43,651 bases of DNA from positions 1 to 43,651 of the forward strand of contig JARXAM010000101.1 of NCBI GenBank assembly GCA_029865845.1. Direction: 5' to 3'. The DNA is from Rhodoferax sp. (GTDB taxonomy: Bacteria; Pseudomonadota; Gammaproteobacteria; Burkholderiales; Burkholderiaceae_C). The notes under the pieces were generated by a model, which made no database searches, had not been told where the DNA came from, and worked only from the letters and a program-made list of their open reading frames with translations. A program made the translations under genes and the position numbers. Below are positions 1 through 43,651 of this stretch, piece by piece (positions within the stretch are counted from its first letter, which is position 1; each line of letters opens with the position of its first letter).

Positions 1-264
1 GAACTCAAGTACGTTACCGTCCGCACGGTTTCACGCAGCTATATCTTGGACGGCGCATTGAACGAGTTGGAAGAGCGTTATTCGGCGCAGTTCATCCGCA
101 TACACCGCAACGCGTTGGTGGCACGAACCCGGATACGGGCACTCGAAAAGCGCATGGACGCTACCGAGGGAGAGGTGTGGACCCTGCGCATGCATGGCGT
201 GGAAGACACCCTGTCGGTGTCACGTCGCCAACTCACGTCGGTGCGAGCCCTAATCTCCCAGTGA
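1..264 (+). CDS. LytTR-family response regulator, C-terminal part (partial, 5' end outside window)
   Basis: The first frame is open from base 1 to a TGA at 262-264, giving the last 87 residues of a protein whose start lies before the window. The sequence FIRIHRNALVARTRI and the following beta-rich stretch match the LytTR DNA-binding domain (AlgR/LytR/VirR type), which binds direct repeats in promoters and normally follows a receiver domain phosphorylated by a partner histidine kinase. The place next to hemC recalls the algZ-algR-hemC order of pseudomonads, so this is probably the AlgR-like regulator; here ppc lies between it and hemC. The receiver domain cannot be seen, so the exact family member is inferred. 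Confidence 0.85.
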   Translation, partial: ELKYVTVRTVSRSYILDGALNELEERYSAQFIRIHRNALVARTRIRALEKRMDATEGEVWTLRMHGVEDTLSVSRRQLTSVRALISQ

Positions 265-279
265 GCGCCGGTTGGTGTA

Positions 280-313
280 CTGCAACGCAAGGCCTTGAGG
301 CCTTGCGTTGCAG
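280..313. terminator. Perfect 15-bp hairpin between convergent regulator and ppc
   Basis: Arms 280-294 and 299-313 are perfectly complementary (15 bp) around the loop TTGA. It sits between the stop of the LytTR gene (264) and the stop of ppc (333), so it is placed to act as a shared bidirectional terminator. There is no clear T-run on either side, so it may be a structural 3'-end barrier rather than a classical intrinsic terminator. Confidence 0.7.
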
Positions 314-332
314 CTCCGCAGCCGAGCGGCAC

Positions 333-3155
333 TCAGCCCGTATTGCGCAGACCGGCGGCGATGCCGTTGATAGAAATATGTATCCCGCGCTGCACCCGCT
401 CGTCGGCCTTACCTTCGCGGTAGCGGCGCACCAGCTCCACCTGCAAGTGGTGCAAGGGGTCGATATAGGGGAAACGGTGGCGGATGGAACGCTGGAGTGC
501 TGCGTTGTTGGCCAAGCGATTCTTTTCACCCGTGATGGTGGCCAGCGCATGGGCTGTGCTGTGCCACTCGGCTTCGATGGCCGTGAAAATTTTCTTGCGC
601 AAGCGGGCATCGCCCACCAACTCGGAGTAGCGCGATGCCAGCGCCAAATCGCTCTTGGCCATCACCATGTCCATGTTGGAGAGCAGCGTGCGGAAGAAGG
701 GCCACTGCTTGTACATTTTTTGTAGCAAAGCCACGCGTTCCTTTTGCTCGGCGGCCGTTCCGCTGCCGATAAACGTTTGTACGGCCGAGCCAAACCCGAA
801 CCAACCGGGTAGTGTCAAGCGGCATTGACCCCAGCTAAAGCCCCATGGAATGGCGCGCAGGTCTTCAATGCGCTGCGATGCCTTGCGCGACGCGGGGCGC
901 GAGCCGATGTTGAGTTCGGCAATCTCACGCAAGGGCGTTGAGCTGAAGAAGTATTCGGTGAAGCCGGGGGTTTCGTACACCAGCGCCCGGTAGGCCGCCA
1001 TGCTGTTGTGCGACAGCTCAGCCGCCGCTTCCAGGAAGGCTTTTGTTGCCGACTTGGTGGGTTGCAGCAGCGTCGCTTCGAGTGTGGCGGCGACCAAGGT
1101 TTCAAGGTTGCGACGACCGATTTCGGGGTTGGCGTATTTGGACCCAATCACTTCGCCCTGTTCGGTCAGGCGTATTTGGCCACGCACAGTGCCGGGGGGC
1201 TGCGCCAAAATGGCCTGGTAGCTTGGGCCGCCGCCACGGCCCACAGTGCCGCCGCGTCCATGGAACATGCGCAACTGGATGTTGTGCTGCGTTGCCAGCA
1301 CGTCAAACAATTCGACCAAGGCTATTTCGGCGCGGTAGAGCTCCCAGTTACTGGTGAAAATGCCTCCGTCCTTGTTGGAGTCGGAGTAGCCCAGCATGAT
1401 GTCCTGCTCGCCCCCGCTGCGTTTGATCAACTCGGCTACACCGGGCAGGGCGTAGAAGTCGCGCATGATGGGCGCGGCGTTGCGCAAGTCTTCAATGGTT
1501 TCAAACAGGGGCACCACGATCAAATCGGCCAAGCCTTCGGTGTCCAGGGTGCCACGCATCAAGCCTACTTCTTTTTGCAGCAGCAGAACCTCTAGCAAGT
1601 CACTCACCGTTTCGGTGTGGCTGATGATGTAGTGGCGGATGGCTTCATGGCCGAAGCGCTCGCGCATCACCTTGGCCATGGCAAAAATTGCGAGTTCGCC
1701 CTGCGCATGGGCCGAGTAGGCCACACCATGTACGCGCAAGGGCCGCGCATCGTTCAACAGGCCCATCAGCAGGCTGCGCTTTTCTTCTTCGCCCAGGCTG
1801 CTGTAGTCCGCGTGCATGCGGGCCGTGGACAGCAACTCGGCTACCACTTCTTCGTGTTTGTCGGAGCTCTGGCGCAAGTCAACCGTGGCGAGGTGGAAGC
1901 CGAACACTTCTACTGCACGGATCAGCGGGTGCAGGCGTTGGGCCGTGAGTGCAGCGCCGTGGTTGGCTTTGAGCGAGGCCTCGATCACACGCAGGTCCGC
2001 TACAAAGTTTTCAGCCAGCACATACGGGTTTTGCGGAGCCACGGCGTGACGCGCAGCCTCGGTGCCTGTCAGTTCCTTGAGGGTGGCAGCCAAACGCGCG
2101 TACATGCCAGTCAGGGCACGGCGGTAGGGCTCGTCTTTGCGGTGGGCGTTCTGGTCGGGCGAGCTTTCTGCCAAGGCTTGCATCTCGGGGGTGCAGTCGG
2201 CCAGCATGGCGGAGATGGACAGCTCACCGCCCAAGTAATGCACCTCGGTCAGGTAGTGGCGCAGTGCCACCTCCGCCTGGCGGCGCAGCGCGTATTCCAG
2301 GGTTTGGGCGCTGACGTTGGGGTTGCCGTCGCGGTCACCGCCAATCCACTGGCCCATGCGCAAAAAGCTGTGTACCGGCTGGTTGCCCAGCATGTCTTCC
2401 AGGTCTGCATAGAGCTTGGGGATCTCGCGCAGAAAGGTGGATTCGTAGTAGCTCAGCGCGTTCTCGATCTCGTCTGCCACGGTGAGTTTGGAGAAGCGCA
2501 ACAGGCGGGTCTGCCATAGCTGCATGACGCGGGCGCGCATTTGCGCTTCGTTGGCGGCCAACTCTTTGGGTGTGAGCGCGTCTTTTTTGCTATCGATGAT
2601 GGTGGCCCGCTGCTTGATCTCGTCACGCTGGGTCAGTAACTGGGCGATGTCACGCTCGGCATCCAAAATGCTCTTGCGTTGCACTTCGGTGGGATGGGCG
2701 GTGAGCACCGGCGACACGAAGCTCTGGGCCAGCATGGTGGAAATGGCCTTGGGCGCAATGCCGGCCCAGCGCAGGCGGGACATGGCGACTTCGATGCTGC
2801 CTTCCTGCGTATCGCCGGCGCGCTCGTGGATGGCCCGGCGGCGGATGTGGTGGCGGTCTTCCGCCAAATTGGCCAGGTGCGAGAAATACGTGAAGGCGCG
2901 TATCACGCTCACGGTTTGGTCGCCAGAGAGACCCTTAAGCAATTTTTTGAGGGCTTTGTCGGCTTCGTGGTCCGCATCGCGGCGGAAGGCAACCGACAGT
3001 GTGCGGATTTTTTCGATCAGGTCATAGGCGTCCAGGCCCTCTTGCTCCCGGATCACATCCCCCAGAATGCGTCCAAGGAGGCGGATGTCTTCTACCAAGG
3101 GACGCTCGTTGTCTTTTGCGCGCTTGGCCGTTTCAGCGGCAGGTGCTTTGTTCAT
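333..3155 (-). CDS. ppc: Phosphoenolpyruvate carboxylase
   Basis: 940 residues, the usual bacterial PEPC size. It carboxylates phosphoenolpyruvate with bicarbonate to oxaloacetate, an anaplerotic cytoplasmic reaction. Visible signatures are [12 protein letters not shown] with the catalytic His at about residue 154, [10 protein letters not shown] near 270, [12 protein letters not shown], the [15 protein letters not shown] glycine/arginine loop, and the conserved C-terminal end [11 protein letters not shown]. The ATG at 3155 gives a normal N terminus; the ribosome binding site is weak. It runs convergent to the LytTR regulator and divergent from hemC, with 97 bp between the two starts. That gap contains the short hairpin GCTTC-gggt-GAAGC at 3180-3193 and the palindrome ATGCTAGCAT at 3207-3216. 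Confidence 0.97.
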
Positions 3156-3252
3156 AAATCTGGGAGTGATGTGAGAGAGGCTTCGGGTGAAGCAAGTAAC
3201 GGGCCCATGCTAGCATCGACCACCTACTAACTATTTCTTCTGAGTTACGATT

Positions 3253-4164
3253 TTGACCCATTTTACGATCGCCACCCGAGAGAGCCGATTGGCTATGTGG
3301 CAGGCCGAGCATGTGAAAGCGATTTTGGAAAAAGACGGTGCCTCGGTCTCCCTGTTGGGCATGACCACCCAGGGCGATCAAATTCTGGATCGCAGCCTGA
3401 GCAAGGTGGGTGGCAAGGGCTTGTTTGTCAAAGAGCTGGAGGTAGCGCTGGAAGAACAGCGGGCCGATTTGGCCGTGCATTCGCTCAAAGACGTGCCCAT
3501 GGCCTTGCCCGATGGCTTTGTGCTGGCCTGTGTGTTGGAGCGTGAAGACCCCCGCGATGCGTGGGTGTCCAACCAGTACGCCAGCCTGTTGGACGTGCCG
3601 CTGGGCGGCGTGGTTGGAACATCGAGTTTGCGCCGGGTCGCTTTGTTGCGGGCCTTGCGGCCCGACCTGCGGATGGAGCCGCTGCGGGGTAACCTGGACA
3701 CCCGTTTGCGCAAGCTTGACGAAGGTCAGTACGACGGCATTGTGCTGGCGTCTGCCGGCCTGAAGCGCTTGGGGCTGGAGGCGCGGATTCGCGCCGTGTT
3801 CTCACCCGAACAGATGCTGCCTGCAGCAGGGCAAGGCGCGCTTGGCATTGAAATCCGGTCAGACCGCGCCGACGTGCGGCAGGCGCTGCAACACCAGGTG
3901 CACCAGCCCACGTGGTTGGCAGTGGCGGCGGAACGGATGGTCAGTCGAATGATGGGCGGAAGTTGCTCGGTACCCTTGGCAGCGTATGCCACCATGGACG
4001 GAGACCTTCTTTACCTGCGGGCTGCCTGGGGCGACGCTGACGGAGTCCGGCCCTTGGTGCATGCCAGTGCGCGTGGTGTGGTGCGAGATGACGACGCCGC
4101 TATGGCCTTGGGCGCGCAGGTGGCGCGTGCACTGCAGGCACAGCTGGGTGCCAACCCTGCTTAG
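3253..4164 (+). CDS. hemC: Hydroxymethylbilane synthase (porphobilinogen deaminase)
   Basis: 303 residues. Polymerises four porphobilinogens into hydroxymethylbilane in heme/tetrapyrrole synthesis. The sequence shows [15 protein letters not shown] at the N terminus, HSLKDVP with the catalytic Asp near residue 80, [33 protein letters not shown] and the cofactor-attachment Cys in [12 protein letters not shown] (about residue 238). The start must be TTG at 3253: an in-frame TGA lies at 3241-3243 and any later start would remove the conserved N-terminal strand. A TTG start with little Shine-Dalgarno suggests modest translation. First gene of hemC-hemD-hemX-hemY; hemD begins within 10 bases of its stop. 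Confidence 0.97.
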
Positions 4165-4171
4165 TGCAGTG

Positions 4172-4966
4172 GTGCGTGTCATCGTGACCCGGCCCGCCTC
4201 TGAGGCGCACGCCTGGTGCAGGGACATCGAGGCGGCGGGGCACAGCACGTGGGGCTTGCCGTTGATTGAACTGCGTGCTGCGCGCGAGGTGCGGGCATTG
4301 GAAGCCGCTCGCGCACGGATCCAGGCATTCGATGCAGTGATGTTTGTGAGTCCGAGCGCAGTGCATTTTTTTTGTGGTTCCGCGTCTGGGGCTCGCGGCG
4401 GGCCTCTGGTCTGGCGCAGTGATGCACCCCGCGCGTTAGTGACCGGCCCCGGCAGCTTTTCCGCCTTGCAGCAGTGCGGTGTTCCCGCCACGCTGATAGA
4501 TATGCCAGACGCATCAAGCGCACAGTTTGACTCCGAGGCGCTGTGGCAAGCAGTACACCGGCGTATCCAACCAGGGTACCGGGTGTTGATCGTGCGGGGA
4601 CACACTGCGGGCGAGGTCGATAGCCGCGAAGGCACCGGGCGCGACTGGTTTGCCGATCAGGTGCTGCAGGCGGGGGGGCACGTAGAGCGGGTGCTCTCCT
4701 ATGAGCGATGGGCTCCGCAGTGGAGTGCGGCGACGAAGCAGCAGGTGGAGTTGGCAAGTCGAGATGGGTCGGTCTGGGTCTTCAGCAGTTCGGAGGCAAT
4801 ACGCAATTTGCAGGTTTGCGGCGCTGGCATGCGCTGGGATGAGGCCCGTGCCGTGGTCACCCACCCCCGGATCGCAACCGCAGCGCGCCATGCGGGCTTT
4901 GGTGTGGTGCGAGAGGCACGCCCTGTGCTCGCGGCGCTCTTGGCGTCGATAGAATCTCTGCGATGA
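4172..4966 (+). CDS. hemD: Uroporphyrinogen-III synthase
   Basis: About 264 residues. Cyclises hydroxymethylbilane with inversion of ring D to uroporphyrinogen III. HemD is poorly conserved, but the N-terminal VRVIVTRPASEA strand, the FVSPSAVHFF segment, VLIVRG in the middle, VFSSSEAIRNL and the final VTHPRIATAARHAGF are typical. The start is taken as GTG at 4172 (GTG at 4169 is equally possible); the open frame extends further upstream, but that part lies inside hemC in another frame and looks non-coding. The stop overlaps the hemX ATG (ATGA at 4963-4966), which supports translational coupling. The start choice is the main uncertainty. Confidence 0.9.
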   Translation: MRVIVTRPASEAHAWCRDIEAAGHSTWGLPLIELRAAREVRALEAARARIQAFDAVMFVSPSAVHFFCGSASGARGGPLVWRSDAPRALVTGPGSFSALQQCGVPATLIDMPDASSAQFDSEALWQAVHRRIQPGYRVLIVRGHTAGEVDSREGTGRDWFADQVLQAGGHVERVLSYERWAPQWSAATKQQVELASRDGSVWVFSSSEAIRNLQVCGAGMRWDEARAVVTHPRIATAARHAGFGVVREARPVLAALLASIESLR

Positions 4967-6027
4967 CACCTGAAGCCCCTGACGTCACCGCGCCTGTGCA
5001 CACCGTTGCCCCCGAAGAGCCCGCGTCCACCGCGCCGCCTGCGCTCGCCCGGTCCTCCCAGCGCTGGTTGCGACTGGTGGCGCTGGTGGCCGTGATGGCG
5101 GTGATGGGTATCGTGGCTCTGTGGCACAAGTTGGGCAACATCCAAGAACAACTGGCACTGCAAACGGCGGAGTCTGGTACCCAGGCCAGCGAGGCTCGTG
5201 CCACCGCCAAGCAAGCCCAAGAGCTGGCCATTGAGACCGCAGCCAAACTGGCAGTGCTCGATGCGCGGCTCAGTGAGGTAGCGCTGCAGCGCGCACAGTT
5301 GGAAGAGCTCATGCAAAGCCTCTCCCGCTCGCGCGACGAAAACCTGGTGGTGGACATGGAGTCGTCCCTTCGTTTGGCGCAGCAGCAGGCACAGCTCACA
5401 GGCAGCGTCGAGCCCTTGCTGGCAGCACTCAAATCGGCAGAGTTGCGGGTCAGCCGTGCCGCACAGCCCCGTTTGGCTCCGCTCATGCGTGCTATCGGCA
5501 AAGATATTGCCCGCATCAGGGGCACTGCGTTGTCCGACACGCCCGCGCTGTTGGTTCAACTCGATGAGTTGGTCGCCTTGGCAGACGAAATGCCTTTGGC
5601 CAACAGCGTGCGCACCAGCAAGCCGCGCCCCAGTCCGGCTAGAGGTGCAGAAGAAACCTGGTCTGGTTGGTGGGGTCGCCTGTTGCAATCCGCCCAGGAT
5701 GAGCTGCGCAGCCTGGTGCGTATCAGCACGATTGACAATCCCGAGGCCACCTTGTTGTCGCCCGAACAGTCCTTTTTCGTGCGTGAGAACGTCAAACTCA
5801 AAGTGCTCAATGCGCGTTTGGGTTTGTTGTCGCGCCAAGTAGATGCGGCACGCGCCGATATGGCGGCTGCTTCCAACGCGATGCAGCGGTACTTCGACAC
5901 GTCATCGCGCAAAACCCAGGCAGCCCTTGGATTGGTGTCTCAGGTGCAATCCCAAATGCGCGCGCTGGAGGTTCCCCGTGTGGATGAAACCTTCGCCGCC
6001 CTGGCGACCGCGGCAGCTGGGAGGTAA
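4963..6027 (+). CDS. hemX: HemX family membrane protein (uroporphyrinogen-III C-methyltransferase-like)
   Basis: 354 residues. A proline/alanine-rich cytoplasmic N terminus (1-33) is followed by one membrane segment at about 36-54 (LRLVALVAVMAVMGIVALW), then a long helical, coiled-coil-like stretch rich in A, Q, E and K (about 60-170) and a C-terminal helical domain. This is the layout of proteobacterial HemX (PF04375). Although often labelled uroporphyrinogen methyltransferase, HemX lacks the SAM-binding methylase fold, and none is visible here; its role in heme synthesis is thought to be structural or regulatory. It overlaps hemD by 4 bases and is followed 2 bases later by hemY. Confidence 0.92.
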   Translation: MTPEAPDVTAPVHTVAPEEPASTAPPALARSSQRWLRLVALVAVMAVMGIVALWHKLGNIQEQLALQTAESGTQASEARATAKQAQELAIETAAKLAVLDARLSEVALQRAQLEELMQSLSRSRDENLVVDMESSLRLAQQQAQLTGSVEPLLAALKSAELRVSRAAQPRLAPLMRAIGKDIARIRGTALSDTPALLVQLDELVALADEMPLANSVRTSKPRPSPARGAEETWSGWWGRLLQSAQDELRSLVRISTIDNPEATLLSPEQSFFVRENVKLKVLNARLGLLSRQVDAARADMAAASNAMQRYFDTSSRKTQAALGLVSQVQSQMRALEVPRVDETFAALATAAAGR

Positions 6028-6029
6028 GG

Positions 6030-7304
6030 ATGCGCTTTGCTCTGTGGTTGGTAGGCCTTTTCGGATGTGCGGTGGCCATTGCCTGGTTTGCCGGCAGTAA
6101 TGAAGGGACGGTCACCCTGTATTGGCCGCCCTACCGCGTGGATGTGTCGCTCAATCTGGCCGCACTGGGTTTGATCGCGCTCTTTGCCATCGTGCATACG
6201 GCGCTGCGGGGTATCTCTGGGCTTTTGCGGCTGCCCCAACAGGCGCGGCGTTGGCGCTTGTCGTACAAAGAGCGAACTATTTATGCTGGTTTGCTGGATG
6301 CGGTTTCCCATCTGATCGCCGGTCGCTACGGGCGTGCGCGCAGAGCGGCAGAGATGTTAGTGCAGGTAGAGCAGTCCATGGCAGCCAGCGCAGACGTGTT
6401 GCCCGACGCGCAGCGTGTGCGCATTCTTGCGCACCTGCTTGCCGCAGAAAGTGCACATTCCTTGCAGGACCGCGATAGGCGCGAAATGCATTTCCAGCAT
6501 GCGCTGGCCATCACCAAAGCCAGCGATGTGGGCGATTTGCGGGACGGCGTGCAACTGCGGGCTGTGCGGTGGGCACTGGAAGATCGCGATGCCATGCGCG
6601 CGTTGCAGTGGCTCGATCAGTTGCCGGTGGGAACGTCGCGTCGCACGGTGGCGCTGCGCCTTCGCTTCAAGGCGGCCCGCATGGCCGGCCATGTGTTGGA
6701 GGCGTTGGAGGCGGCACGCGTGCTGACCAAATACCGGGTGTTTTCCGAGGTGGCGGGTGCGGGCATAGCGCGTGGCTTGGCTTTGGAGCTTTTGCGCAGT
6801 GCGCGGGATCTTGCCCAACTGCAAGCCGTGTGGGAGCAGCTAGATCCCGCGCAACAACAATCCCCGGATATTGCGTTTGAGGCCGCGCAGGCATGGATCG
6901 CCATGGGCGGCGACTCGGATGTGGTTCGCGCTTGGATGCTGCCCTTGTGGGAGCGACTGGGCACGCATGGCGCACTCACCCAGGAACAGCGGACGCAGCT
7001 CATACGCCTATTGGATCGCAGCTTTGCCAACACCCCGACCCCACCGGATAGCCAGTGGCTTGCACGTATCGAGGCAGCCCAAATGTCGCAACCTGGCGAT
7101 CCCTTGCTTCAGTACTTGGCCGGCGTTTTGTGTATCCGTCTGGCCTTGTGGGGAAAGGCGCAGGCGCTCATCCGCCAAGCCCTTTCAATGCTTAAAGACG
7201 ATGCGCTAAAGCGCCGTGCGTGGTTGCACATCGCAGATTTGGCCGAACGTCACCAAGACGCTACGGCGGCAGCGCAGGCCTACCAGCGCGCTGCCAAGCT
7301 TTAG
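6030..7304 (+). CDS. hemY: HemY family tetratricopeptide membrane protein
   Basis: 424 residues. Two hydrophobic segments at the N terminus (about 3-20 and 42-62) flank EGTVTLYWPPYRVDVSLN, which is characteristic of the HemY_N domain (PF07219). The remainder is alanine/leucine-rich alpha-helical repeat sequence, consistent with TPR-like repeats. This is the proteobacterial HemY associated with hemCDX, not protoporphyrinogen oxidase, which shares the name in Bacillus. Probably an inner-membrane scaffold for the late heme pathway. Last gene of the cluster. A GC-poor stretch ending in GCGGGTTTTTT at 7359-7369 may mark the transcript end, but the matching stem (ACCCG near 7329) has a long loop. 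Confidence 0.92.
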   Translation: MRFALWLVGLFGCAVAIAWFAGSNEGTVTLYWPPYRVDVSLNLAALGLIALFAIVHTALRGISGLLRLPQQARRWRLSYKERTIYAGLLDAVSHLIAGRYGRARRAAEMLVQVEQSMAASADVLPDAQRVRILAHLLAAESAHSLQDRDRREMHFQHALAITKASDVGDLRDGVQLRAVRWALEDRDAMRALQWLDQLPVGTSRRTVALRLRFKAARMAGHVLEALEAARVLTKYRVFSEVAGAGIARGLALELLRSARDLAQLQAVWEQLDPAQQQSPDIAFEAAQAWIAMGGDSDVVRAWMLPLWERLGTHGALTQEQRTQLIRLLDRSFANTPTPPDSQWLARIEAAQMSQPGDPLLQYLAGVLCIRLALWGKAQALIRQALSMLKDDALKRRAWLHIADLAERHQDATAAAQAYQRAAKL

Positions 7305-7377
7305 GGCTCACAAGCCATAGACTGCACTACCCGGTTGCCATCACCTTGCATAGGTAAAGCGGGTTTTTTGTTCGGAT

Positions 7378-7405
7378 AAAAAAAGGGCGTCCGGTGGACG
7401 CCCTT
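7378..7405 (-). terminator. Intrinsic terminator of rne
   Basis: Arms 7383-7392 and 7396-7405 form a perfect 10-bp stem around a 3-base loop. Read on the minus strand the stem is followed directly by seven T residues (complement of the A-run 7378-7384). It lies about 50 bases after the rne stop, in the right orientation to end rne transcription. Confidence 0.9.
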
Positions 7406-7452
7406 GTCGTTTCACAGCGCCAGGACCTCGGTCCCGGCAGCTTGCCGCGCCA

Positions 7453-10380
7453 TCAGGGAGTCGGATCCTCTTCAAAAGGCAGCTTCATTTCCCGCAAATC
7501 GCGTCGCGTTTCCACCAATACCAATGGGCGTGTGTCTTGCGTCACGGGTGCTGCACGCTCGCGGGGCTGGTGCACCGCCACGGGCTCGGCTGCGATCGCC
7601 GCTTGCACCGCCTGAACCTTGGCGGCATCCGAATGCACCCACTCCAAGCCTGATTGCGTAGCCAGTGCGCGCAGCGACTCGGTCGGTAGCACGAACGTCT
7701 GCACCTTGGGCATGCGGTCCGCAGGCAAGGCCTGGTTGTTGACCGATGGGGCCTGCGGCGCATCGGGCGTCAGGCTGGTCGCTGGTGGCACCCATTGCGC
7801 AGTCGGTGTTACTGGCCCTTGCGTTGGGGGGGCAGACTCGGCGGGCGCGTGTTCTTGCTCCTGCGCAGCCTGTAACGCGGGCGCGGTGGCAGCCGCATCA
7901 CTCATGGGCTCCTCTGCGGGAAGGCCTTTGCTGCCTTGCGCGGAGCGGTTTGCCCGGTTGCCGCGGTCGCGTCCGTATCGATCCCTGGAGCGACGTTCCC
8001 GCTGCTCGGGTGCCGCCGATGACGGGCCGCTGTCCTGTGCCACGTCGCCACCGTCGGTGGTGTTTACCGGGTCCACCAGCACGTCACCATCCGCTTGCGC
8101 GGTCGCTTCGGTGTGGGGTGCACGTGTTGCTTTGTCGTTGCGACGTCCTCGACCATTGCGCGCCCGGCCTTCCCGGTTACCACGGGTGTCGCCCTCAGAG
8201 CCTGCCTCGGATGCCGGTGCCACGCCTGTGGCATCGTCTGCCCCACGAAGGGGCGCGTCGCTCTGGTCAGCGCCCCGTGGCGTGCGGGGTCCTTGGGCAT
8301 GGCGCTCTGGTCGGCCCTCCCGGTTCAAGGGCGCTACGGTAACCTCGGCGCTTGGGGCTCCGCCATGGGGGGTAGCCGATAGTTCTTGGTCCGCACGTTC
8401 TTGGCGGTTGCCAGGATTTCTGTCGCTGCGGTCTTGTCGCGTTCCACGGCCGTTGCGGTCACCCCGCGGCGCGCGGTCATTGCGCTCCATGCGGTTGTCT
8501 TGGCGCACTTCTTCACGTCCGTCGTTGCGGGCTTCTCCCCGTGGGGGGCGAGCGCCTTTGCGGCCCGCGTCTCTGCCGGATGCCGAGCGCGTGTCGCGCC
8601 GCTCGTCGGGCTTGACCGTCGTTTTCGGGGCAGGCACGGCGGGGGCTTCTTTGGGGGCGGCGAACCAGCTTTTTACCCATTGCACGACACCTGCAAAGAC
8701 ATTTGCCTTTGTCACAGGGGCCGCCGTGGGCGGCAGGGGCTTGGCTGCTGCCGGTTTGGCGGCGGCTACGGGAGCAGGTGCATCCGGCAAGACGCCTTTG
8801 ATCACCGGGGTCTGTTTGTTGGTAGGTTCCTGGGACCGGCGTGTGACGCCAGTGGACTCCTCCATGTCGTCGGCCATCTTGTAGCTGGCTTCAATGTGGT
8901 CCAAGCGAGGATCGTCGTGCTTGAGGCGTTCCAACTTGTAGTTGGGGGTCTCTAGCGTCTTGTTGGGCACCATCAGCACGTTGATGCGCTGCTTCAACTC
9001 GATCTTGGCGATTTCGGTGCGCTTTTCGTTCAACAGGAACGAGGCGACTTCCACCGGCACCTGGCACAGCACCGAGGCGGTGTTGTCCTTCAGGGACTCT
9101 TCCTGAATGATCCGCAAAATTTGCAGCGCGGAGCTTTCGGTGTCGCGGATATGGCCGGAGCCGCCGCAACGCGGGCAGGGGATAGAAGCGCCTTCGGAGA
9201 GAGCCGGGCGCAGACGCTGGCGGCTCATTTCCATCAGGCCGAACTTGGAGATGGTGCCGAACTGCACGCGGGCACGGTCTTGGCGCAGCGCGTCACGCAA
9301 GCGGTTTTCCACTTCGCGGCGGTTGCGGGACTCTTCCATGTCGATGAAGTCGATCACGATCAGGCCGCCCAAGTCGCGCAGGCGCATCTGGCGGGCCACT
9401 TCGTCAGCGGCTTCCAGGTTGGTGCGGGTGGCGGTTTCTTCGATGTCACCGCCCTTGATGGCGCGGGCCGAGTTCACGTCCACGGACACCAATGCTTCGG
9501 TGTGGTCGATCACGATGGCACCGCCTGAAGGCAGGGTCACGGTGCGGGCGTAGGCCGACTCGATCTGGTGTTCGATCTGGAAGCGGCTGAACAAGGGCGC
9601 GTCGTCACGGTAGCGCTTCACCCGCGCTGCGTGCTCGGGCATGACGTGCGCCATGAACTGCTGGGCCTGCTCGTACACGTCGTCGGTGTCGATCAGGATG
9701 TCGCCAATGTCATGGTTGAAGTAATCGCGGATCGCGCGGATCACCAGGCTCGATTCTTGGTAAATCAGGAAAGCGCCCTTGCCACCCTTGGACGCGCCGT
9801 CAATCGCGTTCCACAGCTTGAGCAGGTAGTTCAGGTCCCACTGCAACTCGGGCGCGCTGCGGCCGATGCCGGCGGTGCGGGCGATGATGGACATGCCGTT
9901 GGGGTATTCCAACTGGTCCATGTTTTCTTTGAGCTCGGCGCGGTCATCACCCTCGATGCGGCGCGACACGCCACCGCCACGCGGGTTGTTGGGCATCAGC
10001 ACCACGTAGCGGCCTGCCAGCGAAATGAAGGTGGTCAGGGCCGCGCCCTTGTTGCCACGCTCCTCTTTTTCGACCTGCACCAGCAGTTCCTGGCCTTCTT
10101 TGATGACGTCTTGGATGCGCGCCTGCGAAGCAGACACGCCCTCCTTGAAGTACATCTTGGAGATTTCCTTGAACGGCAAAAAGCCGTGGCGGTCTTCGCC
10201 GTAATCAACAAAGCAGGCTTCCAGCGAAGGCTCGACGCGGGTAACGACGGCCTTGTAGATGTTGCCTTTGCGCTGTTCGCGCCCTTCGATTTCGATTTCG
10301 TAGTCGAGGAGTTTTTGTCCGTCGACGATCGCCAGGCGGCGTTCTTCAGCCTGCGTGGCGTTGATCAGCATCCGTTTCAT
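7453..10380 (-). CDS. rne: Ribonuclease E
   Basis: About 975 residues. Endoribonuclease of the RNA degradosome, acting in mRNA decay and in rRNA and tRNA maturation at the inner membrane. The N terminus [20 protein letters not shown], an S1 RNA-binding domain (about 37-120), the catalytic region with [13 protein letters not shown] and [15 protein letters not shown] (the two metal-binding Asp), and the zinc-link CPRCGGSG near residue 400 are all present. After about residue 500 the protein becomes a long low-complexity tail rich in R, G, D, N, P and A, the usual RNA/protein-binding scaffold half. The ATG at 10380 is preferred over that at 10389: AAGGA lies 8 bases upstream of it, and it gives the canonical family start. 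Divergent from rluC, as in enterobacteria. Confidence 0.97.
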
Positions 10381-10389
10381 GGATTGCAT

Positions 10390-10875
10390 CCTTCTTCAAT
10401 AAGCACATGCCCTAGGTGGGCTAACGGAGCCGGGCTGAAGAATTGAAGTGAGGAGGAATTGCCGGAGAACTTCAGGTCACACGTGGTGCCGAAGCGTAGG
10501 CGCGTGGATGGGAGCGAGGGGTTGCGTTTGTGAACTTGCTACCAAATGACTAACTGGTTGCGCAGGCGTTATCAAAGCTGCAGGCCGATTAGTGCCACCC
10601 GACGGGGCGCAGACGCTCCGCAGGCACATGGTGATCAGGCTTAGCAACACAAACATCTCGTTTCATTCCATCCGCCAACCGTGGGCTGGCGGATTTGGGG
10701 TATTCCGTATCAGGGTTTCAATTCGTCCGCATGACCGTTTGGTGACGCCGCCACCACATGCAACTGGCGTGTGATTTGCGGGTCGCGCCCAACGGCGGCT
10801 TCGACCTTCCAGCGTAGCGTTCAGTGGGGTGTGGACTAAACTCCCGACAAATCAACCACTTACGGCGCGACGCTA
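10390..10875. other. Gene-free divergent region between rne and rluC, probable rne leader
   Basis: 486 bases without a convincing gene. A perfect 8-bp stem ATCCGCCA/TGGCGGAT (10670-10677 with 10687-10694, 9-base loop) is the clearest structure. A second stem CGGGGCG/CGCTCCG (10603-10609 with 10614-10620) pairs with one G-U wobble on the plus strand only. In E. coli the long rne 5' UTR carries hairpins through which RNase E represses its own mRNA; a similar leader here is inference. I could not place confident -35/-10 pairs for either gene. Confidence 0.5.
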
Positions 10876-11961
10876 GTGAAACACATTATAGGGGGCAATC
10901 TGTCTGACCCCGCTCCCATACCCAGCCCCCACGTTAAATCAGTGACAGTGGACGAAGACAGCGCTGGCCAGCGCCTCGATAACTTCCTGATGAGAGAGCT
11001 CAAAGGGGTGCCCAAGACGCACGTGTACCGCATCATCCGCAGTGGCGAAGTCCGTGTGAATAAAGGACGCGCCAGCGCTGACACCCGCGTAGCCGCTGGC
11101 GACATCGTTCGCCTTCCGCCCGTGCGGACCTCCGAACGTGCGGAGCAGAAAGCGACTGCCATGGCCGAGCAAGCCACACGGATTGCGCCCGCCAAGGACT
11201 TTCCGGTGCTGTTTGAGGACGATCACTTTCTGGTAGTGGACAAACCTGCGGGGGTGGCGGTGCATGGCGGTTCCGGGGTCAGTTTCGGCGTCATCGAGCA
11301 GTTGCGCATGGCGCGGCCCCACGCGTCGTTCCTCGAGTTGGTGCACCGACTGGACCGGGAAACCAGCGGCATTTTGTTGATTGCCAAGAAACGCAGCGCC
11401 CTGAAAATTTTGCAAGACCAATTTCGGGAGCGTGAAACCGGCAAGACGTATTTGGCCCTCGTCGCGGGGCAATGGCCGGCCAACAAAAAAGTCTTGGACA
11501 AGTCTCTCCAAAAATACCTTTTGCCGGATGGCGAGCGCCGCGTGCGAGTGGTGGGCAAAGACCATCCAGATGCCATGCCGTCCTTGAGTTTGGTCAAGGT
11601 GCATTCGGTCACGCCGGCAGTGTGCGCGGCACAAACGCCACAGCAACGGGCCTATTCCCTGCTGGAAGTGACTATCAAAACGGGCCGTACCCACCAGATC
11701 CGGGTGCATCTTGCCTCGGAAGGCATGGGCATTGTGGGTGACGACAAATACGGCGATTTCGAACTGAACAAAGCCCTGGCACGAGACGATGGGTTTGTGG
11801 TGCTCAAGCGCATGTTTTTGCATGCATGGCGGTTTCAGTGCAAGCACCCAGCCACAGGAAAGCGCGTTGCGTTGCAAGCAGATTTGCCCGCTGAACTTGC
11901 CCGTTTTCTGGTGCGGGCCATTCCAGAAGATCCGGGCCTTGCCGCCCCGATTCAAGGTTAA
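10876..11961 (+). CDS. rluC: 23S rRNA pseudouridine synthase, RluC/RluD family
   Basis: 361 residues from a GTG start. An S4 RNA-binding domain (about 27-85; GQRLDNFLMRELKGVPK, YRIIRSGEVRVNKGR) precedes the pseudouridine synthase fold with the catalytic Asp in ELVHRLDRETSG (about residue 160) and the RTHQIRVHLASEGMGIVGDDKYG block. E. coli RluC modifies 23S U955, U2504 and U2580. Assignment to RluC rests on the KGVPKTHVYRIIRSGEVRVN similarity and on the divergent rne neighbour, the same arrangement as in E. coli. The GTG at 10876 has no obvious Shine-Dalgarno, and the first ~20 residues are not conserved, so a start some 50 bases downstream is possible. Confidence 0.92.
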   Translation: MKHIIGGNLSDPAPIPSPHVKSVTVDEDSAGQRLDNFLMRELKGVPKTHVYRIIRSGEVRVNKGRASADTRVAAGDIVRLPPVRTSERAEQKATAMAEQATRIAPAKDFPVLFEDDHFLVVDKPAGVAVHGGSGVSFGVIEQLRMARPHASFLELVHRLDRETSGILLIAKKRSALKILQDQFRERETGKTYLALVAGQWPANKKVLDKSLQKYLLPDGERRVRVVGKDHPDAMPSLSLVKVHSVTPAVCAAQTPQQRAYSLLEVTIKTGRTHQIRVHLASEGMGIVGDDKYGDFELNKALARDDGFVVLKRMFLHAWRFQCKHPATGKRVALQADLPAELARFLVRAIPEDPGLAAPIQG

Positions 11962-11969
11962 ATCTACCC

Positions 11970-12644
11970 ATGCATTCCACCGACTCTCGCCAGCGCCGTT
12001 TTGACCTGATCGCCTTCGATTGGGATGGCACCTTGTTTGACTCCACGGCACTGATTACCCGCTGCATCCAGTTGGCAGTGAAGGATGTGGGCGGAACGGT
12101 ACCTGGCGACAAAGATGCCGCCTATGTCATCGGCATGGGCCTGATGCAGGCGCTGGCACATGCAGCGCCGGATGTGCCGCCCGAAAAATACCCCTTGCTG
12201 GCGGCCCGCTACAAGCACCATTACGCTGCCCACCAGAACGACATCACGCTCTTTGCCGGAGTGCTGGACATGCTGGGTCGCCTCAAAGCCAGACAGTATC
12301 TGTTGACGGTGGCAACCGGCAAAAGCCGCAGTGGTTTGAATGAGTCATTGCGTGACGTGAACCTGCAAGGCATTTTTGATGGGTCGCGTACGGCAGACGA
12401 AACGGCGGACAAACCGCACCCCTTGATGCTGCAGGAGCTCATGACGGAATTTGGAGTCGCTGCCGATCGTGTGCTGATGATCGGCGACACCACCCATGAC
12501 CTGCAAATGGCCCTGAACGCGGGCTGTGCCAGCGTGGCAGTGAGCTACGGTGCCCACGAACCCGACAGCTTTGCCGCGCTCGGCCCTTTGGTGGTTGCAC
12601 ACTCCGTCGAGGCGTTGGATGTGTGGCTGCGGGAAAACGCCTGA
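11970..12644 (+). CDS. HAD-superfamily phosphatase (phosphoglycolate phosphatase-like)
   Basis: 224 residues. FDLIAFDWDGTLFDS contains the DxD nucleophile pair (Asp 17 and 19), TVATGKSRSGL is the motif II region, and VLMIGDTTHDLQMALNAG is motif IV with two metal-binding acidic residues. A helical cap of subclass I lies between motifs I and II. This is the Gph/PGP-like group, often annotated in this position in Burkholderiales. The true substrate cannot be read from sequence. It starts 8 bases after rluC and is followed by the Rieske gene, so it is probably part of one rluC-HAD-Rieske-sppA transcript. Confidence 0.9.
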   Translation: MHSTDSRQRRFDLIAFDWDGTLFDSTALITRCIQLAVKDVGGTVPGDKDAAYVIGMGLMQALAHAAPDVPPEKYPLLAARYKHHYAAHQNDITLFAGVLDMLGRLKARQYLLTVATGKSRSGLNESLRDVNLQGIFDGSRTADETADKPHPLMLQELMTEFGVAADRVLMIGDTTHDLQMALNAGCASVAVSYGAHEPDSFAALGPLVVAHSVEALDVWLRENA

Positions 12645-12670
12645 CACAGCCCTGCTGACTTGGAGCGCCC

Positions 12671-13054
12671 ATGCAGAACGCCTTTTCCGATCCCCCTGGA
12701 ATCGCCCTGTGCAACTCCGCCGATCTGGTGGACAGTGGATTGGCGGTGCCCTTTGATGTGTCCTATTGCGGGCAGACCTGCTATGCCTTTGCCATTCGCT
12801 ACGCGGGGACGGTGTATGCCTACCTGAACCGCTGCGCACACGTGCCCATGGAAATGGATTTCCAGCCCAATCGCTTTTTTGACCTGACGGGGCACTGGCT
12901 GATATGTGCCACCCACGGCGCGATGTACAGCCCCCAGACCGGTGCATGTCGCAGCGGCCCTTGCAGGGGCAAGCTCGTGCCGATTGCAGTGACTGAGGTG
13001 GACGGCGTGGTCCACTGGCATACTTCCTTTCAACTCCAACCAATTGCAATTTAA
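12671..13054 (+). CDS. Rieske 2Fe-2S ferredoxin-like protein
   Basis: 127 residues, a stand-alone Rieske domain. The cluster ligands are C-A-H (about 55-57) and C-A-T-H (79-82), spaced as in Rieske ferredoxins of the CxH-x(15-21)-CxxH type. There is no oxygenase catalytic domain and no signal sequence, so it is a soluble electron carrier or redox sensor with unknown partners. GGAG lies about 6 bases before the ATG. The stop overlaps the sppA start (TAATG), so it is translationally linked to sppA. The extra cysteines in ACRSGPCRGK after the second motif are unassigned. Confidence 0.88.
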   Translation: MQNAFSDPPGIALCNSADLVDSGLAVPFDVSYCGQTCYAFAIRYAGTVYAYLNRCAHVPMEMDFQPNRFFDLTGHWLICATHGAMYSPQTGACRSGPCRGKLVPIAVTEVDGVVHWHTSFQLQPIAI

Positions 13055-14094
13055 TGATGACTGACCCTGTTCTTCCCACCGACTTACCCGATCCCAATGC
13101 GCCTCTCCAAGCGCAGGATGCTGAGCGCACGTTGCCTCCCCCTACGGCTGCGGCAAGTGCTGCCGGGCATGAGGGGTGGGAGCGTGCCACTCTCGAAAAA
13201 TTGGCACATTCGGTCTTGGCAGAGCAAAGGGCAGCCCGGCGTTGGCGCAATGGCATTCGTCTAGCGTGGCTGGCTTTTTTATGCGTCTTAGTGTGGTTGG
13301 GTGTTCAGCAAAGCGGTGCACCTGCGGATATTTCGGCCCCCCATACGGCATTGGTCAGTATTCAGGGTGAAATTGCATCGGGGAATGAAGCCAGTGCCGA
13401 GGTGGTTGTGGCATCAGTGCGGGCAGCGTTTGAGGACCACGGCTCCAAGGCGGTGGTATTGCTCATTAACTCGCCGGGGGGCAGCCCCGTACAGGCAGGC
13501 ATCATCAACGACGAAATCCATCGCCTCAAAGCCATACACAGCAAGCCCGTGTATGCCGTTGTCGAAGAAACATGTGCCTCGGCGGCCTACTACGTCGCGG
13601 TGGCAGCCGACGAGATTTTTGTGGACAAGGCCAGTGTTGTCGGCAGCATTGGTGTGCTCATGGACGGCTTCGGCTTTACGGGCTTGATGGACAAGCTGGG
13701 TGTGGAGCGCCGCTTGCTCACGGCGGGCGAGCACAAGGGTTTCTTGGATCCATTCAGCCCGCAAACGGACAAGCAACGGGCGTTTGCGCAAGCCCTGCTG
13801 GACCAAATTCATCAGCAGTTCATTGGAGTGGTCAAAGAGGGGCGCGGTAAGCGTTTGAAAGAAACACCCGACATGTTCACCGGCCTATTCTGGACGGGTC
13901 AGCAAGCCATAGACCTTGGGCTGGCTGACAAGCTGGGCAATGTCGATTTTGTCGCCCGTGAGGTGGTCAAAGCTGAAGAGCTTGTGGATTACACCCGCAA
14001 GGAAAACGTGGCGGAGCGTTTGGTCAAACGCTTTGGAGCCTCTATCGGGGAGGGCGCTGTGAAGGCAGTGCGCAGCCTGCCCGCCTTTCATTGA
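13054..14094 (+). CDS. sppA: Signal peptide peptidase SppA-like (S49 family)
   Basis: 346 residues, the short single-domain form. A cytoplasmic N terminus of ~68 residues is followed by one membrane anchor (about 69-84), then the S49 fold with LLINSPGGSPVQAG, the nucleophile Ser in EETCASAAYYVAVAADEI (about 176) and the general-base Lys in TAGEHKGFLDPFSP (about 228). It degrades signal peptides left in the inner membrane, probably as an oligomer facing the periplasm. ATG codons at 13054 and 13057 are both usable; the first overlaps the Rieske stop. It ends 9 bases from the convergent methylase gene, with no room for a separate terminator. Confidence 0.94.
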   Translation: MMTDPVLPTDLPDPNAPLQAQDAERTLPPPTAAASAAGHEGWERATLEKLAHSVLAEQRAARRWRNGIRLAWLAFLCVLVWLGVQQSGAPADISAPHTALVSIQGEIASGNEASAEVVVASVRAAFEDHGSKAVVLLINSPGGSPVQAGIINDEIHRLKAIHSKPVYAVVEETCASAAYYVAVAADEIFVDKASVVGSIGVLMDGFGFTGLMDKLGVERRLLTAGEHKGFLDPFSPQTDKQRAFAQALLDQIHQQFIGVVKEGRGKRLKETPDMFTGLFWTGQQAIDLGLADKLGNVDFVAREVVKAEELVDYTRKENVAERLVKRFGASIGEGAVKAVRSLPAFH

Positions 14095-14103
14095 ACACTG
14101 ACG

Positions 14104-14859
14104 CTAGCGGCCTATTGAAAATACGGTGGGAGTGGCGTTGTCCAACGCCCAGCCATTGTGTTTCCAGTGTTTGACGGTCTGGCTGTAGGTGGTGGCGCTT
14201 TCCAGCGTCAGCCCGCTGGACGTGGCTAGGCGGGTGTGGGCTTGCAGGGCGTGCAGCAGGCTCTGCAGCAGGGCACTGTTGCGGTATGGAGTCTCGATAA
14301 ACAGTTGTGTTTGTCCAGTTTTGAGTGCCAGCGTTTCCAGTTCTTTGATGCGTTTGACCCGCTCGGCAGGGTCCGAAGGCACATAGCCCACAAACGCAAA
14401 ATTCTGTCCGTTGAGGCCACTGGCTGCGAGCGCTAGTAGCAGAGAGACGGGCCCCACCAGTGGCACCACCCGGATGCCGAGTTCGTGGGCCGCGCGTACC
14501 ACGGACGAACCGGGGTCGGCAATCGCGGGCATGCCCGCCTCACTCACCAGACCCACGTCGTGCCCTTCGAGCGCCGCGGCCAGCAGGGGGGCGGCGTTAA
14601 AGCCGCCGTGGTGGTCGCCTTTTTTGTGCACGTCACGTGGCAGCTCTTGCAGCCGCATCTCCTGAATGGGCGCGCACAAGGGGTGGTATTCGCCCACCCG
14701 CTTCAGGTAAGCCCGTGTGCTTTTGGCGTTCTCGCAAATCCAGTGGCGTAGGCCGGCGGCGCACCTCAGTGTGTGCGGGGGCATGCTGTCTGCGAGTGGG
14801 CTTTGGGTGGCGCAGCCGAAATCCAGTGGTGTGGGCACGAGGTACAAGGTTCCGCTCAT
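14104..14859 (-). CDS. SAM-dependent methyltransferase of the RsmI/tetrapyrrole methylase superfamily
   Basis: About 251 residues. GTLYLVPTPLDFG at the N terminus, LVSEAGMPAIADPGSSVVRAA and VVPLVGPVSLLLALAASGL are hallmarks of the RsmI (COG0313) fold. RsmI itself 2'-O-methylates 16S C1402, but this protein resembles the shorter RsmI paralogue commonly found beside maf genes in Burkholderiales, with FVGYVPSDPAERVKRIKEL where RsmI has a lysine/arginine-rich loop, so I do not give the rsmI symbol. The start at 14859 is chosen because its ATG overlaps the TGA of the upstream yceF (ATGA); the open frame continues 16 codons further, but that part lies inside yceF. Confidence 0.85.
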   Translation of the reverse strand: MSGTLYLVPTPLDFGCATQSPLADSMPPHTLRCAAGLRHWICENAKSTRAYLKRVGEYHPLCAPIQEMRLQELPRDVHKKGDHHGGFNAAPLLAAALEGHDVGLVSEAGMPAIADPGSSVVRAAHELGIRVVPLVGPVSLLLALAASGLNGQNFAFVGYVPSDPAERVKRIKELETLALKTGQTQLFIETPYRNSALLQSLLHALQAHTRLATSSGLTLESATTYSQTVKHWKHNGWALDNATPTVFSIGR

Positions 14860-15461
14860 TCGCGCGTGCCCAGCAAATCCAGACCGGCGGCGCGCAACAT
14901 GCGGCAAGTGCGTATCAGCGGCAGCCCGACCAATGCAGTTGGGTCGTCGTTATCGATGGCATCGAGCAAGCTGATTCCCAAACCTTCGCTTTTGGCGCTT
15001 CCCGCACAGTCATATGGCCTCTCAACTTGTAAGTAGCGCTCAATTTCCAAGTCTGAAAGTTCACGGAATTTCACTTTAACTACCGCCAGATCTTCTTGCA
15101 CAAACGCGCTGGCTTGGCAAACCACGGCGACGGCGGTCTGAAAGATGACGGTTTGTCCGCGCATGGCTTTCAGTTGGGCGACAGCCCGTTCGTGGTTGCC
15201 GGGTTTTCCAACGGGCTGGCCGTAGAGGTCCGCCACTTGGTCGGAGCCGATGACGATGGCGTCGGGGTGCTGTTGGGCCACTGCGCGGGCTTTGGCGAGC
15301 GCGAGTCGTTGGGCCAGCGCCACGGGTGTTTCGCCGGGCGCGGGGGTCTCGTCCACGCAGGGGGCAGTGACACTAAACGGAAGGTGTAACCGCTCCAGCA
15401 GCTCACGCCGGTACACAGAGGTGGAGCCCAAAACGAGTTTTCTTTGTGAGGTGCTTTGCAT
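14856..15461 (-). CDS. yceF: Maf-family nucleotide pyrophosphatase, YceF type
   Basis: 201 residues. LVLGSTSVYRRELLERL is the Maf nucleotide-binding start, VIGSDQV contains the catalytic Asp (about 74), GKPG and the C-terminal CAGSAKSEGLGISLL and TALVGLPLI segments match YceF closely. YceF hydrolyses m7GTP and related modified nucleoside triphosphates to monophosphates, a housecleaning role. As in E. coli it sits divergent from yceD-rpmF-plsX, separated by only 25 bases, so the two promoters must be compact or overlap. It is translationally coupled to the methylase behind it. Confidence 0.93.
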   Translation of the reverse strand: MQSTSQRKLVLGSTSVYRRELLERLHLPFSVTAPCVDETPAPGETPVALAQRLALAKARAVAQQHPDAIVIGSDQVADLYGQPVGKPGNHERAVAQLKAMRGQTVIFQTAVAVVCQASAFVQEDLAVVKVKFRELSDLEIERYLQVERPYDCAGSAKSEGLGISLLDAIDNDDPTALVGLPLIRTCRMLRAAGLDLLGTRE

Positions 15462-15486
15462 GGTGCGATTCTCTTACACTGCGCGC

Positions 15487-16023
15487 ATGAAACATGAATA
15501 CTTGCCCCGCAGCGTGTCGATCAAAGCCTTCGCTCAGGACGCCGGAACGTTGGAATCCAGTCTGCCGTTGGCAGACTTTGAGCGTTTGCGCGAAGAGTCG
15601 CTGGGGCCGATGGAGGGTATGAAGGTGGCATTTGCCGCGCAGGGTGCTATGCGCGAAGACGGCGCCGGGCAAGAGGAACCTTGGGTTCATTTGTCGGGAA
15701 CCACCACGCTGACCATGACATGCCAGCGTTGCCTTGCACCGGTGGCCGTAGATATTGATTTCGAACGTTCTTTCCGGTTTGTGGCCAATGAAGCCTTGGC
15801 AGAAGTGGAGGACGAGGAGTCGGAAGAAGACGTGTTGGTGGCCAGCCGCGAATTCAATATGCTGGAGTTGGTAGAGGACGAATTGCTGATGTCCATTCCG
15901 GCAGTCCCCAAGCATGAGGATTGTCCATCTGCAGTTCAATGGGAGGCGACAGACGCGGATTTCAGCGATACGCTCCAAGACAAACCCCATCCGTTTGCAG
16001 TGTTACAGCAACTGCGCAAGTAG
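15487..16023 (+). CDS. yceD: YceD (DUF177) family protein, 23S rRNA accumulation protein
   Basis: 178 residues. The signature pair of cysteines in [19 protein letters not shown] (about 79 and 82) followed by an acidic stretch ([19 protein letters not shown]) and [16 protein letters not shown] is diagnostic of DUF177/YceD. In E. coli and in plants the family is needed for normal 23S rRNA levels; the mechanism is not settled. The ATG at 15487 is the family start; upstream codons in the frame run back into yceF. First gene of the rpmF-plsX-fab cluster; the CxxC is probably half of a metal or structural site. Confidence 0.92.
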
Positions 16024-16026
16024 GTC

Positions 16027-16056
16027 TTGGCAACGGGCTAATCTTTGGGCTATACT
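16027..16056 (+). promoter_or_regulatory. Putative sigma-70 promoter of rpmF
   Basis: TTGGCA (16027-16032) and TATACT (16051-16056) are near-consensus hexamers with an 18-base spacer, placed directly after the yceD stop. Transcription would start near 16063, leaving a leader of about 80 bases before rpmF. This allows the ribosomal protein gene to be expressed independently of yceD. Confidence 0.65.
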
Positions 16057-16144
16057 GCGAGGCTTCGTGTGCGCGGTATTGCCACGTATCTTCCAACCTC
16101 AACCGTGTTGCAACCTGTGCAGCACTTTTGCTCAGGAGCCAATC

Positions 16145-16327
16145 ATGGCAGTTCAACAAAACAAAAAGTCTCCTTCCAAGCGCGGTATGCACCGCTCGCA
16201 CAATGCACTCAACGTGCCTGGTATTGCCGTTGAGCCCACCACGGGTGAAACCCATCTGCGCCATCACATCAGCCCCACTGGTTTTTACCGTGGTCGTAAA
16301 GTGCTGAAGAGCAAAACAGAAGCCTGA
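16145..16327 (+). CDS. rpmF: 50S ribosomal protein L32
   Basis: 60 residues, full length. [20 protein letters not shown] is the standard N terminus and [19 protein letters not shown] the standard C terminus. This is the cysteine-free form of L32 that does not bind zinc, as in E. coli. A good Shine-Dalgarno (AGGAG, 16134-16138) precedes the ATG. It has its own likely promoter upstream and a strong hairpin downstream, so it can be made in excess of the lipid genes that follow. Confidence 0.98.
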
Positions 16328-16343
16328 TCCTGCTTGCTCCTGT

Positions 16344-16390
16344 AAAGCCCGAAGCTACAGTTGCTGTAGCCGCGGGCTTTTGTCATTTTT
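16344..16390 (+). terminator. Terminator/attenuator hairpin between rpmF and plsX
   Basis: An outer stem AAAGCCCG/CGGGCTTT (16344-16351 with 16373-16380) encloses an inner stem GCTACAG/CTGTAGC (16354-16360 with 16364-16370) and a TTG loop; a 2x2 internal loop separates them. It is followed by TGTCATTTTT. The T-tract is interrupted, so partial read-through into plsX is likely. Confidence 0.8.
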
Positions 16391-16434
16391 GGGCCAGATA
16401 ATCTTGGCCACCTTATCGTTGGACTGCGTCGCTC

Positions 16435-17463
16435 ATGATTACGATTGCCGTTGATTGCATGGGGGGAGACTACGGCCCTCAAGTGACTTTGCCTGCTTGT
16501 GTTGAATTTTTGGATAGGCATCCCGATGCGGCTCTGTTGCTCGTGGGTTTGCCCGAGGCATTGAACGGCTTCTCTCACCCCCGCGCTTCGGTGGTGTTAG
16601 CCAGCGAAGTGGTCACCATGGATGACCCTCTTGAAGTTGCGTTGCGCAAAAAGAAAGATTCCTCCATGCGGGTCACTGTGCAGCAGGTCAAAGATGGTGC
16701 AGCCCAGGCGGCGGTATCTGCGGGAAACACCGGCGCATTGATGGCTATCTCGCGATACATCTTGAAGACGGTTGACGGCATTGAGCGCCCAGCAATTGCC
16801 GGGCAAATCCCGAATGCGAAGGGCGAAGCGACGACGGTGTTGGACCTTGGCGCCAACGTGGACTGTACGGCGGAGCACTTGCTTCAGTTTGCAGTGATGG
16901 GCTCGGCCTTGGTATCGGTATTGAGTGGTGACGAATCACCTACTGTTGGCCTGCTCAACATTGGTGAGGAAGTGATCAAGGGTAACGAAGTCATCAAAAA
17001 GGCGGCTGAGTTGCTGCGTGCAGCCTCCAGGGCAGGCGACCTGAACTTTGTCGGCAATGTGGAAGGTAACGATATATTTAAAGGCACGGCGGCCATCGTG
17101 GTGTGCGATGGTTTTGTGGGCAACGTGGCCCTCAAGACGAGTGAGGGGTTGGCCTCTATGTTCGGGACCTACCTCAAGGCGGAGTTCTCTCGCAGCATTC
17201 TGACAAAAATGGCTGCCATCATTGCCTATCCGGTCTTAAATGCATTTAAGAGTCGTTTTGATCACAGGCGCTACAACGGCGCAGCCTTGCTAGGTTTGCG
17301 TGGACTGGTCTTTAAGAGCCATGGCTCTGCTGATGCGCTGTCGTTCGGGAATGCCTTGAACCGCGCGTATGATGCAGCCCGAAACAACTTGCTGGACCGC
17401 GTTCAGGTTCGCATCGCGCATGCTACGTCGTCACTGACGTTAGCCACCAAAGCGGAGGCTTGA
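16435..17463 (+). CDS. plsX: Phosphate acyltransferase PlsX
   Basis: 342 residues. Converts acyl-ACP to acyl-phosphate, the first committed step of the PlsX/PlsY route to lysophosphatidate. The N-terminal [44 protein letters not shown] and [17 protein letters not shown] are all typical. It forms a peripheral membrane dimer. Placed between rpmF and fabH as in most proteobacteria, so phospholipid and fatty acid synthesis genes are co-transcribed. Start at ATG 16435. Confidence 0.97.
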
Positions 17464-17491
17464 TCTGAACGGGGTGCATGCCATTACACCC

Positions 17492-18469
17492 ATGAGACGA
17501 TATTCCCGAGTTACAGGCACTGGCAGCTATGTGCCCCCCCGTCGGCTGACCAACGCCGATTTGGTCGCTGAACTGGCGGTCAAGGGCGTAGAAACTTCAG
17601 ACGATTGGATTGTCGAGCGCACAGGAATCCGTGCCCGTTACTTTGTGGCGGATGGAATTTACAGCAGCGACCTTGGCCTGGTTGCTTGCAAAAACGCCTT
17701 GCAGGCAGCGGGTTTACAAGCCACTGATATCGACCTGATCATCGTTGCCACATCCACGCCGGATATGGTCTTTCCGTCCACGGCATGCATTCTCCAAAAC
17801 AAACTCGGTGCCAATGGTGGCGCTGCATTCGACGTGCAGGCGGTCTGCAGCGGCTTTGTGTATGCGCTGACGGTGGCCGACGCGATGATTCGTACAGGGG
17901 CCGCCAACAAAGCGTTGGTGGTCGGCGCTGAAGTTTTCTCTCGCTTGCTCGATTTCACTGATCGCACCACCTGTGTGTTGTTTGGTGACGGTGCGGGGGC
18001 GGTGGTACTTGAAGCATCCGATACCCCTGGCATTTTGGCCAGTGACCTGCATGCCGATGGCAAATATGTCGGAATCCTGTGTGTGCCTGGCCACGTTTCG
18101 AATGGGCATGTTTTGGGGGATCCACTTCTGAAGATGGACGGCCAGGCGGTTTTCAAGCTCGCTGTGGGCGTGCTCGAAGAGGCAGCGCGGGCCACCTTGG
18201 CCAAAGCCGGTAAGGCGGAGGCTGACATCGACTGGCTGATTCCCCATCAAGCCAACATCCGCATCATGCAGAGCACGGCAAAGAAGCTGAAGTTGCCCAT
18301 GGATAAAGTGGTGGTTACCGTGGACCAACATGGCAACACATCTGCCGCCTCTATACCGCTGGCATTGGACTCGGCAGTGCGGGCAGGTCGGATTCAACCC
18401 GGTCAGAACCTGATGCTTGAAGGGGTAGGGGGCGGCTTTACTTGGGGTGCGGTGTTCCTGACGATGTAA
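17492..18469 (+). CDS. fabH: Beta-ketoacyl-ACP synthase III
   Basis: About 325 residues. Condenses acetyl-CoA with malonyl-ACP to start fatty acid synthesis. The catalytic triad is visible: Cys in [12 protein letters not shown] (about 119), His in [10 protein letters not shown] (about 253), Asn in [11 protein letters not shown] (about 283); [10 protein letters not shown] closes the fold. ATG 17492 ([13 protein letters not shown]) matches the usual family start. GTG at 17474, six codons earlier, is in frame and cannot be excluded; neither has a strong Shine-Dalgarno. Confidence 0.95.
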
Positions 18470-18521
18470 TGGTCCGTTCGGGCTGTTATGGGCATTCACG
18501 CTTGCGTTCATTTAAATTGAC

Positions 18522-19472
18522 ATGAAATCTTTTGCTTTTGTATTTCCCGGACAAGGTTCCCAATCGGTAGGCATGCTGGATGCTTGGGGTGACCATGCAG
18601 TCGTGTCTGAGACCTTGAAAGAGGCCTCTGACGCGTTGGGTGAGGACGTTGCCAAACTGATCCACGAAGGACCCAAGGAAGCGCTGGCGCTCACTACCAA
18701 TACGCAGCCTGTGATGCTGGTTGCGGCAGTGGCCGCGTATCGCGTCTGGATGGCTGAAACGGGCGTGCCACCTCAGGCTGTAGCAGGGCATTCGTTGGGC
18801 GAATACTCTGCGCTTGTGGCCGCAGGTGCGTTAACGCTGACGCAAGCTGCTCCGTTAGTGCGCTTGCGTGCTCAGGCCATGCAAGAGGCGGTGCCGGTCG
18901 GTGTGGGTGCCATGGCCGCTATTTTGGGGATGGAGTCTTCCAAAGTGATTGCAGGCTGCGCGGAAGCGACCGCAGCTTTTGGTACTTCGGGTGCCGAAGT
19001 GGTGGAGGCCGTGAACTTCAACGATTCCGCCCAGACGGTCATTGCTGGTAGCAAGGCGGCCGTTGATAAAGCCTGTGAAATTTTGAAAGCCGCTGGGGCC
19101 AAACGTGCCTTGTTATTGCCGGTATCTGCGCCATTTCACTCCAGCCTCATGCGGCCTGCGGCCGAGAAGCTCAAGGCTCGCTTGGAGGAAATGGACATTG
19201 CCACTCCGCAAATTCCGCTCATCAACAATATTGACGTTGCGATTGAAATGGATGCGGACCGTATCCGCGATGCGCTGTACCGCCAGGCGTTTGGTCCGGT
19301 GCGTTGGGTGGAGTGTGTGCAAGCCATGAAAGCCAGTGGTTTGACTACCTTGGTGGAGTGCGGCCCTGGCAAGGTGCTCGCAGGAATGGTCAAGCGGATT
19401 GACCCGGACATGGTGGGCGTTGCCTTGTATGACCCGGCTAGCTTGGACGAAGTGAAAGGTTTGTTGGCATGA
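18522..19472 (+). CDS. fabD: Malonyl-CoA:ACP transacylase
   Basis: 316 residues. Moves malonyl from CoA to ACP. FVFPGQGSQSVGM at the N terminus, the nucleophilic Ser in AGHSLGEYSAL (about 91), and LPVSAPFHSSLM with the catalytic His are present. The final ATGA is shared with fabG, so translation of the two is coupled. Confidence 0.97.
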   Translation: MKSFAFVFPGQGSQSVGMLDAWGDHAVVSETLKEASDALGEDVAKLIHEGPKEALALTTNTQPVMLVAAVAAYRVWMAETGVPPQAVAGHSLGEYSALVAAGALTLTQAAPLVRLRAQAMQEAVPVGVGAMAAILGMESSKVIAGCAEATAAFGTSGAEVVEAVNFNDSAQTVIAGSKAAVDKACEILKAAGAKRALLLPVSAPFHSSLMRPAAEKLKARLEEMDIATPQIPLINNIDVAIEMDADRIRDALYRQAFGPVRWVECVQAMKASGLTTLVECGPGKVLAGMVKRIDPDMVGVALYDPASLDEVKGLLA

Positions 19473-20215
19473 GCGAAGTGAAATTTGAAGGTCAAGTGGC
19501 TTTGGTCACCGGTGCGTCTCGTGGAATCGGCGCGTCGATTGCCATGGAGTTGGCACGCAAGGGCGTAAAGGTGATCGGTACCGCCACTTCCGATGCGGGA
19601 GCCACCAAAATACGCGAAACTTTGGCGGCCTACCCTGGTTGTGATGGTCGTACCCTGGATGTCACAGATGGAGCGGCAGGCGATGCGCTGGTCGATGCGA
19701 TTGCCAAAGCGCATGGAGGCTTGCACATTCTGGTGAATAACGCCGGCATTACCCGCGACACACTGGCCATGCGTATGAAAGATGAAGACTGGGATGCTGT
19801 GCTGGACACCAATCTCAGGGGCGTGTTTCGCATGAGCCGGTCTGTGCTTCGAACCATGATGAAGCAGCGCTACGGTCGCATCATCAGCATCACGTCGGTA
19901 GTAGGCGCGTCGGGCAACCCGGGTCAGGCCAACTACGCTGCCGCAAAGGCAGGTGTTGCCGGTATGACCCGTGCATTGGCACGTGAACTGGGCTCCCGCA
20001 ACATCACGGTGAATTGCGTCGCCCCAGGTTTCATTGAAACCGATATGACCTCCGGCCTACCCGAAGAACAACAAAAGGCCTTGTTAGGCCAGATTCCACT
20101 GGGTCACCTGGGTAAGCCTTCGGATATCGCCCATGCGGTGTGCTACCTCGCGTCGCCGCAATCGGGCTACGTGACGGGGCAAGAATTGCACGTCAACGGC
20201 GGCATGTACATGTGA
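19469..20215 (+). CDS. fabG: 3-oxoacyl-ACP reductase
   Basis: 248 residues. NADPH-dependent short-chain dehydrogenase that reduces 3-ketoacyl-ACP. The cofactor motif TGASRGIG (about 13-20), NNAG, the catalytic Ser in ISITSVVGASG, YAAAKAG (Tyr and Lys of YxxxK) and the FabG-type NCVAPGFIETDMT are clear. It overlaps fabD by 4 bases. A G+C-rich stem CCGCCG/CGGCGG (20225-20230 with 20242-20247) lies just after the stop, before acpP. Confidence 0.97.
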   Translation: MSEVKFEGQVALVTGASRGIGASIAMELARKGVKVIGTATSDAGATKIRETLAAYPGCDGRTLDVTDGAAGDALVDAIAKAHGGLHILVNNAGITRDTLAMRMKDEDWDAVLDTNLRGVFRMSRSVLRTMMKQRYGRIISITSVVGASGNPGQANYAAAKAGVAGMTRALARELGSRNITVNCVAPGFIETDMTSGLPEEQQKALLGQIPLGHLGKPSDIAHAVCYLASPQSGYVTGQELHVNGGMYM

Positions 20216-20306
20216 ACAAGAACCCCGCCGAAGTGTCCGGACGGCGGCCCGGTGAGAGGCAAGTCTCTTGCGCGGGTAAAATCCCGGATTCTTTTACAAC
20301 CCTTAG

Positions 20307-20555
<249 letters not shown>

Positions 20556-20590
20556 CGGGTCTTGGCGGCGTTTATCCAGTCGCCGTATCC

Positions 20591-20640
20591 CCGGCCTGCA
20601 ACTCAGGTGCCTACCCTGCAAGTTGCTGGCCGGAATTTTT
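20591..20640 (+). terminator. Terminator hairpin after acpP
   Basis: CCGGCC-t-GCAACT (20591-20603) pairs with AGTTGC-t-GGCCGG (20621-20633): 12 bp with a single T-T mismatch and a 17-base loop, followed by AATTTTT. Lies 36 bases after the acpP stop and 60 before fabF. Probably a partial terminator separating high acpP from lower fabF expression. Confidence 0.82.
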
Positions 20641-20699
20641 CAATTTCGGTGTATCGCCTTGTGCGGTACTACTTGACAAACTGCTGAACCCCGATTGCT

Positions 20700-21944
20700 A
20701 TGTCCCGTCGTCGCGTTGTTGTTACCGGTTTAGGTTGCGTAAGTCCCGTTGGAAACACGGTGACAGAGGCTTGGTCGAATCTGCTAGCAGGCAAGACCGG
20801 TATTGATGTAATTTCCAAATTCGACGCATCCGCCTTTGCTTGCAAAATTGCCGGCGAGGTTCGCAACTTCGATTTGGAGTCTTACATCAACTCCAAAGAA
20901 GCCCGAACGATGGACACCTTCATCCATTACGGAATCGCCGCTGCTGTTCAGGCGGTGCAGGACGCCGGGCTGAAGACCAATGACGCACTGGGTGAAGAAG
21001 AGGCCACGCGCATCGGTTGTGTGATCGGTTCTGGTATTGGCGGTTTGCCGATGATTGAAAATACCCATACCGAATACACCAATCGTGGGCCACGCCGGAT
21101 CTCACCATTCTTTGTTCCCGCATCCATCATCAACATGACGGCGGGCCATGTCTCCATGCGCTACGGTTTCAAGGGGCCCAACATCGCCATCGTGACGGCA
21201 TGTACCACTGGCCTGCACTGTATCGGTGAGGCTGGCCGCATGATCGAGTACGGCGATGCCGATGTCATGATCGCCGGGGGGTCTGAGGCCACCGTGTCCC
21301 CGCTCGGCATAGGCGGGTTCGCGGCGATGCGTGCATTGAGCACCCGTAACGATGATCCCGCTACTGCGTCACGGCCTTGGGACAAAGACCGCGACGGTTT
21401 TGTGCTGGGCGAAGGTGGTGGCGTGATGGTGTTGGAAGAATATGAGCATGCCAAGGCACGGGGTGCCAAGATTTACGCCGAGTTGGCTGGCTTCGGAATG
21501 AGCGCGGACGCCGGGCATATGACGGCACCCAACATGGATGGGCCGCGGCGTGCGATGTTGAGTGCGCTGCGCAACGCTGGAGTCAACCCAGATCAAGTCG
21601 ATTATTTGAATGCGCACGGAACATCCACTCCATTGGGCGACGTGAACGAAACCAACGCAATCAAGGCAGCATTGGGTGATCATGCCAAACGTGTAGTGGT
21701 GAACTCCACCAAGTCGATGACGGGCCATCTGTTGGGCGGTGCCGGTGGCTTGGAGTCAGTGTTTACCGTACTCGCCTTGCACCACCAAAAGAGCCCGCCC
21801 ACGATCAATCTGTTCAACCCAGATTCCGAATGCGATCTGGACTATTGCGCCAACACCGCCCGAGACGTCTCTATGGATGTTGCGTTGAAAAACAATTTTG
21901 GTTTCGGGGGCACCAACGGCACATTGGTGTTTAAACGCGTGTGA
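20700..21944 (+). CDS. fabF: Beta-ketoacyl-ACP synthase II
   Basis: 414 residues. Chain-elongating condensing enzyme. [14 protein letters not shown] is the standard start; the Cys-His-His triad is seen in [15 protein letters not shown] (about 163), [11 protein letters not shown] and SKMTGHLL-type [24 protein letters not shown] ends the fold. Last fatty acid gene of the cluster; a YgfX-like gene starts 25 bases later. Confidence 0.97.
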
Positions 21945-21969
21945 CCTGAAATCGACGCTGTACCGCAGC

Positions 21970-22392
21970 ATGCATCATTCACCTCCGGTCGCGTGGTCGG
22001 TACGCCGGTCGTTCAAGGCAAGGAGGATTCTCTTGGGAGTGCAGCTACTGTTTGCAGCGGTTCCCGGGTATGGTTGGTACGTGCAGTACCCAATGATTCA
22101 GGCGTTAAGTTTGACGGTTCTTTGGGGAATTTCTGCGGTGTGGGTCTCTGCGTATTTCCGTGGGATGCCCACTGGAACACTGCGATGGGATGGCAAGCTA
22201 TGGTACTGGTCCGCCGACAGCGAGCCGCTTCAGGCGGTGTCCTTGCTATACGACTTTCAGTCATCCGTCTGTATCGTGCTGCAGCCCACCCGTGGAGCGA
22301 AGTTCTGGTTGTGGTTGGATGAAGATGTTTCTTGCATGCCGCAATGGCGCTCTATCCGCCGTGCTTTGCTAAACGGAGGGGCCGCGGCATAG
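21970..22392 (+). CDS. YgfX/CptA-like small inner-membrane protein
   Basis: 140 residues from ATG 21970. Two closely spaced hydrophobic segments (about 20-37 and 40-58) are followed by a soluble tail with TGTLRWDGKLWYWS and ending LWLDEDVSCMPQWRSIRRALL. The order of features and the tail resemble E. coli YgfX (GRLRWQGQEW..., HLWLAADSMDEAEWRDLRRILL), a DUF1434 protein also called CptA. I recalled that sequence from memory and did not align it by program. In many Burkholderiales a small gene of this kind lies between fabF and rpoE; here rpoE is absent and mucD follows. Function in this organism is unknown. Confidence 0.7.
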   Translation: MHHSPPVAWSVRRSFKARRILLGVQLLFAAVPGYGWYVQYPMIQALSLTVLWGISAVWVSAYFRGMPTGTLRWDGKLWYWSADSEPLQAVSLLYDFQSSVCIVLQPTRGAKFWLWLDEDVSCMPQWRSIRRALLNGGAAA

Positions 22393-22454
22393 CAAAATCA
22401 TGTGCTAGGTACAGCTGGTTGTGGGTGCAGCGAGAAGAACGCGGGATGTATCCG

Positions 22455-22517
22455 GACGGTGTAGCGATGTGATGCATCGCTCCGTCTAGGGGCGCTCCAT
22501 AGTACCGTAGAGGAGCG
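22455..22517. other. Two hairpins in the ygfX-mucD gap
   Basis: GACGG-tgt-AGCGATG (22455-22469) pairs with CATCGCT-CCGTC (22475-22486), a 12-bp stem with a 3-base bulge and a 5-base loop. A second stem CGCTCC/GGAGCG (22493-22498 with 22512-22517) follows at once. Neither has a T-run. Together they fill the gap where rpoE-rseA-rseB would be expected. They could end the fab transcript or be part of the mucD leader. Confidence 0.55.
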
Positions 22518-22642
22518 GTGTTCAAGCGGCAAACTCATGGTTTGGCGGGGTCAGCCATGGGGGCAAATTACTGCACTTGTATTCGCTGGTGTTTCTCTAC
22601 ATAACAATAGAGTTTTGCATTTGTTTTTCAGGAATGTCGACA

Positions 22643-24103
22643 ATGACCTTACGTATCCGATTGATGTGGAAGCAATGGTTATCAAGTCTTGCCGTTGCGT
22701 TGTATTGCATGGTGAGCATTCCTTTGCAGGTGCATGCCCAATCACGGGCATTGCCAGATTTCACTGATTTGGTGGATCAGGTTGGCCCTTCAGTGGTGAA
22801 CATTCGGACGATGGAGAAAGTAAGTGCGCGCTCACCGGCGGGGTCCCCAGGTGAAGAAGAAATGTTGGAATTTTTTAGGCGATTTGGCTTGCCAGTGCCT
22901 AACGCGCCTCGACAAACTCCGCGGCCGAATAGGCAGCCCTCTCCCGAAGAAGAGCAGCCACGCGGTGTGGGGTCGGGGTTTATCTTGACTTCGGACGGCG
23001 TAATCATGACCAATGCACACGTCATTGACGGTGCGGATCAAGTCATCGTGACCTTGACGGACAAGCGAGAATTCAAAGCCAAATTGCTGGGTGCGGACAA
23101 ACGGTCTGACGTTGCGGTCGTCAAAATTGATGCCACTGGCCTTCCAGCTGTGAAAGTCGGCGACGTGAATAGGTTGCGTGTGGGTGAATGGGTGATGGCC
23201 ATAGGATCTCCATTTGGGCTGGAAAACACCGTCACTGCGGGCATTGTCAGTGCCAAGCAGCGTGATACTGGTGACTTCCTGCCTTTCATCCAGACCGATG
23301 TCGCGATCAACCCCGGAAACTCGGGTGGCCCGCTCATCAATATGCGCGGGGAGGTGGTTGGTATCAATAGTCAGATCTACTCTCGTTCTGGTGGCTTTAT
23401 GGGGATTTCGTTTTCCATTCCCATGGACGAAGCGGTGCGGGTCAGCGATCAATTGCGCGCGACAGGACGGGTGGCCCGGGGGCGCATAGGTGTTCAAATC
23501 GATCAGGTCGGCAAAGATGTAGCGGAATCCTTGGGCCTGGCAAAGGCTGCGGGTGCATTGGTGCGGGGTGTGGAAGCCGGATCACCCGCCGACCGCGCCG
23601 GCTTGGAACCGGGTGACATCATCCTCCGGATGGACGGAAAAGCAATCGAAAAATCAAGTGATCTACCGCGTATTGTGGGCGGACTCAAGCCAGGCACAAA
23701 GAGTACTGTCACCGTTTTTCGCCGTGGAACAAACAAAGAGTTACCCATAACGATTGCCGAGACAGAGGGCGACAGTCCGCCGGCCAAAGTAGGCAGTCAA
23801 GAAAACAAGTCAGGTAAGCTTTCTTTAGCGCAGCAGTACGGCTTAGTGGTTGCGCCCTTGAGTGACAAGCAAAAAAGAGAGTTGGGCGTGCGTGGTGGTG
23901 TACGGGTAGAAAGTGCTACTGATGCCGCTGGGCGTGCCGGCCTTGCCCAAGGTGACATCATCTTGCAGGTGGGCAACGCCGAGATTAATAGCGCCAATGA
24001 GCTGGAGGGTGCCTTGGCTAAGCACGATAAATCCAAGCCGCTGAACGTTTTGTACCGGCGTGGTGAATGGACGCAGTACACCGTGATCCGGATGGCGCCG
24101 TGA
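22643..24103 (+). CDS. mucD: Periplasmic serine endoprotease, DegP/DegQ/MucD family
   Basis: 486 residues from ATG 22643, preferred because AGGA (22630-22633) lies 9 bases upstream; an earlier in-frame ATG at 22577 would add an unlikely leader. A signal peptide of ~32 residues ends in QVHA. The trypsin-like domain shows the triad: His in TNAHVI (126), Asp in RSDVAVVKID (156), Ser in NPGNSGGPL (227). Two PDZ domains follow (about 260-350 and 380-480; GSPADRAGLEPGDIIL and AAGRAGLAQGDIIL). Protease/chaperone for misfolded envelope proteins. In relatives it is the last gene of the rpoE-rseA-rseB-mucD group; here it stands alone with its own upstream region. Confidence 0.95.
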   Translation: MTLRIRLMWKQWLSSLAVALYCMVSIPLQVHAQSRALPDFTDLVDQVGPSVVNIRTMEKVSARSPAGSPGEEEMLEFFRRFGLPVPNAPRQTPRPNRQPSPEEEQPRGVGSGFILTSDGVIMTNAHVIDGADQVIVTLTDKREFKAKLLGADKRSDVAVVKIDATGLPAVKVGDVNRLRVGEWVMAIGSPFGLENTVTAGIVSAKQRDTGDFLPFIQTDVAINPGNSGGPLINMRGEVVGINSQIYSRSGGFMGISFSIPMDEAVRVSDQLRATGRVARGRIGVQIDQVGKDVAESLGLAKAAGALVRGVEAGSPADRAGLEPGDIILRMDGKAIEKSSDLPRIVGGLKPGTKSTVTVFRRGTNKELPITIAETEGDSPPAKVGSQENKSGKLSLAQQYGLVVAPLSDKQKRELGVRGGVRVESATDAAGRAGLAQGDIILQVGNAEINSANELEGALAKHDKSKPLNVLYRRGEWTQYTVIRMAP

Positions 24104-24172
24104 TGGACCCGTGACGTACCTCCTTTCGGTGCGTAGCTAGCCTGCCAGGGGTTACTCCTGTCGATTGGAAAA

Positions 24173-24259
24173 GCACGGTCTATCCGCCGCAATAGTGCCT
24201 GGCTAAGGGCGGCAGCGTTCCGTGCTAACCACGATACGGTAGCTTGAGTGGTGGTATCG
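24173..24259. other. Structured segment, two adjacent hairpins
   Basis: An outer stem GCACGG/CCGTGC (24173-24178 with 24220-24225) encloses an inner stem CCGCC/GGCGG (24184-24188 with 24208-24212). Six bases later CGATAC/GTATCG (24232-24237 with 24254-24259) forms a second stem-loop. No promoter or T-run is obvious. It may be the mucD 3' UTR or part of a structured RNA. I recognise no known family. Confidence 0.4.
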
Positions 24260-24306
24260 CAAGGGGGGCCGTGAATAGTGGAAGTGTTAACGGAAAAAAA
24301 TTGTAG

Positions 24307-24326
24307 TGTGGATAAGTTGTGAATAA
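24307..24326 (-). promoter_or_regulatory. Two perfect tandem DnaA boxes
   Basis: TGTGGATAA (24307-24315) and TGTGAATAA (24318-24326) are both exact reverse complements of the DnaA box consensus TTATNCACA. They have the same orientation and are 11 bases apart start to start, roughly one helical turn, next to an AT-rich stretch. DnaA bound here could regulate the downstream promoter or titrate DnaA; the site is far from any visible dnaA or dnaN. Confidence 0.7.
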
Positions 24327-24396
24327 TTTATTGTTGTTGCAGTGCTACGACCTCTGAGACAACATTTTTTGGGCTGTGTGTTTGGGACTTTTTGCC

Positions 24397-24402
24397 TACA
24401 AT
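24397..24402 (+). promoter_or_regulatory. Putative -10 element (TACAAT) of a short transcript
   Basis: TACAAT matches the sigma-70 -10 at five of six positions and is preceded by TGCC, close to an extended -10. No good -35 is visible at 17 bases. Transcription would start around 24408-24410, exactly where the 5' hairpin of the candidate sRNA begins. Confidence 0.5.
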
Positions 24403-24408
24403 GGGTTC

Positions 24409-24474
24409 CCAACCATCGCAGTTGCCAAAAGATTGTTGGTTCAGGGCGCGTCCTTATTCGACGCGCCCTTTTTT
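24409..24474 (+). ncRNA. Candidate ~66-nt small RNA upstream of lepA
   Basis: A 5' stem pairs CCAAC-c-ATC (24409-24417) with GAT-t-GTTGG (24431-24439), one mismatch and a 13-base loop GCAGTTGCCAAAA. A four-base linker TTCA leads to the terminator stem GGGCGCGTC/GACGCGCCC (24444-24452 with 24460-24468) and six T residues. The 5' stem starts at the transcription start predicted from the TACAAT element. Two stems, an unpaired linker and a U-tail are the layout of many Hfq-bound sRNAs. No family is recognised; the alternative is a leader attenuator for lepA. Confidence 0.5.
24444..24474 (+). terminator. Intrinsic terminator before lepA
   Basis: A perfect 9-bp GC-rich stem, 7-base loop CTTATTC and six T residues directly after the stem. 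Among the strongest intrinsic terminators in the window. It ends 44 bases before the lepA ATG, so lepA must be read from a later promoter or by read-through. Confidence 0.9.
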
Positions 24475-24517
24475 CATGGTCGCGTCTTTTAAATCAATCA
24501 TTTGAAGTCCCTAGTTA

Positions 24518-26329
24518 ATGAATCACATTCGAAATTTTTCGATCATTGCGCATATAGATCACGGTAAGTCCACGCTGGCAGATCGCTTGATTCAGCGTTG
24601 CGGTGGCCTGGAGGCTCGAGACATGGAGGCGCAAGTGTTGGACTCCATGGACATCGAAAAGGAACGCGGCATAACCATTAAGGCCCAGACCGCGGCCCTG
24701 CAATACAAGGCCCGAAATGGGCAGGTTTACAACCTCAATTTGATTGATACACCGGGGCACGTAGACTTTTCCTACGAGGTCTCGCGTTCGCTCTCTGCAT
24801 GCGAAGGGGCGTTATTGGTGGTGGATGCCTCGCAGGGCGTGGAGGCACAAACGGTTGCCAACTGCTACACGGCGCTTGATCTCGATGTCGAAGTGTTACC
24901 TGTCTTAAACAAGATCGATCTGCCCAATGCCGACCCGGACAATGCGCGCAGCGAAATCGAAGACGTGATCGGCATTGACGCCACCGAGGCCATCGTGTGT
25001 TCGGCGAAAACGGGTCTGGGTATCGATGAAATTTTGGAGGCCATCGTTGCGAAGATACCGCCCCCCAGAGGCAATCCTGAGAAACCCCTGCGTGCCATGA
25101 TCATTGATAGCTGGTACGACAGTTTTGTCGGTGTGGTCACGCTGGTGCGGGTTGTGGATGGGCGGTTGGCGAAAGGTGAGCGCATCAAGATGATGGCATC
25201 GGGGGCGACCTATAACGCGGACAACTTAGGCGTTTTCACACCTGCCAATCAGCCTCGCACGTCCCTAGAGGCCGGTGAGGTGGGTTACATCATTGCCGGC
25301 ATTAAAGAGTTGCAGGCGGCCAAAGTCGGCGATACCGTGACCTTGCTCAAAGCGGGTACGGGTGGGGCAGCTTGGACCGCCAGTGAGCCCTTGCCGGGCT
25401 TCAAGGAGATTCAGCCGCAGGTGTTCGCGGGTCTTTATCCAACGGAAGCCAGTGAGTACGATTCCCTGCGGGACGCATTGGAAAAGCTCAAGCTCAACGA
25501 TGCGTCCTTGCACTACGAGCCTGAAGTCTCGCAAGCGCTTGGCTTCGGCTTTCGGTGCGGATTTCTTGGATTGCTTCATATGGAAATCGTTCAAGAGCGG
25601 TTGGAGCGGGAGTTCGACCAAGACTTGATTACCACCGCCCCCAGCGTGGTGTACGAGGTGGTCAAAAGTGATGGCGAAACGGTGATGGTGGAAAACCCAT
25701 CCAAGATGCCCGAGATCGGAAAGACCGCAGAGATTCGCGAACCGATCGTGACGGTGCACCTCTACATGCCGCAAGAGTACGTCGGCGTCGTGATGACCCT
25801 GGCAAACCAAAAGCGTGGCGTGCAAATGAACATGGCCTACAAAGGCCGTCAAGTCGTTTTGACCTACGAAATGCCGCTTGGGGAAATCGTGCTGGATTTC
25901 TTTGACAAGCTCAAGAGCGTGAGCCGTGGCTACGCATCGATGGACTACGAGTTCAAGGAGTTCCGTGCATCCGATGTTGTGAAGGTTGACATCCTGTTAA
26001 ACGGTGAAAAGGTGGATGCTTTGTCCATCATCGTGCATCGTAGCCAGTCCGCGTATCGGGGCCGTGCCGTCGTCGGAAAAATGCGTGAGATCATCTCCAG
26101 GCAAATGTACGACGTGGCGATACAGGCCGCCATTGGAGCGAACATCATCGCTCGTGAGACAATCAAAGCCCTTCGAAAAAATGTGCTGGCCAAATGCTAC
26201 GGCGGCGACATATCCCGCAAACGGAAATTGCTCGAAAAGCAAAAGGCCGGCAAAAAGCGGATGAAACAAATCGGATCGGTGGAAGTGCCTCAAGAAGCCT
26301 TTCTTGCCATCCTTCAAGTGGAAGACTAA
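24518..26329 (+). CDS. lepA: Elongation factor 4 (LepA)
   Basis: 603 residues. Ribosome-associated GTPase affecting translation initiation and back-translocation. [22 protein letters not shown] is the G1 region, [14 protein letters not shown]2, [13 protein letters not shown]3, [11 protein letters not shown]4 and SAKTGLG G5. EF-G-like domains II, III and V and the LepA-specific C-terminal domain ([18 protein letters not shown]) follow. The stop and the lepB ATG share one base (TAATG), so the two are coupled. The Shine-Dalgarno is weak (GAAG about 10 bases upstream). Confidence 0.98.
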
Positions 26330-27294
26330 TGCAAGCGATTACTGCTGCCGTTCTTGCGGCGTTCGGGTTTTACGGTGCGTCGTGGTACATGGGCCTCGTA
26401 GAAGGAAACTTTTCCTTGCTCCTGTTTATTGCCAGCGTCGTGACGGGGCTGTATTGGCTTGCAGAGCGCCTGTACTTTTTGCCGCAGCGAAAGCGCAAAG
26501 TACAAGAACTTGAGGCGCAAGAGCTTCGCAGGCGCAGGAAGCTGGCGGAATTGGATATCGTTCAATTCGACGGGATTTCAAAAGACACCAAGGTCAAGTT
26601 GTTGATGCAGCCATGGTGGCTTGACTGGACGGCCGGTTTGTTTCCTGTCATTTTCGTGGTGTTTTTGTTGCGTTCATTTCTTTTCGAACCCTTCAAAATT
26701 CCCTCGGGTTCCATGATTCCCACCTTGTTGGTAGGGGACCTGATTTTGGTAAACAAGTTCACCTACGGAATCCGACTCCCCGTGCTGAACACCAAAGTCA
26801 CTGCGGGCAACTCGCCAGCGCGTGGGGATGTTATGGTCTTTCGTTACCCGCCCAAGCCCAGCTTGGATTACATCAAACGTGTTGTGGGTGTGCCGGGAGA
26901 TACGGTGTCTTACCTCAACAAGCGTCTTTCGATCAACGGTGTTCCTGTAGAGACCAGCACGTTGCCGGACTTTTTTGACGAAGACACGAGCCAGTACTTC
27001 AAACAGTTCGAAGAAAAGCTGGGTGAGAAACCGCACCGTTTGTTGAACGACTCGCGTCGCCCTGCTTTTGTGGCCGGAGTGGACCGGTTTGAAGGAATGG
27101 ACAAGTGCGTCTACACCGTCGAAGGCGTGACGTGCACCGTGCCAAAGGGCCACTACTTCATGATGGGGGACAACCGCGACAACTCGCTGGACTCCCGCTA
27201 CTGGGGCTTTGTCCCAGAGGAAAACATCGTAGGCAAGGCATTTTTTGTCTGGATGAACTTCACCAATATTGGCAGAATCGGCGGTTTCAATTGA
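26329..27294 (+). CDS. lepB: Signal peptidase I
   Basis: 321 residues. Two membrane segments (about 4-22 and 27-46) flank a short loop, then a basic cytoplasmic stretch (RKRKVQELEAQELRRRRK) and a third hydrophobic segment (103-117). The catalytic Ser is in IPSGSMIPTL (about 128) and the general-base Lys in DYIKRVVGVPGD (about 183); MMGDNRDNSLDSRYWGFV is box E. It removes signal peptides, including those of MucD and the subtilase in this window. The frame is open further upstream inside lepA, but ATG 26329 matches the family start. Confidence 0.97.
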   Translation: MQAITAAVLAAFGFYGASWYMGLVEGNFSLLLFIASVVTGLYWLAERLYFLPQRKRKVQELEAQELRRRRKLAELDIVQFDGISKDTKVKLLMQPWWLDWTAGLFPVIFVVFLLRSFLFEPFKIPSGSMIPTLLVGDLILVNKFTYGIRLPVLNTKVTAGNSPARGDVMVFRYPPKPSLDYIKRVVGVPGDTVSYLNKRLSINGVPVETSTLPDFFDEDTSQYFKQFEEKLGEKPHRLLNDSRRPAFVAGVDRFEGMDKCVYTVEGVTCTVPKGHYFMMGDNRDNSLDSRYWGFVPEENIVGKAFFVWMNFTNIGRIGGFN

Positions 27295-27324
27295 GTCTTT
27301 CGCATGCAACCATCAGGAGTACCT

Positions 27325-27672
27325 GTGAGAAGTAGACACAAGCAACAAGGTGCGTCGTTTTTTGGACTGCTTTTCGTTGGCGGCATTTTGGTGATGTTGG
27401 GGGTGGTCGCGGCCCAAGCCTTCCCTACTTTCGTGGAATACCTCGCTATTGAAAAAGCGGTGCAGACTGCGGCTACCGGCCAGTCTGTAACCGACGTGAA
27501 AGTACTTTTTGACAAGTCAGCAGAAATTAACGGCATCAAGTCGATATCGGGTCGCGACCTTGAGGTCTCCAATGCAGGCGGGAAGATCGTGGTCTCATTT
27601 GCGTATGACCGCGAGATACACCTCGTGGGGCCGGCTTTTCTAACGCTCAAATACGCAGGACGATCCAAGTAA
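27325..27672 (+). CDS. DUF4845 domain membrane protein
   Basis: 115 residues from GTG 27325, chosen because AGGAG (27315-27319) lies 5 bases upstream; an earlier ATG at 27304 would place that motif inside the gene. The N terminus is basic (RSRHKQQGAS), then one membrane segment FFGLLFVGGILVMLGVVAAQAF (about 12-33), which resembles a type IV pilin-like hydrophobic helix, and a small soluble domain. DUF4845 proteins lie between lepB and rnc in many beta- and gammaproteobacteria; function is unknown. The stop is directly followed by the rnc start. Confidence 0.9.
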   Translation: MRSRHKQQGASFFGLLFVGGILVMLGVVAAQAFPTFVEYLAIEKAVQTAATGQSVTDVKVLFDKSAEINGIKSISGRDLEVSNAGGKIVVSFAYDREIHLVGPAFLTLKYAGRSK

Positions 27673-28359
27673 GTGTCAGATCAGTTGGCCGCGCTGCAGA
27701 GAAAGCTCCAGCATCAGTTTGCAAATGTTTCGCTTCTCTCCAGGGCATTGACTCACCGGAGCTTCTCCTCCGACCATTACGAGCGCTTGGAGTTTTTGGG
27801 TGACTCGGTATTGGGTTTAGCGATCTCTGACCTCTTGTACCAACGCCTGCGGGAGTTGCCTGAAGGAGATCTGTCACGCATCCGGGCCAATTTGGTGCGC
27901 CAAGAAACGCTTCACCAAATTGCCAAAGGTCTTGGCCTTTCTGAGCTGCTCAAGCTCGGTGAAGGAGAGATGCGTTCTGGTGGCCCCAAACGTGCCTCGA
28001 TATTGGCGGATGCCTTGGAAGCCATTATTGGCGCTGTGTATCTTGATGCGGGGTATGAGACAGCGCAGCGTCTGGTGCATCGTTTTTACGAAGGCGTCGA
28101 TATCAACCCCCGTATGCAGGCGATCGGGAAAGACGCCAAAACCGAACTCCAAGAATGGTTGCAAGGCCGAAAAATGCGCTTGCCTGCCTATAGCGTCGTG
28201 GGAACCATTGGCGCAGCCCATCAACAAAGTTTTGACGTCGAATGTGTAGTTGCAGAAATGCGATTGACGGAACGCGGTATCGGCGGGTCAAGGCGGTCCG
28301 CCGAACAAGCAGCGGCGGCTGCAATGTTGCAATCCATCAAGGCAAAAGAAACATCATGA
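27673..28359 (+). CDS. rnc: Ribonuclease III
   Basis: 228 residues from GTG 27673, adjacent to the DUF4845 stop. Cleaves double-stranded RNA, including the rRNA precursor. The signature [17 protein letters not shown] lies near residues 33-49, [17 protein letters not shown] carries the second acidic pair, and a dsRNA-binding domain follows from about 150 ([14 protein letters not shown] to [13 protein letters not shown]). GTG start and tight packing suggest translational control by the neighbours. It overlaps era by ATGA. Confidence 0.97.
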
Positions 28360-29417
28360 ACCGTACCCAGAACGCCCAGACGCCGTTGTCTGCCGCAGAT
28401 GAACCCCACAAACCCACGTCTGCAGTAGACAGTTCCGAGCAGGGAGACTTGGATGCCATGCTCGAAGGCCTGCTGAAAACCGGTACCAAAGTGGTCGCGT
28501 CGGGAGAGGCGGCTGCGGGGCAGCGATGTGGTTTGGTTGCGATCGTAGGCAAGCCCAACGTTGGTAAATCCACCTTGCTCAACGCATTGGTGGGACAAAA
28601 AATCAGCATCACGTCGCGCAAGGCGCAAACGACCCGTCATCGCATCACCGGCATGCGAACCCAGGGTGCAAGCCAATTTGTGTTTGTCGACACACCCGGC
28701 TTTCAGACACTACACAGTAATGCGCTGAACAAGTCGCTGAACAAGGCGGTGGTGGGCGCGGTTGCGGATGTCGATTTGATTCTGTTTGTGGTGGAAGCGG
28801 GAAGCTTTACGCCGGCAGATGCGCGTGTGCTAGCCCTGATGGGAAAAGACATACCGACCCTGTTGATCGCCAACAAGTTAGACAACGTGCACCGTCGCAG
28901 CGATATTGCGCCGTGGTTGCAAGAGATGCAGGCCAAGCATGGGTTCGCTGAGTTGGTTCCCATGACGGCGAAACACCCCAAGGACGTGGAACGCTTGCTT
29001 GGTATTTGCGAGAAGTATTTGCCGGAGCAGGCGTGGTGGTATGCCGAGGACGAGTTAACAGACCGGAGTGAGAAATTCCTTGCAAGCGAACTCGTTCGAG
29101 AAAAGCTGTTTCGATTGACCGGTGATGAGTTGCCTTACACATCCACCGTTGTGATCGACAAGTTTGAAGAAGAGCCTGCCCAGAAAAAGGGGCACAAACG
29201 CCTTTTGCGTATTGCGGCGACTATCGTCGTGGAGCGTGACAGTCACAAGGCCATGGTCATTGGCGACAAAGGTGAGCGTATCAAGCGCATCGGCATGGAA
29301 ACCCGTGTCGAGTTGGAAAAACTTGCCGATGCCAAGGTGTTTATGGAGTTATGGGTGAAGGTCCGCTCAGGCTGGGCGGACGATGAAGCAAGGGTGCGCA
29401 GTTTTGGTTACGAGTAG
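28356..29417 (+). CDS. era: GTPase Era
   Basis: 353 residues. Binds the 3' end of 16S rRNA and monitors 30S assembly. G1 is GKPNVGKST (65-73), [11 protein letters not shown] is the switch region, DTPGF G3, NKLD G4; the C-terminal KH domain contains [14 protein letters not shown] and ends [23 protein letters not shown]. Compared with E. coli Era (301 residues) there are about 55 extra N-terminal residues, polar and without a recognised motif, because the ATG at 28356 overlaps the rnc stop. No internal Met or good start lies closer to the G1 motif except Met 35. Confidence 0.96.
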
Positions 29418-29531
29418 CCGCAGTGCCGTGCGGGGCGCGTGTGCCACGCGGTCTGTGGCAGCACTCTACGCGATCGCCGGGGTGCGCCACGGCGTGCACC
29501 GCGAGTAGGTTTTCGGCCCGCTGTTCTTGTC

Positions 29532-30281
29532 ATGGCCACCAAGCGTATCGCGGATGAACCTGCATTCGTACTGCACCGCTACGATTGGAGCGAGAGCAGT
29601 CTGATCCTTGAAGTACTTACCCGCCATTTCGGACGGGTTGCCTTGGTCGCAAAAGGGGCCAAGAAGCCCAGCTCCAGCTTTCGCCCGATCTTGTTGCCGC
29701 TACAGCCGTTGCGGTTGGCATTTGGTGGCGACGCAGAGGTTCGTACCTTGCGCAGCGCGGAGTGGCAGGGGGGGCATGTTATGCCCACGGGCGATGCGTT
29801 GTTGTCGGGCTACTACCTCAATGAACTACTGATGGCCTTGCTCGCCCGCGACGATCCTCATGCCAAGTTGTTTGACATCTATGCCCAGGTCGTGCGCGTG
29901 ATTGCCAGCGAGTATGGCGAGGTACTCCAAGCTGCATTGCGTACTTTCGAGGTGCTGCTGCTGCGTGAGGTGGGTTTGTTGCCCCGGCTCGACCTGCAAA
30001 CACTTACCTATGCCCCTTTGGACTCAGATACCGCCTATGCGCTCGTCCCTGAGGGCGGGCTGCGAGAGGCAAGCCCTCACGAGCATGGCGTCATGTTCGG
30101 CAGGCAGTGGTTACACCTGCAAGAAACCCTGGACGATGACGCCCCCTTCGCCGCAACGCTGCGCGCCTGTGCCGAGTACATGTCGGCGCTCAAACCGCAG
30201 CTTCGGGCGCTACTGCACTACCATTGCGGCGTGCGCGTCTTGCGTTCCCGGCAAATGATGCTGGACATTCAAGCTTTGTGA
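29532..30281 (+). CDS. recO: DNA repair protein RecO
   Basis: 249 residues. RecO helps RecR load RecA on gaps and anneals SSB-coated strands. The N-terminal OB fold starts [34 protein letters not shown], followed by the helical C-terminal domain and the typical end [20 protein letters not shown] 29532 is the family start. The 114 bases after era contain the stem TGCCAC/GTGGCA (29442-29447 with 29455-29460) but no T-run, so read-through from era is likely. Confidence 0.95.
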
Positions 30282-30366
30282 CCATGGTGCGCTGGGGCTG
30301 CATGGTGTTGCACGTGGTTCACGTTGCCCCCGTTCCCAGCCCACGTACGACCTGTGATGTAACTGT

Positions 30367-31116
30367 ATGAAGCCCCATCTCTCCGTCAACCTCAACAAAG
30401 TTGCTTTGGTTCGCAACACCCGCCACTTAGGCATACCAAGCGTTACCCGCGCAGCCACGCTGTGTTTGCAAGCGGGGGCCCATGGCATCACCGTGCACCC
30501 TAGGCCCGATGCGCGCCATATCCGTATGCAAGACGTGCTTGATTTGGGCGCATTGTTTCGTGAATGGCCCGACCGGGAGTTCAACGTGGAGGGCAATCCT
30601 TTTCACAACCTGATGGCATGCGTACGTACCCTGCGCGATCGTGGCTTGCCCGTTCACCAAGTGACCTTCGTGCCCGACGAAGAGGGACAGTCGACGAGTG
30701 ACCATGGTTGGTCCTTACCCTCGGATGCACAGCGATTGGCCCCCTGCATAGAAGAGGCGCGTGGGCTGGGGCTGAGGGTTAGCCTGTTTATGGACGCCGA
30801 TCCTGCTTCCATGGCGGCAGCCAAGTCAGCGGGTGCAGATCGGGTGGAGCTTTACACGGAACCGTTCGCGGCCGCCTGGCCTACGCCCCAGCGAGAGGCC
30901 GAGCTCCTGCGCTTTGCATCGGCTGCCAGAGCAGCCATGGAAGCCGGGTTGGGTGTGAATGCCGGTCACGATTTGAACCTGTCCAACCTGCGCGCGTTTG
31001 CGCTTCAGGTGCCTGGCTTGCAAGAGGTGTCCATTGGTCATGCATTGGTGGCGGATGCCTTGGAGTTGGGGTACACCGCCACGGTCAAGGCCTACCTTGA
31101 CTGCCTTGGACACTAG
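30367..31116 (+). CDS. pdxJ: Pyridoxine 5'-phosphate synthase
   Basis: 249 residues. Condenses 1-deoxyxylulose 5-phosphate with 3-amino-2-oxopropyl phosphate to pyridoxine 5'-phosphate. [16 protein letters not shown] with the substrate-binding Asn, [13 protein letters not shown] with catalytic His, NVEGNP, VTFVPDE and [11 protein letters not shown] are present. The pdxJ-acpS pair behind recO is the classical order. Eight bases separate it from acpS. Confidence 0.97.
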
Positions 31117-31124
31117 GGGGTGCC

Positions 31125-31526
31125 ATGGTGGTTGGGATAGGCACGGATATATGTGATGTGCGCCGCATTCGGGCCAGCGTGGAGCGGAATGGCGCGCGGC
31201 TGGCCACCAGAGTGTTGGCCCCCGGTGAGTTTGCAACCTGGCAGTCACGCAGCCAACGTTGGCCTGAGCGTGGCATCCGTTTTTTGGCGACCCGCTTCAG
31301 TGCGAAAGAGTCGTTCAGCAAAGCCATCGGTTTGGGCATGTGCATGCCCATGACTTGGCGGCACTGCGAAATCATTAATGCGCCCAGTGGAAAGCCAGAG
31401 ATCGTGTTGCACGGGGCGCTGAAGCTGTGGTTTGAACAGCGGCGACTTGTGGCACACATCACGCTGACCGACGAGTCGGACTATGCTGCCAGCTTTTGCG
31501 TGGTGGAGTCGCTGTCCGATGGCTGA
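31125..31526 (+). CDS. acpS: Holo-ACP synthase
   Basis: 133 residues. Transfers 4'-phosphopantetheine from CoA to Ser 37 of the acyl carrier protein encoded at 20316. [11 protein letters not shown] carries the first metal-binding Asp (8), and [14 protein letters not shown] the Glu (62) and Lys of the second motif. Standard AcpS length. The next gene starts 63 bases later. Confidence 0.96.
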
Positions 31527-31589
31527 CCGGTGTGGACCCAGCCTCCCGAATCATGCGCACCCACTGACCCCAATTCACCCCATAACCCC

Positions 31590-32693
31590 ATGACCTTGCA
31601 TGCTCCTTTGATCATCGACGTTGCCGGAACAAGCCTGAGTGCTATCGACCGCAAACGCTTAAAGCACCCCTTGGTGGGTGGTGTCATCTTGTTCGCCCGG
31701 AATTGGCATAGCCGCGCACAACTCCAGGCCCTGTGCAGCGATATCAAACGCGTTCGCGCCGATTGTTTGATTTGTGTGGACCACGAAGGTGGCCGTGTAC
31801 AGCGCTTTCGAACCGATGGGTTTACCCACCTTCCGCCGATGCGGGCATTGGGCGACCTGTGGATGAAGCCATTTGCCCCTACCGACGCCGTCCATAAGGG
31901 AGGCGCGATGGATGCGTGTAACGCAGCAACCGCAGTGGGCTATGTGCTGGGTGCCGAGTTGCGCGCATGCGGTGTGGACTTGAGCTTTACCCCGGTGTTG
32001 GACCTGGACTACGGCGGCAGCGATGTGATTGGCGACCGGGCCTTTGGCCGCGATCCGCGGGTGGTGGCGATGTTGGCCAAAAGCCTGATGCATGGCCTAC
32101 AGGCAAGTGGCATGGCGAACTGCGCAAAGCATTTTCCCGGACATGGGTATGTGCATGCAGATTCCCACATCGAGGTACCGGTCGACAACCGTACGCTCGA
32201 GGCCATTTTGGCGGACGATGCGGCACCTTACCGTTGGCTCAGTACGGTCACACGCAGTGTGATGCCCGCCCACGTGATTTATCCACGGGTCGACAGCATC
32301 CCAGCCGGGTTTTCCAAGATCTGGCTGGAAGACATTCTGCGCAGTCGTTTGGGGTTCACCGGAGCAGTGTTCAGCGACCACTTGTCTATGGAGGGTGCCC
32401 GCCAGATCGAGGGCCAAACCGTCACCTACGCCCAGGCGGCGGTTGCCGCGCTGCACGGGGGATGCGACCTCGTGCTGCTGTGCAACCAGTCGGTAGCCAG
32501 TGCCCAAGGGGGTGGGAAAGCGATAGATGTGCTGATTGAAGGCTTGGTGGAGGCCCAACACAAGGGCCAGTGGACGGCCAGCGCGCATAGCGAAGCACGC
32601 CGCCGCGCATTGTTGCCCGCGCAGCCCGCCATGTACTGGGATGCCTTGATGCAGCACCCGGACTATATGCAAGCCTTGCGCTGGATCCCTTGA
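31590..32693 (+). CDS. nagZ: Beta-N-acetylhexosaminidase NagZ
   Basis: 367 residues, glycoside hydrolase family 3. Removes N-acetylglucosamine from anhydromuropeptides in the cytoplasm during cell wall recycling, which can feed AmpC beta-lactamase induction. DHEGGRVQRF (64-73), NCAKHFPGHGYVHADSH (mobile loop with the His/Asp pair, about 178-193) and the nucleophile Asp 263 in VFSDHLSMEGA are visible. The residue after the nucleophile is His, where NagZ usually has a second Asp (SDDLSMEG). ATG 31590 is chosen; an earlier in-frame GTG at 31530 would add a non-conserved leader. Confidence 0.95.
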   Translation: MTLHAPLIIDVAGTSLSAIDRKRLKHPLVGGVILFARNWHSRAQLQALCSDIKRVRADCLICVDHEGGRVQRFRTDGFTHLPPMRALGDLWMKPFAPTDAVHKGGAMDACNAATAVGYVLGAELRACGVDLSFTPVLDLDYGGSDVIGDRAFGRDPRVVAMLAKSLMHGLQASGMANCAKHFPGHGYVHADSHIEVPVDNRTLEAILADDAAPYRWLSTVTRSVMPAHVIYPRVDSIPAGFSKIWLEDILRSRLGFTGAVFSDHLSMEGARQIEGQTVTYAQAAVAALHGGCDLVLLCNQSVASAQGGGKAIDVLIEGLVEAQHKGQWTASAHSEARRRALLPAQPAMYWDALMQHPDYMQALRWIP

Positions 32694-32715
32694 GGCCTGC
32701 GGTTGCACGCAAGGT

Positions 32716-33300
32716 ATGGACTTGGCCCCATTGGTCTACCAACGAACCGCGTTCTTGGACGGACAGTGGTGGCTGCCACTGACTTCGCAGTTTGTACACC
32801 TCAGCAGCGTGCACGCGCTCATGAATGTCGCCAGCGCATGCTTGCTGGCGGGTTTGTTTCGTTCTTGGATACCGTGGAGACAGCAGTGTGCGGTACTGGC
32901 GGGCGGGGGCGTGGCAGTGGCCATCACCCTCGTGGCGGATGCCCGGTGTGACTACTACGCAGGCGCATCTGGCGCCCTGCACGGTTGGGCGGCTGGTGGC
33001 GCATTGTTGTTGCTAGAGCCCCTGTTTTGTCCGCGCCGCGCGCGCCTGATACCCCGGGCAGCAGCGCTGGCCCCCATGTCTGTGGCGGCGTGCCTGTGGG
33101 TGGGGCTGGTCATCAAGCTGGCATGGCAATGCGTGCAAACCACCCCGGTTGTGGCGTGGGGCCTGCAGGTCTATGTGCCATCCCACGTCGCGGGGTGTGT
33201 TGGTGGCGGCTTAGTGGGGGCGTGGTTGGTGGGGGGCAGATGGTGGGCCTTGAAGCGTCCGGGCGACAAGCCACATCAACCCCAGCACAACCAACTCTAG
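32716..33300 (+). CDS. Rhombosortase-like rhomboid intramembrane serine protease
   Basis: 194 residues. GQWWLPLTSQFVHLSSVHALMN matches the first conserved block of rhombosortases, the catalytic Ser 85 is in AGASGALHGW (GxSGxLHG) and the His 157 in PSHVAGCVGGGLVGAW. About five membrane segments are visible (27-48, 58-74, 82-103, 115-137, 156-173). Rhombosortases process proteins with a GlyGly-CTERM tail, and such a protein is encoded convergently next door. The frame is closed by TGA at 32647 with no start codon between, so the extra N-terminal helix of most relatives appears to be missing. The 3' end overlaps the subtilase gene by 90 bases. Confidence 0.85.
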   Translation: MDLAPLVYQRTAFLDGQWWLPLTSQFVHLSSVHALMNVASACLLAGLFRSWIPWRQQCAVLAGGGVAVAITLVADARCDYYAGASGALHGWAAGGALLLLEPLFCPRRARLIPRAAALAPMSVAACLWVGLVIKLAWQCVQTTPVVAWGLQVYVPSHVAGCVGGGLVGAWLVGGRWWALKRPGDKPHQPQHNQL

Positions 33301-35124
33301 CCACTGCACGGCACCTCCACCTCCCGAGCTGGGCGTTGGTGCCACCGTGATAGTCACCGTTTGACTACTACTTTTCGCCATTCCGTCACTCGCTTGCAGG
33401 GTGAGCGGGTAGGTTCCCGCTTGAGGGCGTGGCCACACAAACTCACCCGTGGCGTTGTTAAAGCTGGCACCCGAAGGCAGGGTGCTGATGATGTAGGAGA
33501 TGGGGTCCGCGTCCGTGTCTGTGGCGCTGGCCGTGAACTGCAAGGAGGCTGTTGAGGGCACCGTCTGGTTGGGAATGCTTTGCAGCACCGGCGCCGCGTT
33601 AGGTTTGCCGAGTCGGACCTGCATCGCGTGCGCTGCGGCATAGGCATCCACCATACCGGTACCGCAATCCGTGTTGTTGCTGCAAAGAAGGTCGGTGGAA
33701 AAAGGGCGTGCTTGCGAAGTGAGCCAGTAGCGCACCGTCGCAGGTTGGATGGCCGGGTTGATCTGGTAGAGCAGCGCGGCAGCGGCGGCCACATGGGCAG
33801 CAGACATGCTGGTGCCGCTTTCTGCTTGCCAGTTGTCGCCCCCGGGGCTGGCAACAGGGCTTGTTTGCCCGGTGTTGGAGGTAGACATAATGCCTGTACC
33901 GGGCGCGCTCAGTGTCGTTCCTGGCCCTATATTGGCAAACTCAGACAGTTTTCCCCCACGGTCGTGCGCCGTGACGGCAATCACCCCCTTGCAGTTGGCG
34001 GGCGACGCGATCATGTGGTCCTTGCCGTCATTGCCCGTGGAGGCCACCACGGTGACGCCTGCATTGATGACCGCGTCCACCGCCGCTTGGTACCCCGCAC
34101 TGCACGATGCGCCTAAGCCCACCCCCAAGCTCAGGTTCAAAACCTTGGCGGCATGGGGGTTGGTAGCGCCTTGCACAGTGTGCAAGCCCGCAGCCCAGTA
34201 CATGCCTTCTTGAATGTCTGACGAATAGCCGCCACACACCCCCAACACCCGAACCGGCAAGACTTTGGCACCATAGGCGGCCCCCACCATGCCGATGGTG
34301 TTGTTGGCCACGGCAGCAATAATGCCGGCCACGTGGGTGCCATGCCACGTCGAGGTGGCGCAGTTCACCTTGTCGGTGTCACTCCAATCGCCGGGGTCTG
34401 CTGGGTTTGCATCCCAGCCTGGCGTGCCATCGCGATCGGTCGCGGCGCTCACAAAGTCGTATCCCGTCCACAGGTTGGTGTAGAGATCTTGGTGTGGACG
34501 GTATCCCGAGTCCAGCACGGCCACTGTCACGCCTGATCCGGTCACGGAAGATCCCCCCTGGGTCAAGCCCCAGGCGTCCAAAAAATTGGCCCCACCGGCG
34601 TTCGTGGTGCTAGGCAGCAGATTCCAAAGACCCTCTCGCCACAGCGCATCGTTGAACGCAGCATGGGGGCGAACGAACTCGTCCACTTCCGCAAACGCGA
34701 CGTCGGGGTCTGCAGCCATGGCCCGTGCAATCGACTCCAATGCCTGTCGCGGCAAAGGTTGCCGAGTGATGACCACATGGGTGTTGCGATAAATGGTTTT
34801 TAGATAGCGCACTTGTCCCGGCGCACTGCGCACTGCCATGGCCTGCACGCGTTCCGGGCCCGCCTCGAAAGCCGCTCCTGGTTGTGGGACCGGCCCTGCG
34901 GCTGGGAGGTCGCCTGCAGCACCGTTTCGCATTTTCACAATGATGCGGTTGGAGAGGTGATCTGTCGAAGCGGTGGCCGAAGGTGCCCCTTGCGTGCCCG
35001 CGCCCACAGCGTTATACCGCAGGCGTGTGCTGGGGGGCGAGGTGTCTTCGGTCCATGCGTGCAGCGACGTACCTCCCATCGCACCCAGTGCGAGGGACAG
35101 ACCTATCCATACATTCTTTTTCAT
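33211..35124 (-). CDS. Secreted subtilisin-like serine protease (S8) with GlyGly-CTERM sorting tail
   Basis: 637 residues. Signal peptide 1-23 (cleavage after SLHA), prodomain about 57-152 (NRIIVKMR to AEVDEFV), catalytic domain about 195-500 with Asp 205 (VAVLDSGY), His 261 (WHGTHVAG), oxyanion Asn 365 (STGNDG) and Ser 439 (GTSMSAAH). An Ig-like domain of the He_PIG/cadherin type spans about 510-597. The C terminus reads SSGGGG (599-604), a hydrophobic helix 605-621 and Arg 622, followed by 15 more residues: a GlyGly-CTERM signal with an unusual tail. Expected to be exported, cleaved by rhombosortase and released or surface-attached. Transcribed with the upstream lipoprotein gene (9-base gap). 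Confidence 0.93.
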   Translation of the reverse strand: MKKNVWIGLSLALGAMGGTSLHAWTEDTSPPSTRLRYNAVGAGTQGAPSATASTDHLSNRIIVKMRNGAAGDLPAAGPVPQPGAAFEAGPERVQAMAVRSAPGQVRYLKTIYRNTHVVITRQPLPRQALESIARAMAADPDVAFAEVDEFVRPHAAFNDALWREGLWNLLPSTTNAGGANFLDAWGLTQGGSSVTGSGVTVAVLDSGYRPHQDLYTNLWTGYDFVSAATDRDGTPGWDANPADPGDWSDTDKVNCATSTWHGTHVAGIIAAVANNTIGMVGAAYGAKVLPVRVLGVCGGYSSDIQEGMYWAAGLHTVQGATNPHAAKVLNLSLGVGLGASCSAGYQAAVDAVINAGVTVVASTGNDGKDHMIASPANCKGVIAVTAHDRGGKLSEFANIGPGTTLSAPGTGIMSTSNTGQTSPVASPGGDNWQAESGTSMSAAHVAAAAALLYQINPAIQPATVRYWLTSQARPFSTDLLCSNNTDCGTGMVDAYAAAHAMQVRLGKPNAAPVLQSIPNQTVPSTASLQFTASATDTDADPISYIISTLPSGASFNNATGEFVWPRPQAGTYPLTLQASDGMAKSSSQTVTITVAPTPSSGGGGAVQWLELVVLGLMWLVARTLQGPPSAPHQPRPH

Positions 35125-35133
35125 GGTGTGCGC

Positions 35134-35517
35134 TTAATGAACCGTGGCGATGGTGTCGATTTCAGCTGATTGAACCATGGCAATGTGTTGCAGCGATTCC
35201 ATCAACGCAGCGGCGCTTTGGCCCGCCGCCAAGGTGAATTGAAAAACGTGCGCACGTCCCCACACCGGGGCGACGTAGCGCACTTCCCGTGCCTTGCTCC
35301 CGGCGGCAAGTGTCTGCAGTGCTTCTTGGGCCACATCCGTCTGCACGGTCCGAAAAGTGACCACGACGCGAACGAACCGGTCGGTAGCATGGGCCGTGTT
35401 ATCGGCTGGCGACAGCGGCTTCCACACAGCAGGCGGCTGCTTTGGCCGCGCGTCATGCGGAGCACATGCGGCTGCTAAACACCCCAGCAGTGTGGCGAGA
35501 AAGGTGCGCAGCATCAT
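35134..35517 (-). CDS. Small lipoprotein resembling a subtilase prodomain (I9-like)
   Basis: 127 residues. The N terminus MMLRTFLATLLGCLAAAC is a lipoprotein signal (lipid-attached Cys probably 18), followed by a proline-rich linker and a compact domain about 47-127. This domain lines up with the prodomain of the neighbouring subtilase: FVRVVVTFR with RIIVKMR, EVRYVAPVWGRAHVFQFT with QVRYLKTIYRNTHVVITR, and VQSAEIDTI with VAFAEVDEF, the beta-alpha-beta-beta-alpha-beta order of peptidase inhibitor I9 domains. It is read before the protease in the same transcript. A membrane-tethered chaperone or inhibitor of the protease is the likely role; this is inference from hand alignment. Confidence 0.72.
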   Translation of the reverse strand: MMLRTFLATLLGCLAAACAPHDARPKQPPAVWKPLSPADNTAHATDRFVRVVVTFRTVQTDVAQEALQTLAAGSKAREVRYVAPVWGRAHVFQFTLAAGQSAAALMESLQHIAMVQSAEIDTIATVH

Positions 35518-35562
35518 GGGTGGGAGTCTCCGTGGTGGGTGTACCGAAACTGCAAAGGGGGT

Positions 35563-35588
35563 GGGGGCGACCAGTCAGGTCAGCCCCC
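35563..35588. other. Strong hairpin upstream of the lipoprotein-subtilase genes
   Basis: GGGGGC-GACC (35563-35572) pairs with GGTC-a-GCCCCC (35578-35588): 10 bp, one bulged A, 5-base loop. It lies 45 bases upstream of the lipoprotein start on the minus strand and 155 bases after the stop of the small minus-strand gene. It could be a terminator for that gene or a 5'-leader structure of the protease operon. The T-tract on the minus strand is only three bases. Confidence 0.55.
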
Positions 35589-35742
35589 TCGCAATGGTCG
35601 CATACAAAACAGACTATGGCCGCCGCGCGGGGCCCGTGGAATGCGGTGGGGAAGGGCTTGCGGTGGGTATCCCTTGGCAGTACCTGATGGTTCTGCAACA
35701 AGGCAGTCTGCGCGGCAGGGAGTCACCCGTGCTCTCCCAGTG

Positions 35743-35970
35743 CTACGGCGAGCGGTGTAGTCGGGGTGCGGACAGCGCCGTGATTTGATCGAGCGTAGCC
35801 TCGTCGATCAGCCGGTGAGCGGCTAAGGATCCGTCAGCCGTGAGCATGGCGCGCAGTTGTTGCAGGTCGCGCACCGTGGGAGCAACCTTGATTTGCGCCA
35901 ATGCAGCCTGACTGTTATTGCCTTTGATGAGTGCAGCCACTTTGGTGGCCCAAACGCTGGGACGGGACAT
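35743..35970 (-). CDS. Small hypothetical protein, 75 residues
   Basis: MSRPSVWATKVAALIKGNNS and the later QIKVAPTVRDLQQLRAML give a soluble, mostly helical protein ending in ALSAPRLHRSP. No membrane segment, signal or metal motif. It has the amino acid composition of a real protein (balanced charges, no runs of Arg/Pro typical of antisense frames) and fills a space without another gene. I do not recognise a family. No good Shine-Dalgarno precedes the ATG. Its upstream region is shared with yciH and is AT-rich. Confidence 0.6.
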   Translation of the reverse strand: MSRPSVWATKVAALIKGNNSQAALAQIKVAPTVRDLQQLRAMLTADGSLAAHRLIDEATLDQITALSAPRLHRSP

Positions 35971-36046
35971 GGTGGAAAGGGAGGGCGATTCGTTATCAAA
36001 CCTAATTTTCTCACACAGAGCGCAAAAAACATAGACATTTCGCTAT

Positions 36047-36065
36047 GAAAATGATAGTAATGAAA
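36047..36065. promoter_or_regulatory. Possible Fur-box-like sequence
   Basis: GAAAATGATAGTAATGAAA agrees with the 19-base Fur consensus GATAATGATAATCATTATC at about 13 positions by eye. It lies in the AT-rich divergent region between the small minus-strand gene and yciH. The right half is poor, so this is a weak call. Confidence 0.25.
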
Positions 36066-36164
36066 CTAGTGGCAATTTCTGCTACCCGAAGCGTTTGAGT
36101 CTTGCCTGACCGGGAGCGCCATCCGCTACGATTCCCCCATTTGCTAGCCCGCTATCGCATCCAT

Positions 36165-36557
36165 ATGCCCCCCAAAAAATCAAACCTTGTCAGTGGCCTG
36201 GTGTACTCGACGGAGTGGGGGCGGACGTGCCCGGAATGTCGTCAAGCCACGGCAGCGTGCGTGTGTCATCGGCCAGCCCCTGTACGTGGTGACGGGCGCG
36301 TGCGGGTGACCCGCGAGACTCAAGGGCGCGCAGGCAAGGAGGTGACGGTGGTGCGTGGGCTCCCTTTGGACGCGCCAGACCTCGCCACACTCGCCCAACG
36401 GATCAAGGCCACATGTGGCACGGGCGGAACCGTGAAGGTGGGAGTAATCGAGTTGCAGGGCAATCACGTCTCCAAGGTCAGGGCAATGCTCATTGAACGA
36501 GGGTTTACTGTACTTGGGGCTCCTATGGGGTCGGCACCACGTAAAGCGGTGTGTTGA
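36165..36557 (+). CDS. yciH: SUI1/eIF1-like translation factor, YciH family
   Basis: 130 residues. An N-terminal segment with RTCPECRQATAACVCH, a cysteine cluster seen in bacterial YciH proteins, is followed by the SUI1 fold: VRVTRETQGRAGKEVTVVRGLPL, LATLAQRIKATCGTGGTVKVG and IELQGNHVSKVRAMLIERGF. E. coli YciH discriminates against incorrect initiation complexes much like eIF1. ATG 36165 is used; an upstream TTG in frame is unlikely. The stop overlaps the next gene (TGATG). Confidence 0.93.
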   Translation: MPPKKSNLVSGLVYSTEWGRTCPECRQATAACVCHRPAPVRGDGRVRVTRETQGRAGKEVTVVRGLPLDAPDLATLAQRIKATCGTGGTVKVGVIELQGNHVSKVRAMLIERGFTVLGAPMGSAPRKAVC

Positions 36558-36841
36558 TGCAAGCGCACGATTTACAAAAGCTGGTGGACCAGTCCATGCC
36601 CTTTGGAAAGTACCAGGGCCGCCGCATAGCCGACCTGCCGGGCGACTATCTCCACTGGTTTGCGCGCACCGGGTTTCCACGGGGCGAGATGGGGCGCTTG
36701 TTGCAGCTGATGCACGAGATAGACCACAACGGCTTGCGTACCTTGCTCGCTCCGTTGCGGGCAGGCGGTCAGCGCCCAGCGGCTAAAGCGCCCGCTGAGG
36801 CTTCCCGCCAGGTGCCAGGTGCGAGGTTCAGCAAGCCGTAG
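36557..36841 (+). CDS. DUF3820 family protein
   Basis: 94 residues. [22 protein letters not shown] and [20 protein letters not shown] are the signature of DUF3820, small proteins of unknown function common in proteobacteria; the fold resembles parts of some DNA-processing exonucleases, but no activity is established. Start ATG 36557 overlaps the yciH stop. The alanine/proline-rich C-terminal tail overlaps the 3' end of the convergent rluE gene by 73 bases. Confidence 0.88.
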
Positions 36842-37401
36842 GGTCCGATCGCTGCGCGTACCAGCCGCAGGGTGGGGTGTCCGACGGCAGCGGTCATGCG
36901 TCGTACTTGGCGATTGCGCCCCTCCCGAATGACCAACGCGATCCAGCTCGTCGGGATCGCTTGGCGCATGCGAACGGGGGGCGTGCGTTCCCACAGGCCC
37001 ACCGGTGCAGGGATGCGCTGCGCCTGCGCTGGCAGGGTGATGCCGTCGTTGAGCAGCACGCCTTGGCGCAGCGCGGCCAGCGCGGTGTCATCCGGTTCGC
37101 CTTCTACCTGCACCCAATAGGTCTTTTCCAACTTGAAGCGCGGGTCGCTGATACGCGCTTGGAGTTTGCCGTCATTGGTCAGCAGGAGCAGGCCCTCGCT
37201 GTCTGCGTCCAGCCGTCCCGCCACATAGACGCCGGGAAGTGTAATGAAGTCTTTGAGGCCCTGCCAACGCCCCTCTGGCGTGAATTGGCTGAGCACGCCA
37301 TAGGGCTTGTTGAAGCAAATCAGCCGGGCATCTGCCCGTGGCGCGGGTACAAGCGGGTGGGGCCGCACCGCCAGGCGGGCGCGAGGGGGGGTGCTAGCCA
37401 T
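36769..37401 (-). CDS. rluE: 23S rRNA pseudouridine synthase, RluE type (RsuA family)
   Basis: 210 residues. No S4 domain: the protein goes directly into [20 protein letters not shown], the catalytic Asp 65 in [30 protein letters not shown] and [24 protein letters not shown]. The lack of S4 and these motifs fit RluE, which makes pseudouridine at 23S position 2457. The N-terminal 20 residues are Arg/Pro-rich and not conserved. The 3' end overlaps DUF3820 on the other strand. The metallopeptidase gene lies 3 bases upstream, so they share a transcript. Confidence 0.9.
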
Positions 37402-37404
37402 GGC

Positions 37405-37947
37405 TTACGGTGCAGGGGCCCACAGTCGTTCCCCGCTTGCTTCGAGGTGGGTGAGGTAGATACGCACCTCAAACTCCAGCTGGTGGTACGCCGGCTCCAT
37501 ATGGGTGCAAAGCTGGTAGAAAGCCTTGTCGTGCTCGCGCTCGCGCAAATGTGCAAGTTCGTGGACCACGATCATTTTGAGGAAGGGCTCGGGCGTGTCC
37601 TTGAACAGGCTGGCCACCCGGATCTCGCGTTTGCTTTTGAGCTTGCTGCCTTGCACGCGCGACACGGTGGTGTGCGTCCCCAGCGCGTTCTTCACTATAT
37701 GCAACTTGCTGTCAAAGGCGACTTTGGACAGCGGTTCGGTGCTGCGGAGGTAGTCGTTCTTCAGACCTTGCACGTAGTCGTACAGCACCTTGTCAGTGCG
37801 TACCCCGTGCGCCTGTGGGTAGCGCCGGATCAGCCAGTCGCCCACACGCCCCTCCAGCAGCATGCGCTGCACCTGGGCCAGCGTATCGGTGGGGTAGCCG
37901 TTCAGGTAGCGCAGCGTGGGTATTGCCATTGACACCATCGCGGTCAC
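37405..37947 (-). CDS. YgjP-like zinc metallopeptidase (M48/DUF45)
   Basis: 180 residues. HELAH (129-133) with a third His at 139 (REREHDKAFY) forms an HExxH-type zinc site, and YHQLEFEVRIYLTHLE closes the domain, as in YgjP/DUF45 (WLM-related) proteins. No signal or membrane segment. The function is unknown, although a cytoplasmic protease is likely. ATG 37947 is used; the Met at position 7 (MAIPTLRYL) is an alternative. Upstream of it lies lysS, whose stop is 58 bases away, so lysS-ygjP-rluE may form one unit. Confidence 0.88.
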   Translation of the reverse strand: MTAMVSMAIPTLRYLNGYPTDTLAQVQRMLLEGRVGDWLIRRYPQAHGVRTDKVLYDYVQGLKNDYLRSTEPLSKVAFDSKLHIVKNALGTHTTVSRVQGSKLKSKREIRVASLFKDTPEPFLKMIVVHELAHLREREHDKAFYQLCTHMEPAYHQLEFEVRIYLTHLEASGERLWAPAP

Positions 37948-38005
37948 CTACCTCGCGCGCTCACCGCGTGGGCGGGGCCGTCCACGCGCCGCACAACCGT
38001 GCCGC

Positions 38006-39553
38006 TCACACCTCGCGGCGCAGCGCGGGGAACAGGATCACATCGCGGATGCTGGCGCTGTCGGTCAACAGCATCATCAGGCGGTCGATCCCAATACCGC
38101 AGCCACCGGTGGGGGGCATGCCGTATTCCAAAGCGCGCACAAAGTCGTGGTCGAAGTGCATGGCCTCGTCGTCGCCGCTGTCTTTGGCTGCCACTTGGGC
38201 GTGGAAACGCGCGGCCTGGTCTTCGGCGTCGTTCAGTTCCGAGAATCCATTGCCGAACTCGCGGCCGGTGATGTAGAGCTCAAAGCGCTCGGTCACTTCG
38301 GGGCGTTCATCGTTGGCGCGGGCCAGGGGCGAAATTTCGGTCGGGTGCTCCATGATGAAGGTGGGATTCCACAGCTTGTCTTCGACGGTCTCTTCGAAGT
38401 ACAGCACTTGCAGGCTGGCGAGCGTGCGACCGGCCAGCTTGTTCTTCGCCTCTGTCAGGCCCAGTTTCTTGAGCGCGTTGGTCAGCCACTCGGCGTTGTC
38501 CACGTTGTCACCTGCTTCGGTGTACTTGCGGATGGCTTGCACGATGGTGAGGCGCTCAAAGGGCTGACTCAGGTCCACGGGCTTGCCTGCGTAGGTGAGT
38601 TGCAGGCTTCCGGTGGCGCGCTGTGCGGCATCGCGGATCAGCTTCTCGGTGTAGTCCATCAGGTCTTGGTAGTTCCAATACGCTGCGTAGAACTCCATCA
38701 TGGTGAACTCGGGGTTGTGGCGCACCGAAATGCCTTCGTTGCGGTAGCTGCGGTTGATTTCAAACACGCGGTCAAAGCCGCCCACGATCAGGCGCTTGAG
38801 GTACAGCTCGGGGGCAATGCGCAAAAACATTTCCTGGTCCAACGCGTTGTGGTGCGTCTTGAATGGCTTGGCGTTGGCCCCTCCGGGGATGGGGTGCAGC
38901 ATGGGCGTTTCCACTTCCAAGAAGTGGTGCTCGACCATGAACTCGCGCAGTGCGCTCACGGCCTTGCTGCGGGCCACGAAACGTTGGCGCGCTTGCACGT
39001 CGGTCATCAGGTCCACGTAGCGCTGGCGGTACTTGGTTTCCTGGTCTGCCATGCCGTGGAACTTGTCGGGCATCGGGCGCAGGCTCTTGGTTAACAAGCG
39101 AATGTTGGTCGCATGAATAGAAAGTTCGCCGGTCTTGGTTTTGAACAGTGTGCCTTCTGCCGCCACGATGTCACCCAAGTCCCAATGTTTGAACGCGGCA
39201 TACACGTCCACGCCCACGTCGTCACCTCGTACGTACAACTGAATGCGCCCGCCGCTGGGGCCGAAAGACGAGTCCTGCAAGGTACAAAAGCTGGCTTTGC
39301 CCATGACGCGCTTGAGCATCATGCGGCCGGCAACCGTGGCAGTGGTGCCTAAGGCGACAAGCTCCTCCGCAGACGCATGGTTGTAAGCGGCAAACAACTC
39401 CTCTGCCTTGTGTTGGGGCTGAAAGTCATTGGGAAACGCGACGCCCAGACCGGCCGCCTGCTGCCCGCGCAGTGCCTTGAGTTTTTCGCGGCGCTCGTGA
39501 ATCAACTGGTTTTCATCTTGGGCGAGGGGAGCGTCGAGGGTAGTGTCAGGCAT
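38006..39553 (-). CDS. lysS: Lysyl-tRNA synthetase, class II
   Basis: 515 residues. An N-terminal OB-fold anticodon-binding domain (about 60-170) precedes the class II catalytic core with motif 2 ([20 protein letters not shown]) and motif 3 ([13 protein letters not shown]). ATG 39553 ([18 protein letters not shown]) is the usual family start; the frame is open for 40 more codons, but these are low-quality and cover the yggT promoter. Divergent from yggT with 118 bases between. Confidence 0.97.
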
Positions 39554-39617
39554 GGGGACTTCTGAGTTCAGTAACTGGGGTTGGCACGCACCGCCGTGCG
39601 CTTGCCGCAACCCTCCA

Positions 39618-39645
39618 TTGTATGAGGGCAAGCTCCCGCTATGAT
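39618..39645 (+). promoter_or_regulatory. Putative sigma-70 promoter of yggT
   Basis: TTGTAT (39618-39623) and TATGAT (39640-39645) with a 16-base spacer, in the lysS-yggT divergent gap. Transcription would start around 39652, leaving a leader of about 20 bases. Confidence 0.6.
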
Positions 39646-39671
39646 GCGCACGCACATTACTTGGATGGCCC

Positions 39672-40244
39672 ATGCTCTACAAAATCGTTGTCTTGTTACT
39701 GGAAGTGGTGTCTGGGTTACTGACCAGCACTTGCTTGTTGCGCTTGTACATGCAACACCAGCGCATACCGCTTGCTGCCCATTCAGGCAACCCGCTGGGG
39801 CGCTTTGTTTTCGCATTGACCGATTGGCTCGTGCTTCCCTTGCGGCGCGTGATCCCCGCCTTGGGTCGTTGGGATATGGCGAGCTTGGTAGCCGCATGGT
39901 TGGTCCAGTTGGCACATATGGGAATTTTGTGGACCTGGAACGGATTCAGCACGGCACCGGTGGCCTTACTGGTGCTTGCTGCGGTAGGGGTGGTGCGGCT
40001 CGCCCTGTCGGGGCTTACCGTGTTGGTGTTGGTCTACGCCGTGTTGAGCTGGGTGCAAACCCGCAGCCCACTGTCGGATTTGATGGGCCGCTTGGTCGAG
40101 CCCTTGCTGGCGCCTATCCGCAAGCGCATGCCGCTCGTTGGCGGGGTGGACTTGTCACCCTTGGTGTTGCTGGTGTTGTTGCAGATACTGACGATTGTTT
40201 TGGGTGACATCCAGTACCGGTCGTTAGGCGCTGTAGCCGCTTAG
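39672..40244 (+). CDS. yggT: YggT family integral membrane protein
   Basis: 190 residues with about four membrane segments. Two YGGT repeats are seen, each ending in an amphipathic proline/arginine motif: [20 protein letters not shown] (about 41-60) and [18 protein letters not shown] (about 137-154). Related proteins are linked to osmotic stress, potassium handling and, in plastids, cytochrome assembly (CCB3); the role here is not established. It has its own promoter and ends convergent with accD, 55 bases away, where only a weak ACCC/GGGT stem is visible. Confidence 0.93.
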
Positions 40245-40299
40245 ACCCTGAGGGTTTCCCCGCGCCACTCCTCGCCACCAACGCCATTCGGCAGCAGTT

Positions 40300-41172
40300 T
40301 TATATGACGGCGTGGGCCGGTAGCCGCTGCAACATAGCCAAGGTGTCGGCCACGGTGTTGCGCAGTTCTCGGCGGTCACAAATGAAGTCCACGGCACCCT
40401 TGGTTTGCAAAAACTCTGCGCGTTGAAAACCTTCCGGCAAAGTAACGCGCACGGTGGACTCAATCACCCGGGGTCCGGCAAATCCAATCAGGGCCTTGGG
40501 CTCTGCAATGACCACATCACCCAAAAATGCAAAGCCTGCGCTGACACCGCCCATAGTGGGGTCGGTTAACACGCTGATATAGGGCAAGCCTTTTTTGGCC
40601 AGGCGGGTCAAGGCGGCATTGGTCTTGGCCATCTGCATCAGGCTCAGCAAGCCTTCTTGCATGCGGGCACCGCCGGTGGCGGTAAAGCAGACAAAAGGCA
40701 CTTTTTGTTCAATGGCCGTTTCCACTCCGCGCACAAAGCGCTCGCCCACCACGGATCCCATGGAGCCGCCCATGAATTCAAATTCAAAGCAAGCGGCCAC
40801 CAGGCTCACTCCGCGCACCGAGCCTCCCATCACAATCAGTGCGTCGGTCTCTCCTGTGTTTTCCAACGCCTCTTTCAAGCGCTCGGGGTACTTGCGACTG
40901 TCCTTGAACTTGAGCGCATCCACCGGCAACACTTCTTGGCCAATCTCAAACCGGCCTTCGTTGTCCAAAAACGCATCCAGCCGCGCGCGCGCGCCGATAC
41001 GGTGGTGGTGGCCACAGCCGGGGCACACCTTCTGGTTTTGCTCCAAGTCGGTTTTGTAGAGCACGGCCTCGCAGCTGGGGCACTTGATCCACAGGCCTTC
41101 GGGCACGCTGCGCCGTTCGGTGGGGTCGGTGTGTTGAATCTTGGGGGGTAGCAGTTTTTCCAACCAACTCAT
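40300..41172 (-). CDS. accD: Acetyl-CoA carboxylase, carboxyltransferase subunit beta
   Basis: 290 residues. A zinc ribbon (Cys 31, 34, 50 and 53 in [10 protein letters not shown] and [11 protein letters not shown]) precedes the crotonase-like carboxyltransferase domain ([50 protein letters not shown]). With AccA it makes malonyl-CoA for the fab genes at 17-22 kb. It follows trpA after 84 bases, a common trp-accD arrangement in beta- and gammaproteobacteria. Confidence 0.97.
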
Positions 41173-41256
41173 GGGAGTTCTCCAGTGCAGTGCCCACAGG
41201 GGCGTCCAACAGACAGGGAACGATTATCCGCCAAACCGCCCCTCCTATATTCAGGC

Positions 41257-42081
41257 TCAGCCTTGGTCTAGCGCGGTGCGAATTTCCTGCAGGAACGCCT
41301 GCGCTATGGGCCCCACCTGCTCACGCGCCTGGTCTTCCAGCAGTTGGATGATCTTGCTGCCAATCACCACGGCGTCCGCTACCTTGGAAATGGTCTTGGC
41401 GGTCGCCGCATCGCGGATACCAAAGCCGACGCCCACCGGGGTGCTGATGTGCTGGCGGATGCGGGGCAGCATGGCTTCTACTGCGTTGGTGTCCAGCGCG
41501 CCCGAGCCGGTAACACCCTTGAGCGACACGTAGTACACATAGCCGCTGGCCACACGCGCCACCTGCTGCATGCGCTCATTTGTGCTGGTGGGCGCCAATA
41601 GGAAAATCAGGTCCATGCCGTGGGCCCGCAGGTCGGCGGCGAAGGCTTCGCATTCCTCGGGCGGGTAGTCCACGATCAGCACGCCGTCCACGCCGGCGTC
41701 GGATGCATCGGCAACAAAGGCGCTGGCGACCCCCTCGCGAGCGAACTTCTGGTCATAGCGCTCCACCGGATTTGCGTAGCCCATCAGTACCACGGGGGTG
41801 GTGCTATTGATTTTTCGGAACTCTCGCACCATGGCGATCACCTGCACCATGCCGATGCCAAAGGCCAGGGCTTTGTCACCGGCCTTTTGGATCACCGGGC
41901 CGTCAGCGCTGGGATCAGAAAATGGCACGCCCAACTCAATCACATCCGCGCCACCCGCGACCATGGCGTGCATCAGGTCGGGGGTGACGTCTGCGAAAGG
42001 GTAGCCCGCAGTCACAAAGGGAATGAGCGCTTTGCGGCCCTGGGCCTTCAACGCGGCAAAGGTCGTATCGATCCGGCTCAT
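41257..42081 (-). CDS. trpA: Tryptophan synthase alpha chain
   Basis: 274 residues. Cleaves indole-3-glycerol phosphate and passes indole to TrpB. Visible are [19 protein letters not shown] with the catalytic Glu region [19 protein letters not shown], the second acid in [14 protein letters not shown], and the phosphate loop [13 protein letters not shown]. Its ATG overlaps the trpB stop (ATGA), the usual coupling that keeps the two chains in balance. Confidence 0.97.
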
Positions 42082-43376
42082 GCTGCACCTCCCGCTTTGA
42101 CTAACTGCACGGGTTGTTCACCGCCTTTGACGGATTGGCCACGGCAGCTGGGGCGGCAGTAGAAGTCGGCATTGCTCAGATCGGCGACGGTGCCGATGTC
42201 TTTGTCACCACGGCCGGACAGGTTCACCAAAATGCTTTGGTCAGGGCGCATGGTTTTGGCCAGCTTCATGGCGTAAGCCACGGCGTGGCTGGATTCCAGC
42301 GCGGGGATGATGCCCTCGGTACGGCACAGGTAGTGGAAAGCGTCCAGCGCTTCCTTGTCGGTAATTCCCACATACTCCGCGCGGCCGATGTCGGCCAGGA
42401 ACGCATGCTCAGGGCCCACGCCAGGGTAGTCCAGGCCCGCGCTCACACTATGGGTCTCGGTGACCTGGCCGTTGTCATCCTGCAGCACGTACGTGCGGTT
42501 GCCGTGCAGCACGCCGGGGCTACCCTTTTGGATGGACGCGGAATGCTTGCCACTCTCCAGACCCTCGCCCGCCGCTTCCACGCCGATCAGGCGGGTTGTT
42601 TCGTGCTGGATGTAGGGGTGGAAGATGCCCATGGCGTTCGAGCCGCCGCCCACGCAGGCAATGACTGCATCGGGTTGCGCGGTCTTGCAACCGGCGGCGG
42701 CCAGCATCTCGGGCATTTGCACCAGACACTCGTTGCCGATCACGCTCTGGAAGTCGCGCACCATCATGGGGTAGGGGTGCGGGCCCGCCACGGTGCCGAT
42801 GATGTAGAAGGTGTTGTCCACGTTGGCAACCCAATCGCGCATGGCTTCGTTGAGTGCGTCTTTGAGGGTCTTGCTGCCGCTCTCTACCGGCACCACGGTG
42901 GCACCCAGCAGTTTCATGCGGTAGACGTTGGGGCTTTGGCGCTTTACGTCTTCGCTGCCCATGTAGACCACACATTCCAGCCCGTAGCGGGCGCAAATGG
43001 TGGCGGTGGCCACGCCGTGTTGCCCAGCGCCGGTTTCGGCAATCACGCGGGGCTTGCCCATGCGCTTGGCCAGCATGGCCTGGCCGATGGTGTTGTTGAC
43101 CTTGTGGGCGCCGGTGTGGTTCAGGTCCTCGCGTTTCAGGAAGATCTGGGCGCCGCCCGCCTCGGCGCTCATGCGCGCTGCGTGGTACACGGGGGAGGGG
43201 CGGCCCACGAAGTGCGCCAGCTCCGACTTGAATTCCGCGAGGAACGCGGGGTCGTGCTGGTACTTGGCGTAGGCGTCTTTGAGCTCGTTGATGGCGTGGG
43301 TCAGCGTCTCGGAGACAAAGCTGCCGCCATATTTGCCGAAGTGACCTTTGGCGTCGGGTTGTTGGTAATCGAACAT
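42078..43376 (-). CDS. trpB: Tryptophan synthase beta chain
   Basis: 432 residues. PLP-dependent condensation of indole and serine. The PLP Lys is in [16 protein letters not shown] (about 105), [14 protein letters not shown] is the catalytic Glu loop, and [14 protein letters not shown] the phosphate cradle. After the usual end ([14 protein letters not shown]) the protein continues for about 30 residues with [15 protein letters not shown], a C-terminal extension with two Cys that I believe is common in this family of organisms. It is separated from trpF by 5 bases. Confidence 0.97.
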
Positions 43377-43381
43377 GATGT

Positions 43382-43651
43382 TTACATTCCTGCAAGATGC
43401 CGGTCCGCCGCGCGCACGGCGGCAACGAACTGGCGGATTTTTTCGGGGTCTTTGATGCCCTTGAGGGGCTTTCCATGAGCGTCCTCGGCTTCGACGCCGG
43501 AGCTCACATCCACAGCCAGCGACTTACAGCGCGGCCGTACCGACGTGATGCCATCGCCCACGTTTGCACTGGTGAGTCCACCACTCAAGACGAGGTGAGC
43601 GTTGACGCTTGGAGGAAGAAGTGACCAATTGAATGTTTTGCCACCACCACC
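43382..43651 (-). CDS. trpF: Phosphoribosylanthranilate isomerase, C-terminal part (partial)
   Basis: The last 89 residues are present; the start lies beyond the right edge. The visible part begins [13 protein letters not shown], then [16 protein letters not shown] and [11 protein letters not shown], the phosphate-binding loop and catalytic Asp region of TrpF, and ends [20 protein letters not shown]. It converts phosphoribosylanthranilate to CdRP in tryptophan synthesis. First visible gene of the leftward trpF-trpB-trpA-accD group. Confidence 0.95.

Follow-up and report, generated by a model that had tools for sequence, protein, structure and literature searches.

How does a Gram-negative cell keep a strong, prodomain-activated protease harmless while it matures in the periplasm and is sorted to the surface? 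The question is raised by three genes in the window, which is the whole stretch of Rhodoferax DNA that was analysed (43,651 nucleotides). They encode a rhomboid protease of the rhombosortase type, an S8 subtilase with a GlyGly-CTERM tail and a small lipoprotein, and all three open reading frames were confirmed (Table 1). The locus offers a testable answer to the question: the lipoprotein probably acts as a prodomain in trans, anchored by a lipid, which inhibits the protease while it is still within the envelope and perhaps aids its folding.

Table 1. Positions of the features of the locus in the window
Feature	Position	Strand	Evidence
Rhombosortase-type rhomboid protease, 194 aa	32716..33300	+	TIGR03902, PF01694, 26-sequence alignment, low-confidence model
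S8 subtilase, 637 aa	33211..35124	-	PF00082, PF05345; D205, H261, S439 invariant
Protease's own (cis) prodomain	34663..34968	-	Profile-profile aligned region; lipoprotein profile E 4.8e-5
GlyGly-CTERM sorting tail	33214..33324	-	TIGR03501 16.0 bits; genus tail profile 37.7 bits
Convergent overlap of rhombosortase and protease 3' ends, 90 bp	33211..33300	.	ORF coordinates
Prodomain-like lipoprotein, 127 aa, lipobox Cys18, predicted fold residues 47-125	35134..35517	-	
9-bp gap, lipoprotein stop to protease start	35125..35133	-	

The locus and its protease

The original prediction treated the three genes as a module, with the lipoprotein in the same transcript, and took a tethered partner of this kind beside a single dedicated target to be undescribed. 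The lipoprotein gene does lie just upstream of the protease gene on the same strand, but the rhomboid gene is on the opposite strand and convergent with the protease gene, so a shared transcript is possible for the lipoprotein and the protease only. A nagZ-like gene ends 22 bp before the rhomboid start. Promoter and terminator scans of the locus were at chance level, and an Rfam search gave no match near it. A dedicated rhombosortase/target pair is already known: Haft and Varghese reported in 2011 that the rhombosortase gene lies beside the single GlyGly-CTERM target in 16 of 21 single-target genomes (PMC3237569), and the same adjacency is seen here. The new element is the lipoprotein. The term lipoprotein is absent from the main text of PMC3237569, and the lipoprotein as a partner does not appear among the literature matches listed.

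The protease matches PF00082 (E 8.8e-53, 179.9 bits) and consists of a signal peptide (assigned by eye), its own prodomain, the catalytic domain, a He_PIG domain and the GlyGly-CTERM tail. The residues given in Table 1 are invariant in 10 aligned proteases and, as read from the motifs, are the Asp/His/Ser triad. The tail, SGGGGAVQWLELVVLGLMWLVARTL, scores just above the TIGR03501 cut-off of 15.5 bits (E 0.10 for one genome), in agreement with the prediction; TIGR03501 was not listed for the protease at E <= 1 in a library scan. The SGGGG motif and hydrophobic stretch are clear, and the basic residues at the end are few. The genus tail profile that gives the higher score in Table 1 includes the window sequence. 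One S8 gene was detected in this genome, and a GspD match of 597 bits is present.

It had also been predicted that the genome encodes no other GlyGly-CTERM protein. Tails were searched for in 10 genomes with TIGR03501 and the genus tail profile. TIGR03501 at E <= 10 recovered 2 of 10 known tails, and the genus profile recovered all 10, eight of which are in the profile; the two held-out tails (E 0.009 and 0.018) scored no better than several unrelated matches. In agreement with the prediction, no second clear tail was found among the returned loci of this genome, which is 76% complete and in which a weak second target could escape. One round of candidate inspection covered only frames with GG or GS near the end, and none of the inspected returned loci of the 10 genomes combined a glycine motif, a helix and a basic end. 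Two homologous candidates with a hydrophobic stretch containing GGLGG and then RR at the end (L186 and L187) were judged to be a membrane protein, and L153 resembles PEP-CTERM.

The lipoprotein and the prodomain of the protease

The lipobox of the lipoprotein, with its Cys following LAAA, was assigned by pattern alone, and the protein is probably membrane-anchored; in one relative (L134) the lipobox is unclear. The suggestion that the lipoprotein is prodomain-like was borne out by profile-profile alignment. With hhalign the lipoprotein matches the cis prodomain at 97.1% (E 6e-11), while three other protease segments reach at most 0.4% and 30 column shuffles at most 1.8%. The lipoprotein profile also finds the cis prodomain directly (Table 1), and a match (94.0%) is likewise obtained with the prodomains of 18 proteases for which no lipoprotein was detected. 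By these profile comparisons the lipoprotein is a homologue of the protease's own prodomain, and the predicted fold order is the same. The AlphaFold2 model of the lipoprotein has a core pLDDT of about 91 (74.7 for the whole chain) and the order E-H-E-E-H-E.

When the lipoprotein profile was compared with the PDB sequences as a whole, short subtilisin propeptide chains made up the first five matches and 11 of the 16 listed, each of them weak (E 0.04-0.4). With a wider profile 3 of the 9 matches listed are subtilisin propeptide chains, and another 2 are short chains whose names say no more than serine proteinase or protease (matches at E 0.02-0.5). Neither PF05922 nor PF22148 matches the window lipoprotein alone. 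Seven of 17 members match the PF22148 prodomain weakly, the best at E 0.0015, as does 1 of 10 further members (E 0.24); PF05922 is matched weakly by 1 of the 17. A Foldseek search with the model listed no subtilisin propeptide among 50 matches, and generic ferredoxin-like folds ranked first.

The window lipoprotein is 19-29% identical to 16 relatives. Besides the lipobox, the family often has RVIVxF where the domain begins and ExD near its end. Across 17 diverse members the lipobox Cys and a single Asp do not vary, and the Asp is present in 30 of 32 proteins of a wider set. It is followed by 6 residues in 13 of the 32 and by 4-8 residues in 24; longer tails of 15-18 residues occur in 6 and of 10 residues in 2. 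By alignment coordinates the conserved Asp would lie at or beside the helix-capping Asp71 of BPN' (PMC6993865), and 6 residues likewise follow this position in the propeptide chains 1spb, 1scj and 3vv2. Purifying selection acts on the lipoprotein genes of the relatives, with dN/dS of 0.15-0.43 in 11 comparisons; the window gene has no relative close enough for this comparison.

Distribution and possible role of the lipoprotein

Co-occurrence of the three genes holds in part. Of the 23 loci in the genus at which the rhombosortase and protease genes converge, 15 carry the lipoprotein and 8 have none that was detected. Among 60 further Burkholderiaceae loci, retrieved by way of the protease, it is present at 11 and undetected at 49. 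It was detected at none of the 11 tandem-layout loci. Searches that started from the lipoprotein placed it next to an S8 gene in 14 of 14 genomes for the genus, 9 of 9 for the family, 8 of 9 for the order and 8 of 8 for the class, counting clear stand-alone matches only and the window at each level. The orphan, G699, has no S8 gene within 1.5 kb. The genus count excludes G043 (a match in a 556-aa frame) and second matches in long frames. Excluded at family level were long-frame matches (taken as S8 prodomains and read in part only), G456 (internal stop; unmatched by the final profile), G193 and G159 (unmatched) and G233 (S8 fragment). At order level G753 (another family), G612 and G837 (unmatched by the final profile) and a long frame in G522 were excluded, and at class level long-frame matches, G1061 (S8 in broken frames) and G1178 and G908 (236- and 195-aa frames). 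The lipoprotein thus recurs beside S8 proteases in Rhodoferax, in other Burkholderiales families and in other families of the class. The recurrence of the locus and the purifying selection on the relatives' genes make a chance arrangement unlikely. On a protease tree the presence of the lipoprotein changes 9 times, versus at least 21 times in 200 shuffles; this quick tree omits 12 of 117 proteases (motif mismatch or short piece) and has long branches, the window's among them.

The prediction of a self-contained unit did not hold. The lipoprotein also accompanies JDVT-CTERM proteases (L276 at 30.1 bits and L309 at 35.4 bits, cut-off 27; the tail in L275 scores 24.1 bits, under the cut-off) and S8 proteases without a sorting tail (L273, L274, L277). 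Some lipoprotein loci show no rhombosortase match, and in G065, G081 and G117 the match is on a different contig. These partners indicate that it is the protease, whichever sorting system it uses, and not the rhombosortase, that the lipoprotein follows.

In the proposed course of events, the protease carries its prodomain into the periplasm, where it folds and matures. The lipoprotein, presumably anchored in the outer membrane, would dock in the active site like a product, a mode suggested by the same predicted fold and by a C terminus that ends where that of a cut propeptide would. Docking would keep the protease silent within the envelope, and the lipoprotein may aid folding as well. Points against the proposal are that the protease already has a prodomain, which leaves the need for another unobvious, and that many related loci have no detected lipoprotein. 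The GlyGly-CTERM tail would then be cut by the rhombosortase, and the protease would be exported by the type II system and freed on exit from the compartment of the lipoprotein. Release by the rhombosortase itself, as originally predicted, is at odds with Vibrio cholerae, in which VesB is retained on the cell surface by rhombosortase (PMC6219818). VesB resembles the protease here in its propeptide, GlyGly-CTERM tail, processing by a rhombosortase (RssP) and type II export, but it is trypsin-like and its rhombosortase serves several targets (PMC6219818, PMC13393428). The word chaperone is absent from PMC6219818.

A wider view is put forward more tentatively, as a possibility of somewhat lower standing than the role proposed here. 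An unnamed, class-wide family of lipid-anchored trans-prodomains may guard S8 proteases, which for the most part are sorted by their C termini. The cis prodomain would serve folding, a second, membrane-tethered and product-like prodomain would be met in trans, and the protease would be switched on by crossing the outer membrane, no matter whether a rhombosortase or the JDVT-type enzyme deals with the tail. For annotators, the lipoprotein is a recognisable partner with which to name hypothetical lipoproteins beside S8 genes.

Could the lipoprotein be mainly a tethered steric foldase, like the lipase foldase Lif or Aeromonas ORF2, without which the protease is unfolded or unsecreted and for which inhibition is a by-product? 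Its homology to a folding prodomain with the same fold order would fit, and tethered chaperones beside type II substrates are known, including LipB and CpaB (PMC4713064) and ORF2 (PMC5638518). However, the protease in the window and its aligned relatives retain the cis prodomain, and closely related proteases are found without a detected lipoprotein. This role is therefore rather unlikely. In Aeromonas sobria the C terminus of ORF2 fills the active site of ASP, and ORF2 both inhibits and supports folding (PMC5638518). ORF2 is likewise encoded by a separate gene adjoining that of a secreted subtilase, but ASP is termed propeptide-deficient in a title cited by PMC5638518, whereas the client here keeps its prodomain and the partner here has a lipobox. 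The PDB matches listed for the lipoprotein profiles include neither an ASP nor an ORF2 chain. Lif/LipB and CpaB are also tethered partners encoded beside one type II substrate; unlike the lipoprotein, they are anchored by a TM helix, and CpaB has an SRPBCC domain (PMC4713064). None of the 13 rows of Table 1 in PMC4713064 is labelled subtilase.

It is improbable that the lipoprotein inhibits other subtilases, foreign or of the envelope, and is merely co-regulated with the neighbouring protease. The prodomain to which it is homologous is that of the neighbour itself, a single S8 gene was detected in this genome, and searches that started from the lipoprotein show almost complete linkage to S8 genes, although one family member lacks an S8 neighbour and stand-alone propeptide-like proteins such as SUB1-ProM and TgMIC5 do regulate in trans (PMC6993865). 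These two, together with Pleurotus inhibitor 1 and the yeast peptidase B inhibitor, have the fold topology and capping acidic residue that the lipoprotein appears to share, and SUB1-ProM adjoins subtilisin genes (PMC6993865). They are eukaryotic, unlike the lipoprotein, and a lipobox anchor or a link to C-terminal sorting signals is not mentioned in the available text of that paper.

An adaptor of the rhombosortase/GlyGly-CTERM pathway, serving sorting and not the protease, is disfavoured and very improbable. A convergent rhombosortase gene adjoins the lipoprotein gene at the 15 genus loci and in L132-L134, L278, L312 and L313, but the lipoprotein has the sequence of a protease prodomain and occurs at loci without a rhombosortase match, and its JDVT-CTERM and tail-less partners speak against its being part of rhombosortase function, a reading that was rejected. 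A functionless, decaying duplicate of the prodomain would explain the fast divergence and patchy presence, but it is extremely improbable given the dN/dS values among relatives, the invariant Cys and Asp and the few presence changes on the tree.

The rhombosortase and its missing helix

The predicted rhombosortase identity is upheld by motif and by a profile match just short of the cut-off, but not by topology. The rhomboid protease matches TIGR03902 with E 6.6e-23 and 81.4 bits, just under the cut-off of 84 (80.8 bits in the genome-wide search), and PF01694 with 35.4 bits. A relative of the same clade (L084) passes the TIGR03902 cut-off with 96.3 bits, and matches in the genus split into one group of at least 68.8 bits and another of at most 54.6. 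The protein contains GASGALHG and PSHVAG, which agree with the GxSGxxHG motif and the catalytic His, and it co-occurs with a GlyGly-CTERM protein in the genome. However, an alignment of 26 sequences gives it five predicted TM helices with TM1 absent, fewer than the minimum of six for a rhombosortase (PMC3237569), and in this it differs from the pairs of Haft and Varghese. No hydrophobic segment precedes its L1 region. A longer start that restores TM1 was rejected, as the frame extends just 22 codons upstream to a stop with no hydrophobic stretch. The structure model has five long helices at low confidence (pLDDT 54.9).

The window rhombosortase is a member of a clade of 12 rows without the first transmembrane helix. 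The motif His is replaced by Tyr or Gln in 6 of the 12 (L096, L098, L099, L103, L104 and L107). This five-helix clade is a natural test of the role of TM1 in rhomboids.

The three genes of the window

The source genome, which comprises 143 contigs and is estimated to be 76% complete, carries the three neighboring genes listed in the table.

Table. Genes of the rhombosortase, protease and lipoprotein locus
Gene	Coordinates	Strand	Remarks
Rhomboid	32716-33300	+	After pdxJ-, acpS- and nagZ-like genes (names assigned from translations)
S8 protease	33211-35124	-	Convergent with rhomboid gene, 90 bp overlap
Lipoprotein	35134-35517	-	9 bp upstream of protease gene

The rhomboid is rhombosortase-like, scoring 81.4 bits on the rhombosortase model TIGR03902 against a cut-off of 84. 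The protease contains PF00082 and He_PIG domains, its residues D205, H261 and S439 are invariant in an alignment of ten proteases, and its tail scores 16.0 bits on the GlyGly-CTERM model TIGR03501 (cut-off 15.5). The lipoprotein has no Pfam match, and its single NCBIfam match (14 bits) is far below the cut-off of that model. One TIGR03902 match at E <= 1e-6, one S8 gene and the type II system GspD (597 bits) were found in the source genome; a second clear GlyGly-CTERM tail was not found at the inspected loci of profile matches in this 76% complete assembly.

The three-gene observation of the original prediction was right, but the dedicated rhombosortase/target pair is already known. Haft and Varghese reported the rhombosortase at most one gene from its single GlyGly-CTERM target in 16 of 21 single-target genomes, and the pair is therefore a known dedicated system (PMC3237569).

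A prodomain homologue tied to the protease

The suggestion that the lipoprotein is prodomain-like proved to be a good one. In profile-profile alignment, the mature lipoproteins (n=17) matched the protease prodomains (n=36) with 97.1% probability (E 6e-11), whereas matches to the catalytic and C-terminal protease segments reached at most 0.4%, and those of 30 column-shuffled profiles at most 1.8%. The match still reached 94.0% with the prodomains of 18 proteases for which no lipoprotein was detected. AlphaFold2, run on eight sequences, predicted a confident lipoprotein core (pLDDT about 91) whose elements are arranged strand-helix-strand-strand-helix-strand, which is the topology of subtilisin propeptides as described in PMC6993865. 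When the lipoprotein profile was compared to all PDB sequences, subtilisin propeptide chains were the top five and 11 of the 16 matches listed, each individually weak. With a wider profile, three of the nine matches listed were propeptide chains and two more were short chains named only as proteases. Unlike the sequence profile, Foldseek with the lipoprotein model gave generic ferredoxin-like folds among the matches listed.

An alignment of 17 highly diverse lipoproteins has only two invariant columns: the Cys of the lipobox and, close to the C-terminal end, an Asp. This Asp is retained in 30 of 32 members of a wider set, and a Glu or Gln precedes it by two residues in 26. By coordinates, the Asp would lie at or beside the acidic helix-capping pair described for subtilisin BPN' (PMC6993865). 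The C terminus follows 6 residues past the Asp in 13 of the 32, including that of the window, and 4-8 residues past it in 24; two members with a tail of 10 and six with 15-18 residues do not fit this pattern. In alignment coordinates the PDB propeptide chains 1spb, 1scj and 3vv2 likewise terminate 6 residues past the matching position, and thus the lipoprotein is built like a propeptide after its cleavage. The two invariant residues and the tail length suggest how the lipoprotein may work.

Among 103 genomes of the genus, the first lipoprotein profile found 14 genuine copies and a match in a fifteenth genome inside a long frame; divergent copies lie upstream of the protease in five further genomes. 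The lipoprotein is present at 15 of the 23 convergent-rhombosortase loci (window counted) and absent from eight, five of which have a different gene at that place. By eye, a 4'-phosphopantetheinyl transferase-like gene and no lipoprotein is seen upstream of the protease in the relatives' loci L084, L086, L089, L097 and L104. No lipoprotein was seen at 11 genus loci (12 proteases) where rhombosortase and GlyGly-tailed subtilase are in tandem (L087, L088, L093-L095, L100-L102, L105, L106, L108). In L106 the rhombosortase lies between two such subtilases. Several relatives (L020, L069, L071, L075, L077, L091 and L107) have a conserved ORF of about 75 residues (MSRPAIWATKV... and variants) upstream of either the lipoprotein or the protease; it was not seen in the ORF list of the window.

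A lipoprotein was detectable at 11 of 60 further Burkholderiaceae loci chosen for their protease, and searching this family with the lipoprotein yielded L132-L135 and L137. Six more lipoprotein loci were read at the order level (L273-L278) and seven at the class level (L309-L315). The whole layout of the window is repeated at L278, L312 and L313, with TIGR03902 scores of 127.5 bits (L278) and 135.1 bits (L312). The lipoprotein-paired S8 proteases of L276 and L309 have a tail of another type, JDVT-CTERM, above the cut-off; that of L275 is just below it, and that of L315 looks similar though absent from the model matches listed. All four tails contain Cys. No such sorting tail was found in the proteases of L273, L274 and L277. 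The original prediction placed the lipoprotein in a self-contained three-gene unit, but partners that include JDVT-CTERM and tail-less S8 proteases link it to the protease and not to the rhombosortase.

Gene order varies: in L274, L277, L310 and L314 the protease gene comes first and the lipoprotein gene second, and in L311 the lipoprotein gene lies between two protease genes. In genome G699 (L268) it is an orphan, the surrounding 1.5 kb being free of S8 genes. The L310 protease has a glycine-rich tail, and its pair is followed by a GlpG-like-looking rhomboid gene (3467-4207) that scores only 16 bits on the rhombosortase profile built in this analysis. A quickly built tree holds 105 proteases, 32 rows of which have the lipoprotein; its presence requires 9 changes there, and none of 200 shuffles needed fewer than 21. 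Purifying selection acts on the lipoprotein genes of close relatives, as dN/dS was 0.15-0.43 in 11 comparisons.

Possible roles in guarding or folding the protease

What could a tethered prodomain-like protein do? The lipoprotein system is a variation on two established themes, stand-alone inhibitors of the propeptide type and tethered chaperones for secretion. In the path of VesB, a GlyGly-CTERM protease of Vibrio cholerae, the tail is cut by rhombosortase, the new end is modified, and type II export is followed by surface retention (PMC6219818); the window adds a prodomain-like protein to such a path. The main competing explanation is a role in folding. ORF2 of Aeromonas is described as both folding and inhibiting its protease (PMC5638518), and type II substrates with adjoining membrane-bound chaperones are known (PMC4713064).

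The simplest and most likely reading is that the lipoprotein is a guard: within the envelope it would block the active site of the protease, and it would remain there on protease export. Because it is lipid-anchored it should not leave with the protease; the anchor would keep it behind. None of the 32 lipoproteins has an Asp directly after the lipobox Cys. In E. coli, lipoproteins without an Asp at this position are generally sorted to the outer membrane, and by this rule the lipoprotein would be found there.

Rhombosortases without TM1

The first transmembrane helix (TM1) is absent from the window rhombosortase and 11 relatives (L084, L086, L089, L090, L096-L099, L103, L104, L107), which together form one clade (support 98/94), and is separately absent from those of L020 and L069, outside this clade. 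The catalytic Ser and His are retained in all 26 aligned rhombosortases, and six clade members have Tyr or Gln in place of the LHG-motif His. The clade genes have dN/dS values of 0.12-0.43 (9 comparisons). The structure model of the window rhombosortase was too poor for use, and no five-helix bacterial rhomboid was among the literature matches listed (best 12 of 25). The clade proteins begin MD[FL]A, directly after a nagZ-like gene where seen.
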